Shown piece by piece: positions 1 through 64,000 of a stretch of 64,000 bases of DNA; the stretch's first letter is position 1; each line of letters starts with the position of its first letter. The notes under the pieces were generated by a model. The model was not told the DNA's origin and searched no databases. It saw nothing but the letters and a program-made list of their open reading frames with translations. The translations under genes were made by a program, and so were the position numbers. The DNA is from Begonia masoniana (Eukaryota; Streptophyta; Magnoliopsida; Cucurbitales; Begoniaceae): positions 44,119,124-44,183,123 of the forward strand of contig CM039512.1 in NCBI GenBank assembly GCA_022432975.1. The letters are read 5' to 3'.

Positions 1-118
1 GAGGGAACAGGTTCCTCTAGGGACCGATTCCGGTTTCGGGAATTTATTTCTCGAAACCAACAGTCCGGTCCGATTCTAGCCCAGAAACTGCCCTGACCGG
101 ACCAGACTGTACCCAGCC
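1..118. other. Unassigned leading segment
   Basis: There is no coding signal. On the minus strand it begins CTAGGGCTGGGTAC and carries repeated CCGG/GGTCCGG words, which faintly resembles the ends of some plant hAT-type non-autonomous elements. No partner end or target duplication is visible because the window starts here. Confidence 0.3.
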
Positions 119-510
119 CTAACTACAGTCGAATATGCAAAGATGAGAATAAGTTGGACGAGAATAAGTTGGACGGTTGTGAAACAGACACTGAAAAGTA
201 GAAATATTATTTAAGAAAGGGATGGGCATTCGATTGATGAGGTAGACTCTTGTATCAAAGACATAAGGCCAGTAAGATAGTAGAACACGTGCAGAAAACA
301 GAAGAGAGAGACCCGTTTCCACCACGTGGCGATTCTTGCAGTCCATCTTGCCATTTTGAGTAAGAGTGTGAAGCAAGAGACATGATGGGAAATGCTAGTG
401 GATGTGAAAAAATGAGAAAGAGCAGAACTCATCACCCCAATCAGATTGCACACATTTAATGTGTTTACCAAACTGGGTGGCGACAAAGGTGAAAATGAAA
501 CTAATGTGTA
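119..510 (-). pseudogene. Copia integrase core fragment, unrelated to the adjoining element
   Basis: Reading the minus strand from about 510 downwards, two overlapping frames give a recognisable Ty1/copia integrase: a QSDWGDEF-like stretch, then SISHHVSC, then HVVETGLSLLF, then LINRMPIPFLNNIS, ending in a SHLCIFDC motif. The integrase core normally joins element cDNA to chromosomal DNA in the nucleus. Here the frame shifts near 370 and a stop follows the last motif. The fragment lies just outside the LTR stub of the next copia element and differs from that element's own integrase, so it is the remnant of a different copia copy. It is certainly non-functional. Confidence 0.75.
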
Positions 511-514
511 TTCA

Positions 515-594
515 ATATTGTCAACAGTTTACCCTACAAATAACAAATACATACACAAAATGATAAAAGACTAAACTACCCTTACATGTTAACA
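515..594 (-). repeat. Stub of copia I 3' LTR
   Basis: Directly after the polypurine tract the minus strand reads TGTTAACATGTAAGGG, a normal LTR start. After about 80 bases the sequence becomes integrase coding sequence of another copia copy, so most of the LTR is missing. The exact lower edge is uncertain. Confidence 0.6.
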
Positions 595-606
595 TCCCCC
601 TGCAAA
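595..606 (-). other. Polypurine tract of copia I
   Basis: On the minus strand this reads TTTGCAGGGGGA, immediately before the LTR-type TGTT start and just after the polyprotein stop. It is the expected plus-strand priming site. Confidence 0.7.
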
Positions 607-607
607 C

Positions 608-2207
608 TCACGATGCTACAGCAATATGCATTGAGAGTTTGTCAGTTAGAAAACGAAATCGCGAAACTGAATGTGCCTTGGTAAACAAATCGGCAATCTG
701 CAGAGAAGAAGGAACATAAGGCAAAATAATGGTGCCAAGTTGAAGATGATGTCGGGTGACATGACAATCAATCTCAATATGCTTGGTTCGCTCATAAAAG
801 ACTGAATTACGTGCAATTTGAATAGCACTCTAACTATCACACTGTAACGGAGTAGGACAACGAAGATAAACACCCATATCGGCAAGTAACCACAATAACC
901 AAACAATCTCACAAGTTGTCGATGCCATGGCACGGTATTCGACTTCAGTAGAAGATCGAGAAATAACATCTTGTTTCTTACTCTTCCACGAAATAAGGGA
1001 ATCACCAAGAAAAATATAGAATCCAGTAGTGGACTTGTGATCAGTGGGATCACCTGCCCAATCAGCATTCGAGTATGCACGTAGCTCGAGAGATGACATA
1101 GATAGAAAGAAAAGACTCTGAAACTGAGTGCCTCGAAGATACCTGATAATACGGAGAACAGCAGCCCAATGAATGGTAGTAGGAGTCGTAACAAACTGAC
1201 TGACCACATGAACAACATTCGCAATATCTGGACGAGTCACAGTAAGATAAACTAAGCTGCCAACAATAGTACGATATAAGCCAGGATCTGACAAAGGAGG
1301 ACCATCCGACATGGAATATCGGGCATTAGTCTCAAGAGGAGTATCAACAATCCTGTTGTCAGTGAGACGTGCATGCACAAACAGATCAGCTATGTACTTT
1401 GACTGAGATAAAAGATAACCTTTTGGCGAAGAAGCAACCTCAATGCCCAGAAAGTAACGTAGCAAACCCAAATCTTTCATAGCAAAAGAACGAGCTAATT
1501 CAGACTTTAGAGATTCAATCCCATCACAGTCATCACTAGTAATAATCATGTCATCAACATACAATGATAATAAAATACAACCTGCAGTCACATGTCGAAC
1601 AAACAATGCAGAATCATGATGGCTGGGACGAAAACCAAGCGAAGTGATCACTATTGAGAACTTTTCAAACCAAGCACGAGGAGCTTGTTTGAGACCATAG
1701 AGAGCCTTACGAAGTCGACAAACTTCACCAGATTTATGGGCGACGCCAGGTGGAGGCAACATATACACTTCTTCGTGAAGATCGCCATTCAAGAAGGCAT
1801 TCTTGACATCCATTTGATATATTCTCCATCGATGAACAGAAGCAACTGCAATCATAGTGCGAACAGTCGTCATCTTTGCTACAGGGGCAAAGTTTCTTCA
1901 TAATCCATACCATATTCCTGGGAGTAGCCCTTAGCAACAAGTCGGGCCTTGTATCGTTCAATGGATCCATCCGACTTAGTTTTAATCTTATAAACCCAAC
2001 GAGAACCAATAGTATGTTTATCAAATGGCAACGGTACCAAATCCCATGTATGAGTCTGATAAAAAGTAGTAAGCTCTTTAGCCATAGCATCCTGTTAAAG
2101 TGGATCACAAACGGCCTCTCTATAGGACAAAGGTTCATAAAGACGATGAACAGATGCAACAAATGAAGCAAAAGAACTAGAATGGGAAGAATAAGCAAAA
2201 TCATGTT
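608..2207 (-). pseudogene. Copia I reverse transcriptase and RNase H (broken)
   Basis: The reverse transcriptase copies element RNA into DNA in cytoplasmic particles, and RNase H removes the RNA strand. Visible motifs in order are WVYKIKTKSDGS and LVAKGYSQ near 1930-2020, MDVKNAFLNGDL near 1790, LYGLKQAPRAWFEKF near 1660, the catalytic YVDDMIITSDD near 1555, and the RNase H stretch with SNADWAGD and STGFYIFLG-like residues down to 608. Breaks: a stop near 2095, a one-base frameshift near 1888 just before the VAKMTTVRT region, and a TAG at 830 in the RNase H domain. An SSTEVEYRA motif replaces the usual SSTEAEYRA. It is a pseudogene with the core motifs preserved. Confidence 0.88.
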
Positions 2208-3245
2208 GTTTAGTAGACTTACGTGGTCGAGTATCTGTCGAAGGGGAGGAACATCCGTGATCTCAGAAGTTGATTGAGTGGTCGTAGGAGTAGGAGAATG
2301 AGGAGTAGATGTCTCGGGAATCAAAGTATCAGACCCTGCTAATCTATCAATAGAAGAAGCTGGAACAATGGATGCTGCTTCCTCAGTGTCAATTTCAAAA
2401 GGATCAATGCGAAGAAGATCTGACTGTGTCATATGATGTGAACTAGCAGGAATAGAGAAACAAGGAATATGCTCTAAAAACACAACATGACGAGAGACAT
2501 ACAATTTTTGGCTAACCGGATCAAAACAACGATATCCCTTCTGACCAACACCATAACCCAGAAAGACACATAAGGCGGACCGAGAGGACAATTTGTTACA
2601 TTCGACATGAGGTCGAAGGACAAAACAAGTACATCCGAAAACTCGTAAGGAGAAATAATCAGGTGCATGCCCATACAATTTTTCAAAAGGAGACAAACCT
2701 GAATTATGGAATATTGGAATTCTATTGATCACATGAGTAGCAGTAAGAACCGCTTCCCCCCAAAAGTCATTAGGAACATCGGCTGACAACATGAAAGAGC
2801 GGGCTGTTTCAACAAGATGCCGATGTTTCCTTTCAGCAACTCCATTTTGTTGGGGAGTGTCAGTACACGAAGTTTGAAGAATAGTTCCATCAGTAGCAAG
2901 TAAGTGAGAAAAGTCATTAGAAGTGTATTCACCCCCCAAATCACAACGAAAACACTTGATGACGGACGAATGCTGAGTTTTTACAAGAGCCCTAAAGTTG
3001 GTAAAAATAGTAAGATAATCAGACCTACGTTTCATAAGATAAACCCAGGTATAACGAGTGTAATCATCAACAAACGAAACATAATATTTTGAACCCTCTT
3101 TTGTTTGCATAGGAGAGGGTCCCCAGACATTAGAATGCACAAGATCAAAAGGAGCACAGGAAGATGAAATACTTTTATAAAAAGGTAAAGCTGAAAATTT
3201 TACTAGTTTACAACCACTACAATAAGAGATATCATGGTTATTCAA
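2208..3245 (-). pseudogene. Copia I integrase (broken)
   Basis: This integrase joins cDNA to chromosomal target sites. The second half of the HHCC zinc-binding domain (YCSGCKLVKFSALPF) is near the start, followed by DLVHSNVWGPSP, VDDYTRYTWVY, TPQQNGVAERKHRH and FGCTCFVLRP, the normal order for the copia core and C-terminal region. The frame is open for over 300 codons. It is severed from the protease at a run of T near 3240-3246, where one extra base shifts the frame, and it loses frame again near 2215 in the linker before reverse transcriptase. Confidence 0.88.
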
Positions 3246-3729
3246 AAAAATCTAAAGCTCCTGTAGATACCAAGAACTGTAAACGAGATGCTGAAATATG
3301 ACCTATACGAGAATGCCATAAATAAAAATCAGAAGATGAACGAGTCAAACGAAAAGATGACAAATCCACACTAGAAGCTGCAATGTCTGATACATTGAGT
3401 TGATCCAAAACATAAAGTCCTCCATGCCTACGGCCTGTCCCAATCACCTTCTGTGAACTCGGATCCTTCACAAAACAAGAAGTATAAGTAAATGAGACTA
3501 AATATCCAGACTCACATAATTGACTAACAGAAATAAGACTGAGAGTAAGACTAGGAATATAATAAACATCAGAAAGAGACACACAAGGTGTAACAATGGA
3601 ACCAACACCTACTAATGGCATATGAGTGCCATCAGCAGTCATAATGGACACAGAAGAATTAGAAGACAATGAAACAAAAAAAGGCAAAGGAGGAGACATA
3701 TGATGAGAGGCACCTAAATCCAAAATCAA
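3238..3729 (-). pseudogene. Copia I protease and GAG-pre-integrase segment
   Basis: The protease is an aspartic enzyme that cleaves the polyprotein. The active-site region reads ILDLGASHHMS; most copia proteases have DSGASHHM, so the serine or threonine after the catalytic Asp is replaced by Leu. The sequence continues as a normal copia linker with LWHSRIGHIS, the first histidines of the integrase zinc site. A TAA at 3748 separates it from gag in the same frame, and the frameshift near 3245 separates it from integrase. Confidence 0.8.
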
Positions 3730-3747
3730 TAACGAAGAAGATATACC

Positions 3748-4788
3748 TTAGAGACCAGGCGAAGACAAATCTTTATGAGAAGCGACAGACATAGCATGAG
3801 GTTGTGAGGCAAGGAAATGCTGAAATTGTTCAAGCATGGAAGAATCAAAAGACAGAGTAGCCACTTCATTATTGGGTTGAGGTGGTCGATATGTCCACAG
3901 AGAAGACCGCGATGAGAAGGACAGTTGCTGCTGCAGAGAAGTCGGCAGACGATGTTGCAACTGTGGTGGCCGTTGTTGTTGCAATGATTTACCCTTATTT
4001 AGCAGTAGTGGACATTGAGCCTTCCAATGGCTCTTCTGTTTACAAAAGGCACACTCATCATGAGAAACCTTAGATGTCGACTTATTTTGGTTACTAGCCG
4101 TGGGTCGCTGTGGTACGACGAAGACAGATGGAGTAGGAGATAGAATAGTCCCCTTATCGAACTGAGACTTGAGACGAATCTCCTTGGCAAGTAGCTTATT
4201 GACTACCGAGTCAACAGAAGGAAGAGGAGTACGATATAGGATTGTCCCACGCAATCCCTCAAAATCATGACGAAGAGCCATCAAGAACTATACCAAACGC
4301 TGTGATTCTCTCCGAGCGATGTAAGCTGGAAATGCGCGCAACTCTGATGGTTTTGTTAAAGCCAGCTGGTCCCATAATGCTGACATGGCAGAATAAAAGT
4401 CTTGAATACTCATATCTTTCTGAGAAAGAGCCCGAATATCTGTCTCCAATTGATACTGCTTAGCAAAGTTAGACTGTGTGTATAGTCTGGCCAAATGATC
4501 CCAGATCTCTTGAGCAGTCTCATACTTTGCCAACTGAACACCAAGGGAGTGTGTGACAGAGTTATTAATCCACGTAATGATCCTTGAATTATCAGGCTCT
4601 CAAACATCTAGTAAGGTCGCATAGTCAGTATCCTTACTGTCTATAGGCTTAACTCGCACACCTGTGACATAATCCCACAGAGATTTCCCAGGCAAAAAAT
4701 TTTTCATAACATAGCTCCAATACGAGTAGTTTTTACCATCCAATTGAACACTAATCGACTGAAGAGAATCATCCTTGCGACCAGACAT
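3748..4788 (-). pseudogene. Copia I gag (capsid/nucleocapsid), broken
   Basis: Gag packages element RNA into virus-like particles. The likely start is the ATG at 4786-4788 (MSGRKDDSLQSISVQL), because the 26 codons upstream look like leader sequence. It continues with LDGKNYSYWSYVM and EIWDHLARLYTQSNFAK, typical of plant copia gag, and ends with one zinc knuckle (CAFCKQKSHWKAQC, CX2CX4HX4C) and a Gln-rich tail. In-frame stops lie at 4600-4602 (TGA, probably from Trp TGG) and 4288-4290 (TAG, probably from Gln). The frame is otherwise continuous into the protease. Confidence 0.85.
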
Positions 4789-5274
4789 GACAATCAAACC
4801 AATAGAATTCACAAATGATCCAACCAGAAAATAACAGAGTCCAACCAGATAAATATTGAATTCCAAAATCTAACCAGACAATAACCAAGTTCAATCAAAG
4901 AAACATAAAACTAATTCTTCCCAATACCTTCCAAATAAGGCTCAAATCTTGTTGACCACTTTAATTGAAGCTGCAGCAACCTTTCCCACAGTCAAACAAT
5001 ATTTTTTTAAATCCAAATAATCAAATCAGCATATGCTTCTTACTTCCTTTACCAGAAAACCAACACCGAAAATTTCAGATCTGAAACAAAAGCAAACAAA
5101 CCCATCTCTAACCAAATACAACAGACACGGATCCACAAACAACTTCGCTTCTTCAGCAGAGGGGAACAGCTCCGTTCAGAGAGTCGTTTAGGAAAATAGC
5201 TCCGTCTCCATTCAGAACGCCATTCTTATCGCAGCTCCGTCGCCGACAGAACACCATTCAACCCAACGCGTTAA
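4789..5274 (-). other. Copia I leader, no gene
   Basis: Untranslated leader between the N gap and gag. No primer-binding site of the TGGTATCAGAGC type is visible, so the site and the 5' LTR probably lie in or beyond the gap, or were lost. Confidence 0.5.
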
Positions 5275-5374
5275 NNNNNNNNNNNNNNNNNNNNNNNNNN
5301 NNNNNNNNNNNNNNNNNNNNNNNNNNNNNNNNNNNNNNNNNNNNNNNNNNNNNNNNNNNNNNNNNNNNNNNNNN
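5275..5374. other. Assembly gap, 100 N
   Basis: An unbroken run of 100 undetermined bases, a conventional gap of unknown true size. It falls where the copia I 5' LTR should be. Confidence 0.98.
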
Positions 5375-5703
5375 TCATAAATATTGCTGAAGGAAAACAC
5401 AAGCTGATGTGGAGCATAGTGTCTATTTGTATCCGACATGGCCGTGCCCAAGTAAGAACTTGAACAAAATCATCAAAACTGCTACTTCTTGTTCCCAAGG
5501 GGGGACTTTCTCCACAAGAATACAACTTTGATGTCCTCTTAAATACATTTCTCCACTACATGATATGACACAATACTCCATCAACAACATGTATTGACCC
5601 CGGAGAGTTAAAAATTCACAGAGAAACCATTATCCTTGTGAGTATTTTCTATATCTAAACAGAAAAAACCAAGAACAAATCTTCTGAGTTTCCATTCTCA
5701 TAC
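5375..5703. other. Non-coding stretch beside the gap
   Basis: I recognise no gene. The minus strand can be read as a short open stretch, but it matches nothing I know. It may be intron of the receptor relic next to it. Confidence 0.3.
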
Positions 5704-5919
5704 TTCACAGACTTTGACACCATCCCATTTAAATCCAGGAGGACATTGCATCTTTTAACCTTCCCATCATCTGTTAACATAACCATTAGAAATCAAACCA
5801 GAATAAACAGAGTTGAAAACAAGGGACAAAAAGGATAATATAAACTTGAGATGGATTAACTGTGCAAGCCAGAGAATGAATGGCCACTCTCGCCTCATCC
5901 AAACAACTCCATTGTTAAT
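5704..5919 (-). pseudogene. VSR: Two exon relics of a vacuolar sorting receptor
   Basis: Plant vacuolar sorting receptors are Golgi membrane proteins with lumenal EGF-like repeats that carry soluble cargo to the vacuole. Two short minus-strand exons match that EGF region. The first (5861-5919) follows a TTTCTAG acceptor and begins INNG with decayed Cys/Trp/His positions. The second (5704-5770) follows a GTTAACAG acceptor, begins DDGKVK, continues QCPPGFKWDGVKVCE after a one-base slip, and ends at a GTATGAG donor. Exon order and intron placement suit a genomic copy, not a processed one. The frame is broken in both exons and no other receptor exon is visible, so this is a gene fragment. Confidence 0.65.
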
Positions 5920-5939
5920 CTAGAAAGAACAAGAAACAA

Positions 5940-7016
5940 CAGTGGGCAGTATTAATTAAGTGGAGCTTATAGGGGAACTGGCAAACAGTGGGGGAGGGGG
6001 AGGGTGCACTATCATGCACATTCAGGGATACAGTATAGTAAACGGTAAACGGTAAACAGTAAACAATTCTGGGGTCAGTCCCCGTCTCACACTTAACCTG
6101 GTACATTTCAGTCGGATTTTATCTTGTTTAGTTTCAAACATTGTACATAAAACATTTGCATGTCTTTCAGAGAAAACGTGTATGCATGAACGGTGCTTGA
6201 ACTTAACAGGCAGACAGCAGAAATAAGACAACAGAAAGTAAATCGAAGCCAGACATTTCAGAACATAGACTATAACCTTTATACCCAAAACAACCCGACA
6301 GAACAAGAAACCTAGTACCTCCATGATGTAGGGCCTTAAGGGCCAACCTACGGTTATGAACTTACCTGTTTGCTGCAATGTAGAATGCTCGAATGTCTCT
6401 GGAACGCTTGGATCTGTTGCTGCAATGTAGAGAAGTTAAACAAGTTGCAAATGCTAACAAATAACTTGGAAGATTATGCAGTAAACTCCATTCAGACTTG
6501 TAGAAAACAACGAATGTGTTTCCATACAAAAACCGAGAGTTTTCTCTCAACTATCTTAACCTAAAGCTTCAGCATAACCCATAGTTTTTGCTTGTCCAAA
6601 TGTGTTAGCATTAGAAGATATTTACCTTAGCGGAGGAGCAGAAGAAAATCTGAGGAGATCGAAGTAAATCTTCGATGGTTGTTTGTCGACAGGAAGAGAG
6701 AAAGTCGAGAAGAGAAATGGAGAGAGAATAGAGCGGAGAAGTGAAGAGGGTTTCACGCAGGAGGGAGAACTTAGCTTCCTCAACAAGTTGCCAGATGCCA
6801 CTCAACCATTGGCTATCTCCCACCAACCTTAATTTCTCTCCAATTTACCCTTCCATGCATTTCAACTTAATGTTTTGGTTTAGTTACACATTAGTCTAGT
6901 TCTCCACTAATTATTCCAACAATCCAACCAAAAACATTCCCTTGTATTAATATAATATAAATCCCGTTTAAATGAGCCGAGAAAACTATTACATGGCTAA
7001 AATGTCGGGTGTTACA
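5940..7016 (-). mobile_element. Truncated long LTR, copy A
   Basis: On the minus strand it starts TGTAACACCCGACATTTT and runs parallel to solo LTRs B (10599) and C (17424): the same CCATGTAAT block, the CTAATGTGTAAC block, the AAGGTAAAYATCT block, the CAGGTAAGTTC block and the GGCCCTTAAGGCCCTAC block. Similarity fades near 5940, next to the receptor relic, so roughly the last 1.4 kb of the LTR is missing. It has diverged clearly from B and C, which suggests an older insertion. Confidence 0.75.
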
Positions 7017-7270
7017 AATAGAGTATGAAGAGTATTAGAAAGGCAAAGAGCTGTATAGGAGGTAATAGGAATTGTAACCTAACCAATATGAGTAGGAATT
7101 GTAACCTAACCAATATGAAAGATATCCAGAGACTTACCATCAGCAACCAATGCTTGATCAGGACCATAAAGCATTCTGGAGTTGAGAAAAATTAGGTGTG
7201 AAATGAGCAGAGGCTCCAGAGTCCATACAATAGGGAGTAGAAGTAACGCCCTTAGAGGAAGACAACATTG
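7017..7270 (-). pseudogene. Copia II protease fragment
   Basis: The minus strand reads YCMDSGASAHFTPNFSQL, an intact-looking copia protease active-site motif, followed by a stop. It is the downstream continuation of the gag at 9352-10135, separated by a 2.1 kb insertion. Near 7065-7110 a 27-base segment containing GGAATTGTAACC is directly duplicated. The fragment ends abruptly against LTR copy A. Confidence 0.75.
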
Positions 7271-9351
7271 TGTTGGTTTTCGAGGTTCCTACGTATGGCG
7301 GAATTCACTATTATTCATAATAATAGTGACATGCGTTACCCTGTAACTTTAAAACTATTTTAAAATCATAAAAAAAAACCATAAATTGAATCGTTAGTCT
7401 AAAAGAAATTATTTTTGAGAAATATGAAATTTTTCAAAATGTAAACAATTTACATTGAGAAAAATTATTAGATTTAGATTGTGAAATAATAAAAGAAGAT
7501 ACCTTTTGGAGCAACGCTTTTACTCAGGTACTCCTGTCTGATCTTAACAGCTTTAACTCAGGATTAGGTGTTTTTCCCTAAGAGTTTGAAACCGTCGAGT
7601 CTTCTCTAAAGATCTTTACACTTAAATTTCCTAACGTGTGGGCGTCCCTCTTACAAGAATAACACACTCTTATATTTCTGGAGAGACGTGTTCTCAACAC
7701 ATGAGACGTCTCTCTTCGATCTTAGAAAACATTTTTCTAAAATCGAATACGAAAAGATCACACCTTTTCTCTAGGGATTAGATCTCTTTCTTTCTTATTT
7801 TTTCACCACCTTTTGTCAAATCACATTTGACGATTTTATAGATCTATTATAAAATAATTTTTCAGATTTATTTTAATAAAAACTAATTTTTAAAAATAAA
7901 TCGTATCTAATCAAATCTAATTTGATTAGCAGTTGATTTATCGAGTAAATCAAATTTATCGATTAATCATATAATCTAAAAACAGTTTTTAGAATATATT
8001 TATGAAAACAACTTTTCAAGATAATCTCATCTTATGAGATTATTTAGATCTACTTTTAAACATTAAACAAACTATAAGTCAATTGTAGATCAAATCTACT
8101 CAAATCAGATTTTCCAGATCTATTTTTATTCAAATTTCAAAAAATCTGATTTTATAGTTTGTTAAATAACTACCTTAAATTTGAAGATAAAATCACATCT
8201 GGTGAGATTCTTCAAATTTAATTCAAATCCCTTAAAAAATTCTCATCTAATGAGATATATTTATTTTGAATTCAAAATATAAAAACTATTTATATATTTT
8301 GAACCACAATATATTCCTTTGAGTGTCTATAAATGATTAATCATTATTAATTATTTATATATTTATTCTTGTAACATGGAAATCAAATAGTGATATAAGA
8401 TAACAGACGGACCGATGGACCTATAGTTCTAAGCTCCAATAATATTTGTTAATTAATATAAACTTTTTATATTAAATAACATAATTATTAACTCTAGAGT
8501 AATTCCACTAAATATCTAAAGTTGCACTCTTAGAACTATAAAGTATATTTACTCAAAGTAATGTCCATTGATATAGTCATTACATATGTATTAATCCTCC
8601 ATTAAGATTCGTAATAGAGTTAGATATAAAATCCGTTAACCTCTCATATTACATCTTTATCCTTGACTATCATTAATTCTTGATTGAATAATTAATTCAT
8701 AACATTTATGAATTTGCGAGCTAATTATTCAATCCATGAACTAACAAACAAGGGAATCTTATATTATGGATTTCATTGTATCAATGTTAGCATTCTCAGC
8801 TACTCATTTAATTTATTCTCAAAATACAAGGTTTATGTAATGCAACTCATACAAAACTGTATCGAGTAAATCAAAGAATAAATTAAAATGAAATAGGAGT
8901 CTACTAAATACAATGAATTGAGATCATACACATATGACCATCATTATGATAAAATTAATTGTTCTTGATTTAACGGATATTATAAAAACAATATAATTTC
9001 ATCTGGTCCAGTCCTATATAATCATATTATATAAAATACAATCACTTTATGTCACTAAAATATATAGTCGGGATATGACTATACGTTCTCAACGAAGTGA
9101 ACTGTATTTATAACTTTATTAATTTGAAGATCCTTTACTTCAAATATAAGTCATGGACTATTGTGGTTATTTCTTTTTAAATTTAATCTCACATATATCA
9201 ACATATATGTAAATTTAAAATTGCACAAATAATCAAGGATTTTTCTTTGAATTCGAAAGCATATTCAATAATGCAAACATAAAAATTAATCATAAAATTT
9301 ATTTATTAATTTACAGCAATAAAAATGTTCATAACATTTACTTGTTGGGCA
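7271..9351 (-). mobile_element. Probable solo LTR splitting copia II
   Basis: An AT-rich, non-coding 2.08 kb block interrupts the copia II frame between the zinc knuckle and the protease. Read on the minus strand it starts TGCCCAACAAGT and ends CCAACA. Flanks are CATTG on the left and CATTA on the right, a five-base duplication with one mismatch. TG/CA ends, size and lack of coding fit a solo LTR, probably of a copia lineage with long LTRs. Confidence 0.6.
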
Positions 9352-10135
9352 CATTAATCCCAATGGAAATTGATATTAGCAGCAACAGGTGGAGCCAAAG
9401 AAGTATTCATAGCTCTTGGAGGCAGTTTGAATGTCATGTTTGCACGGTGATAGCACATCGCCGCAGTGTGACCAACCTTAAAACAGATCTGACATTTGGG
9501 GCGGTACCCATTTCCCTTTGGAGGTCGTGGTGACTGAGAGAAAAGCCCAGGTTTAACCAGAAGACTAGGACTAGAAGTATTCTGCTGAGAAGAAAAATAG
9601 GATGCTTGTCTAGGAGAAGATCGTTGTTGTGGTCGAAAGGTAGAAGTCAGGAAAACAATGGGAGGTGCAGAAACAATAGAAGATGGAGCAAAAGGTGTAG
9701 GAGCAAGATTATGCTTATCAAGTCAAAAATTGTAGCTTAAAAGTAAGCTGTGAACATCCTCAATTGATGATTCAGTGGAGCGACTAGTAATTGCAGTAAC
9801 AAAAGGGTTGTAGTCACTACCTAAACTGTTAAGAAAATAAATGAGTTGATCTTTGAGGGAAACCGGTTCACCAATCGTTGCCAAATTGTTGCAAATATAC
9901 AGAGGCTGCTGAACATATTCAGTAGCCGAGAGACCATCTTTGCTTATATGCTGGAGTTTGCTGCGTAACTCAGTAATACGAGCAAAAAAAGTAGAGGAAT
10001 ACATGTGAGTGAGGGCGTCCCAAATATCAGCTGCTGAGGAATAAGCAACGACTTGAGAAAGAAGAGAATTCGTTGAGGGTCAGGGTTGTCAGGACCCCAT
10101 AGCTGAGGGTTTGAAATGGACAAACTATATATTGT
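9352..10135 (-). pseudogene. Copia II gag fragment
   Basis: The minus strand gives a long copia gag: VVAYSSAADIWDALTHMYSS, ARITELRSKLQ, GLSATEYV, an ICNNLATIGEPV stretch, LGSDYNPFVTAI, then HSLLLSYNF. A TGA at 9723-9725 (where CGA Arg is usual) interrupts the frame. The sequence continues to a single zinc knuckle, CQICFKVGHTAAMCYHR. The N-terminal end is lost near 10135, where the sequence turns into AT-rich DNA. The gag is clearly a different copia lineage from copia I. Confidence 0.8.
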
Positions 10136-10598
10136 AAATAGTTGGAATAATACTAGAAATACTATTTAACAACATATTTTAAAATAAAGCGAAGTGCATT
10201 TGAGGACGAGGTCCTTTACAAATTAAAGTTAATCATTTTTAAATTTATAAATCGATTCTTTTTATTTCAACTGTTAGCAATTAAAATTTTGGCCTTAATT
10301 AATATGTTAGATTCAACATTTGTATACCCATTTATCATTTAATTAAGTGTTTTACTCTGATTTTTAATATTTTCATTAATTTCTAACTTGATTTCGAACT
10401 CTATGGTTTTCTTCTCCAACAATCAATAATTTAAATATTGTTGTCAATTTATTTAGTAAGTCTAGTATGTGTATACTAATTTTTCCATTTACTAGACTTA
10501 TTATATAAATTGACAACAATATTTAAATTATTGATATTTGAAAGATAGAATTTTGATCTGTTAAAAAATAGTTTAAAGTACAAATTGTAAATGATTTC
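10136..10598. other. AT-rich spacer
   Basis: No gene is seen. The only structure is the inverted repeat listed separately. The last five bases, ATTTC, are one copy of the target duplication of solo LTR B. Confidence 0.5.
10424..10533. repeat. Inverted repeat, 45-base arms
   Basis: The left arm starts CAATAATTTAAATATTG and is mirrored at the right end; both arms also share TAAGTCTAGTA next to the loop. About 41 of 45 positions pair around a loop of roughly 20 bases. It could be a tiny foldback element or a hairpin RNA source. Confidence 0.7.
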
Positions 10599-13150
10599 TG
10601 TAACACCCGGCATTTTTGCCATGTAATTGTTTTCCCGAAACCATTTGTGCGGGATTAACATTTATATTTATACAACGTATGTTTTGGTTGAGTTGTTGGA
10701 AATGTCTAGTGAAACTAAACTAATGTGTAACCAAAACAAATTAATTAGGTTAAAAGCTACTGGAAGGGTAAATGTGGAAGTAATTAAGGTAGGTGGAAGC
10801 AAACCAATGGACGAGTGCCAAGTGGCAACTTGTTGAAGAAGATATGTCTTCTCTTCCCTCCTACGTGAAAGTTTCCACTTCTCCATCTTCTCTCCCTCTG
10901 TTTTCTCTCGGCCAGGCGACAAAAGTTCACCCAAACACCTTTGATCTCCTAGGGTTTTCCTTGTTTTCTGCCTAAGGTAAACATCTCCCAATGCTAACAC
11001 ATTTGGACAAGCAAAAAGTATGCGTTTTGCTGAAGTTTTAGGTTAGGATATTTAGGAGAAAACTCTCGAGTTTTGTGTGGAAACACATTGTTGTTTTCTA
11101 CCAGTCTGAGTGGAGTTTTCTGCTTAAATTTCCAAGTTATTTGTTAGCATTGCAACTTGTTTTATACCTCTTCATGCATGCTACAGATCCAAGCATTCCA
11201 GGGACATTCGAGCATCTGACACCGCAGCAACCAGGTAAGTTCATACGTTTATGTTGGCCCTTATGGCCCTACAACTTGGAGGTACTAGGTATGGTTTGGG
11301 TAGATAGGTTCTAGGTTATGTTTTAAGTTAAACATGTCTCTGTTATATTCTGTTTCCCTGTTGTATCCATTCTGCCATCTGTGAATGTTAAGTATCGCAC
11401 TTATCCATGCATACACGTTTTCCAGTAAAATCATGCAAATGTTTTCAACACTGGTTTTGAAGTAAGTAAGATAAAATCTGTAATGAAATGTGCGGTTAAG
11501 TGTGGATGAGGACTGGCATCCTGTCAAGTACTCCTGTTATGTCCTGAAAGTGGCATGTACATCCTGTTGCGCCAGCTCCTCCTCCCACTTATACCTTCCT
11601 GTCCAGTGAAATGTAATGTAATGTAATGTTCCTGTATTTGAAACGTTCATGCATAGCATATGCATCACTGCATTTATTCTGATATGTTCTTACTGAGCTT
11701 TAGGCTCATAGGTGAACTCCCTGTTGTAGGTACGGATCCTGTGGATGAGGACTTGGTGCCTCAGGCCGAGGTGTAGGTTGCTGTTGGCGGATCGAGCTCT
11801 CAGGGTTGGTTGCTGCAGTCAGGCAAAATTCTGTATGGAAGTTTATGTCTTTAAAGTAAAGTTCATATTTGTAAACTTTTCTGGATGTTTGAGGTTCTGT
11901 TTTAAAACCCTGTTGTAGTCTTGTGTTTTATTTTGAAAGTTTTGTGGGAAATTTTGAAATGTATAAGTCCTGTTGTTGGTGTATTTTTAAACCTCTGTAT
12001 TTGACAGATTGTATCCATATATTTTAAATGTTTTGAAAACATTCCGGAACTGCTTGAGTTCTCCATTTTTAGGTCATGCATGGATAGTCTCAAATTTTAG
12101 AGCTATCCATGCAGTTTGTCTGCTCGAACTCCCGTCATTTGTAGAGTATGATTTCAAAACTTTGTCTCGGAATCGGGTTTGAGGGTCTGAAGCCCTTATG
12201 CCTCCTGTTTTGATGTTCCCTGCCTGTAAGTCTTTATGTTAAAATTTGCTAAGTTTGTCACAAATTTCATCTTCCGGTCACTATTCACAATTTTTGTCTT
12301 CCGGTTGACGTCATCTTCTCTTCCGATGACGTCGGCATAAGTCTTCCGCCCAGTTATAAATTTTGTCTTCCGGTTGACGTCATCTTCTCTTCCGATGACG
12401 TCAGCATAAGTCTTCCGCCCAGTTTATAACTTTGTCTTCCGGTTGACGTCATCTTCTCTTCCGATGACGTCAGCATAAGTCTTCCGCCCAGTTTATAACT
12501 TTGTCTTCCGGTTGACGTCATCTTCTCTTCCGATGACGTCGGCATAAGTCTTCCGCCCAGTTATAAATTTTGTCTTCCGGTTGACGTCATCTTCTCTTCC
12601 GATGACGTCAGCATAAGTCTTCCGCCCAGTTTATAACTTTGTCTTCCGGTTGACGTCATCTTCTCTTCCGATGACGTCGGCATAAGTCTTCCGCCCAGTT
12701 ATAAATTTTGTCTTCCGGTTGACGTCATCTTCTCTTCCGATGACGTCAGCGTAAGTCTTCCGCCCAGTTTATAACTTTGTCTTCCGATGACATCAGAACG
12801 TCTTCCGGCTGACGTCATCATCTTCTGCCGGTTATGTTTGCTGCCTTTATCTTCCGATGACGTCATCCACTGATTTCTCCTCCGGTTCCGTTTAAAACTA
12901 CATATTCCGCCAGTTTTATGCTATTTCTGTTCGGTTATCCATTTATGAGACCTGTTTGTTTTCCATTCCAGAGAACTCTGTCTTCCCCTGTAAATGTTTT
13001 CGATTACCCACTGCAGTTCTCCCTCTCTGTTCACTGTTTTGACTGTTCTAGTTGTTCAAAAAAAAATAGTCACTGTTATTTCCTGTAAATGTCCCGGAGT
13101 GACGGCTCCGATCCCGGAACCCGATTCGGATCCGGTTTCGGGCTGTCACA
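10599..13150 (+). mobile_element. Solo LTR, copy B
   Basis: It starts TGTAACACCCGGC and ends GGGCTGTCACA, flanked on both sides by ATTTC, a perfect five-base duplication. There is no primer site, polypurine tract or coding sequence, so it is a solo LTR or an equivalent non-coding insertion. It is closely related to copy C across its length, with differences concentrated in a variable segment and in the number of 69-base units near the 3' third. The ends resemble LTR ends of plant Ty3/gypsy chromoviruses. Confidence 0.85.
12296..12778 (+). repeat. 69-bp tandem repeat, seven units, rich in TGACGTCA
   Basis: Seven consecutive units start every 69 bases with GTCTTCCGGTTGACGTCA. Each unit has one TGACGTCA palindrome and a second GATGACGTC site that is a full palindrome in some units. 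TGACGTCA is the classical core bound by plant bZIP/TGA factors. A diverged eighth partial unit follows. The related LTR copy C has only two units. Confidence 0.9.
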
Positions 13151-13546
13151 ATTTCAAACGTTAGAATCTAAGATGTATGTACTTATTAAAATATCATATT
13201 GGATTATACATCGACAATTCCGTAGGAACTGATCTTCAGGTAAAATTTGTATGAAATAACTTATAAAGTTTTTTTTTTGTATATTTAAAATTAAAATTTT
13301 TAAATTTTAGTGAATATGTTTAACAACCACACTTTTATATCTACTATTAGAAATTGGAATTATATAATATTTATATTTTAATACTACATTTTAATGTAAG
13401 ACAAACATATCACCTATGTGTCATTTATTCATTGAAAAAGTAATTACAATATACTATGAATAATAAAGATAATGTGTTAATGAATAAAAAATACGTAAAT
13501 AATATGTTATAATGTAAAGGTAAACAATATTACATTAGGAATGAAA

Positions 13547-13596
<50 letters not shown>

Positions 13597-14583
13597 GGAT
13601 CTTCCTCGTAACTTCCTCACCAAACGGATGCAATATTTTATTATACAGCAAATATGAAAGCTCCCCAGCTTATTGTTTAAAATAAATCTAGAAACTATTC
13701 AACTAAAACACCTTTCTATAATTTAAAATTAGGTTTATATTAATGTTTCAATAATTTAAATAATATGGCCTAATTGACTTTTTACAACAAGCTTTGATTT
13801 AAAAAAGAATTTTTATTTGAACTTCATTTTTAATTAGCTCATTAAATGTCTGTCAATTTACATATCAACTTGTATCAACTAAAAATATTATTTTATGTCT
13901 AACTAGTTTTAGCAATACATGATGAAGATTTCCATCAAGAAAGTTATTTGGATTTATATATTTTAATGATATATACCAACCAACTTGATCTTATATTCTC
14001 TTTAATGTTTTAAAATTAAGCACCCAATTATTATCAAAGTCTTAGTTTTTTTAGCAACAAACAGACAACATGTAATAAGAAAGAATATTTATATTAATTT
14101 TTTTTATAAAAAAATATAATATTTCAAAGTGAATTATAGATCAACTTGAGATCATTAAATGCCCATTTGTCTCATATTGTATTTATCAAGTAAAAATCCG
14201 TACATGCATCCCTGATTATAAATTTAAATATTAATAATTAACTAAATTAATAAAAGTAGTATGCCAGTGCAGATCAAATACGACGTCTAATGCTTTGATC
14301 ATCTTGTAATTTTGCTTCATAAGCACACTACAAAAGAATTTTGTATGATCGTGTATCTTAATTTTTTTATTATTTTAGAAAGAAGACTTGTCGTATAATT
14401 ATTTTATATAATCTTTCTTATTTTTAGTTTTACCTATTATAAATTTAAAATCTTAGTAATTTTTTTCAATCCACTCTAATCTCTCAACAGGATTAATTAT
14501 ACCATGTATTCATTATTTAGATTTTAAAATTTAAGAAATAATAAACTTCTAAATTTGTCATTTTATATCTTTTTAGTGATTAG
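13151..14583. other. AT-rich intergenic DNA
   Basis: It begins with ATTTC, the right target duplication of solo LTR B. No open frame, RNA gene or transposon motif is recognised; it is poly-A/T rich with one CT microsatellite. Confidence 0.5.
13549..13593 (+). repeat. (CT)n microsatellite
   Basis: About 22 uninterrupted CT dinucleotides. Confidence 0.95.
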
Positions 14584-15804
14584 TGATAACTCTATTTTAT
14601 GGATTTATTTGGATATAATTTTTGCATGAATTTTGATATTTATTCAATATTTGTTTTAGTTATTTTTATAGAACCCTTTTGCAGGATTTTGAGTTGGGTG
14701 ATATATATTGTAAATTTAGTTAATTTTCAGTATTTTTCTTGAAGATTCGGGGTAGATTCGAATGACTTATTTTATTTTTGCAGAAAAATAAAATCCCAAG
14801 GAGCATAAAAGATTCGGAAAGGAGAGATTAAAGAAAGTTAATAAAAAAATTTGAAGAAATATTTACTCAGATGCTTGCCAGGCAAAAAAAAAAAAAAAAA
14901 ACTCAAATTAGGAAAGTTAACGAATATTATAGAAGATTATCGAATTCAAATTTTGTAAGTTAAGAAGTCAATGACGATCCTTATAAATACATCGACTTAG
15001 ATTCAGTTTCCAAGAGTCTTTACATTTCGGGTTTTAGTTTAGATTTTCAGATTTTCTTTCCATAGTTTTAAGCGTGTTCTTTGTTACCAAAGAAGAGAGA
15101 AGCGAGTGCTGGAACAAGGATTCTTCAGCGATTGAGAACCAAGGAGGATTTTTTAATATTTTTATTTTTATTTTTTTCTACTCTATACCATATTTAATTT
15201 TTGTTTTTGTTTTTTTAATTTTTCACCATGAATTAATTTTCTTAAATTTAATAGAATAAAATACCAAATTTTATATTTGAAGTTTAACTGTTGTTAATTT
15301 TGCAGGTGTTATATCAATTAGTTCTTCAAACATTGTGATTCATTACTATTATGATCATTCGAATCAAAAAATGTTTTTCACACGTGTAGAACAGTAACTT
15401 GAATTAAGAACTCCAATTAAATAATGTGGTTATAACTTTTGTAGAATTCATCTTTATCTTTTGTTATATCTTGGCGTAGACAAATGAAAATAAATAATAA
15501 AAACTTTGAGTTAGCTAGTTGATATTGTTATAGTATTGTTGTAACACGTAAATGAGAAATTATAAAAGGCAGAAAATTGATTTTACCTTCCACTATTTAT
15601 CTCACATGTTTTCTTTTATTCTGTAGTTATTAATCTCATCAATCATAGAAATCAACTCTTTTGATCACTCTTAAAGTAGAAGTTTAATTGATTTAATAAG
15701 AAACTTTAATAACTAGTTCTCTATGGGTTCAATACTCAATCTTAATCACTTTTTTACTTGTTATAATGGTGTACACTTGTGGTTCACACATGTATTGCAC
15801 AACA
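14584..15804 (+). mobile_element. Orphan LTR of Tat/Athila type
   Basis: It starts TGATAACTCTATTTTATGG, has a TATAAATACATCG promoter-like stretch near 14980 and a CTCTATGGGTTCAATAC block near its end, and finishes GCACAACA. It is followed at about 15805-15820 by AGTTTTTAGTGCCGATG, a decayed form of the TGGCGCCGTTGCC primer site. These are the features of a Tat/Athila 5' LTR. The internal region fades within about 150 bases. Confidence 0.55.
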
Positions 15805-16944
15805 AGTTTTTAGTGCCGATGAATAATTTTTATAATTGTTTTTTAAAAAATCAATTGGAATTTCCATTGATTTTTGTCACTAAAAATCTAGGTCGTTTCA
15901 AAATATCTTGTGCTAGGAAACAATTACTTTGGAAAATCTTTCTGTGACTTGGGGGCTAGAATCAATTTAGTACCTATGTTAGTTTTTAAACAATAGGTAT
16001 TGTGAAGCAAGGCCAACTGTGATGGTCTTAGTGCAGAGTAACTATAATAATTACAATTAAAATAATTAAATTTGATTAAGAATGATGTAAAACACTTTAA
16101 ATGTCAAAAATTAAATTTGTTTCATTATAACATGTGAGTGTATAAATTCTGCAATAACTACTGTGGTTATCAGATTACTCTGAAAATTTACATTATTAAA
16201 ATAGACACGTAACTGAGGATAATATCTTTACATTGAAAAAAGTTAGATCTATGCAGCAAAAACTATGCAAGTTTGAATTTAGTTGAGCTGAATTTTATTT
16301 AAAATGATATTGTTTTAATAAATGACTTTAAATTAAACTTTAAAGTGAGAATGTAGAGAAAGTAGTAAAAGGATAATTGTTTCCTAAATTTTGAAGCATG
16401 TGGTCATGCGATATAATAAATCCTGTTATTTTTGAAAATATCCATGGATGAAAGGTCGAATTAGTAAAATTCGAAAAAAAAATGATAAAAAGGTAATTTT
16501 ATGCATGGAGAACTCTAGAAAAATGTTAAAGTTGATAATGATCAGTTATTTTCGTGTTGATCTAGAAAGAGAAAGAAAGAAGAGATAAGAGAGGGACTGT
16601 AAAAACTAAAGGAAATGAGTTGAAATTTACTTTCAATTTGTCAAGAAGAGTTGTTTTTATCATCAAAAGGATCAATTAGAGCTAAAACTCAAAGGGTAAA
16701 AGTGAAGAAAGAAGGAGATTAAACATGTAAGAATCTCTAATTTAAGAATTTTCTCAACCACGTTGAATATTGCACGGTTTAAGGGGAATTAGTGTATGAA
16801 AAATCCAGGTAATTTCCATGGTTAATTTTAATGTTAAGGACTCAATAAATAAGGGATGAAGTTTTTGGATTAGGTTGAAAAATTGTTGAATGAGAAAGTA
16901 TGTTAATGAATATTGTTCTTGGATAGTTATGAGGTAAAGAAGCT
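15805..16944 (+). other. Decayed leader and AT-rich DNA
   Basis: The first bases hold the decayed primer site of the preceding LTR. The rest, including a purine-rich patch near 16565-16720, shows no gene. The last five bases, AAGCT, are one copy of the target duplication of the following Athila element. Confidence 0.45.
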
Positions 16945-17423
16945 TGTTGCGAAAAATCGTATACGCAAGTGCACGTGTCGCAAAAGTAATAAAGTGTGTA
17001 TAAGTACGAGTGTCGATCCCACGAGGAATAAATATGTTAAATATTGAATATCTAATTTTCAGTTTAATTTGAAAAAAAATAATATGTTGATAATTTTAGA
17101 TTTTAAATTAAATTAAAATAATTCAAATAAAAGAAATTAAACAATTTAAATAATAGACTTGAATATAAAAGAGTAAGATTATATGATGAGAAAATCCAGG
17201 GTTCCGATTTCACTTAGCTAATCCTATTTATTAGCCCTAATTCAAGTAATTAAATCCTATTTCTATGTGTTGATGGCAATTTCACGAAAATATTTATCAA
17301 TCTCTCTCGAGCAAAGACAAACTTATTCAACTAACGAATTATCACCTCTCGGTCTCTAATCCTGAGAATTAATTGAATACATTAAGATCAAGAAATTATA
17401 TTACCACTCAAACGCCCTAACTA

Positions 17424-19894
17424 TGTAACACCCGGCATTTTTGCCATGTAATTGTTTTCCCGAAACCATTTGTGCGGGATTAACATTTATATTTATACAA
17501 CGTATGTTTTGGTTGAGTTGTTGGAAATGTTTAGTGAAACTAAACTAATGTGTAACCAAAACAAATTAATTAGGTTAAAAGCTACTAGAAGGGTAAATGT
17601 GGAAGTAATTAAGGTAGGTGGAAGCAAACCAATGGATGAGTGCCAAGTGGCAACTTGTTGAAGAAGATATGTCTTCTCTTCCCTCCTACGTGAAAGTTTC
17701 CACTTCTCCATCTTCTCTCCCTCTGTTTTCTCTCGGCCAGGCGACAAAAGTTCACCCAAACACCTTTGATCTCCTAGGGTTTTCCTTGTTTTCTGCCTAA
17801 GGTAAACATCTCCCAATGCTAACTCATTTGGACAAGCAAAAAGTATGCGTTTTGCTGAAGTTTTAGGTTAGGATATTTAGGAGAAAACTCTCGAGTTTTG
17901 TATGGAAACACATTGTTGTTTTCTACCAGTCTGAGTGGAGTTTTCTGCATAAATTTCCAAGTTATTTGTTAGCATTGCAGCTTGTTTTATACCTCTTCAT
18001 GCATGCTACAGATCCAAGCATTCCAGGGACATTCGAGCATCTGACACCGCAGCAACCAGGTAAGTTCATACGTTTATGTTGGCCCTTATGGCCCTACAAC
18101 TTGGAGGTACTAGGTATGGTTTGGGTAGATAGGTTCTAGGTTATGTTTTAAGTTAAACATGTCTCTGTTATATTCTGTTTCCCTGTTGTATCCATTCTGC
18201 CATCTGTGAATGTTGAGTATCGCACTTATCCATGCATACACGTTTTCCAGTAAAATCATGCAAATGTTTTCAGCACTGGTTTTGAAGTAAGTAAAGATAA
18301 AATCCTGTAATGTAATGAACGGTTAAGGGTGGACGAGGACTGGCATCCTGTTCTTGTCCTTCCCTGGGACTCATGTAAAATTTATCCCCGCCAAGGATAC
18401 CCTGTACCTTGTCCTTCCCTGGGACACCGGCAAAATTACTAACAAGTGTCATGTCCAGTATGTTATGTATGTTATGCGCCAGTTCCTCTATAAGCCTCAC
18501 TTATACCACCATGTGCAGTGAAACGTAATGTAATGTTCTGTCACCGTTTTTCTGAAAACTGCATGCATAGCATTTTGCATCACTGCATGTTGATTGTGTT
18601 CTTACTGAGCTTTAGGCTCATAGGTGAACTCCCTGTTGTAGGTACGGATATTCCAGATGAGGACCCGGTGCCTCAAAATGACGAGCTGATGTAGTTGGTG
18701 GATCGAGCTCACGGGGTCTGGCTGTTGCAGTCAGACAAGATGTATTCCTGTGAGCGTGTATATTTGAAAGTTAAGTCGAGTCCTGTATAGATTTTGTGTT
18801 TTGTTTTAAAACTCCTGTTTTGGTAAAAATTTAAATGTATGTCAAGTTCCTGTAAAACTTTTGGAATCTGTTATTGATGTATTTAAAACCTCTGTATTTG
18901 ACAGATTGTATCCATATATTTTAAATGTTTTGAAAACGTTCTGGAACTGCTTGAGTTCTCCCTTTCAGGTCATGCATGGATAGTCTCGAATTTTAGAGCT
19001 ATCCATGCAGTTTGTTTTCCTCGAAATTTGTCATCTGTGGTGAAAGTTTGAAACTTGTATGCCTTCTGTTTTTCATGCTTCCTGCCAGCAGGTATCTTCG
19101 TTAAAAGATGTCATGGTGCAGGATGTCTTCTTGAAATTTTGTCCATTGTAAAGTATATTTTTATAACTTCTTTTGAATCGGGTTTGAAGGTTTTGAAATC
19201 CTTTATGCTTCCTGTTTAAGGTTGCCTTCTATATGTCTTTCTGTCAAAAGTTGTAATTCTGTCTTTAAAACTATGTCTTCCGATTGCGTCTTCCGGTTAC
19301 TGTTCACATTTTTCTTCTACCGGTGACGTTATTTGTCTTCCGCCCGGTTTATAACGTTGTCTTCCGGTTGACGTCATCTTCTCTTCCGATGACGTTGGCA
19401 TAAGTCTTCCGCCCAGTTTATAACTTTGCCTTCCGGTTGACGTCATCTTCTCTTCCGATGACGTTGGCATAAGTCTTCCGCCCAGTTTATAACTTTGTCT
19501 TCCGATGACGTCAGAACGTCTTCCGGCTGACGTCATCATCTTCTGCCGGTTATGTTTGCTGCCTTTATCTTCCGATGACGCTATCCACTGATTTCTCCTC
19601 CGGTTCAGTTTGAAACTACATCTTCCGCCACTGTTTCCTGTTTCCATTTCCGCCAGTCTTATGCCTATTTCTGTTCGGTTATCTATTATTGAGATTTGTT
19701 TGCTTTCCATTCCAGAGAACTCTCTCTCCCCCTGCAAATGTTTTCGATTACTCCCTGCAGTTCTTCCTCTCTGTTCACTGCTTTGATTGTTCTATTAGTT
19801 AAAAAAAAAATAATAGTCACCGTTTCCTGTAAATGTCCCGGAGTGACGGCTCCGATCCCGGAACCCGATTCGGATCCGGTTTCGGGCTGTCACA
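17424..19894 (+). mobile_element. Solo LTR, copy C, nested in the Athila LTR
   Basis: It starts TGTAACACCCGGC and ends GGGCTGTCACA with AACTA on both sides. The other Athila LTR shows the empty site, GCCCTAACTATCTCTAGCC, at about 25543-25561, with AACTA once. This proves both the boundaries and the five-base duplication. Its first 900 bases are almost identical to copy B. It has a distinct segment near 18345-18480 and only two of the 69-base units. Confidence 0.95.
19359..19496 (+). repeat. 69-bp units in LTR copy C, two copies
   Basis: Two 69-base units of the same type as in copy B; the second palindrome of each is altered to GATGACGTTGG. The array is five units shorter than in copy B. Confidence 0.85.
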
Positions 19895-20424
19895 AACTAT
19901 CTCTAGCCTAGGATCCTTTTTAAGGCAAGTTATTCAGTGCACGGTTAAATTCTCCGCTCTCGCATCCCGAACTAACCCTAAAGTTCTTAGTTTTGGTGAT
20001 CAAGCAAACCTAAGTATTACGTTCAGAATAAATTACTCAACACAGAACAGGAACAGAAAATTAAATACTTGAATCAAGAAAAATAAATAATCATAGTAAA
20101 GTTACGTCGAAACCCTAGAACAGGAAGTTTAGTTCATACTAGAAAAATAAACAACAATAATACTAAATAGTTGCATAATTAAACAGTGAAAGGAAAAAGA
20201 AAAGAAAATTGAAAATATCCTGATCGCCGACGAAAATCGCCTCTGAATTGCTCTCAGTCGCTGCCTAATTGTTCTCTGCCGACTCCAGGATCCCTCCTCA
20301 ATTTAGGTTTGCTCTAGGTTTTTAATGTGGTTTTTCAGCCGATCAATGGGTGAGATTAATTCTGACTTAAGATAAACGGCTCGGATTAAAACACGTCCTC
20401 TTTCCATATTAAGAATTTTGATCA

Positions 20425-20645
20425 GCGATCGATCTCTGCCAGAATCTAGAGATCGATCGCGGCATCTCTTTATTTGCAAACATGTCTTGTGTATCGATCT
20501 TCAAATATGTGGCGATCGATTTCTGGAATTTCATAGAGATCGATCGCTGCTTCTTTCTGTGTATAGTAATCAGTTGCTGAATCGCTTCTTCTTCGGTCTT
20601 GTTATGCATGGCGATCGATTTCTGGATAACATAGAGATCGATCGC
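20425..20645. repeat. Palindrome array in Athila 1 3' LTR, three units
   Basis: Three imperfect palindromes, each with a left arm like GCGATCGATCTCTG, a short spacer and a right arm like TAGAGATCGATCGC, separated by unrelated pyrimidine-rich sequence. In element orientation they lie about 180-400 bases into the LTR, in U3. Confidence 0.85.
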
Positions 20646-20823
20646 CTCTTCTTTAACTTTAAATTTTAATTCTTTTTTTTCACCTCTTTTACCGCCGCCT
20701 GTTTTAAATATAATATCTGCACACTTGCACAAAATATATCAAATTCATTTAAAACACTTGAGAAAAACTTATCAACTCAAGTATAAAAAGGTATAAATAA
20801 GTATGTAAAATACACACTTATCA

Positions 20824-20837
20824 CACCCCCAAACTTG
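20824..20837 (-). other. Polypurine tract of Athila 1
   Basis: The minus strand reads CAAGTTTGGGGGTG immediately before the 3' LTR. A second, similar tract (TTCAAGTTTGGGGGG on the minus strand) lies near 22270 inside the non-coding region. Confidence 0.8.
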
Positions 20838-22598
20838 AATGAAAGCTTGTCCTCAAGCGAACAACAATAAGCATAGAATTCTAACAAAGTTTATCCAGAA
20901 TTTTCTAAAATTTTAAGTTTGCAAAATATTTAAAATTTCCATGGTAAAATTATCTAAATCACAGTTCGCAGTATTTCGTCTCAGTTTGATATTTGCATGC
21001 AAATAAACCATCTAAATAAACACTTTCAATAATACAACTCATGATATCGCATTGAGAGAAATTTAATCAGAAATACTTGTGTGTGTACATGCTCAAATTC
21101 ATTCTCGTTTAACTGATAGATCTATAATTGTGTCTCATGAGAAGGGAAATCAAAAATACCTCTCAGGGTCACTCCATCCACTCTTATTGTTCATCAGTCT
21201 TGCCCATTATTCACTAATAATAAATATGAATAAACAGAATAAAAGTCGATAGGTCTTTAATTAAGCTTGTAATGTAAGGCTGTGTTTATAAGGTAGGAAA
21301 TTTTTGGATTCAAGCGAAACTCTAGAGCACAATCCATCCTTATGCCACCCTCACTCCTTACACTCACTTAAACTCTTTTCTAATCAGTTAACTCAATAAT
21401 CCCTCCAAACTTGTCTCACTCTTTATTTTTCAAAACCAACTCCTTTGTCAATGTCTTTACTAACAAACATAAAATACAAATAATAACAATAACAACAAAT
21501 TAAATAGCATATAAGAAATTGTTCTACTACTGAACAATTCAACTCTTTTTTTTTTTTCTCTTTTTTTTTTTCACAACTTTAATCACTGAAAAATATAAAA
21601 GAAGAATAAATAAAATCTCAAAATACTAACAACTTAGACAATTGACAAAAGAATTAGCTCTGATTCTCACCACTACTTTCTCCAACTCTCCCCATAAAAT
21701 GTACCCACAACCCTGTGCTCAATAAATATGATAGTCAAAATAATTTCAGGGTAGGCTAAGTTAGGGTTGACAAAATAGTGGTAAATAAAGGTTCAAATAG
21801 GAGACTAGGGTTGCCATTTAAATGACACAAATAGGGTATGTCAATAAAAGCTCAAACGATTCAAAAATAGCCTAAGTCATTCTCTTAATTCTGCAAAAAT
21901 CACAATTTGTATTCATGAATGCAGGGCAAAACCACGAACAATTTAATACTCACTAATCACTCACTAAATTTAAATGGAGCTCACTCCCTTTCAGTGTTTA
22001 CACTCAAGCACTCCCTTACTGTGTTTAGGCTCTAGATCTCAAGACAACAATTTATATCATTATCAGCTAAATTTAAACAAGAATGAACATTCACACAAAC
22101 AAGTCTAACTTCCTACACTCCAATCAATGCTACTATTATAAATCATACTATCTCAGAATCTATTCAGAAGTTGAAACATGTATTGATCAAAGGTGCAATC
22201 ATCGACACTTTGAACCAATGAAATAAATAATCATACCATAGAATTTCAAAATATTAAGCAGACTTACACCCCCCCAAACTTGAAATAAACATTGTCCCCA
22301 ATGTAAACAAGGCATACACGAAAAATAAGAAAGGGGATAGTGTACCTCGTGTGGGGCCCGGTAGCAGTGTGGTGGTGCTTCGGTTGAAGGAGCAATCGAT
22401 CAAGAACCTTTTTGTGTTTTTTTTTTTTTTTTTTTTTTTTTTAATGTTAAAAATAATAATAATAATGAAATAAAATAAAAATAAACTAAACTAATGCAAA
22501 CAAAAATTGAAATAACAAACTAAAAAGGATACTTAGGTGGGTTGCCTCCCACCAAGCGCTTGTTTTATCGTCATCAGCTTGACGTTGTAAGCCTCTTG
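20838..22598 (-). other. Athila 1 internal non-coding region
   Basis: About 1.76 kb between the gag-protease stop and the 3' LTR with no significant open frame on either strand. It holds a poly-T tract near 22419-22441 and a G-rich tract near 22270. The same region with the same landmarks occurs in Athila 2, so the absence of polymerase and integrase is inherited, not a local deletion. Confidence 0.75.
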
Positions 22599-24950
22599 CT
22601 AATCTGGTGCACGGAGAATAATAGTTGTATCATTATGAAAAACCCCGTTAAGATACGGCTTCGCTCTTTTTCCGTTTACTAATTTATCAATTTCAGGAAG
22701 CTCTTTGTCTGGCATATTATCGACAATTGGCTCATTGCTAGCTGTTGGGTAATTTATGGATTTATATACTTTGAATGTCACCTCGTCATCATATACTTGC
22801 AATTTGAGCTCTCCTTTTCTTAGATCAATAACAGCTCCCCCTGTTGCTAAAAATGGTCGACCTAATATTATCGGGATGCCTCGGTCTTCGTCCATATCGA
22901 GAATCAAGAAATCAGCGGGAAAAATAAACTTGTCGATTTTGACAAGGACATCTTCAATCACCCCATACAGATGTTTTATAGAGCGATCGGCCATCTGTAG
23001 GATTACCCTGGTGGGCTTTGCTTCACCAATACCCAGCTTACGAAATATAGATAGCGGCATCAAATTTATACTAGCACCCAAATCACATAATGCCCGCTCA
23101 AAAATGGACTCCCCAATTGCACATGGTATGGTGAAACTTCCCGGATCTTTCAATTTTTGTGGAAGCTTCCGTTGAACAATGGCACTACATTCCTCAGTCA
23201 AAGCGATCGTGCCATATTTGTCAATTTTCCGTTTATGAGACAAGATGTCTTTCAGAAACTTTGCATATTTAGGCATTTGCTCGAGTGCCTCTGCGAATGG
23301 AATATTGATGTGGAGCTTTTTGAAGATATCAAGAAACTTAGAAAACTGATTATCAAGCTTCACATTTTTCAGTCTTTGTGGAAAAGGTACTTTTGAGAGG
23401 ATCTCCTTTGGAATCTGAGGTGGAGCTTCCAGTAGCCCTTGATCCTTTGGTGTGGACTCGGATGATGACGAATGCACTCCGTCATGTGCGACCACTTTCT
23501 TATTTTCCTTAGTACAATTTTCAATCACTTTTCCACTCCTAAGTGTAATGGCATTGCATTGTTCTCTGGGGTTGATTTCAGTAGAACTGGGCAATGTACC
23601 TTGTGGGCGTCCATTTAGTGCAGCTGCCATCTGGCCCATTTGTGTCTCTAAGCTTCGAATTTGGGCTGACTGATTCTGTAAGGTGGTTCGTGTCTCAGCC
23701 ATAAATTTATTTGTGTGTTCCCCCATTTCAGCAATTAAATTATTGGTGCGCTCTCCCATCTTTGCAATTAAATCCTCCAGATTTGATTTTCTTTCTGGAA
23801 ACGGAGGTCCCGGTTGATTAGCTTGTGGCATCTGTATGGCGTTGTTCGGGTCCTTCCATGAGAAGTTCGGATGATTGTTGTGCCCCCCAATATAGTAGTT
23901 ACCGGAATTCTGAAGTGTCGGTCTATTATAATTTCCCACATATTGAGCTTGTTCAGATGAACTTCTCGCCATTTGGTTCCCTTGCTGACAGTTTTCACTC
24001 GCATGTGGTCCTTGGCACCATTGACATTGCATGATAGGGGAATGAATTGCATTAACTGGAGTTTGGTTTCCTTGAATATGTCGAGTGAGAGATGCGATTT
24101 GCGTAGTTAATGCTTTAATTGCTTCCATTTCTGGGGTATTTGACTGCCTTCTCAAGATCTGGCGCTCAACTGGGCACTGATCATTATTGAGTGATAACTC
24201 CTCTAATAGGTTAAATGCCTCTATTTCTGTCTTCTGTAAGAATGATCCACCAGCTGCGGAGTTAACGAGATTCCGTGTAGACACTGATAATCCAATGAAA
24301 AATGTCTGTATTTGCATCCATTGAGGTAGACCATGTTGGGGGCATCTTCGTAAAAGCTCTTTGAATCGGCCCCATGCCTCATAAATTGTCTCACCATCAA
24401 ATTGAGTAAAATTTGTGATCTCATTGCGGAGTTTTGCCATCTTTTCAAAGGGAAAGAATTTTGATAGAAATTTCTGTGCTAAATCATTCCATGTTGTAAT
24501 TGAATCTGGAGGTAAGGAGTGTAACCAATTCTTTGCACGATCTCTCAGTGTGAAGGGGAATAACCTGAGCTTGATAGCATCCTCGGAGACATTATGGTAT
24601 TTAAAAGTATCATAGACCTCGACGAAGCTAGCAATATGATCCTTGGGGTCTTCGTTAGGCAAAACACAAAACTGATACTGTTGGATCATTTGTATTGTAC
24701 CCGGCTTTATTTCAAAATTATTGCATGTGATAGCCGGTTTCCGAATTGCTGATTGAATCCCGTCCATGGATGGCATAACATAATCGAGCAAAGTTCGTCG
24801 TCCGACCTCTGCCACTTCAACCCTCTGTTGTAGATTTGCGTTTTGATCATCTGCCATAATTGCTTGTTTTGTTTCCCTTCGATTTCGGCGACAGGTTCGT
24901 TCAATTTCAAGGTCGATAGGGATTAGGTTGGCAGTACCTAATTTTCGCAT
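22599..24950 (-). CDS. Athila gag-protease polyprotein, intact frame
   Basis: This frame of 783 codons encodes the capsid/nucleocapsid and aspartic protease of an Athila-like element; particles would assemble in the cytoplasm. The capsid region (about residues 55-270) has NNFEIKPG, LPNEDPKDHIASF, LRLFPFTLRDRAKNWL and YEAWGRFKELLRRCP, all typical of Athila gag. A zinc knuckle CQWCQGPHASENC lies near residues 305-320 and a probable coiled coil near 390-440. An AITLRSGKVI motif follows. The protease (about 600-720) has CDLGASINLMP and IPIILGRPFLATGG; DLG, not DSG, is usual in this family. The ATG at 24948-24950 follows the leader and is the first in frame. No stops or shifts are seen, so it may be expressed. 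Polymerase and integrase are lacking. Confidence 0.9.
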   Translation of the reverse strand: MRKLGTANLIPIDLEIERTCRRNRRETKQAIMADDQNANLQQRVEVAEVGRRTLLDYVMPSMDGIQSAIRKPAITCNNFEIKPGTIQMIQQYQFCVLPNEDPKDHIASFVEVYDTFKYHNVSEDAIKLRLFPFTLRDRAKNWLHSLPPDSITTWNDLAQKFLSKFFPFEKMAKLRNEITNFTQFDGETIYEAWGRFKELLRRCPQHGLPQWMQIQTFFIGLSVSTRNLVNSAAGGSFLQKTEIEAFNLLEELSLNNDQCPVERQILRRQSNTPEMEAIKALTTQIASLTRHIQGNQTPVNAIHSPIMQCQWCQGPHASENCQQGNQMARSSSEQAQYVGNYNRPTLQNSGNYYIGGHNNHPNFSWKDPNNAIQMPQANQPGPPFPERKSNLEDLIAKMGERTNNLIAEMGEHTNKFMAETRTTLQNQSAQIRSLETQMGQMAAALNGRPQGTLPSSTEINPREQCNAITLRSGKVIENCTKENKKVVAHDGVHSSSSESTPKDQGLLEAPPQIPKEILSKVPFPQRLKNVKLDNQFSKFLDIFKKLHINIPFAEALEQMPKYAKFLKDILSHKRKIDKYGTIALTEECSAIVQRKLPQKLKDPGSFTIPCAIGESIFERALCDLGASINLMPLSIFRKLGIGEAKPTRVILQMADRSIKHLYGVIEDVLVKIDKFIFPADFLILDMDEDRGIPIILGRPFLATGGAVIDLRKGELKLQVYDDEVTFKVYKSINYPTASNEPIVDNMPDKELPEIDKLVNGKRAKPYLNGVFHNDTTIILRAPD

Positions 24951-25046
24951 ACACCTGTAATGTGCAAATAATGTAATGTAAGCCTAGCAGCAAAAGAAAA
25001 TTCAAATATAAACTAAAATAAAATAATTCAATAATAACAAAATTAA

Positions 25047-25064
25047 TTCCCCGGCAACGGCGCA
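25047..25064 (-). other. Primer-binding site of Athila 1
   Basis: The minus strand reads TGCGCCGTTGCCGGGGAA eight bases inside the 5' LTR. It matches the tRNA-Asp-type primer site of Athila/Tat elements except at its first bases. Confidence 0.85.
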
Positions 25065-25071
25065 AAAAACT

Positions 25072-26475
25072 TGTTGCGAAAAATCGTATACGCAAGTGCA
25101 CGTGTCGCAAAAGTAATAAAGTGTGTATAAGTACGAGTGTCGATCCCACGAGGAATAAATATGTTAAATATTGAATATCTAATTTTCAATTTAATTTGAA
25201 AAAGAAATAATATGTTGATAATTTTAGATTTTAAATTAAATTAAAATAATTCAAATAAAAGAAATTAAACAATTTAAATAATAGACTTGAATATAAAAGA
25301 GTAAGATTATATGATGAGAAAATCCAGGGTTCCGATTTCACTTAGCTAATCCTATTTATTAGCCCTAATTCAAGTAATTAAATCCTATTTCTATGTGTTG
25401 ATGGCAATTTCACGAAAATATTTATCAATCTCTCTCGAGCAAAGACAAACTTATTCAACTAACGAATTATCACCTCTCGGTCTCTAATCCTGAGAATTAA
25501 TTGAATACATTAAGATCAAGAAATTATATTACCACTCAAACGCCCTAACTATCTCTAGCCTAGGATCCTTTTTAAGGCAAGTTATTCAGTGCACGGTTAA
25601 ATTCTCCGCTCTCGCATCCCGAACTAACCCTAAAGTTCTTAGTTTTGGTGATCAAGCAAACCTAAGTATTACGTTCAGAATAAATTACTCAACACAGAAC
25701 AGGAACAGAAAATTAAATACTTGAATCAAGAAAAATAAATAATCATAGTAAAGTTACGTCGAAACCCTAGAACAGGAAGTTTAGTTCATACTAGAAAAAT
25801 AAACAACAATAATACTAAATAGTTGCATAATTAAACAGTGAAAGGAAAAAGAAAAGAAAATTGAAAATATCCTGATCGCCGACGAAAATCGCCTCTGAAT
25901 TGCTCTCAGTCGCCGCCTAATTGTTCTCTGCCGACTCCAGGATCCCTCCTCAATTTAGGTCTGCTCTAGGTTTTTAATGTGGTTTTTCAGCCGATCAATG
26001 GGTGAGATTAATTCTGACTTAAGATAAACGGCTCGGATTAAAACACGTCCTCTTTCCATATTAAGAATTTTGATCAGCGATCGATCTCTGCCAGAATCTA
26101 GAGATCGATCGCGGCATCTCTTTATTTGCAAACATGTCTTGTGTATCGATCTTCAAATATGTGGCGATCGATCTCTGGAATTTCATAGAGATCGATCGCT
26201 GCTTCTTTCTGTGTATAGTAATCAGTTGCTGAATCGCTTCTTCTTCGGTCTTGTTATGCATGGCGATCGATTTCTGGATAACATAGAGATCGATCGCCTC
26301 TTCTTTAACTTTAAATTTTAATTCTTTTTTTTCACCTCTTTTACCGCCGCCTGTTTTAAATATAATATCTGAACACTTGCACAAAATATATCAAATTCAT
26401 TTAAAACACTTGAGAAAAACTTATCAACTCAAGTATAAAAAGGTATAAATAAGTATGTAAAATACACACTTATCA
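25072..26475 (-). repeat. Athila 1 5' LTR (1404 bp)
   Basis: In element orientation it starts TGATAAGTGTGTATTTTAC and ends CGATTTTTCGCAACA. It is intact and carries the empty target site of solo LTR C. Confidence 0.95.
26077..26297. repeat. Palindrome array in Athila 1 5' LTR, three units
   Basis: Counterpart of the array at 20425-20645. One palindrome differs by a single base (GCGATCGATCTCTGG here, GCGATCGATTTCTGG there). Confidence 0.85.
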
Positions 26476-27222
26476 AAGCTACATGAATTCAACAGAGAAC
26501 AATGTTTATTGGATTATGCACATCTATTGTTGATATTATAATTGATATTGGTTTGTGTGGCTTAAAGTTTGGTAAGGTTCAAAGCATGAAAATGATAAGT
26601 TTTGATGGTTAAAGATTAAATGTATAGAACTCTATTAAGTGGAATTATCAAATGTCTTAGATAAAAAAGAATGAACTCTGGAATTAGATAAATTATATCT
26701 AATACGTTTTGAAGTTATATTATTTGGGAAAGGAAGTTTTGACAGTGATTGAAGGTATGAAAAGGTGGTTACTTTGGAAAGAGTTGAGCATTAATTTTTT
26801 AATGTTTAAATATGTATATATCCTTATTATATATAATGTTTCAAAATGTGTATTTAAAAAATTATATAAAACAATTTTTATTTTAGATTGAGATGAGGTT
26901 TTTAGTTTGAAAAAATTAGAATTAAAGGAAAAAGGACTCGGGAGTGGGTGTCTGTTGTCCACGGCAGGTACCCAAAGCAATTAGAAATAAAGCTAATCTC
27001 CTGGGGACTGGGGTTTCAAGATTTTAGGCGGATGCCTTGGGATGTAAGAGTGAGAACAAAGCTAGTAGGATCGAGCTTCTAAGTTTTGAGGCGAACACCT
27101 GGGGAAGTGAAAATGAGAAATAAGCTCTTGATACCTGGCCTTTAGGGGTTTGATAAGGTTTAATTTTATCATTGATTCTTTTTTGTCTCGTGAATTTGTC
27201 TTCTTGAAAAGTACAAAAAAAC
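26476..27222. other. Host-locus DNA between two insertions
   Basis: It starts with the right AAGCT duplication of Athila 1. No gene is recognised. Around 27010-27140 two diverged copies of a roughly 60-base unit occur, each with a GTGAGAACAAAGC or ATGAGAAATAAGC core; a third similar core is found at 44650-44675, on the other side of the gypsy insertion. Confidence 0.45.
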
Positions 27223-27399
27223 TGATGCAAACCTCGGATCGAAAGGACCCAGGACCCAACAACAACGCAGAATAATTCAAATGAACGCATTTTCGATTCA
27301 AGAACAAAATAAAGAACTAAGACCCCAATCGAAGAATTCGATGGAACCCTAGTTATCAAAACAGGAGCTTGACCCGAGCCATACCTGTTGGCTGAACCA
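27223..27399 (-). repeat. Gypsy 1 3' LTR stub
   Basis: It begins TGATGCAAACCTCGG on the plus strand and matches 40652-40830. The match stops at 27399 inside GGCTGAACC, where integrase coding sequence begins; a TTGGTT microhomology marks the deletion junction. Confidence 0.8.
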
Positions 27400-27658
27400 A
27401 ATCTCCGGGTTCAAAAATAAATCTTACCATTGAATGAAATTTCTTAGCAAATTCATCTTTTTTACTTTCATGCACAAGAACAAACTTATTAGTAAACGGA
27501 GTTAATAAATTTAACGGATTTAATAGATTAAAATCATCAATAATATCAAACAGTGAATAATATCGAATAGAAATAAAATCCCTTAAAACGCTAAAATCAG
27601 ATTTGAAACTCGCAAAATATGTATCTACAATTTTGTCAGAAACCAAGTTATGTGCAAA
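27400..27658 (-). pseudogene. Gypsy 1 integrase C-terminal fragment
   Basis: The minus strand gives NPLNLLTPFTNKF, then KKDEFAKKFHSMVRF, then FEPGDLV, the usual order at the end of a chromovirus-like integrase core (the lead-in to the GDLVWLHLRK motif). The part nearest 27658 (YFAHNLVSDKIV) lines up with the residues after the catalytic YFDD of reverse transcriptase, so an internal deletion has already fused polymerase to integrase. The frame is open but the protein is a degenerate remnant. Confidence 0.6.
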
Positions 27659-27663
27659 GTAAT

Positions 27664-28440
27664 TGATACGAATCAAGATAGGTCCAAGCCCAATGTCAAG
27701 GACAATAATCCATCTAACAAAGGAGGCCCTAATATAAATCAGGGTGCGACCAAGATCAAGTCCAAAGACAAATATCAATCTCAAAATATTGTAGTTCTTC
27801 ATGGAGAAACATGTTTTACGAAGATCAACATTTTCAATTCAGCATCCCCTTACATTATGACATTCTTCAAGGTAAGGCATAAATGGAGGATCAAGCACAC
27901 GTTCAAAGATTACTGGATTACTTCTCAAAGGTTTCTATAGTGGGCTGGATCGCGTAATTATAGAAAGTTTCTTAATTATAATTTTAGAAAGTTTTCCTAA
28001 TTAGAGTTTTAGAAAGTTTCTTAATTATAGTTTTAGAAAGCTTTCCTAATCTTAGATTTAGAAAGTTTTCCTAAGTATTGTTTTAGTAATATTTCCTAAT
28101 TACTTTTAGGATATTTTGTAGCCTATTTAAAGGCATAGGCACTTCAACATTATAAAGCATAATATACATGATTTTGAGTTACTCTTTGTGAGAATTTTCT
28201 CTTTTGTTCTTTGTGAAGAACTAGATCTTCTTCAAGTTAAAACTTGAAAGATCAACTTGATAGCTTTGGTTCTAACCACAAGTTCGGTTACGGGTCAAGC
28301 TCCTTGTTTGATAACTTTGGTTCCGTCAGCAAGGTTCGATTGGGATCAAATTCCTTATACTTGATTTCACAGGCGTTCCTGAGTTTCTAATTCCGCGTTG
28401 TTGAAGGGTCTCGGGTTTCATATACCCGTGGTTCTCATCA
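27664..28440 (+). repeat. Left LTR of the composite (777 bp, plus orientation)
   Basis: It starts TGATACGAATCAAGATAGG and ends GTGGTTCTCATCA. It has the same length as the LTR at 37530-38306, which it matches in reverse complement. Confidence 0.9.
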
Positions 28441-28454
28441 TTTGGTATCAAAGC
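28441..28454 (+). other. Primer-binding site after the left LTR
   Basis: TTTGGTATCAAAGC follows the LTR end directly, the initiator-methionine-tRNA type of site with one change (usual TGGTATCAGAGC). The same site, inverted, lies at 37516-37529. Confidence 0.8.
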
Positions 28455-28466
28455 ATTTTCTCATCA

Positions 28467-29926
28467 TTTGTGTAGTTTTTCTTGCGACTTCAAGTGCTTC
28501 AAACTCTCATGATCGGAATGAATAATAAATTCTTTTGGCCACAAATAATGTTGCCATGTTTGAAGTGCGCGAACTAAGGCATACAATTCCTTATCATATG
28601 TGGGGTAGTTCAAAGCTGCTCCATTAAGCTTCTCGCTAAAGTAAGCAATAGGCTTGGAATCCTGCATTAAAACACCACCAATACCTTTTCCCGACGCATC
28701 ACATTCAATCTCAAAAGCTTTATCAAAATTAGATAAAACAAGTAATTGTGCATTAGTAAGTTTACCTTTTAGGAGATTAAAAGCTTGTTCATGTATTTCA
28801 GTCTACTAAAATTCAACATTCTTCTTTACAAGATCATTTAAGGAAGCCGCAATGGTGCTAAAATCTTTAACAAACCTCCTGTAAAAGCTTGCTATCCATG
28901 AAAACTTCTTACCTCGTTGGCATTCTTTGGTCTTGGCCATTCCTTAATTGCCTTAACTTTTTCTTCATCCACCGATACTTCACTTGAACTAACTACAAAA
29001 CCAAGAAACACTACCGAATCCATGCAAAATGTGCACTTCTTTAAGTTAGCGTATAGTTGATTTTCTCGTAAAGCATTAAAAACTAAATTCAAGTGTTTAA
29101 CATGTGCATCTTGAGTTTTACTATAAACCAAGATATCATCAGAGTACACAACAACAAACTTTCCAATAAAAGATCTCAACACATGATTCATCAATCTCAT
29201 AAAAGTACTTGGTGCATTAGACAAACCAAATGGCATTACTAACCACTCATAAAGACCATATTTAGTTTTAAAGGCAGTTTGTCATTCATCTCCCTCTTTC
29301 ATGCGAATTTGATAATATCCATTCTTTAGATCAACTTTTGAAAATAAGCATGCACCATGTAACTCATCAAGCATATCATCCAATCTAGGAATAGGGTGTC
29401 GATACTTTACCGTGATCTTGTTGATAGCTCGACAATCAACACACATTTGCCAAGTTCCATCTTTCTTTGGAACTAAGATAACGGGAACTGAGCATGGACT
29501 AAGGCTTTCCTTTACAAATCCTTTCTCAACTAGTTCATCCACTTGCTTTTGAATTTCCTTAGTTTCTTTGGGATTAGCTCGATATGCCGGTCGATTAGGA
29601 ATTGATGCTCCCGACATGAAATCTATTTGATGTTCAATCCCTCTCAACGGAGGTAACCCTTTCGGTAATTCTTCAGGAAACACATCCTCAAATTCCTGCA
29701 AAAGAGAAGAAACAACACTCGGAATAGATTGAGTTAGCTCATTAGTCGCAAGATAAACATCTTTGTACAACAATACAAGTATTTCTTGCCTCGCTATCAT
29801 CACACTTTTAACCTCACTTTTTCTTGCCATTCCACTTATTCTCCCACTCTCCTCTTGTTTTCTCTCACTCTTGTTTTTTCTCTCTTTGCACTCTTTTTTC
29901 TCTCTTTCACTCTTCTTTTCACTCAC
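28467..29926 (-). pseudogene. Gypsy reverse transcriptase and RNase H, truncated and broken
   Basis: The minus strand encodes a Lys/Glu-rich linker, then FPEELPKGLPPLRGIEHQID, RPAYRANPKETKEI, KKDGTWQMCVDCRAINKITV, PIPRLDDMLDELHGA and KVDLKNGYYQIRM. A TGA at 29282-29284 stands where Trp is usual; then come [13 protein letters not shown] and the catalytic [13 protein letters not shown] one-base loss near 28890 shifts the frame (SFHG onward). The RNase H region follows with [20 protein letters not shown] and [13 protein letters not shown]. The frame ends where the inverted primer site begins, so the rest of RNase H and all of integrase are missing from this block. Confidence 0.88.
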
Positions 29927-30359
29927 TCAATTCTCTTCTTTTTCATGTTTTTGCTCACTCAATGACTTTTCTGTCTTTTTGAATTCTTTTGCAATCCTAT
30001 CTTGATCCTCACTAGCCTCCCATGGTTTTAGTGGTTTGAGAATTATCTTCCGACCATTTTGATCAAAGGAGTACTCATTCTTGAAACCATTGTGCTTGAC
30101 GTTTCTATCAAATTGCCATGGTCTCCCCAAAAGGATATGTGTAGCTTGCATGGGTACTACATCGCACAGAACCTCATCTTTTTACTTACCAATTGCGATT
30201 CCAACCTTCACTTGCTTAGTTACTTTCACTTCTCCACAATCACTCAACCATTGTAGCTTGTATGGCTTAGGATGCTTAATGGTTTCCAAGCTCAATTTCT
30301 CTACTAATAAAGTGCTAGCAACGTTAGTACAACTCCCACTATCAATTATCAAACTATAT
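29927..30359 (-). pseudogene. Gypsy protease and linker, with one stop
   Basis: The aspartic protease motif SLIIDSGSCTNVAS begins immediately left of solo LTR D. It continues with LVEKLSLETIKHPKPYKLQW and, after a TAA near 30182 in place of Tyr, with LLGRPWQFDR and the NEYSFDQNGRKIILKPL linker typical of this gypsy group. The gag half of the frame resumes at 33330 beyond the solo LTR. Confidence 0.85.
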
Positions 30360-30624
30360 TGTAACGCCCCGAACCCGCCCCGGGCCCGGTGCGTCACTTT
30401 GCAAACAAATCCCGTGTTTAAACGACGTTTAAAAGTAATTTAGATAAAATATTCGGCTCGGTTTTGTTAAAATTCCCGGCTCGATGTTCGGGTTTTTCGA
30501 ACCCTCAATTTTTCTTGGAACACGTGTCTAAAATACGTTAAAATACGTTGGAAAAATGTCGGGTCAAAACATGTTAGAAATCGGGAGAATAATCAAAAAA
30601 ACGAAAAATTGTACCTAAAGGGGT

Positions 30625-30876
30625 GCTGGGCGCGCGCTGGGCGCCAGGCGCGCCCAAGCTGCGCGCGCTATGCGCGCGGCACTCGCCGCACGCGCGAGCG
30701 CGTGCGCGCGCTGGGGCACGCCAGCGCGCCCCAGCTCCCTTTTCCCGCGCGCTTCACGCGTGCCGTGGCGATTACTCGCCTCCGGGTGGCGAATAATCGC
30801 CACCCTCTCTGCCATCTTCGCCCAAAAACACCCCCGAGGCGATTGGTGGCGTTTGGGTGGCGAATAATCGCCACCC
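30625..30876. repeat. GC-rich palindromic block in LTR copy D
   Basis: 30625-30760 is very CpG-rich, dominated by GCGC words. Two identical hairpins follow at 30784-30805 and 30855-30876, each with arms GGGTGGCGA and TCGCCACCC around an ATAA loop, 71 bases apart. Confidence 0.75.
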
Positions 30877-31790
30877 CCCTCGGGTTTTCGGCCCCAAAAT
30901 GACCAAAAATACCCTTTTTCCGACTCTCTCGACTTTCCTTCACATTTCTAGACTTTTCTCCACTCCCGACGCCTCCAAAAATTCTGAAAATTTAAACATA
31001 CCTTCCCGACACCTAAATCTTCGAGTCCCGTAAAAATCTCGAAAAACCGACTTAAAATGAATAAATACAAAAATCACAAACATAACCCGACGTTAGTTAC
31101 TTTAAAATCAAAACGGGCAATATAACGCCTAAAACTTTAAATACCCAAAACCTGAAATAAATCCCGGAAAACACACAGCTTCCATCACGAACAACTATAC
31201 TTTATACTCACTATCCATCTCCAAATCAACTCGTAAACCCGGTAACATACATACGAAAATATTTACGAACCCAACCCAATTTACCACAACTTAATAAAGT
31301 TTCCTAATTTCCACAAAACAACATTTCCACACACCAACAATCCATACCAAAATACTTACAAATTAAACTATCCATGTCAAACATTCACCTCCCACTACCC
31401 GAGACATCCAGTGGTCAAAACGCCCCGACAATAGCCTGCACCGGCGGACTCCGTACTCCTCCGACTGCAGCCTAATCCTCGGTAGTCTCGTCTACCTCAC
31501 CTGTATACAAATCGTCACCTACACCACAGAACACACAAAAGGTAAGCCTAACGCTTAGCAAGTAGGGAAATAATGCACAACACACACTAACTGTTTGACT
31601 CAACCCTAACATGCAGTCTCTACACACTCTGTTGTTTTCTTTTCGTTTCAATTGCATTTTATCTTTCACTTCCAGGTGAATCAAGTAGGCACACGCCCCC
31701 ACACAGTCCAGGACGGCCACGCCTTGACCCACGGAGCTAGACCAGAGGCACACGTCCCAACACAGTCCAAGACGGCCAACCGAATCTCCT

Positions 31791-32060
31791 CCAATCGATC
31801 GTAGAATCCTCATCGTGCACTTCAAGCACGAGTGCACTTCAAGCACGAACCTCATTGTGCACTTCAAGCACGGGTGCACTTCAAGCACCAACCCCATTGT
31901 GCGCTTCAAGCACGAACAGGTTGAGGTCGAGAAATTCATACTCACGACTCATTACGTACATTAGAATCCCCCAATCGATCGTAGAATCCTCATCGTGCAC
32001 TTCAAGCACGAGTGCACTTCAAGCACAAACCCTATTGTGCACTTCAAGCACGAATAGGTC
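31791..32060. repeat. Minisatellite in LTR copy D
   Basis: About nine copies of a 17-base unit GTGCACTTCAAGCACGA, in pairs, inside a larger unit that begins CCAATCGATCGTAGAATCC and occurs twice (31791 and 31973). Confidence 0.85.
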
Positions 32061-33329
32061 GAGGAAGTCATACTCACGACCACGTTGCAAATCTTTTCTT
32101 ATCTTTCATTTCATTCTTACCGCTCAAGGATGCAAAACACGTAATTTCGTAGTTTAGAAAACCATGATGCGTGACACACGATGCATGACACAAAGCAAAA
32201 CATAACAACAATCAAACAATCCCTACCGTTCTATGGTGTAGGCCCGAAGGCAACAAACACGCACTCCACTACTTACCTGGCTGCTTCAAAAACGTGCTGT
32301 CACTTCGTCCAACCAAAGTACACGTCAATTACCTAACCATTAAGGAAAAGTTACTTAGTAACAAACTAAGAAATTCTAAAAATTCAACTAGCTTAAACTA
32401 ACTCTCACTTTTAACCTAAAACTAACCAACAAACAAACAACCTCACACTTAACACTAAAATCCGATTTTTACCCAAAATTGACCGTCAAACTTCAAAATG
32501 TCACAACTCTCTCGTCTTTCAACGGATTTCGACGTGGCACCCCAATTCGGAAAGCTCTACACGTCTACTATCCAATTAAATACTCAAATCATCCAAATAA
32601 CCAACTTGACTACTCCGAAATCCAGCAACCAGATTCGGCTACACATTATGCAAAAACCCGGTTTTTATCCAACTTACTTCCAATCCTTAATCTAACTTCA
32701 TAAATCACTTAAACCAACTTATCTAACAACTAAATCATCAAATAGGAAAGAAAACCAACCTTTAAACTCAAAAATTCGGACTCCATGGTTAGAGTTTTCC
32801 AAACCCTAACCAAACTCTTCCAAAACACCATTAAACTACTAAAAATCAACACCTAATTGCAACAAACCAAAAACCCATCCATTTTTACCTCAAATCACCT
32901 TGAAAATCTTGATGGAGGGAAGCTTGGAAGAGCTCCAATGGCAGCCAATAGAAAATCGTGGAGGCAAGGGGAGAAGATGACAAACCTAACCAAACTTTGT
33001 CTTTTTAACCTAATATTTCCTTCCCTTTTTTGTTTTTTTACCACAAAGTTTTTAAAATTAAAATTCAATTCTCACTTTACACTCATCCACTCAACGCCAA
33101 AGACATCCCTCAACACTCATTTAATGCATGTAACATAGTTTGAATTTTCCAGCAATAAATTCCTATTGGTTCACATAAGCATTTTGACTTTTCAAAGGAT
33201 TTTGGTTTGAATTGTCAAACCACATCACTTCTTTCTCTTCCACTTTCACCTCCCCTTCAATACACAACAATAAACTCAACACGTCTAACCTAAGGCTACG
33301 CACGTATTAGGAAATTCTCGGGTGTTACA

Positions 33330-34030
33330 TACATACCTTGTTATTCACGTGGCATCTAGTGTGAAATATATTTTCCCTTTGCACTTTATCTCCATCCTCA
33401 TTGGCTTGAACGTTGAGTATACGTCTAGTGATCAACAATTCTCCTCTCACGGGTTTCTCTATATCCACGTTGCTACAATCTTCTAATGGTGGCATTTCAT
33501 CGTCACTTGAACTTACACTTGCTATATCACCATTATCCAAAATAATCATAGCTCTTTTATTCGGACAATTATAAGCAATATGGCCAAAACCTTGACATCT
33601 AAAACATTTGATCTCTCGAGACTTAATAGGAGTGGAAGTCTCGGTTTTACCTTTTATGGGGGTGGTATTCGATGTCGTGGTTTTCCCTTTGAACTCCTCC
33701 TTCGGTCTTGAATTATGCTTATCACTCCTCCAATTAGATTTCCATGAAGAGTTTGGGTTGATCCGATCTTAGAGTTCCTTGATTTCAATTGCCTCTCAAC
33801 TTTGATGGACTTGTGCAACAATTCTTCTAAATCCACATAATGATGCAAATCCACAATGTCAGCGATTTCTCTATTTAAACCTCCAATGAATCGTGCCATT
33901 GTCGTTTCATCATCCTCGTCCACTCTAGCCCTTACCATGGCTACCTCCAACTCTTTGTAATATTCCTCTACACTTTTGATTCCTTGAGTCAAACCCTGTA
34001 TATGTAATATTCCTCTGCAATTAGGAAACT
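33330..34030 (-). pseudogene. Gypsy gag C-terminal half and nucleocapsid, broken
   Basis: Minus strand: LTQGIKSVEEYYKELEVAM, MARFIGGLNREIADIVDL, HHYVDLEELLHKSIKVERQL, a frameshift near 33770, then SREIKCFRCQGFGHIAYNC (zinc knuckle CX2CX4HX4C), then PNKRAMIILDNGD and an acidic stretch up to the protease. The gag N-terminal half is absent: near 34030 the frame is lost five bases before the LTR at 34036. It is the upstream continuation of the protease at 29927-30359. Confidence 0.85.
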
Positions 34031-34035
34031 CTTAA

Positions 34036-34788
34036 TGATGAGAACCACGGGTATATGAAACCCGAGACCCTTCAACAACGCGGAATTAGAAACTCAGGAA
34101 CGCCTGTGAAATCAAGTATAAGGAACTTGACCCCAATCGAACCTTGCCGACGGAACCAAAGTTATCAAACAAGGAGCTTGACCCGTAACCAAACTTGTGG
34201 TTAGAACCAAAGCTATCAAGTTGATCTTTCAAGTTTCGACTTGAAGAAGATCTAGTTCTTCACAAAGAACAAAAGAGAAAATTGTCACAAAGAGTAACTT
34301 AAAATCATGTATATTATGCTTTATAATGTTGAAGTGCCTATGCCTTTAAATAGGCTACAAAATATCCTAAAAGTAATTAGGAAATATTACTAAAACAATA
34401 CTTAGGAAAACTTTCTAAATCTAAGATTAGGAAAGCTTTCTAAAACTATAATTAAGAAACTTTCTAAAACTCTAATTAGGAAAACTTTCTAAAATTATAA
34501 TTAAGAAACTTTCTATAATTACGCGATCCAGCCCACTATAGAAACCTTTGAGAAGTAATCCAGTAATCTTTGAACGTGTGCTTGATCCTCCATTTATGCC
34601 TTACCTTGAAGAATGTCATAATGTTGATCTTCGTAAAACATGTTTCTCCATGAAGAACTACAATATTTTGAGATTGATATTTGTCTTTGGACTTGATCTT
34701 GGTCGCACCCTGATTCACATTAGGGCCTCATTTGTTAGATGGATTATTGTCCTTGACATTGGGCTTGGACCTATCTTGGTTCGTATCA
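34036..34788 (-). repeat. Inner element 3' LTR
   Basis: It starts TGATGAGAACCACGG and ends GGTTCGTATCA on the plus strand. It lacks a 24-base segment found at about 38119-38142 in the partner LTR. Confidence 0.9.
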
Positions 34789-35576
34789 TTCCCTTTCCCT
34801 TCGAAGAGATTCGTCCTCGAATCTCTTGGATCATACACAAAGAAATTCACACTAGAAAAAGGATTAAGATTGTTAGCAAAAATAAAATCTTTGGAACAAG
34901 TAACAAGTGCTTGCTCCCTTGCCAACATGACAATATTGTTCTCACTTTCTTCATCAATTTTCTTCACCTTTTGTACCTCAACTTCGTAGTCTTTTGGTTC
35001 ATGCTTCAACAACACTTTTGCTTCTTGAATCTCGTAGATTTCTGGGACAATTTCCTCCATCGAGTAGTTATCTTTCTCTTGTTGAAATATCATAAAAATT
35101 GGATCCTGTTGAAGACAATTGACTTCCTCTTTTATGGGCTCTTTGGTAGGTGGTTCTTCGGTTGGTGGATCTTCAGTTGGTGGCTCTTCAGTCGGTTGCT
35201 CTTTGGTTGGTGGCTCGTCGTCTTTTTGTGTAAACTCTTGTTTCTTCAATATTTGTTTCTTTGCCTTTTGTTCCATCAACTCATTGTAGTAGTCGATCAA
35301 AAAGTTGTCACTTCGTTTTGTTCTAGTATGTCTCTCTCTTTTGTAATTGTCATCCTCGTAGTCGAATTCCTCATAGTAATACTCAATTGGTGATTTGCTC
35401 TTCCGTGCATGGCTATTGGAAGGAGATTTTTTTCTTTCATACCTCATGTCTAACGCCTTAAATTCATCTAGTATAGCCCTCATGTACTTCATAGCAAGTC
35501 TTTCATCACTACTCATAATTTCAAGAAAGAAAAAATAAAAAATATTAGTGAACAAAACAAAGTAAACGGAACTCAC
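34728..35576 (-). CDS. Chimeric gag-like frame of the inner element
   Basis: A 282-codon open frame. The most likely start is the internal ATG at 35514-35516 (MSSDERLAMKYMRAIL) rather than the first one. The N-terminal part resembles the start of the gypsy 1 gag (an ILDEFKALDMRYERKKSPS-type segment), followed by Tyr/Glu/Arg-rich sequence and a Pro-Thr-Glu repeat (PPTEEPPTE). The end (NPFSSVNFFVYDPRDSRTN then LFEGKGND) resembles the very end of gypsy polyproteins and overlaps the polypurine tract, and the frame stops inside the LTR. There is no zinc knuckle, protease or polymerase. It looks like a deletion product joining the two ends of a polyprotein. Whether it is translated or useful is unknown. 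Confidence 0.55.
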   Translation of the reverse strand: MSSVYFVLFTNIFYFFFLEIMSSDERLAMKYMRAILDEFKALDMRYERKKSPSNSHARKSKSPIEYYYEEFDYEDDNYKRERHTRTKRSDNFLIDYYNELMEQKAKKQILKKQEFTQKDDEPPTKEQPTEEPPTEDPPTEEPPTKEPIKEEVNCLQQDPIFMIFQQEKDNYSMEEIVPEIYEIQEAKVLLKHEPKDYEVEVQKVKKIDEESENNIVMLAREQALVTCSKDFIFANNLNPFSSVNFFVYDPRDSRTNLFEGKGNDTNQDRSKPNVKDNNPSNK

Positions 35577-36258
35577 TCACTCCCTCACGTGTTTACACTC
35601 GATTATATGTCTTTCCACTCGTGTTTCCCTCAAATAATGGCTTTTGTATGATAGTCTCACCCTCTTGCCTTTTACCTCTCAATTTTCTCTTTAATCTCTT
35701 TATGTAAAAACTTTTCAAGAAAGGAAACTTTTCAAGAAAGGAAACTTTTCAAGAAAGGAAACTTTTCAAGAAAGGAAACTTTTCAAGAAAGGAAACTTTT
35801 CAAGAAAGGAAACTTTTCAAGAAAGGAAACTTTTCAAGAAAGGAAACTTTTCAAGAAAGGAAACTTTTCAAGAAAGGAAACTTTTCAAGAAAGGAAACTT
35901 TTCAAGAAAGGAAACTTTTCAAGAAAGGAAACTTTTCAAGAAAGGAAACTTTTCAAGAAAGGAAACTTTTCAAGAAAGGAAACTTTTCAAGAAAGGAAAC
36001 TTTTCAAGAAAGGAAACTTTTCAAGAAAGGAAACTTTTCAAGAAAGGAAACTTTTCAAGAAAGGAAACTTTTCAAGAAAGGAAACTTTTCAAGAAAGGAA
36101 ACTTTTCAAGAAAGGAAACTTTTCAAGAAGGAAACTTTGACAAATAAAGAGAATCGTTGATTCAATGACTTTTTTTTTTTTGAATTTTTGGATTTTTTTT
36201 TTTTGAATTTTTGGATTTTTTTTTTTTGAATTTTTGGATTTTTTTTTTTTGAATTTTT

Positions 36259-36327
<69 letters not shown>

Positions 36328-36359
36328 CGAATTTCCGAATTTTTTTTTTTTGAATTTTT

Positions 36360-36401
<42 letters not shown>

Positions 36402-36850
36402 AATTTTCAAAAGGAAACTTTTCAAGAAAGGAAACTTTTCAAGAAAGGAAACTTTTCAAGAAAGGAAACTTTTCAAGAAAGGAAACTTTTCAAGAAAGGA
36501 AACTTTTCAAGAAAGGAAACTTTTCAAGAAAGGAAACTTTTCAAGAAAGGAAACGTTTTACGAAAGGAAACTTTTCAAGAAAGGAAACTTTTCAAGAAAG
36601 GAAACTTTTCAAGAAAGGAAACTTTTCAAGAAAGGAAACTTTTCAAGAAAGGAAACTTTTCAAGAAAGAAAAAATAAAAAATATTAGTGAACAAAACAAA
36701 GTAAACGGAACTCACTCACTCCCTCACGTGTTTACACTCGATTATATGTCTTTCCACTCGTGTTTCCCTCAAATAATGGCTTTTGTATGATAGTCTCACC
36801 CTCTTGCCTTTTACCTCTCAATTTTCTCTTTAATCTCTTTATGTAAAAAC
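35521..36850. repeat. 191-bp segment duplicated 1139 bp apart
   Basis: 35521-35711 and 36660-36850 are almost identical (TCAAGAAAGAAAAAATAAAA to TTTATGTAAAAAC). The material between them is almost wholly minisatellite and poly-T, so the duplication and the array expansion are linked. Confidence 0.9.
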
Positions 36851-37170
36851 CTAATCAAGAGAAAAAATTCAACAAGCAAAAACAAGTAAGATTAAACTTT
36901 TTAACTCAAAATTCTAATTTCCAAAATCGGTTAGAATCAAACAATTTAGAATAGGATGTAGGATTTCAAGAGAGTAAACTTTTCAAGAAAGGAAACGTTT
37001 TACGAAAGGAAACTTTTCAAGAAAGGAAACTTTTCAAGAAAGGAAACGTTTTACGAAAGGAAACTTTTCAGGAACGCAACCTTTTCACAAAGGAAACTTT
37101 TCAAGAAAGGAACAGTTTTACGAAAGGAAACTTTTCACGAAAGGAAACTTTTCACAAAAGGAACTTTTCA
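35709..37170. repeat. 17-bp minisatellite and poly-T tracts
   Basis: The unit AAACTTTTCAAGAAAGG repeats about 25 times at 35709-36139 and about 15 times at 36411-36668, with a decayed patch at 36975-37170 that carries an ACGTTTTACGAAAGG variant. Between the first two arrays, 36170-36402 is poly-T interrupted by GAATTTTTGG, a motif seen again near 37360-37435. No protein should be inferred from the open frames here. Confidence 0.92.
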
Positions 37171-37515
37171 AGACAAGGAAATTGAGACAATCAAAGCAAA
37201 GAATTGAATAATCACACCAAAAAGCAATAATGATTGCATATACTGACGAAGAAGAAATTGATACTAGAGATATTGATACTCGAATATTGAGATTTTTTTT
37301 TTTTTGAAAGAAGAAAACTTGACAAATAAAGAGAATCGTTGATTCAATGACTTTTTTTTTTTCGAATTTCCGAATTTTTTTTTTTGAATTTTTGGATTTT
37401 TTTTTTTCAAATTTCAATTTTTTTTTTTTTTGAATTTTCAAAGAAAGAAACTCTAGAAGAAGAAGAAGAAGAAAAAAAAAACAATAAAGATAAAAACTTG
37501 AATCTAGGAGCCAAA
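37171..37515 (-). other. Inner element leader
   Basis: Non-coding, T-rich on the plus strand, between the minisatellite region and the primer site. Confidence 0.5.
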
Positions 37516-37529
37516 GCTTTGATACCAAA
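37516..37529 (-). other. Primer-binding site of the inner element
   Basis: The minus strand reads TTTGGTATCAAAGC directly after the 5' LTR, the same variant as at 28441-28454. Confidence 0.85.
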
Positions 37530-38306
37530 TGATGAGAACTACGGGTATATGAAACCCGAGACCCTTCAACAACGCGGAATTAGAAACTCGGGAACGCCTG
37601 TGAAATCAAGTATAAGGAACTTGACCACAATCGAACCTTGCCGACGGAACCAAAGTTATCAAACAAGGAGCTTGACCCGTAACTGAACTTGTGGTTAGAA
37701 CCAAAGCTATCAAGTTGATCTTTCAAGTTTCGACTTGAAGAAGATCTAGTTCTTCACAAAGAACAAAAGAGAAAATTCTCACAAAGAGTAACTCAAAATC
37801 ATGTATATTATACTTTATAATGTTGAAGTGCCTATGCCTTCAAATAGGCTACAAAATATCCTAAAAGTAATTAGGAAATATTACTAAAACAATACTTAGG
37901 AAAACTTTCTAAATCTAAGATTAGGAAAGCTTTTTAAAACTATAATTAAGAAACTTTCTAAAACTCTAATTAGGAAAACTTTCTAAAATTATAATTAAGA
38001 AACTTTCTATAATGACGCGATCCAGCCCACTATAGAAACCTTTGAGAAGTAATCCAGTAATCTTTGAACGTGTGCTTGATCCTCCATTTATGCTTTACCT
38101 TGAAGAATGTCATAATGTAAGGGGATGCTGAATTGAAAATGTTGATCTTCGTAAAACATGTTTCTCCATGAAGAACTACAATATTTTGAGATTGATATTT
38201 GTCTTTGGACTTGATCTTAGTCGCACCCTGATTCACATTAGGGCCTCATTTGTTAGATGGATTATTGTCCTTGACATTGGGCTTGGACCTATCTTGGTTC
38301 GTATCA
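37530..38306 (-). repeat. Inner element 5' LTR (777 bp), right end of the composite
   Basis: In element orientation it starts TGATACGAACCAAGATAGG. Its outer flank is GTAAT, shared with the left end of the composite. Confidence 0.92.
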
Positions 38307-38311
38307 GTAAT

Positions 38312-38600
38312 CAATGACAAATTTTCCAATAAAATAATTTTGCTTATTATCTATTAACCTTAAACATATAATAGGTGCAATATAAAAATCATATGGTTTT
38401 ACCAACCACTCAAGCCTATTTGATGTTTCCGGTCGACTTGGAACTAACGTACTCGGTACAAGATTTTTATGCTTCTCAATCTCTGTCAAAGGAGAAATTT
38501 CTCTTCGAAACTCCTCGGGAATTTCATGTTTATTTTTCTGAAAAAAAAAAAAGAAACAACACTTGGAAGAAAATTTGGTAAGTCGTTAGATGATAAATAA
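38312..38600 (-). pseudogene. Gypsy 1 reverse transcriptase fragment
   Basis: A heavily mutated minus-strand reading shows EEFRREISPLTEIEK, like the FPEEIPSGLPPLRGIE entry of gypsy polymerases, then LEWLVKPYDFYIAP, like [14 protein letters not shown], then FIGKFVIDY. The last residues are the start of the catalytic motif; the composite is inserted exactly there. Confidence 0.6.
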
Positions 38601-39836
38601 ACATCTTTATATAAAAGTAAAATTATCTCACGCTTATCCTCATTTTTGTTCATCAACGCAATTTGTTTTTCACTCGACTTTTGTTCTCTCTCTCCCTCAA
38701 ATTTTCTCTCTTTTCCCTCGGCTTTTCTCTCTTTCTCCCTCGGTTTTTCATCATTCTTTGTAGTTTGTACTCTTTTCAGCTATTTTCTTTTCACCACTTT
38801 CTCTCTCTTTTTCAACTAATTTCTTTTCACCTTTTTCTTTCTCTCACTCGTCCTTTATGATTTGAAATTCCTTCGTGATCCTCTCTTGATCTTCAATTGC
38901 CTCCCACGACTTTAATGGTGTAAGGATCATAGGTCTTCCATTGTAAACCAATGCATACTCGTTCTTTGATCCATCGGTCTTGAATTTTTGTGAAAATACA
39001 TTGGTAGCAGTGGGTTTGCTCTTAGGTTCCTGTCTCGGTTTCAAACTTTCATCCTCCCAATTTGATTTCCAAGATGAATTCAAAGTTGATCCCATCTTAG
39101 AATTTCATTTTGCTCTTAGTTGCCGTTCGATCTTGATTGATTTGTGAAACAATTCTTCTAAGTCCACATAATGTTGTAGATCTAGGACATCCGCTATCTC
39201 TCTATTTAGTCCTCTAACAAATCGAGTCATTGTTTCTTCATCGTCATCCTCCACATTAGCTCTTTTCATGGCTATTTTCATCTCTTTATAATAATCTTCC
39301 ACGCTTTTATAACCTTGGGTCAAATTTTGGAGTTTTCAACACAAATCTCTATAATACTGTGATGGAACAAATATTTTTCGCATGAATGCCCTCATGTCCT
39401 TCCATGTCTGAACTTGTGACTCACCATACTTTCTTCGGTACTTTATTAGTTCATCCCACCAATTGTTAGCGTAGTCCGTGAACTTCATTGTCACCAATTT
39501 AAGTTTTTTTTCATCCGTGTAGTTTTGGTATTCAAACAATAGGTCCATCTTTCTTTCCCATTCCAAATACACCTCGGGATCACTTTTTCCTTGGAAAGAA
39601 GGGATATTTACCTTGATGTTACTTAGATCACCATCTCCTCGGTACGACCTATCATTTCTTTCCCTTTGATAATATCTATTATACTCTTCAAATTCTACAT
39701 CAAAATCCTTCCTTCGCCGCATATGACTAGGGGATGGAGATTCCAATCGGTCCATCCTCGTATTTAAAGCCTTGAAATTTTCTTGCATGGCTATCATGAA
39801 CAACTTTAAGTCCACCTCGTTTTGTTCTCCACTCAT
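38601..39836 (-). pseudogene. Gypsy 1 gag and linker, with stops
   Basis: Gag starts at the ATG at 39834-39836 (MSGEQNEVDLKLFMIAM). It has NIKVNIPSFQGKSDPEVYL, KLVTMKFTDYANNWWDEL and VQTWKDMRAFMRKIFVPSQY, a standard gypsy capsid. A TGA at 39336-39338 and a stop at 39105-39107 interrupt one continuous frame. The C-terminal part (SSWKSNW) runs straight into KNEYALVYNGRPMILTPLKS, a segment that normally follows protease, so the zinc knuckle and protease have been deleted. A Lys/Glu/Arg-type low-complexity linker fills 38601-38840. Confidence 0.82.
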
Positions 39837-40634
39837 GATTTTCTTTTCCGACCACAATAAGAAAATAAAATAAAATAGTTAGAAGTAAAAGAAAAATATC
39901 AAGTAATGACCCTTACCTCTCCCTCACGTGTTTGCTCTCAATGGATGTCATTTTCGCTAAAAAATTAAGGCTTTTTCTATAATAGTCTCACTCTCTTGTC
40001 TTTTACCTCTAGATCTCTCTTTTAGTTCTTTACGTAAGAACTTGACCGATAGTAAATATTCAACAAGCCAAACTATAAAAATTCAAACTTTAAAGCTTAA
40101 AAGTTCAAACTTGTAAGGATGGCTAAATCAAGGGTATAAGTGAAATAAGACAAAAGTTTGGATGATGACAATATTTCAAATGAAGATTCAACAATTTGGA
40201 CCTTCAAAGAATAAATTTGGATAAAGACAATATTTCGAACGAAGATTCAATAATTTGAATTTTCAAAGAACAATTATCTACGAATTTAAGAACGGATTTT
40301 TGAATTTAAAAGGCTAGAAATTTCAAAATCTCTAGAACAAAATTTTGATTTTTTTTTTGACTTCTCACAGCTCTTTTTTTTTTTGACTGTTGACAACTCT
40401 TTTTTTTTATACTTTTGACAACTCTTTTTTATTTTTTTGTACTTTTCGAATTTCAAGAGGAGAAATTCACAAGAAGAGAAAAAATTGATGATAAAAATCG
40501 AGACTTGATAATAAAGATGGAAAAAAAAATGATTTTTTTTTTTTTGGGTTCTTTTTTAGTACTAGGACGAATAGAATAAGATGAAGAAAATATTGATAAC
40601 AAAAATTAAAGATAGCTTATTGAATCAAGGAGCC
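39837..40634 (-). other. Gypsy 1 leader, no gene
   Basis: Untranslated region between primer site and gag. T-rich tracts with GACTTCTCACAG or GACTGTTGACAAC spacers lie near 40350-40440. Confidence 0.5.
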
Positions 40635-40650
40635 GAAGCTCTGATACCAA
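40635..40650 (-). other. Primer-binding site of gypsy 1
   Basis: The minus strand reads TTGGTATCAGAGCTTC one base inside the LTR end, the initiator-methionine-tRNA type. Confidence 0.85.
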
Positions 40651-41243
40651 CTGATGCGAACCTCAGATTGAAAGGACCCGGGACCCGACAACAACGCGGA
40701 ATAATTCAAAGGAATGCCTTTCCGATTCAAGAACAAAGTAAGGAACTAAGACCCCAATCAAAGAATTCGATGGAACCCTAGTTATCAAAACAGGAGCTTG
40801 ACCCGAGCCACACCTGTTAGCTGAACCGAAGCTATCAAAACAGGAGCTTGACCTAGACCAAACTCGTTGGTAAGAACCAAAGCTATCAAGTGAGATTCTT
40901 CAAGTGTGACTTGAAGAAGATCGTTGTTCTTCGCAAAGAACTAAAGAGAAATCCTCTCTAAAAACTCAACCATTTTAATTCAAACTTGTTCTTCCATTAA
41001 ATCAAATGGTTTTGCCATTAAATAGGCTACATATTAAAATGAAATAAAATAATAAAAAAAATAAAAATAAAAATAAAATAACTAATAAAATTGTGAGATA
41101 ATGATCCTTTGCATGATCAGATATCATCTCACGTTTAAACTACGTTTGAATATGATTTGAATTGATTTGAGTAGATTCTGTTGCATAAGACCTCTCATAC
41201 GTGATTTGTTTGAATTTGCATGTGCTTCGCATGTGACTTTTTA

Positions 41244-44115
41244 TGTCAAGCCCCGGCCCTTTTCATAGTGACACCGGTTTTAACCCAGCCCTTTTCACAG
41301 TTACACTGGGTGGCCCAACTCACAGAACTTTCCCCTCCCTGTAGGTTATTTTTGCCTTCCTCCCTACTCGAACCCAAGACCTCAGGGTTAAGTACCTGGG
41401 CTACAAGTGAGGAGTACCACTTGGGCTAGTAGCTCAAGTGGTACTCCTCACTTGTAGCCCAGGTACTTAACCCTAAGGTCTTGGGTTCGAGTAGGGAGGA
41501 AGGCAAAAATAACCTACAGGGAGGGGAAAGTTCTGTGAGTTGGGCCACCCAGTGTAACTGTGAAAAGGGCTGGGTTAAAACCGGTGTCACTATGAAAAGG
41601 GCCGGGGCTTGACAAAAAAGGCGCCTTTTTTTTGTCAAGCCCCGGCCCTTTTCATAGTGACACCGGTTTTAACCCAGCCCTTTTCACAGTTACACTGGGT
41701 GGCCCAACTCACAGAACTTTCCCCTCCCTGTAGGTTATTTTTGCCTTCCTCCCTACTCGAACCCAAGACCTCAGGGTTAAGTACCTGGGCTACAAGTGAG
41801 GAGTACCACTTGAGCTACTAGCCCAAGTGGTACTCCTCACTTGTAGCCCAGGTACTTAACCCTAAGGTCTTGGGTTCGAGTAGGGAGGAAGGCAAAAATA
41901 ACCTACAGGGAGGGGAAAGTTCTGTGAGTTGGGCCACCCAGTGTAACTGTGAAAAGGGCTGGGTTAAAACCGGTGTCACTATAAAAAGGGCCGGGGCTTG
42001 ACAAAAAAAGGCGCCTTTTTTTTTTGTCAAGCCCCGGCCCTTTTCATAGTGACACCGGTTTTAACCCAGCCCTTTTCACAGTTACACTGGGTGGCCCAAC
42101 TCACAGAACTTTCCCCTCCCTGTAGGTTATTTTTGCCTTCTTCCCTACTCGAACCCAAGACCTCAGGGTTAAGTACCTGGGCTACAAGTGAGGAGTACCA
42201 CTTGGGCTAGTTAGCCTTTTCGTTAACCTTTTCGTTCACCTTTTCTATAACCTTTTCGTTCATCTTTTCGTTTATCTTTTCGTTAGCCTGTTCGTTAGCC
42301 TTTTCGTTAACCTTTTCGTTCACCTTTTCGTTTACCTTTTTGTTAACCTTTTCGTTTACTTTTTCATTTCTCTTTTCGTTAACCATGATGCATGAACAAT
42401 TCATATCTTAAAGTAAACAAGCAATACTGTATACCATCAAAGACTGTAAAACATAATCTATAAAACAAATAAACCTAGCTACCCAACCAAAGCAATATAA
42501 AACAAGTGCGTCTCCAAAATTCCTCGACACGACATTCGACGTACGGTGTAGGCCAATCGGCCAGAGAAGATCACGAGAACTTACCTTTTTTTGTCAAGCC
42601 CCGGCCCTTTTCATAGTGACACCGGTTTTAACCCAGCCCTTTTCACAGTTACACTGGGTGGCCCAACTCACAGAACTTTCCCCTCCCTGTAGGTTATTTT
42701 TTCCTTCCTCCCTACTCGAACCCAAGACCTCAGGGTTAAGTACCTGGGCTACAAGTGAGGAGTACCACTTGAGCTACTAGCCCAAGTGGTACTCCTCACT
42801 TGTAGCCCAGGTACTTAACCCTAAGGTCTTGGGTTCGAGTAGGGAGGAAGGCAAAAATAACCTACAGGGAGGGGAAAGTTCTGTGAGTTGGGCCACCCAG
42901 TGTAACTGTGAAAAGGGCTGGGTTAAAACCGGTGTCACTATGAAAAGGGCCGGGGCTTGACAAAAAAGGCGCCTTTTTTTGTCAAGCCCCGGCCCTTTTC
43001 ATAGTGACACCGGTTTTAACCCAGCCCTTTTCACAGTTACACTGGGTGGCCCAACTCACAGAACTTTCCCCTCCCTGTAGGTTATTTTTGCCTTCCTCCC
43101 TACTCGAACCCAAGACCTTAGGGTTAAGTACCTGGGCTACAAGTGAGGAGTACCACTTGGGCTAGTAGCTCAAGTGGTACTCCTCACTTGTAGCCCAGGT
43201 ACTTAACCCTGAGGTCTTGGGTTCGAGTAGGGAGGAAGGCAAAAATAACCTACAGGGAGGGGAAAGTTCTGTGAGTTGGGCCACCCAGTGTAACTGTGAA
43301 AAGGGCTGGGTTAAAACCGGTGTCACTATGAAAAGGGCCGGGGCTTGACAAAAAAAGGCGCTTACCCCGGCCCTTTTCATAGTGACACCGGTTTTAACCC
43401 AGCCCTTTTCACAGTTACACTGGGTGGCCCAACTCACAGAACTTTCCCCTCCCTGTAGGTTATTTTTGCCTTCCTCCCTACTCGAACCCAAGACCTCAGG
43501 GTTAAGTACCTGGGCTACAAGTGAGGAGTACCACTTGGGCTAGTAGCTCAAGTGGTACTCCTCACTTGTAGCCCAGGTACTTAACCTGAGGTCTTGGGTT
43601 CGAGTAGGGAGGAAGGCAAAAATAACCTACAGGGAGGGGAAAGTTCTGTGAGTTGGGCCACCCAGTGTAACTGTGAAAAGGGCTGGGTTAAAACCGGTGT
43701 CACTATGAAAAGGGCCGGGGCTTGACAAAAAAGGCGCCTTTTTTTGTCAAGCCCCGGCCCTTTTCATAGTGACACCGGTTTTAACCCAGCCCTTTTCACA
43801 GTTACACTGGGTGGCCCAACTCACAGAACTTTCCCCTCCCTGTAGGTTATTTTTGCCTTCCTCCCTACTCGAACCCAAGACCTCAGGGTTAAGTACCTGG
43901 GCTACAAGTGAGGAGTACCACTTGGGCTAGTAGCTCAAGTGGTACTCCTCACTTGTAGCCCAGGTACTTAACCCTGAGGTCTTGGGTTCGAGTAGGGAGG
44001 AAGGCAAAAATAACCTACAGGGAGGGGAAAGTTCTGTGAGTTGGGCCACCCAGTGTAACTGTGAAAAGGGCTGGGTTAAAACCGGTGTCACTATGAAAAG
44101 GGCCGGGGCTTGACA
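41244..44115. mobile_element. Palindromic array of tRNA-SINE-like arms in a TG...CA insertion, copy E
   Basis: The block starts TGTCAAGCCCCGGCCC and ends with its exact reverse complement, flanked by TTTTA on both sides (41239-41243 and 44116-44120). It holds about 13 arms of roughly 180 bases alternating in orientation: seven plus and six minus, with one minus arm replaced by 42211-42591. Tail-to-tail junctions have GGCGCC between A and T runs; head-to-head junctions centre on GGGCTAGTAGCTC. In each arm TAGCTCAAGTGGTA resembles a tRNA A box and GGGTTCGAGT a B box 45-50 bases further on, with a poly-A-like tail, so arms look like tRNA-derived SINEs. A foldback DNA element is the alternative. 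Confidence 0.7.
42211..42591 (-). repeat. 12-bp minisatellite and LTR-core-like segment inside the array
   Basis: 42211-42383 is about 14 copies of CCTTTTCGTTAA-type units. The rest, read on the minus strand, has AAGGTAAGTTCTCG, then GGCCGATTGGCCTACA, then TTTGGTTGGGTAGCTAGG, the same landmarks in the same order as the core of LTRs A-C (CAGGTAAGTTC, GGCCCTTATGGCCCTAC, GGTTTGGGTAGATAGG). This is why I group the array with the long LTR family. Confidence 0.6.
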
Positions 44116-44628
44116 TTTTAATTCTTACACGTGCATGTGCATGGCACATGTAAATCTTCATGCATCTTTAGCCTCCCTTGCTTCAAAAGATCTTCCAATA
44201 ATTTTGGGCTTCTTGCTCTTGTTATTGGGTTGCGGGTATCTTCAATTGGATCCTTATTCTTGGGCTTTGACTTGGTCTCAACTTGGATTACATCATAAAC
44301 CAAGTCATGTGGATCTTTATCTCTTTCCAACTCACATGAATCTTTATCTCTTTGTAGTTTGTGTAGATCTCTACCCTTCTCTCTCCAATCCATTGGGATT
44401 TGTGGAGCCCAACTCCGTGCCTTATGGGTCTTATTTTGCCAAGTTCGTGGGGTCCACTTCCATGCTATAATGCTCTTTATTTTTATGGTCTCTTGCTTTT
44501 GTTGTGATCGCTCTTTTCCTCGAGTTTCCACGACTAAACCATGTGAAGCTTTGTTCGTTGGAACTCCTTTATCTTCTAATAAATCATGGTCATTGACAAT
44601 GAGATTTATCGCTCCTCGGTTCATATCA

Positions 44629-45430
44629 GTTTGAGTTGAACGTCGAGGAAGTAAAAGTGAGAAATAATCTTAGGATTGGGCATTCGAGGCCCCGCTAGTG
44701 GAAGAATAGTCATGTAAAAATTTGCAGATGTTCGTAATTGAGGACATGTTGTCTACACAAAATTAGAGAATGTATCCTAAAAATGTGATTGTAAATGATT
44801 GAAGTGTTGAGTTTTAATGAGTTTAGAAATGTCTTTAGAGGGTGACTAGATAGATATATGGTTATTTTTTATGCATTATTTTGCTTGACATTTAACAAGA
44901 TTTCTATATCTATATTACATGCATTATTAGTATAACTATGGCATTCAATGTATATATAGTGAGAATGCTCAAATCACGCATCATGAAATTGTTTACGTGT
45001 AAAAAGGATATTATAAAAGGTGGTAACGCTCGAACTCAAAAAGTTAGGGGATTGTGTGATGTAGGTAAAGTCAAAAATTAGAAGGTGGTGGACTGTGTCC
45101 TCATTGGGTTATAAATCTCTAGCCATCTAGAGGTTTATATTGTGGCATGGAGGTGCTATTGTGAACTTGTCAAAGGAAAGTATGTGAACAACTTTAAATA
45201 TGACAATTTATTGATCATGCATATTAATATTCACATGGATCATTTATTTGACATTTACAAAAGCAAAAGTGTTCTTCAGATGAAATGATATATTAAGGAT
45301 GGTGAATAAGCTCAAGAAAGATTGGATGAAGATATGGAATGGATAAAAGAAAATAAAAGAAACCCATGGCTGGACGATTTTGAGCTTATAGCTCTCGGCT
45401 AATACTTTCTCCAAGGAGAAGATCACAACT
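44629..45430. other. Host-locus DNA without recognised genes
   Basis: AT-rich; no open frame of note. It contains the GTGAGAAATAATC core resembling the repeats at 27010-27140. Confidence 0.45.
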
Positions 45431-46147
45431 TGTAGGGATGGTATAAACCAACTTCTTTCATTTTCCAGCCCCTAAGAGACTTAGAGAGAAGTGTGAGATG
45501 AGAGTTTTTCAAGTTACCACAACAAGAAAAACAATTGGAGGGCTGCTCCTCATGGTTTGCACAATACCGTGGCTTACCTAGGCACCAACCTTGGTAACTC
45601 CAAGAACCGCCAAGTTTTAAAGGAAATATGTTATTTTCATTTCACCAAAAGACTCTTACAACCACCACTATGCATGCATTTATAGGACTCCTAAACATCG
45701 TTGGATGGTTGGCGGCCATGAGCTGCCAAGATGAGCCGAGCACGCGCCTCCCCTCAATGGTTGATATTCAATCCGTGCAAGCTTCATCCATTCCTCCTTG
45801 TGTGCCATGTCATTCATTCCACCTCGTGTCCTTCAGCCAAGTCATCAATCCAAGCCTCTCTTGAGCTTGATCCATCAGTTGTGCATGAATAAGACCTTGG
45901 GTGCATGAATTCTTCCTTGGCTGAGCCAACATCTATAAAAACTGTAACACCAGAGGATTTTTCCTCAACGTGTGTTTCTTTAGATTTAATTAATTTACGT
46001 TATGTTCGTTATTGGGTTAAGTAATTATGCTCGGGAGTTTCGGTGGAGGAGTCAGACCGAGGGTGAGGTGAGAGATTATCAAGGGTTCGATATGGTTGAA
46101 AATACGGGAGGGCAAAACGGTAATGAGGATTTAATTAATGGTTAGTT

Positions 46148-46163
46148 TTATTATTATTATTAA

Positions 46164-46235
<72 letters not shown>
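46148..46235 (+). repeat. (ATT)n microsatellite
   Basis: About 29 near-perfect TTA/ATT units. A hairpin with arms CAGAATGG and CCATTCTG follows at 46259-46280. Confidence 0.93.
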
Positions 46236-46237
<2 letters not shown>

Positions 46238-46828
46238 TAAAAATAAAAAACAAAACAACAGAATGGCCGAAGCCATTCTGCTGTTCGCGAGTGCCGAAGG
46301 CAGGGCAGCGAAGGGGAGAGGCGAGGGCGAGCGATCGACGGCCGTTCACCGCCGGCGACTCGACGCTCTCCGGCCAAACGACTTCGGCGAGTAGGTTCCG
46401 GCCGTCTCCGCGCGCGCACCGACTGGTAAGCTCGATTTTTCCCCTGTTTTCCTCTCTGTTCTAGGCCGTGGATCACTGAGCTGCTAGAGCTCCAATCGCC
46501 GGCCGTTTTTGGTTGCTCTCGGCGTCGAATTGCCGAGCTCGGTGCTGGCAAGGGTTGCCGAGCAATGGTGAGCTCGGATTGAGTGAAAAACCGAGGGCTA
46601 GGTTTTTGGAGCTCGGGTTTTTGTGTGGAATTTCGGGTTTTCTTTTTAGGTTATGTTAATTGGTTGTTAGGGGGATTGATTGGTGAGGAATTGGGTGGAG
46701 TTTGATGGAAAATCGGAAAGGGAGAAATTTCGGATTAAGGGGCAGATTCGGGTTTTTGCTATTTTGATCTAGCTCGGGTCGTTTGTTTTCAAATTCCTTT
46801 TGGCAGGTTAAAATAGGTTATTAGAGGA

Positions 46829-49800
46829 TGTACGCTTTGTGTCTCGTAAGAGATGTACGCTTGTGTCTCGTAAGAGATGTACGCTTGTGTCTCGTAAGAG
46901 ATGTACGCTTGTGTCTCGTAAGAGATGTACGCTTGTGTCTCGTAAGAGATGTACGCTTGTGTCTCGTAAGAGATGTACGCTTTGGGTGTCTCGTAAGAGA
47001 TGTACGCTTTGGGTGTCTCGTAAGAGATGTACGCTTTGGGTGTCTCGTAAGAGATGTACGCTTTGGGTGTCTCGTAAGAGATGTACGCTTGTGTCTCGTA
47101 AGAGATGTACGCTTTGGGTGTCTCGTAAGAGATGTACGCTTTGGGTGTCTCGTAAGAGATGTACGCTTGTGTCTCGTAAGAGATGTACGCTTTGGGTGTC
47201 TCGTAAGAGATGTACGCTTGTGTCTCGTAAGAGATGTACGCTTGTGTCTCGTAAGAGATGTACGCTTGTGTCTCGTAAGAGATGTACGCTTGTGTCTCGT
47301 AAGAGATGTACGCTTGTGTCTCGTAAGAGATGTACGCTTGTGTCTCGTAAGAGATGTACGCTTGTGTCTCGTAAGAGATGTACGCTTGTGTCTCGTAAGA
47401 GATGTACGCTTGTGTCTCGTAAGAGATGTACGCTTTGGGTGTCTCGTAAGAGATGTACGCTTTGGGTGTCTCGTAAGAGATGTACGCTTTGGGTGTCTCG
47501 TAAGAGATGTACGCTTTGGGTGTCTCGTAAGAGATGTACGCTTGTGTCTCGTAAGAGATGTACGCTTGTGTCTCGTAAGAGATGTACGCTTGTGTCTCGT
47601 AAGAGATGTACGCTTTGTGTCTCGTAAGAGATGTACGCTTGTGTCTCGTAAGAGATGTACGCTTTGGGTGTCTCGTAAGAGATGTACGCTTGTGTCTCGT
47701 AAGAGATGTACGCTTGTGTCTCGTAAGAGATGTACGCTTTGTGTCTCGTAAGAGATGTACGCTTTGGGTGTCTCGTAAGAGATGTACGCTTGTGTCTCGT
47801 AAGAGATGTACGCTTTGGGTGTCTCGTAAGAGATGTACGCTTGTGTCTCGTAAGAGATGTACGCTTTGTGTCTCGTAAGAGATGTACGCTTGTGTCTCGT
47901 AAGAGATGTACGCTTTGGGTGTCTCGTAAGAGATGTACGCTTGTGTCTCGTAAGAGATGTACGCTTTGGGTGTCTCGTAAGAGATGTACGCTTTGTGTCT
48001 CGTAAGAGATGTACGCTTTGGGTGTCTCGTAAGAGATGTACGCTTTGGGTGTCTCGTAAGAGATGTACGCTTGTGTCTCGTAAGAGATGTACGCTTGTGT
48101 CTCGTAAGAGATGTACGCTTGTGTCTCGTAAGAGATGTACGCTTGTGTCTCGTAAGAGATGTACGCTTTGGGTGTCTCGTAAGAGATGTACGCTTTGTGT
48201 CTCGTAAGAGATGTACGCTTTGGGTGTCTCGTAAGAGATGTACGCTTGTGTCTCGTAAGAGATGTACGCTTTGGGTGTCTCGTAAGAGATGTACGCTTGT
48301 GTCTCGTAAGAGATGTACGCTTTGGGTGTCTCGTAAGAGATGTACGCTTGTGTCTCGTAAGAGATGTACGCTTGTGTCTCGTAAGAGATGTACGCTTGTG
48401 TCTCGTAAGAGATGTACGCTTTGGGTGTCTCGTAAGAGATGTACGCTTTGGGTGTCTCGTAAGAGATGTACGCTTTGGGTGTCTCGTAAGAGATGTACGC
48501 TTTGGGTGTCTCGTAAGAGATGTACGCTTGTGTCTCGTAAGAGATGTACGCTTTGGGTGTCTCGTAAGAGATGTACGCTTGTGTCTCGTAAGAGATGTAC
48601 GCTTTGTGTCTCGTAAGAGATGTACGCTTGTGTCTCGTAAGAGATGTACGCTTTGGGTGTCTCGTAAGAGATGTACGCTTGTGTCTCGTAAGAGATGTAC
48701 GCTTGTGTCTCGTAAGAGATGTACGCTTGTGTCTCGTAAGAGATGTACGCTTGTGTCTCGTAAGAGATGTACGCTTGTGTCTCGTAAGAGATGTACGCTT
48801 TGGGTGTCTCGTAAGAGATGTACGCTTTGTGTCTCGTAGAGATGTACGCTTTGGGTGTCTCGTAAGAGATGTACGCTTTGGGTGTCTCGTAAGAGATGTA
48901 CGCTTTGGGTGTCTCGTAAGAGATGTACGCTTTGTGTCTCGTAGAGATGTACGCTTTGGGTGTCTCGTAAGAGATGTACGCTTTGTGTCTCGTAGAGATG
49001 TACGCTTTGTGTCTCGTAGAGATGTACGCTTTGTGTCTCGTAGAGATGTACGCTTTGGGTGTCTCGTAAGAGATGTACGCTTGTGTCTCGTAAGAGATGT
49101 ACGCTTTGTGTCTCGTAGAGATGTACGCTTTGTGTCTCGTAGAGATGTACGCTTTGTGTCTCGTAGAGATGTACGCTTTGGGTGTCTCGTAAGAGATGTA
49201 CGCTTTGTGTCTCGTAGAGATGTACGCTTTGTGTCTCGTAGAGATGTACGCTTTGGGTGTCTCGTAAGAGATGTACGCTTTGGGTGTCTCGTAAGAGATG
49301 TACGCTTTGTGTCTCGTAGAGATGTACGCTTTGTGTCTCGTAGAGATGTACGCTTTGTGTCTCGTAGAGATGTACGCTTTGTGTCTCGTAGAGATGTACG
49401 CTTTGTGTCTCGTAGAGATGTACGCTTTGTGTCTCGTAGAGATGTACGCTTGTGTCTCGTAAGAGATGTACGCTTTGGGTGTCTCGTAAGAGATGTACGC
49501 TTTGGGTGTCTCGTAAGAGATGTACGCTTTGTGTCTCGTAAGAGATGTACGCTTTGTGTCTCGTAGAGATGTACGCTTTGTGTCTCGTAAGAGATGTACG
49601 CTTTGGGTGTCTCGTAAGAGATGTACGCTTGTGTCTCGTAAGAGATGTACGCTTTGGGTGTCTCGTAAGAGATGTACGCTTTGTGTCTCGTAAGAGATGT
49701 ACGCTTTGTGTCTCGTAAGAGATGTACGCTGGGTGTCTCGTAAGAGATGTACGCTTTGGGTGTCTCGTAAGAGATGTACGCTTTGTGTCTCGTAAGAGAT

Positions 49801-50035
49801 GTACGCTGGGTGTCTCGTAAGAGATGTCGCTTTGTGGCTCGTAAGAGATGTACGCTTTGTGTCTCGTAGAGATGTACACTGGTTGTCTCGTAAGAGATGT
49901 ACGCTTGTGTCTGGTAAGAGAGTTATACGCTGGGTGTCTCGTAGAGATGTACGCTTTGTGTCTCGTAAGAGATGTACGCTTTGTGTCTCGTGAGAGATGT
50001 ACGCTTTGGGTGTCTGGTGTGAGCTGTAAGCTGGG
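46829..50035. repeat. 24-27 bp minisatellite, roughly 125 units
   Basis: Four main variants share GTACGCTT and GTCTCGTA: 24 bases (CTTGTGTCTCGTAAGAGAT), 27 bases (CTTTGGGTGTCTCG), 25 bases (CTTTGTGTCTCGTAAG) and 24 bases (CTTTGTGTCTCGTAGAG). The last variant is confined to about 48830-49580, so that part expanded separately. Units after about 49700 are increasingly mutated. Because units lack stops in several frames, very long open frames appear on both strands; I do not regard them as genes. Confidence 0.97.
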
Positions 50036-50221
50036 TGTCCTCGAGTAGAATGGATTCGCGAGAGACGTACGTCGTTGTGTTTGTTGTTTCGGGTGGTATT
50101 GCATATTGAAGCACACATCATGGTATAACACGTTAGGTACAATTGGTGGCGTTGTTTGGCATTGTGTTTGGCTTGTGAGCATGAACGTAATCAGATAAAG
50201 TGAATTGTAAAATGCATCTCG

Positions 50222-50395
50222 ATAGTGTGCCTTGGCTAGGTTGGTGTGTAGCACCCCGAGGGGAACTCTATGAGAGATGATCGGCTAAAACACGAAATCC
50301 TAAATAGTGTGTCTTGTCGGGCTGAGGTGTTGGTGTGTAGCACCCCGAGGGGATCTCTATGAAGGATGACTGGCTAACAGCAAACAAGCACAACT
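50222..50395 (+). repeat. 89-bp direct duplication
   Basis: Two copies of a segment containing TTGGTGTGTAGCACCCCGAG and CTCTATGA, starting 89 bases apart. Confidence 0.85.
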
Positions 50396-51300
50396 GAGTG
50401 TTAGAAACTACATGTGTTAGGTTGGTTGCATTGTGGTGTTGTGGTGTTGTGTTGCGTTGTCGTGCTGTATTAAAGAATAAGGCATCGTTGATGCGGGCAA
50501 ATCTGTGTTTTGTTTCGTGTCGTTGTGTTGTTTGGTTGTTTTGTTCAGCGTTGTGTGTGGCTTGCATTTTATCTAGTCGTATTTGTTAATCCTTACTTGC
50601 TAAGCGTAAGCTTACGTGTGCGTGTGTTCTGTGGTGTAGGTAACGACGCGGGTACAGGTGAGCTATGTGAGTCAGCCAAGACTTGAGAGCAGTCGGAGAT
50701 GCATGGGTCGTGCCGGTACGGGCAGTTGTCGGGGCGACTCCACCATGGTCTTCGGGAGATGTGGGACTTTGTATTTTGATAGCGTATTGTAAATGTCTGT
50801 TGTTGTATATAGTTAAGTTAAGGGTGATGTGTCGCCCTATTTTGTGGACTTTCTTCACTTAGGTATGTTCGTATTTTAGTTTACCTCTTTGCTGCTCTTT
50901 GGAGATTTCGTATGCTGGATAGTTGAGTATAGGTATTCTGGATTTGGTTGAGATTGGACTGTGTGCAGGTACTTAGCATTTTGGAGGCACCATTTTCAGG
51001 TGTTAATTTGCCGAAATTTTCTGGAAAGACGCCGTGGTGCTTAGCGGTTAGGATTAAGGGAAATTATCGAGTCTAGGCTTATTTTAAATTATGTTTTAAT
51101 GTGGGATTGGTTAGCAAAGTAGCGCACCGAACTAGGGTAGGTTCGGGGGCGTTACAAAAACTTACCCTTTACCCACCACCATACATCTGCTCTTAGAACA
51201 CATCTATTCCTAATCACACAATCTACAAACATGCAATAAATGGCTAATTGTTTTGCCAAAACACATGCTAATGTATGCCAAAGTAGATAGACTAAATGGG

Positions 51301-53104
51301 TTACACAACCTTGATGTAGGGAAGACAAATTCCCTCTTTAGTTCCCTCAATCCTTGCATCCCAAGTGATGACATGTAACGGTTGATCCTTGTCCTTAGAG
51401 CTAGGCTCCCATTCCAAGTCCTTGAAAAGATTATTACCTACAAAAGAATTAAATTTGTTAGAAAATAGGTTAAATATATTATGGGTCTTGGATATGTTTG
51501 GGGCCTTAGTCTAGGATTGCGTCATGGGCTTCTGGGGCACATCATCCTCCCTGAGTAATTGAGGATTTTCCCTCAAATCCTTTTCTTGGGCCTCCTCGAT
51601 GTCAAATTCCTCTCCTACGTAAGGCGATAGATCCTGGAAATTAAAGGTTGGTGACACGCTATAGTCCCTTGGCAATTCTATCTTGTAGACGTTGTTGTTG
51701 ATTCGTTCCAACACCTTGAAAGGTCCGTCAACCCTAGGTAATAATTTAAATTTTCTTTTATCTGGGAATCTTTCCTTGCGTAAGTGTAGCCATACTAAGT
51801 CACCTATGTTAAAAATCACTTCCTTACGACCTTTGTTTGTCTGTCATGCATAACCTTAATTTTTCCTTTCTATGGTTTTACGCACGTTTTCATGTAATTC
51901 CTTGATTTGTGCTGCCTTGCCTTCTCCTAAGGGGTTCTCTGGTTCCTTCATTGGTAGGGGCACAAGATCCAGTGGCGTGGAGGAATTATATACATATACC
52001 ACTTCGAAGGGTGCCCGTTGAGTAGTGGAGTGGACACTCTGATTGTAGGAAAAATCTAATTCAGGTAGGAGAATATCCCAGTTAGATAACTTATTTCTTA
52101 CGACACTACGTAGAAGGGTACCTAAAGTTTGGTTGACCACTTCTGTTTGCTGATCCGTTTAGGGATGGAAAGATGTGCTAAAACACAGTTTAGTCCCCAC
52201 TTTTCTCCCTAAGGTCTTCCAAAATATACTTAAAAACTTAGTGTCGCTATCCAACACTATAGAGTGTGAGATCCCATGGAGACTGACAATCTCTTGGAAG
52301 AAAATGTCACTAATATGGATTGAGTTATCAGTTTTGGCACAAGCAATGAAATGTGCCATCTTCAAAAAATGATCCATGACTACCAAGATAGCATTCTTGC
52401 TTCTAGCTATTCATGGCAATTCTAGGTCAAAATCTATACTGATTTCAACCCACGGTTTAGTCGATACTGGTAAGGGTAGATATAATTCTTGGGGAAGGAC
52501 TTTACTCTTGGCCCTTATACAAATAGCGCACTGTTCGATCATGTGGTGTACATGTCTCATCATGTGGGGCCAAAACAAATGCTCCTTAAGTAGATCTAAG
52601 GTCATTCTCTCCTCGACATGGCTAACTAAACCTCCACTGTGAGCTTCCTTGACGAGACATTGTCTCATACTTCCTTTAAGGATACATAATTTGCCTCCCT
52701 TAAGTAGATAGCCATCCGTAATACGGTACTCTCTTTCGCCTCCATCTAGGTATCTAGTATAATGTGTTCCAAAATGTGCATCTGATGCATAATTGTTCTT
52801 GATCCATTCAAATCCAAAGAATATATGCCCTAGAGTAGTTATAAGGATGTGTTTCCTAGATAAGGCATCCCCAACCACATTGCTCTCCCCTTTAATATAT
52901 TTAAGAGTGTAAAGGAATCTCTTCAGGAACTCCACCCACTTTGTGTGCCTCTTGTTTAGCTTGTTCTGACTACGAATGTGCTTCAAGGCTTGGTGGTCAG
53001 TATGGATCACAAATTCCTTTGACAAAAGATAGTGTTGCTATTGTTCAATTGCTCGTATGATGGCATAAAATTCTTTGTCATATGTGGAATGATTTAGCAC
53101 GACT
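51301..53104 (-). pseudogene. Gypsy RNase H and integrase with several stops
   Basis: The minus strand gives the RNase H end (STYDKEFYAIIRAIEQ, stop near 53040, HTDHQALKHIRSQNKL). The integrase zinc site follows (HSGGLVSHVEERM through EQCAICIRAKS), then PWVEISIDFDLELP, a TGA at 52411, [27 protein letters not shown], a TAA near 52156, DQQTEVVNQTLGTLLRS, two stops near 51843-51854, and NIGDLVWLHLRKERFPDKRK. A TAG at 51511-51513 precedes about 70 more in-frame codons ending at 51301. The protease and polymerase are missing: the frame begins at a tandem repeat. It is non-functional. Confidence 0.88.
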
Positions 53105-54029
53105 CTTTTTTGTCATTTTTATTGTTTATTTACGTTAGTATAGGGGAAGAGTTAATTCGAAAAGAAAAATCAATTCTTTTCGAACTAGTATGAAATTTTA
53201 ATTACACAACCAGCATATCATGAGAAGAAAAGTCGGTTCGGACTAGTCCTAAATTTTAACTACACAACCAGTATATCATAAAAAGATATTCTGCAAAGTT
53301 TCGTGACTTTTCGACTTTGTTCAATTTTTTGTCATTTTTAATGTCGGTTTACGTTATTATTGGCGTAAAATCAGTCCGGAAAAAAAAAATGTTATCTCCA
53401 AATTATTTTGAAATTTTAACTACACAACACGCATATTATGAAAAGATATTCTGCAAAGTTTCGTGTCTTTTTGACTTCATGAAATTTTTTGTCATTTTTT
53501 ATTTCCGTTTACATTATTATAGGGGCAAGATCAGTGCATAAAGGAAAACTATGGCCCAGATTATTTTGAAATTTTAACTGCACAACAAGCATATCATGAG
53601 AAAAGATTCTGCAAAGTTTCGTGACTTTTCAACTTCGTATGATTTTTTGTCATTTTTTATATCCGGTTACGTTAGTTATTATAGAGGCTAATTCGGTCTG
53701 GAAATGAAAAAAAAGGCCCTTCTGAATTAGTCTGAAATTTTACTTACAAAACCAGCATATTATGAGAAGATATTTCTGTAAAGTTTCGTGACTTTTTGAT
53801 ATCATGCGGTTTTTTGTCACTTTTTATGTTCATTTACGTTATTATAGTGACAAAATTGGTGCATAAGGGAAAACCAATATCCGGTCCGAATTATTATGAA
53901 ATTTTAACTACACAACTAGCATATTATGAGAAGTGATTGTACAAATTTTCGTGACTTTTCAACTTCGTGCAATTTTTTGTCACTTTTAATGTCCGTTTAC
54001 CTTATTATAGAGGCTAAATCGGTCTGGAA
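53105..54029. repeat. Tandem repeat of about 163 bp, 5-6 units
   Basis: The segment TTTTTTGTCAYTTTT recurs at about 53111, 53331, 53491, 53649, 53816 and 53979. Each unit also has a TTACGTTATTATAG block, a GAAATTTTAACTACACAAC block and a GCAAAGTTTCGTGAC block. The first interval is longer (about 220) because part of a unit is repeated. It lies exactly between the ends of two gypsy coding fragments. Confidence 0.88.
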
Positions 54030-54880
54030 CTTACATTCACCTGGATGGTTCTTCTTACACTTCTGGCATTGAGGAAACTGCAAAGGTCCTTGCATACACT
54101 TTCCGTCTCTCTGATTGATCTTGTCGTCTCTGGGTCTTTTTGTCCCCTTAAATTGTTGTTGCCATCCTTTGCTCTGCTGAGGTGGAATTTCTCTCAAAAA
54201 CCTATTCGGGGGATCCCTTTGCTTGAGAAACTTTAATTCACCTTCTTCGACTTCCAATGCCTTGGCTACCACCTTAGCATACGACACATCTTGAGTTTCG
54301 AATATCTTTACCCCTCTATAAATCTCTACCTTCAATCCTTGTACAAACTGGTGAACTTTGTTTTCATTGTGGCTCATCAAGTGGCTGGCATAACGAGACA
54401 GTGCTTCAAACTTCCTGACATATTTTGCTATTGATCCGGTCTGACGTAGTTGGGTAAACTCCACCATTTTGTTTGTTTGGAGGGTGTTACTGAAATACTT
54501 GTCGTAGAATACAACTTTGAACTCTTCCCATGACATCTCCTTCACATTGGTTGTGGCCTTCACCGTATCTCACCAGTACCTGGCATCTTTTGCAAAATGT
54601 AACATAGCGCTCGAGACTTTCTCTCTTTTGTCCACTTTAGCGTAGTTGAACATGTCTTCCATGGTTCGAATCCATTCTGCAACATAAAGGGGATCCGGTG
54701 ACAATCTATCAAACGTTGGAGGCCGGAGTCGGTGGAACCTAACTCCGCTCTGATCATTTGAAACACTGGAACTAGAATTCTCATGTTCCTCTGTAACGAC
54801 CCATTTTTCCAACAAGATATTGTCTGCTATGGGGATTGAGTTGTAACTCAATATCCTCCCCTCACGGCTTTGTTTGGCAA

Positions 54881-54960
54881 GGACTTTCCAGTCGGTCACC
54901 CAACCTGGTACTACTCTCGCCGAATCACTTTTTACTTCGGAGTTCTTATGGGATCTGTTG
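54881..54960 (-). promoter_or_regulatory. 5S-rRNA-derived Pol III promoter segment, left LTR
   Basis: The minus strand reads GATCCCATAAGAACTCCGAA, then GCGAGAGTAGTACCAGG, then TTGGGTGACCGACTGG, matching the 3' half of plant 5S rRNA including the A-box and C-box region. It is the closest of the three to true 5S. Confidence 0.8.
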
Positions 54961-55177
54961 CCAATTGTGCTCCAAAACGCGTCTTACTATCTTGGGAGGG
55001 TCTCTTTACATATGTTTCATTTCCACATACTTCCCCAAGCGATGTGGGATTGTGACGACCCTTTTTTACGACCCGTCACCTTCCAGTTTGTCTGCGCAAA
55101 TGTACCGCCATCCGAGTTCCGGTTCGTGCAGCCATCGTACACATACTTACACATCTGGGTCATCACAATCACCTCCC

Positions 55178-55258
55178 GGACTTTCCAGTCGGTCACCCAA
55201 CCTGGTACTACTCTTACAGAAGCACTTTTAACTTTGGAGTTCTTATGGGATCTGTTGC
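55178..55258 (-). promoter_or_regulatory. 5S-derived segment, middle LTR
   Basis: It differs from the left copy in the middle, with CTCCAAAGTTAAAAGTGC and CTGTAAGAGTAGTACC in place of the more 5S-like bases. Confidence 0.78.
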
Positions 55259-55467
55259 CAATTGTGCTCCAAAACGCGTCTTACTATCTTGGGAGGGTCT
55301 CTTTACATATGTTTCATTTCCATATACTTCGCCAAGCGATGTGGGATTGTGACGACCCCTTTTTTACGACCGTCACCTTCCAGTTTGTCTGCGCAAATGT
55401 ACCGCCATCCGAGTTCCGGTTCGTGCAGCCATCGTACACATACTTACACATCTGGGTCATCACAATC

Positions 55468-55535
55468 ACCTCCCCTCGGAGGCCCAACGTCCTCGTTGGC
55501 CACATTTTTGGTTGGGTACAGGCTCTGATACCATT
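55468..55535 (-). other. Cassandra internal domain
   Basis: On the minus strand a primer site TGGTATCAGAGCC lies next to the right LTR and a GAGGGGAGGTGAT purine tract next to the middle LTR. No coding capacity, as normal for TRIMs. Confidence 0.85.
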
Positions 55536-55624
55536 TGTAACGACCCATTTTCCCAGCAAGATATTGTCCGCTATGGGGATTGGGCTGTAGCTCAATATCC
55601 TCCCCTCACGACTTTGTTTGGCGA

Positions 55625-55704
55625 GGACTTTCCAGTCGGTCACTCAACCTGGTACTACTCTTACAGAAGCACTTTTAACTTTGGAGTTCTTATGGAATCC
55701 ATTG
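55625..55704 (-). promoter_or_regulatory. 5S-derived segment, right LTR
   Basis: Nearly identical to the middle copy; the 5' edge reads GGCAATGGATTCCATAAG, one more step away from 5S. Confidence 0.78.
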
Positions 55705-56024
55705 CCAATTGTGCTCCAAAACGCGTCTTACTATCTTGGGAGGGTCTCTTTACATATGTTTCATTTCCATATACTTCGCCAAGCGATGTGGGATTGTGAC
55801 GACCCCTTTTTACGACCCGTCACCTTACGGTTCGCCCGCGCGAACGTACTGCCATCTGGGTTCCGGTTCGTGCAACTATCGTACACATACTTACACATCC
55901 GGGTCATCACATCCTCCCTATTCATAAACCTCTCCAATTGTTAGGACTGACGATTCACTAGTTCACTTAGTTGCCTAATGGTATCATCCCTTTCATCTAC
56001 GACTCTTCGTTGTTCTCTCACCAT

Positions 56025-56163
56025 AATGCTAGTCTTGAAAATCTCACAACCACAATAAATATAGAGGACAATAAAATTCTAAAGGCATACTTACAGTTGA
56101 TGAAATGCCTCCATATAGTGAGTTTGGTTGTTAGGTAGTCTATAGAAACGATTTTAAAACCCA
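56025..56163 (-). other. Leader of the Tekay-like gag element
   Basis: Untranslated region between primer site and gag start. Confidence 0.6.
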
Positions 56164-56178
56164 GGTGCTCTGATACCA
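56164..56178 (-). other. Primer-binding site of the Tekay-like element
   Basis: The minus strand reads TGGTATCAGAGCACC, an initiator-methionine-tRNA site, five bases inside the LTR end. Confidence 0.85.
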
Positions 56179-56183
56179 TTACT

Positions 56184-56242
56184 TGTCACGCCCCGAAAAC
56201 CATCCGATTTTCGGAATGCAGCTGGACATGAAATTTCATAAG
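56184..56242 (-). repeat. 5' LTR stub of the Tekay-like element
   Basis: TGTCACGCCCCGAAAACC on the plus strand is a typical chromovirus LTR end. After about 60 bases it gives way to copia sequence, so nearly all of the LTR is lost. Confidence 0.65.
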
Positions 56243-56245
56243 CTT

Positions 56246-57060
56246 CTAACTCAAATCGTTTTGAGATGTTTGCAAATCTTTGAAATTGTTTAAAATGCAT
56301 AGCAAAAGTCTTTGTACGTTAGTGGCGTTGACATATACCAGCATAAGAAAAGTGGCTGAATTCTTTCGAAAAATAAATAAGGAGGCATGAGATTTCGAGG
56401 CTGAGAAACCCCAGGCAAGCAAAGCATTATATAATTTATTGTACTTGGATCTAGGAGACTGCTTAAGATCATACAAAGCTTTCTTCAATAAGCAAACTGT
56501 AGAAGGTTGAGAAGAATCATTGAAACTTGGATGTTATTGCATATATATTGTATCAATTAAATCACCGTCTAAGAAGACGTTGTTTATATCCAACTGTCGA
56601 ATAGCTCATTCAAGAGAGAATGTCAAAGTTAGAATGGTACGAACTGTGGTAGGTTTAACCACCGGGCTAAAAGTCTCATCATAATCCACACCCACTGTCT
56701 GATCATAACCTTTAGCCACTAGTCAGGCTTTATAGCGACTGACGGAGCCATCTGAATTAAGTTGTACTTTGAAAACTCACTTGCAATCAATGAGTTTGGC
56801 TCTGGATGGTAAAGAAACAAGTTGTCATGCTTTATTCTTGTGAAGAGCTGTCATTTCATGTTGCATAGTTGTCATCCAATGAAGAATTTTAGATGCCTGT
56901 AGAAAGGTTTTTGGTTCAAGGGATAAATCTGCTTGAGCAAAGAGAGCTTTTGGTTTAGAAATACCCTCTTTAGATCTAGTTCGCATGGAATGAGAATTGA
57001 CTATAAGTGGTAGATGTTGCAGTGGAGAGGTGATAGCCGGCACGAGAGGATAAGGCAGGG
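56246..57060 (-). pseudogene. Copia III reverse transcriptase, broken
   Basis: The minus strand shows [56 protein letters not shown], a decayed LDINNVFLDGDL, KALYDLKQSPRSKYNKLYNA and LVYVNATN where the catalytic YVDD should be, so both catalytic aspartates are gone. Several stops interrupt the frame (for example after KNKA and RYKA). It ends before the RNase H region. Confidence 0.82.
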
Positions 57061-57189
57061 TTTAGAAGTTAGGGGTAGGTTTGGGTGTAGTGTTTGGATG
57101 GTTAAGAAATGTAGGAATGGGTAATGGTATAATGAGAAGAGAGAAGGAAGAGGAAGATGTTAAAGGAGGAGTAAAGAAGAAGAAAGGAA

Positions 57190-57960
57190 AAGAAGTATCA
57201 TCAAACATTACATGACGAGTGATATAAACTCTACTAGATATAGAATCAAGACAGAAATAACCCTTGTGATGTGCACTATAGCCCAGAAAAACACAAGAGA
57301 GTGAGCGGAGCTGTAACTTATGTTAATTGAAAGGACGTAGAAAAAGAAAACAAAGACATCCAAACAAACGGAGCGAAGAGTAAGGAGGAATAGAGTGAAA
57401 AAGACACTCAAAAGGAGATTTGTTGTTTAAAACTGGAGTAGGTAAAAAGTTGATCAACGTAGTGGCAGTGCAAAAAGTATAGGGCCAAAAACGTTGAGGC
57501 ACGAATGAGTGAAAGAGTAGTGCTAAACCAGTTTCAACAACATGACGATTTTTTCTTTCAACACCGCCATTTTGATTTGGTGTGTAAGGACAAGAGATTC
57601 GATGATGGATGTCAAGAGATTTGAAAATAGACGATAATGATTGAAATTCACCACCTCAATTGGATTGAACAAATTTAATAGAGAGTCCAAAATGAATTTG
57701 AACAAATTTATGAAAATCCAAAAACACTCGGTGAACATCACTTTTAATTTTAAGTAGAAAAGTCATGTAAACCGAGAGTAGTCATCAATACAGAGTAGAA
57801 AGCACCGATCACCAGTAGTTGAGTTAATAGGGGATGAACCTCAAACATCCATATGCACGAGTTCAAAAGGAGACAAAGCATGAGATAGAGAAATTGAAAA
57901 AGGCAATCGATGGTTTTTGCTCAATTGACAAGCAGTACAAAGTTTTGATGAAGTAAAGTT
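57190..57960 (-). pseudogene. Copia III integrase, broken
   Basis: With frame changes the minus strand gives the zinc-site end CTACQLSKNHRLPF, CIDDYSRFTWLFYL, VQSN followed by a stop and GGEFQSL, CPYTPNQNGGVERKNRHVVE, TLINFLPTPVLNNKSPFE and RLFGCLCFLFLRP. Catalytic-region motifs are recognisable but no single frame survives. Confidence 0.82.
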
Positions 57961-57962
57961 AA

Positions 57963-58646
57963 TTAAAAGAAGATTACATAGACTGAAAATAGAATGTAAA
58001 ACAGAACTAGATGGGTGGCCGAGGCGGGAATGCCATAAATCAGAAATTCAGGCAGATTTGGACGAGGCAATGGCTGAAGTGCTGGCTGCCAAAACGTGAG
58101 ATGCAATAGGATTTTTGTAAAGACCATTACTGACAGAGCCCCGAAGGAGTGTCTAGTGTGAAATTCAACAAAAATTTGATTGTCTCGACATAACTGATGG
58201 ATACTAAGAAGATTATGTGAAAAAATGGGAGCATGAAAAATAGTGTTTAAAAATAGGGGACGGATACCATTTAGAATAATAGCAGATCCAGAACTAGAAA
58301 TAGAAAAAGGATAGTCATCTGCTGTGAAAATTGGGGTGGAGCCATTGTAGGGAGAGGGATTTTGTAGCACAGTGGGAGTTGGTGTGAAATGATGTGTAGT
58401 ACCTGAATCAAACATCCATTGGGCTGTAAAACCTGAGGCAGATGAATCGGGTAGAGGCAGAATATCGGCCGAGTTTGCTTGAGCAGGAGAAGATACAGAA
58501 TTTGGGTAAGTGAGTTCAGGTGGGTATGAGTTGGGTAAAAGGAAGTCGAATTAAAGGAGCTCGGGTATGGGTGATTTTGGGAGATGGGTGGTGGATAACT
58601 AGAGTTCAGGTGTGGGCCATGGTATTGAGGGGGTCGATATGATGCG
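57963..58646 (-). pseudogene. Copia III protease and gag C-terminus
   Basis: The protease motif WMFDSGTTHHFTP is intact and is followed by IFHAPIFSHNLLSIHQLC, a standard copia linker, and a decayed WHSRLGHPSS-like region after a frameshift near 58150. Upstream (58441-58646) is a Pro/Tyr/His-rich gag tail (YRPPQYHGPHLNSSYPPP). The gag N-terminal part would lie beyond the Athila 2 insertion, outside the window. Confidence 0.8.
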
Positions 58647-60243
58647 TGTTGCGAAAAATCGTTATACGCAAGTGTACGTGTCGCAAAAGTAATAAAGTGT
58701 ATATAAAAGTACGAGTGTCGATCCCACGAGGAATAATTATGTTAAAAGTTGAATATCTAATTTCTAGTTTAATTTGAAAAGAAACAATAAATTTAGTGAT
58801 TTGGATTTTTAAAACTAAAATAATTCAAATAAAATAAGTGAACAATTTAAATAAAATATTCTAAAATAAAGAAGTAAGATTATATGTTGAGAAAATCCAG
58901 GGTTCCGATTTCACTTAGCTAATCTTATTTATCAGACCTAATTCAAATAGTTAAATCCTATTTCTATGTGTTGATGGCAATTTCACGAAAATATTTATCA
59001 ATCTCTCTCGAGCAAAGATAAACTTATTCAACTAACGAATTATCACCTCTCGGTCTCTAATCCTGAGAATTAATTGAATACATTAGGAACAAGAAATTAT
59101 ATTACCACTCAAACGCCCTAACTATCTCTAGCCTAGGGTCCTTTTTAAGGCAAAATATTCAGTGCACGGTTAAATTCTCCGCTCTCGCATCCCGAATCAA
59201 CCCTAAAGTTCTTAGTTTTGGTGATCAAGCAAACCTAAGCATTACGTCCAGAATAGATTACTCAACACAGAACAGGAACAGGAAATTAAATACTTGAATT
59301 AAGAAAAATAAATAATCATAACTAGGCTACATCGAAACCCTAGAACAAACGTTTAGTTCATGCTAAAAGGTAAATAAACAACAATAATATTAAATAGTTG
59401 CATAATGAAACAGTGAAAGGAAAAAGAAAAGAAAATTGAAAATATCCTGATCGCCGACGAAAATCGCCTCTGTGATGCTCTCAGTCGCGGCCTCCTAATC
59501 AGACTCCAAGATCCCCCACAATTTAGGTCTGCTAGGTTTTTAATAGTTTCTTTTAACTTGATCAATGGTTGAGATTTAATTTTGCTTCAGATCAATGGCT
59601 CGGATTAAAACACGTTATCTTTCCATATAACAGTTGCTTGGCGATCGGTCTCTGGCTGTGTAAGGCGCACGGTCGCTGCATTCTTCTGCTCCATCTTCAT
59701 GTAAATGTGTGGCAGCGATCAATCTCTGTAGTTTATAGGAATTGATCGCTTCCTCTTTTATGTGTAATGTAACATAGCGATCTATCTCTGGCAGTTGTAG
59801 AGATCGATCGCTGATTCTCTTTAAGTGCTTCAACCGTATCAGTGTAGCGGCGATCGATCTCTGCATTAGATGGAGATCGATCGCTGCTTGAAATTTATCC
59901 AATAGCAGTTCACTGGCTGGCGATCAGTTTCTGGACGGTTTAGAACTCGATCGCTGCTTGCTTCCTGTGGCGATTATAGTGTGTGGCGATCGATCTCTGT
60001 GAATTCATGGAGATCGATCGCCACTTCTCCTTCAATTCTCTTCATGTATGGCTACCGATCTCAAGATTGTTTGGAGATCGGTAGCCACTTCTTCTTTATT
60101 CAACATTTTCAACATTTTCTTTATGTTCCTATTTGTCTGCACACTCACGCAAATCTCGTCAAATTCTTCCAAATCACTTGAGTAAAACTTATCATTTCAA
60201 GTATTAAAGAATATAAATAAGTGCGTAAAATACACACTTATCA
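58647..60243 (-). repeat. Athila 2 3' LTR (1597 bp)
   Basis: It aligns with the 1404-base Athila 1 LTR. The extra length lies mostly in the palindrome array. Confidence 0.9.
59640..60090. repeat. Palindrome array in Athila 2 LTR, about seven units
   Basis: Seven imperfect palindromes built on GCGATCGATCTCTG and GAGATCGATCGC, some strongly mutated. One unit (60050-60088) has changed both arms together to GGCTACCGATCTC and GAGATCGGTAGCC, which keeps pairing. Confidence 0.85.
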
Positions 60244-60257
60244 CACCCCCAAACTTG
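60244..60257 (-). other. Polypurine tract of Athila 2
   Basis: The minus strand reads CAAGTTTGGGGGTG before the LTR, identical to Athila 1. Confidence 0.8.
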
Positions 60258-62283
60258 AATGAAAGCTTGTCCTCAAGCGAACACAAATAATCATAGAAAA
60301 TCAAACAAAATTTATTCAAGAATTAAAAATTAAAGTCTGCAAAACATTTCAAATTTCTATGGTAAAATTATTTAAGTCATAGTTCGCAGCATTTCGTCTC
60401 AGCTTGATAATTGCATGCAAACAAACTATCTAGATAAACACTTTCAATAATATCACTCATGATATCACATTGATAGAAACTTAATCAGAAATTCTTGTGT
60501 GTGTTCGTGCTCAAACTCATTCTCATTTAACTGATAGATCTATAATTGTGTCTTATGAGAAGGGTAATAAAAATAACTCTCAGGGTCACTCCATTCACTC
60601 TTATTGTTCATCAGTCTTGCCCATAATTCACTAATAACACATGTGAATAAACAGAATAAAAGTCGATAGGTCTTTAATTAAGCTTGTAATGTAAGGCCGG
60701 GTTATAAGGTAGGAAATTTTTGGATTCAAGCGAAACTCTAGAGCACAATCCATCCTTATGTCACCCTCACTCCTTACACTCACTTGAACTCTTTTCTAAT
60801 CAGTTAACTTAATAATCCCCCCAAACTTGTCTATCTCTCTATTTTTCAAAACTAACTCCTTTGTCAATGTCAAACATAAAATACAAATAATGATAAGAAC
60901 AACAAATTAAATAGCACATAAAAGATTGTTCTACTATTGAACAATTCAACTTTCTACCTTTTTTTTTTTTTTTTTTTTTTTTTTTGCAGGAACAATAAAA
61001 TCTCAAAATACTAACAACTTAGACAATTGACAAAAGACTTAGCTTTGATTCTCATCACTACTTTCTCCAACTCTCCCCATAATATGTACCAACAACCCTG
61101 TGCTCAATAAACAGGATATTCAAAATAATTTCATGGTAAGCTAAGTTAGGGTTGACAAAATAGTGGTAAATGAAGGCTCAAATAGGAGACTAAGGGTGCC
61201 ATTTAAATGACACAAATGAGGTATGTCAATAAAAGCTCAAACGATTCAAAAATGGCCTAAGTCATTCTCTTATGTCTGCAAAAATCACAATTTATATTCA
61301 TGAATGCAGGGCAAAACCAAGAACAATTTAATTTTCACTAATCACTCACTAAATTTAAATGGAGCTCACTCCCTTTCAGTGTTTGCACTCAAGCACTCCC
61401 TTACTGTGTTTAGGCTCTCGATCTCAAGACAACAATTTATATCATTATCAGCTAAATTTAAATAAGAATGAACATTTCCACACAAACAAGTCTAACTTCC
61501 TAAGCTCCAATCAATGCTACTATCATAAATCATATTATCTCAGAATCTATTCAGAAGTTGAAACATGCATTGATCAACGTTGCAGTCATCGACACTTTAA
61601 ACAAATGAAATAAATAATCATACCATAAAATTTCAAAATATTAAGCAGACTTACCAATCTAAACATGTTTATAAATTTAATTAAAAACCAAATAAAACCC
61701 CCCCAAACTTGATATAAACATTGTCCCCAATGTTAAATAAAGCATACACGAAAAATAGGAAAGGGGATAGTGTACCTCATGTGGGGCCCGGCAGTAGTGT
61801 GGTGGAGCTTCAGTCGAAGGAGCAATTTATCAAGAACTTTTTTTTTTTTTACTTAACAACTAAATAGATAAATACTAACCGAAAATGAAAATACTTGAAA
61901 CGGGAAATGAAAATACGAGAAAAAAAATGAAGTAAGAAGAAAATAAAAAGAAAGAACGATAAAAAGAACGAATTAAAAAAAATAGAAATAGGATTTAAGA
62001 TAAATGGCTAATTAATGGCTAATTAATCTAAAATAAAACTTACTTAGAACAAGAAAAAGAAAGATAAAAAGAAAAGAAAATAATAAATAACATAACAAAA
62101 AAAAAATAAAATAAAATAAAATAAAATGATAAAATGAATAACAGAATTTAAGATAACTAAATTGGACCCTATTTAAAAGCAGAAAAATAAATAACATAAA
62201 AGAAACAATAAATAAATAAAAAGACAATAAAATAAGAAACTAAAGAAAATTAAAAATAACAGTAAGAAAGAAGAAAAAAAAAA

Positions 62284-62314
<31 letters not shown>

Positions 62315-62677
62315 ATGATAAAAAGAAAATAAAATGACTTAATCGGAACCTATTTAAAGAAAAATAAAAATAAAAGACAAGAATTAAAGAAAATAGAGAA
62401 AATAAAATGATATAAGAAACTAAAACATAAAAATAGAAATACTAATAATAATGATAAGAAATAAAATAAAAACAAAAAATAAAAATAAATAACAAATGGG
62501 TTACAAAAGATGATTATTTTTATTTTTATTTATTTTGTTTTTTTTTTTTTTTTTTTTAATTTAATACTAATAAAATGAAATAAAAATAAAAATAAAAAAT
62601 AAAAAGGATACTTGGGTGGGTTGCCTCCCACCAAGCGCTTGTTTTAGCGTCATTAGCTTGACGTTGTAAGCCTCTTG
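60258..62677 (-). other. Athila 2 internal non-coding region
   Basis: 2.4 kb without genes; homologous to 20838-22598 but lengthened by low-complexity A-rich sequence at about 61840-62600, including a long (AAAT)n run near 62280-62315. The internal TCAAGTTTGGGGGG tract near 61700 is conserved. Confidence 0.75.
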
Positions 62678-64000
62678 CTAATCTGGTGCACGGAGAATAA
62701 TAGTAGTATCATTCTGAAAAACCCCGTTAAGATACGGCTTCGCTCTTTGTCCGTTTACTAATTTATCAATTTCAGGAAGCTTTTTGTCTGGCACATTATC
62801 GTCAATTGGCTCATTGCTAGCTGTTGGGTAATTTATGGATTTATATACTTTGAATGTCACCTCGTCATCATATACTTGCAATTTGAGCTCTCCTTTTCTT
62901 AGATCAATAACAGCTCCCCCTGTTGCTAAAAATGGTTGACCTAATATTATCGGGATGCCTCGGTTTTCGTCCATATCAAGAATCAAGAAATCAGCGGGAA
63001 AAATAAACTTGTCGACTTTGACAAGGACATCTTCAATCATCCCATACGGATGCTTTATAGAGCGATCAGCCATCTGTAGGATTACACTGGTGGGCTTTGC
63101 TTCACCAATACCAAGCCTCCGAAATATGGATAGAGGCATCAGGTTAATGCTGGCTCCTAAATCACAAAGTGCCCTTTCAAATATAAAATCCCCAATTTCG
63201 CATGGAATAGTGAAACTTCCTGGGTCTTTCAGTTTTTGTGGAAGCTTCCGTTGAATAATAGCACTGCATTCTTCAGTCAAAGCGATTGTACTGCCGTCTT
63301 CGATCTTACGCTTATGAGACAAAATATCTTTTACAAATTTGGCATATTTAGGCATTTGCTCCAGTGCCTCAGCGAACGGGATGTTGATGTGTAATTGTTT
63401 GAACACTTTCAAGAATTTTTCAAACTGCTTATCCAAATTTGCATTTTTCAGGCGTTGTGGGAAAGGGACTTTTGGGATAATTTCCTTTGGGATGTGGGGT
63501 GGAGCTTCCTGTAGCTCTTGATCCTTTGGTGTGGACTCGGATGATGACGAATGCATTCCGTCATGTGCGACCACTTTCTTATTTTCTTTGGTACAATTTT
63601 CAATTACTGCTCCACTCCTAAGTGTGATGGCATTGCACTGTTCTCTAGGATTGACTTCAGTGGAACTGGGTAATGTGCCCTGAGGGCGACCATTTAGTGC
63701 AGCTGCCATCTGGCCCATTTGTGTTTCTAAGCTTCGAATTTGGGCTGACTGGTTTTGCAAGGTTGTTCGTGTTTCGGCCATAAATTTAGTTGTGTACTCC
63801 CCCATTTCAGCAATCATATTACTAGTGTGTTCTCCCATCTTTGCAATTAAATCCTCCAGATTAGATTTTCTCTCTGGAAACGGAGGTCCCGACTGATTAG
63901 CTTGTGGCATCTGTATGGCGTTGTTCGGGTTCTTCCACGAGAAGTTCGGATGATTGTTGTGCCCCCCATTATAGTAATTTCTGGAATTTTGAAGCGTCGG
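62678..64000 (-). CDS. Athila 2 gag-protease, partial (runs off the window)
   Basis: The frame is open from 64000 down to the stop at 62678, 441 codons including stop; its start lies beyond the window. It corresponds to the C-terminal 56% of the Athila 1 polyprotein: the NHPNFSWK region, the probable coiled coil, the ITLRSGAVIENC segment, FAEALEQMPKYAKFVKDIL, the protease CDLGASINLMPLS and IPIILGQPFLATGG (Athila 1 has GRPF). No stops or shifts are seen. Differences from Athila 1 are scattered substitutions that keep the frame open. Its role is capsid and protease for a non-autonomous element. Confidence 0.88.
   Translation of the reverse strand, partial: PTLQNSRNYYNGGHNNHPNFSWKNPNNAIQMPQANQSGPPFPERKSNLEDLIAKMGEHTSNMIAEMGEYTTKFMAETRTTLQNQSAQIRSLETQMGQMAAALNGRPQGTLPSSTEVNPREQCNAITLRSGAVIENCTKENKKVVAHDGMHSSSSESTPKDQELQEAPPHIPKEIIPKVPFPQRLKNANLDKQFEKFLKVFKQLHINIPFAEALEQMPKYAKFVKDILSHKRKIEDGSTIALTEECSAIIQRKLPQKLKDPGSFTIPCEIGDFIFERALCDLGASINLMPLSIFRRLGIGEAKPTSVILQMADRSIKHPYGMIEDVLVKVDKFIFPADFLILDMDENRGIPIILGQPFLATGGAVIDLRKGELKLQVYDDEVTFKVYKSINYPTASNEPIDDNVPDKKLPEIDKLVNGQRAKPYLNGVFQNDTTIILRAPD

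Follow-up and report, generated by a model that had tools for sequence, protein, structure and literature searches.

A tandem array of head-to-head palindromes with SINE-like arms in the Begonia masoniana assembly

Foldback elements, including FB, Tetris, Galileo and the plant foldbacks, have inverted ends built from repeated modules, vary in their middle part and in module number, and have no coding capacity. Tetris has been linked to satellite arrays (PMC4079207). Plant tRNA-derived SINEs such as Au and p-SINE1 are short and carry box A- and box B-like motifs together with an A-run at the tail (PMC10741241). Miniature LTR elements (TRIMs) are found in tandem arrays, as in the case of Cassandra, which is small and has a promoter of the Pol III type (PMC7215508). 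Finally, a TGTNR terminus has been reported for Gypsy LTRs and Ginger elements, and 5-bp target duplications for TDD-4/5, in a report whose main text does not use the word "plants" (PMC2836005).

Here, we present an analysis of a 2.9-kb block at positions 41244-44115 of a 64-kb window of Begonia masoniana DNA (GCA_022432975.1, contig CM039512.1); the window is the whole stretch of 64,000 nucleotides that was analyzed, and all positions refer to it. The array is present in the given assembly, and its structure is unusual. We hold, with about as much confidence as doubt, that the block is a young foldback element or foldback satellite that grew by palindrome-driven copying. The window has the look of flowering-plant DNA and is crowded with retroelement fragments: Pfam detected Ty1- and Ty3-type gag, protease, reverse transcriptase and integrase domains in nine of the ten open frames tested. 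For the Ty3-type gag at 22599-24950, the named sources among the 120 of 468 matches listed are almost entirely flowering plants; the best named match among those listed is from Melia azedarach (52% identity), and one carries a bacterial MAG label. On the strand opposite this gag frame, an Rfam snoR71 match (24328-24434; 59.5 bits versus 40) is perhaps retroelement-derived. The window also contains a 69-bp tandem repeat (12293-12786 and 19335-19513, both inside a larger duplicated stretch of the window), a 17-bp tandem repeat AAACTTTTCAAGAAAGG flanking both sides of a 230-base T-rich run (35708-36672), and a 3.2-kb satellite of ~25/51-bp, GATGTACGCTTTGTGTCTCGTAAGA-like units with long open stretches in several frames (46827-50008). 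Two tandem 297-bp copies with a 5S rRNA-like stretch (54866-55474; Rfam 5S, 41 bits versus 38, minus strand) are perhaps a Cassandra-type element, and at 54637-54672 an exact box B-like GGTTCGAATCC lies 25 bases after a box A-like motif.

The first-pass annotation had described thirteen arms of about 180 bases in alternating orientation. Both the count and the coordinates were borne out; the arm length is 185 bp, except in arm 10 (178 bp) and arm 11 (184 bp). The arms are oriented − + − + − to the left of a spacer (42210-42591) and − + − + − + − + to its right. Orientation thus alternates at 11 of the 12 arm-to-arm steps, and strict alternation is rejected because arms 5 and 6, both on the minus strand, point in the same direction across the spacer. 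Aligned over 185 columns, the arms differ at five substitution columns and one single-base gap, with pairwise identities of 97.8-100% (mean, 99.2%). Column 5 is C in seven arms and T in six, which defines C-type and T-type arms, and column 46 is G in nine arms and A in four. A 30-base head pattern, allowing up to three mismatches, matched 13 times in the window and always inside the block (mean of 0.00 matches in 100 shuffles); no arm copy was found elsewhere in the 64 kb.

To the left of the spacer, unit 1 consists of arm 1 (41244-41428, −; C-type, with the left terminus TGTCAAG) and arm 2 (41430-41614, +; T-type). A tail junction of A-run, GGCGCC and T-run (41615-41632; six A, counting the arm's last A, and eight T) leads to unit 2, which is flipped relative to unit 1 and consists of arm 3 (41633-41817, −; T-type) and arm 4 (41819-42003, +; C-type). 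A second junction of this kind (42004-42024; seven A and ten T) leads to arm 5 (42025-42209, −; C-type), a half unit that ends at the palindrome centre and is the sole unpaired arm within the 64 kb. The 382-bp spacer begins with a 12-bp minisatellite (TTTTCGTTAACC-like; 42210-42384), followed by ~200 bp that are unique in the window and then by a T-run up to arm 6. Blast searches with the spacer, the flanks and the joined flanks against the window returned self-matches only. To the right of the spacer, unit 4, which is flipped, comprises arm 6 (42592-42776, −; T-type) and arm 7 (42778-42962, +; C-type), and is joined by a tail junction (42963-42979; six A and seven T) to unit 5, made of arm 8 (42980-43164, −; C-type) and arm 9 (43166-43350, +; T-type). 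Unit 6 follows a damaged junction, GGCGCTTA (43351-43364), from which the T-run is lost, and comprises arm 10 (43365-43542, −; C-type), which is short by its last seven bases, and arm 11 (43544-43727, +; T-type), which has a one-base deletion. A last tail junction (43728-43744; six A and seven T) connects it to unit 7, with arm 12 (43745-43929, −; C-type) and arm 13 (43931-44115, +; T-type), which ends in the right terminus CTTGACA.

The palindrome, not the single arm, looks like the repeating unit of this array. The head-to-head junctions of the earlier description are all present, and each is the centre of a ~371-bp palindrome with one central base; there are six complete units and one half unit. 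At all six complete head joints, a C-type arm is paired with a T-type arm, and the centre base is G with the C-type arm to the left and C with that arm to the right. With random pairing of six C-type and six T-type arms, mixed joints throughout have a probability of 0.069, and of 0.0022 once the centre rule is included. The five tail joints, in contrast, pair the types as T/T, C/C, C/C, T/C and T/C and are mixed in only two cases. Because these marks identify the head-to-head palindrome as the unit, the term "SINE concatemer" that had been applied to the block is misleading. The units stand as direct repeats ~388 bp apart; of the six complete ones, two (units 2 and 4) are flipped, and unit 2 is the reverse complement of unit 5 across 395 nt (printed identity, 100%). 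A unit can be flipped merely by exchange between its own two arms, so that separate insertions need not be invoked. Altogether, 2487 of the 2872 bases of the block lie within 20-mers whose complement also occurs in the block. We also considered whether repeated circular copying of a dumbbell (hairpin-capped) template could alone have produced the array; C and T types should then alternate throughout, which is true of arms 8-13 but not of arm pairs 2/3, 4/5 and 7/8, and we reject this model.

The links between units measure 17-21 bp. All five tail-to-tail GGCGCC junctions were located; four are intact (A6-7 to the left and T7-10 to the right of GGCGCC), while the one at 43351-43364 is damaged. 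Since GGCGCC is its own reverse complement, the tail joints are, like the head joints, palindromes with almost no loop. Such joints would be expected to result from fold-back copying, or from the opening and subsequent copying of a hairpin; they are not expected of independent insertions, because each insertion should bring its own duplication. An A-run is found at 10 of the 13 arm tails, the exceptions being arms 1, 10 and 13; nine of these A-runs lead into GGCGCC and the next arm, and that of arm 6 leads into the spacer. The outer ends of the block have no A-run/GGCGCC tail. Because the internal tails have A-runs and the outer ends do not, the outer ends may be trimmed rather than cut by an integrase.

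The block as a whole ends in TGTCA...TGACA and is flanked by a 5-bp duplication, TTTTA, at 41239-41243 and 44116-44120. These inverted termini and the duplication, both proposed before, held up in a scan of 14 starts and 18 ends for a duplication of 4-8 bp combined with inverted ends of at least 5 bp, in which 41244/44115 was the single qualifying pair. From these edges, the inverted run is exact for 180 bases, and the block contains inverted arms of 531 nt at 98% identity; long inverted ends, internal modules and a variable middle are features of foldback elements, whereas TG...CA ends with a ~5-bp duplication are features of TRIMs and LTR elements. The terminus TGTCA fits TGTNR. The chance of a 5-bp match at fixed edges amounts to 0.00243 across the window as a whole and to 0.0014 for the flanks nearby, and is somewhat higher because several edges were tried; in AT-rich flanks, a match of this length is not strong by itself. 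The duplication surrounds only the whole block, and there are no target duplications between units.

We suggest that the block could have originated in three steps. First, a ~185-bp tRNA-SINE-like sequence with an A-rich tail would have been copied back along the opposite strand, and the resulting head-to-head duplication would be a near-perfect palindrome of ~371 bp with a one-base centre. Second, this palindrome, which the present structure displays in both orientations joined tail to tail via the A-run/GGCGCC/T-run link, would have become the amplified unit; extruded hairpins or cruciforms may have driven this by promoting template switching, centre flips and unequal exchange. Third, the block or a smaller ancestor may have entered the site as one element with TGTCA...TGACA ends and a 5-bp duplication, inserted by a transposase or integrase whose elements end in TG/CA. 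When the two open frames of the arm were used in protein searches, no candidate emerged, and the block has no recognizable coding partner; its mobility is putative. It is a long shot that the block represents a putative mobile plant element in which a palindromic SINE-like unit with integrase-type TG/CA ends copies itself from hairpin templates into arrays of flipped and unflipped units; that such an element would be a hybrid of a SINE promoter, a foldback body and LTR-type ends is similarly speculative. The likely effect of the block would be structural, through fork stalling and recombination.

The arms contain three private substitutions in 2398 bases, a count that does not include a single C-to-T-like letter located beyond the arm edges used, where arm 10 is damaged. 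With substitution rates of 6.5e-9 and 1.3e-8, this would mean an age of ~0.1-0.2 million years for the array; however, an old array could seem young through gene conversion.

Among the alternatives to a foldback origin, the first is that the arms are true tRNA-derived SINEs inserted side by side, or copied, in alternating directions. Each arm has a box A-like TAGCTCAAGTG at its position 1 and a box B-like GGTTCGAGTAG 54 bases on; since the arms are copies, the boxes constitute one observation and not thirteen. Scored against consensus motifs, they reach 19 of 22, a score also reached by 202 of 5000 dinucleotide shuffles on either strand (p ~0.04) and by 7 of 1346 overlapping tiles taken from the rest of the window. 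The motifs that the first-pass annotation had noted are present in all arms, but shuffled sequence scores as well in a fraction of cases. The A-runs at 10 of 13 tails also fit a SINE, as do the lack of TTTT on the sense strand of all 13 arms (each of the 13 antisense strands has four) and the T-run within 15 bases past the tail of 10 of the 13. However, an Rfam covariance search gave no tRNA match in the arms up to an E value of 10, and ARAGORN in its bacterial setting found no tRNA in the 64-kb window. Moreover, a Pol III gene needs a leader upstream of box A; because box A begins with the very first arm base and nothing precedes it there, this leader would lie in the opposite arm. An A-rich tail with a target duplication around each copy, as SINEs have, was not found; the head joints are exact to the base in all six complete units, no dispersed arm occurs in the 64 kb, and separate insertions would hardly give arms so alike and so regular. 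The tRNA-SINE reading is, therefore, only suggestive, and the arms are best called SINE-like and not SINEs. We regard true SINEs as unlikely.

An assembly or sequencing artefact, in which a single palindrome was multiplied by misassembly or by fold-back reads, could account for the very high identity of the arms, and the assembly has at least one 100-N gap (5275-5374). Against this, arms 4, 5 and 6 have private substitutions and arm 11 a private one-base deletion, one junction is damaged, the runs in the links are of unequal length, units are flipped, and a unique spacer lies in mid-block. A fold-back read would, moreover, yield one large palindrome rather than thirteen short arms. These features make an artefact improbable.

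Similarly improbable is a tandem TRIM array in which the palindromic unit would serve as the LTR, in the manner of the Cassandra arrays. The TG...CA ends, the TGTNR-like terminus, the 5-bp duplication, the spacing of the units as direct repeats and the existence of tandem TRIM arrays (PMC7215508) are consistent with this idea. By eye, however, the links are A-run/GGCGCC/T-run palindromes with no TGG-starting tRNA-primer site and no purine tract before the next unit, and the units occur in both orientations. We know of no palindromic LTR.

Strong folding, as predicted from the first reading, was confirmed. A unit folds as a near-perfect hairpin with an almost perfect 185-bp duplex at −395.8 kcal/mol (z, −46.8), compared with a mean of −128.3 kcal/mol for shuffles, none of which (0/100) was as good. 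Whether this gives double-stranded RNA, as had been proposed, depends on the polymerase. If Pol III reads from the heads, its transcripts would end at the T-run of the tail joint, and because transcription outward from both heads gives same-sense RNA from both arms, no double strand would form. Double-stranded RNA would need another polymerase that reads through an entire unit, or read-through at the damaged arm 9/arm 10 joint, where the first TTTT lies 23 bases past the tail of arm 9. A transcript reading through a unit would be a hairpin RNA that plant Dicers could cut, and small RNAs from the array are possible. That the block is a hairpin-RNA or microRNA-like locus kept for its small RNAs is also improbable: the 185-bp duplexes, the arm 9-to-arm 10 stretch without a T-run (−382.0 kcal/mol if read through) and an Rfam mir-252 match just above the cut-off at 43881-43979 (45.7 and 45.6 bits on the two strands versus 45) would suit it, but the near-identity of the arms points to recent copying and not to kept function. 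We reject the match as evidence for a microRNA gene: a palindrome, like any hairpin, is matched on both strands at one place, and mir-252 is presumably an animal family.

Thirteen arms persist in tandem in the block, although instability is expected of perfect palindromes with arms of nearly 200 bp and a one-base centre. Provided that reads confirm it, the block would offer a natural setting in which to study how palindromes are copied and tolerated in plant cells, and would also bear on how foldback arrays start and on whether such hairpins feed RNA-directed DNA methylation. A literature search covering titles and abstract openings outside subscription papers, with many off-topic entries among its results, returned no head-to-head SINE arrays in plants; as evidence of absence this is weak. 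Virus and prokaryote contig collections gave no matches when scanned with patterns from the arms, which says little for a plant element.

Compared with known systems, the block shares the short arm length, the box A- and box B-like motifs and the tail A-run with the plant SINEs Au and p-SINE1, but its arms lack duplications of their own, a tRNA match and single copies in the 64 kb, and the opposite arm replaces the 5′ leader. Like Cassandra, it consists of small elements in tandem arrays, with a Pol III-type promoter that in the block is putative; the LTRs of Cassandra are direct and contain 5S sequence, whereas the block has palindromic units with tRNA-like motifs. The TGTNR terminus is common to the block, Ginger/TDD and Gypsy, and the 5-bp duplication to the block and TDD-4/5; the block differs in having no integrase gene. 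The inverted amplicons described in yeast are large chromosome segments that contain an origin and are typically triplicated, in contrast to thirteen arms of 185 bp, and to our knowledge this mechanism has not been described in plants for units so small. With foldback elements, the block shares inverted ends of repeated modules, a variable middle and module number, and no coding capacity. Tetris, as far as it is described in PMC4079207, has duplications of 8-10 bp and belongs mostly to Mutator, and its modules, ~220 bp long, are direct repeats arranged in tandem inside each end, whereas the block has a 5-bp duplication and TG/CA ends, and a module that is a palindrome and appears flipped. Altogether, the block fits best near the foldback elements, of which it would be a variant distinguished by TG/CA ends and by a SINE-like module that is palindromic.
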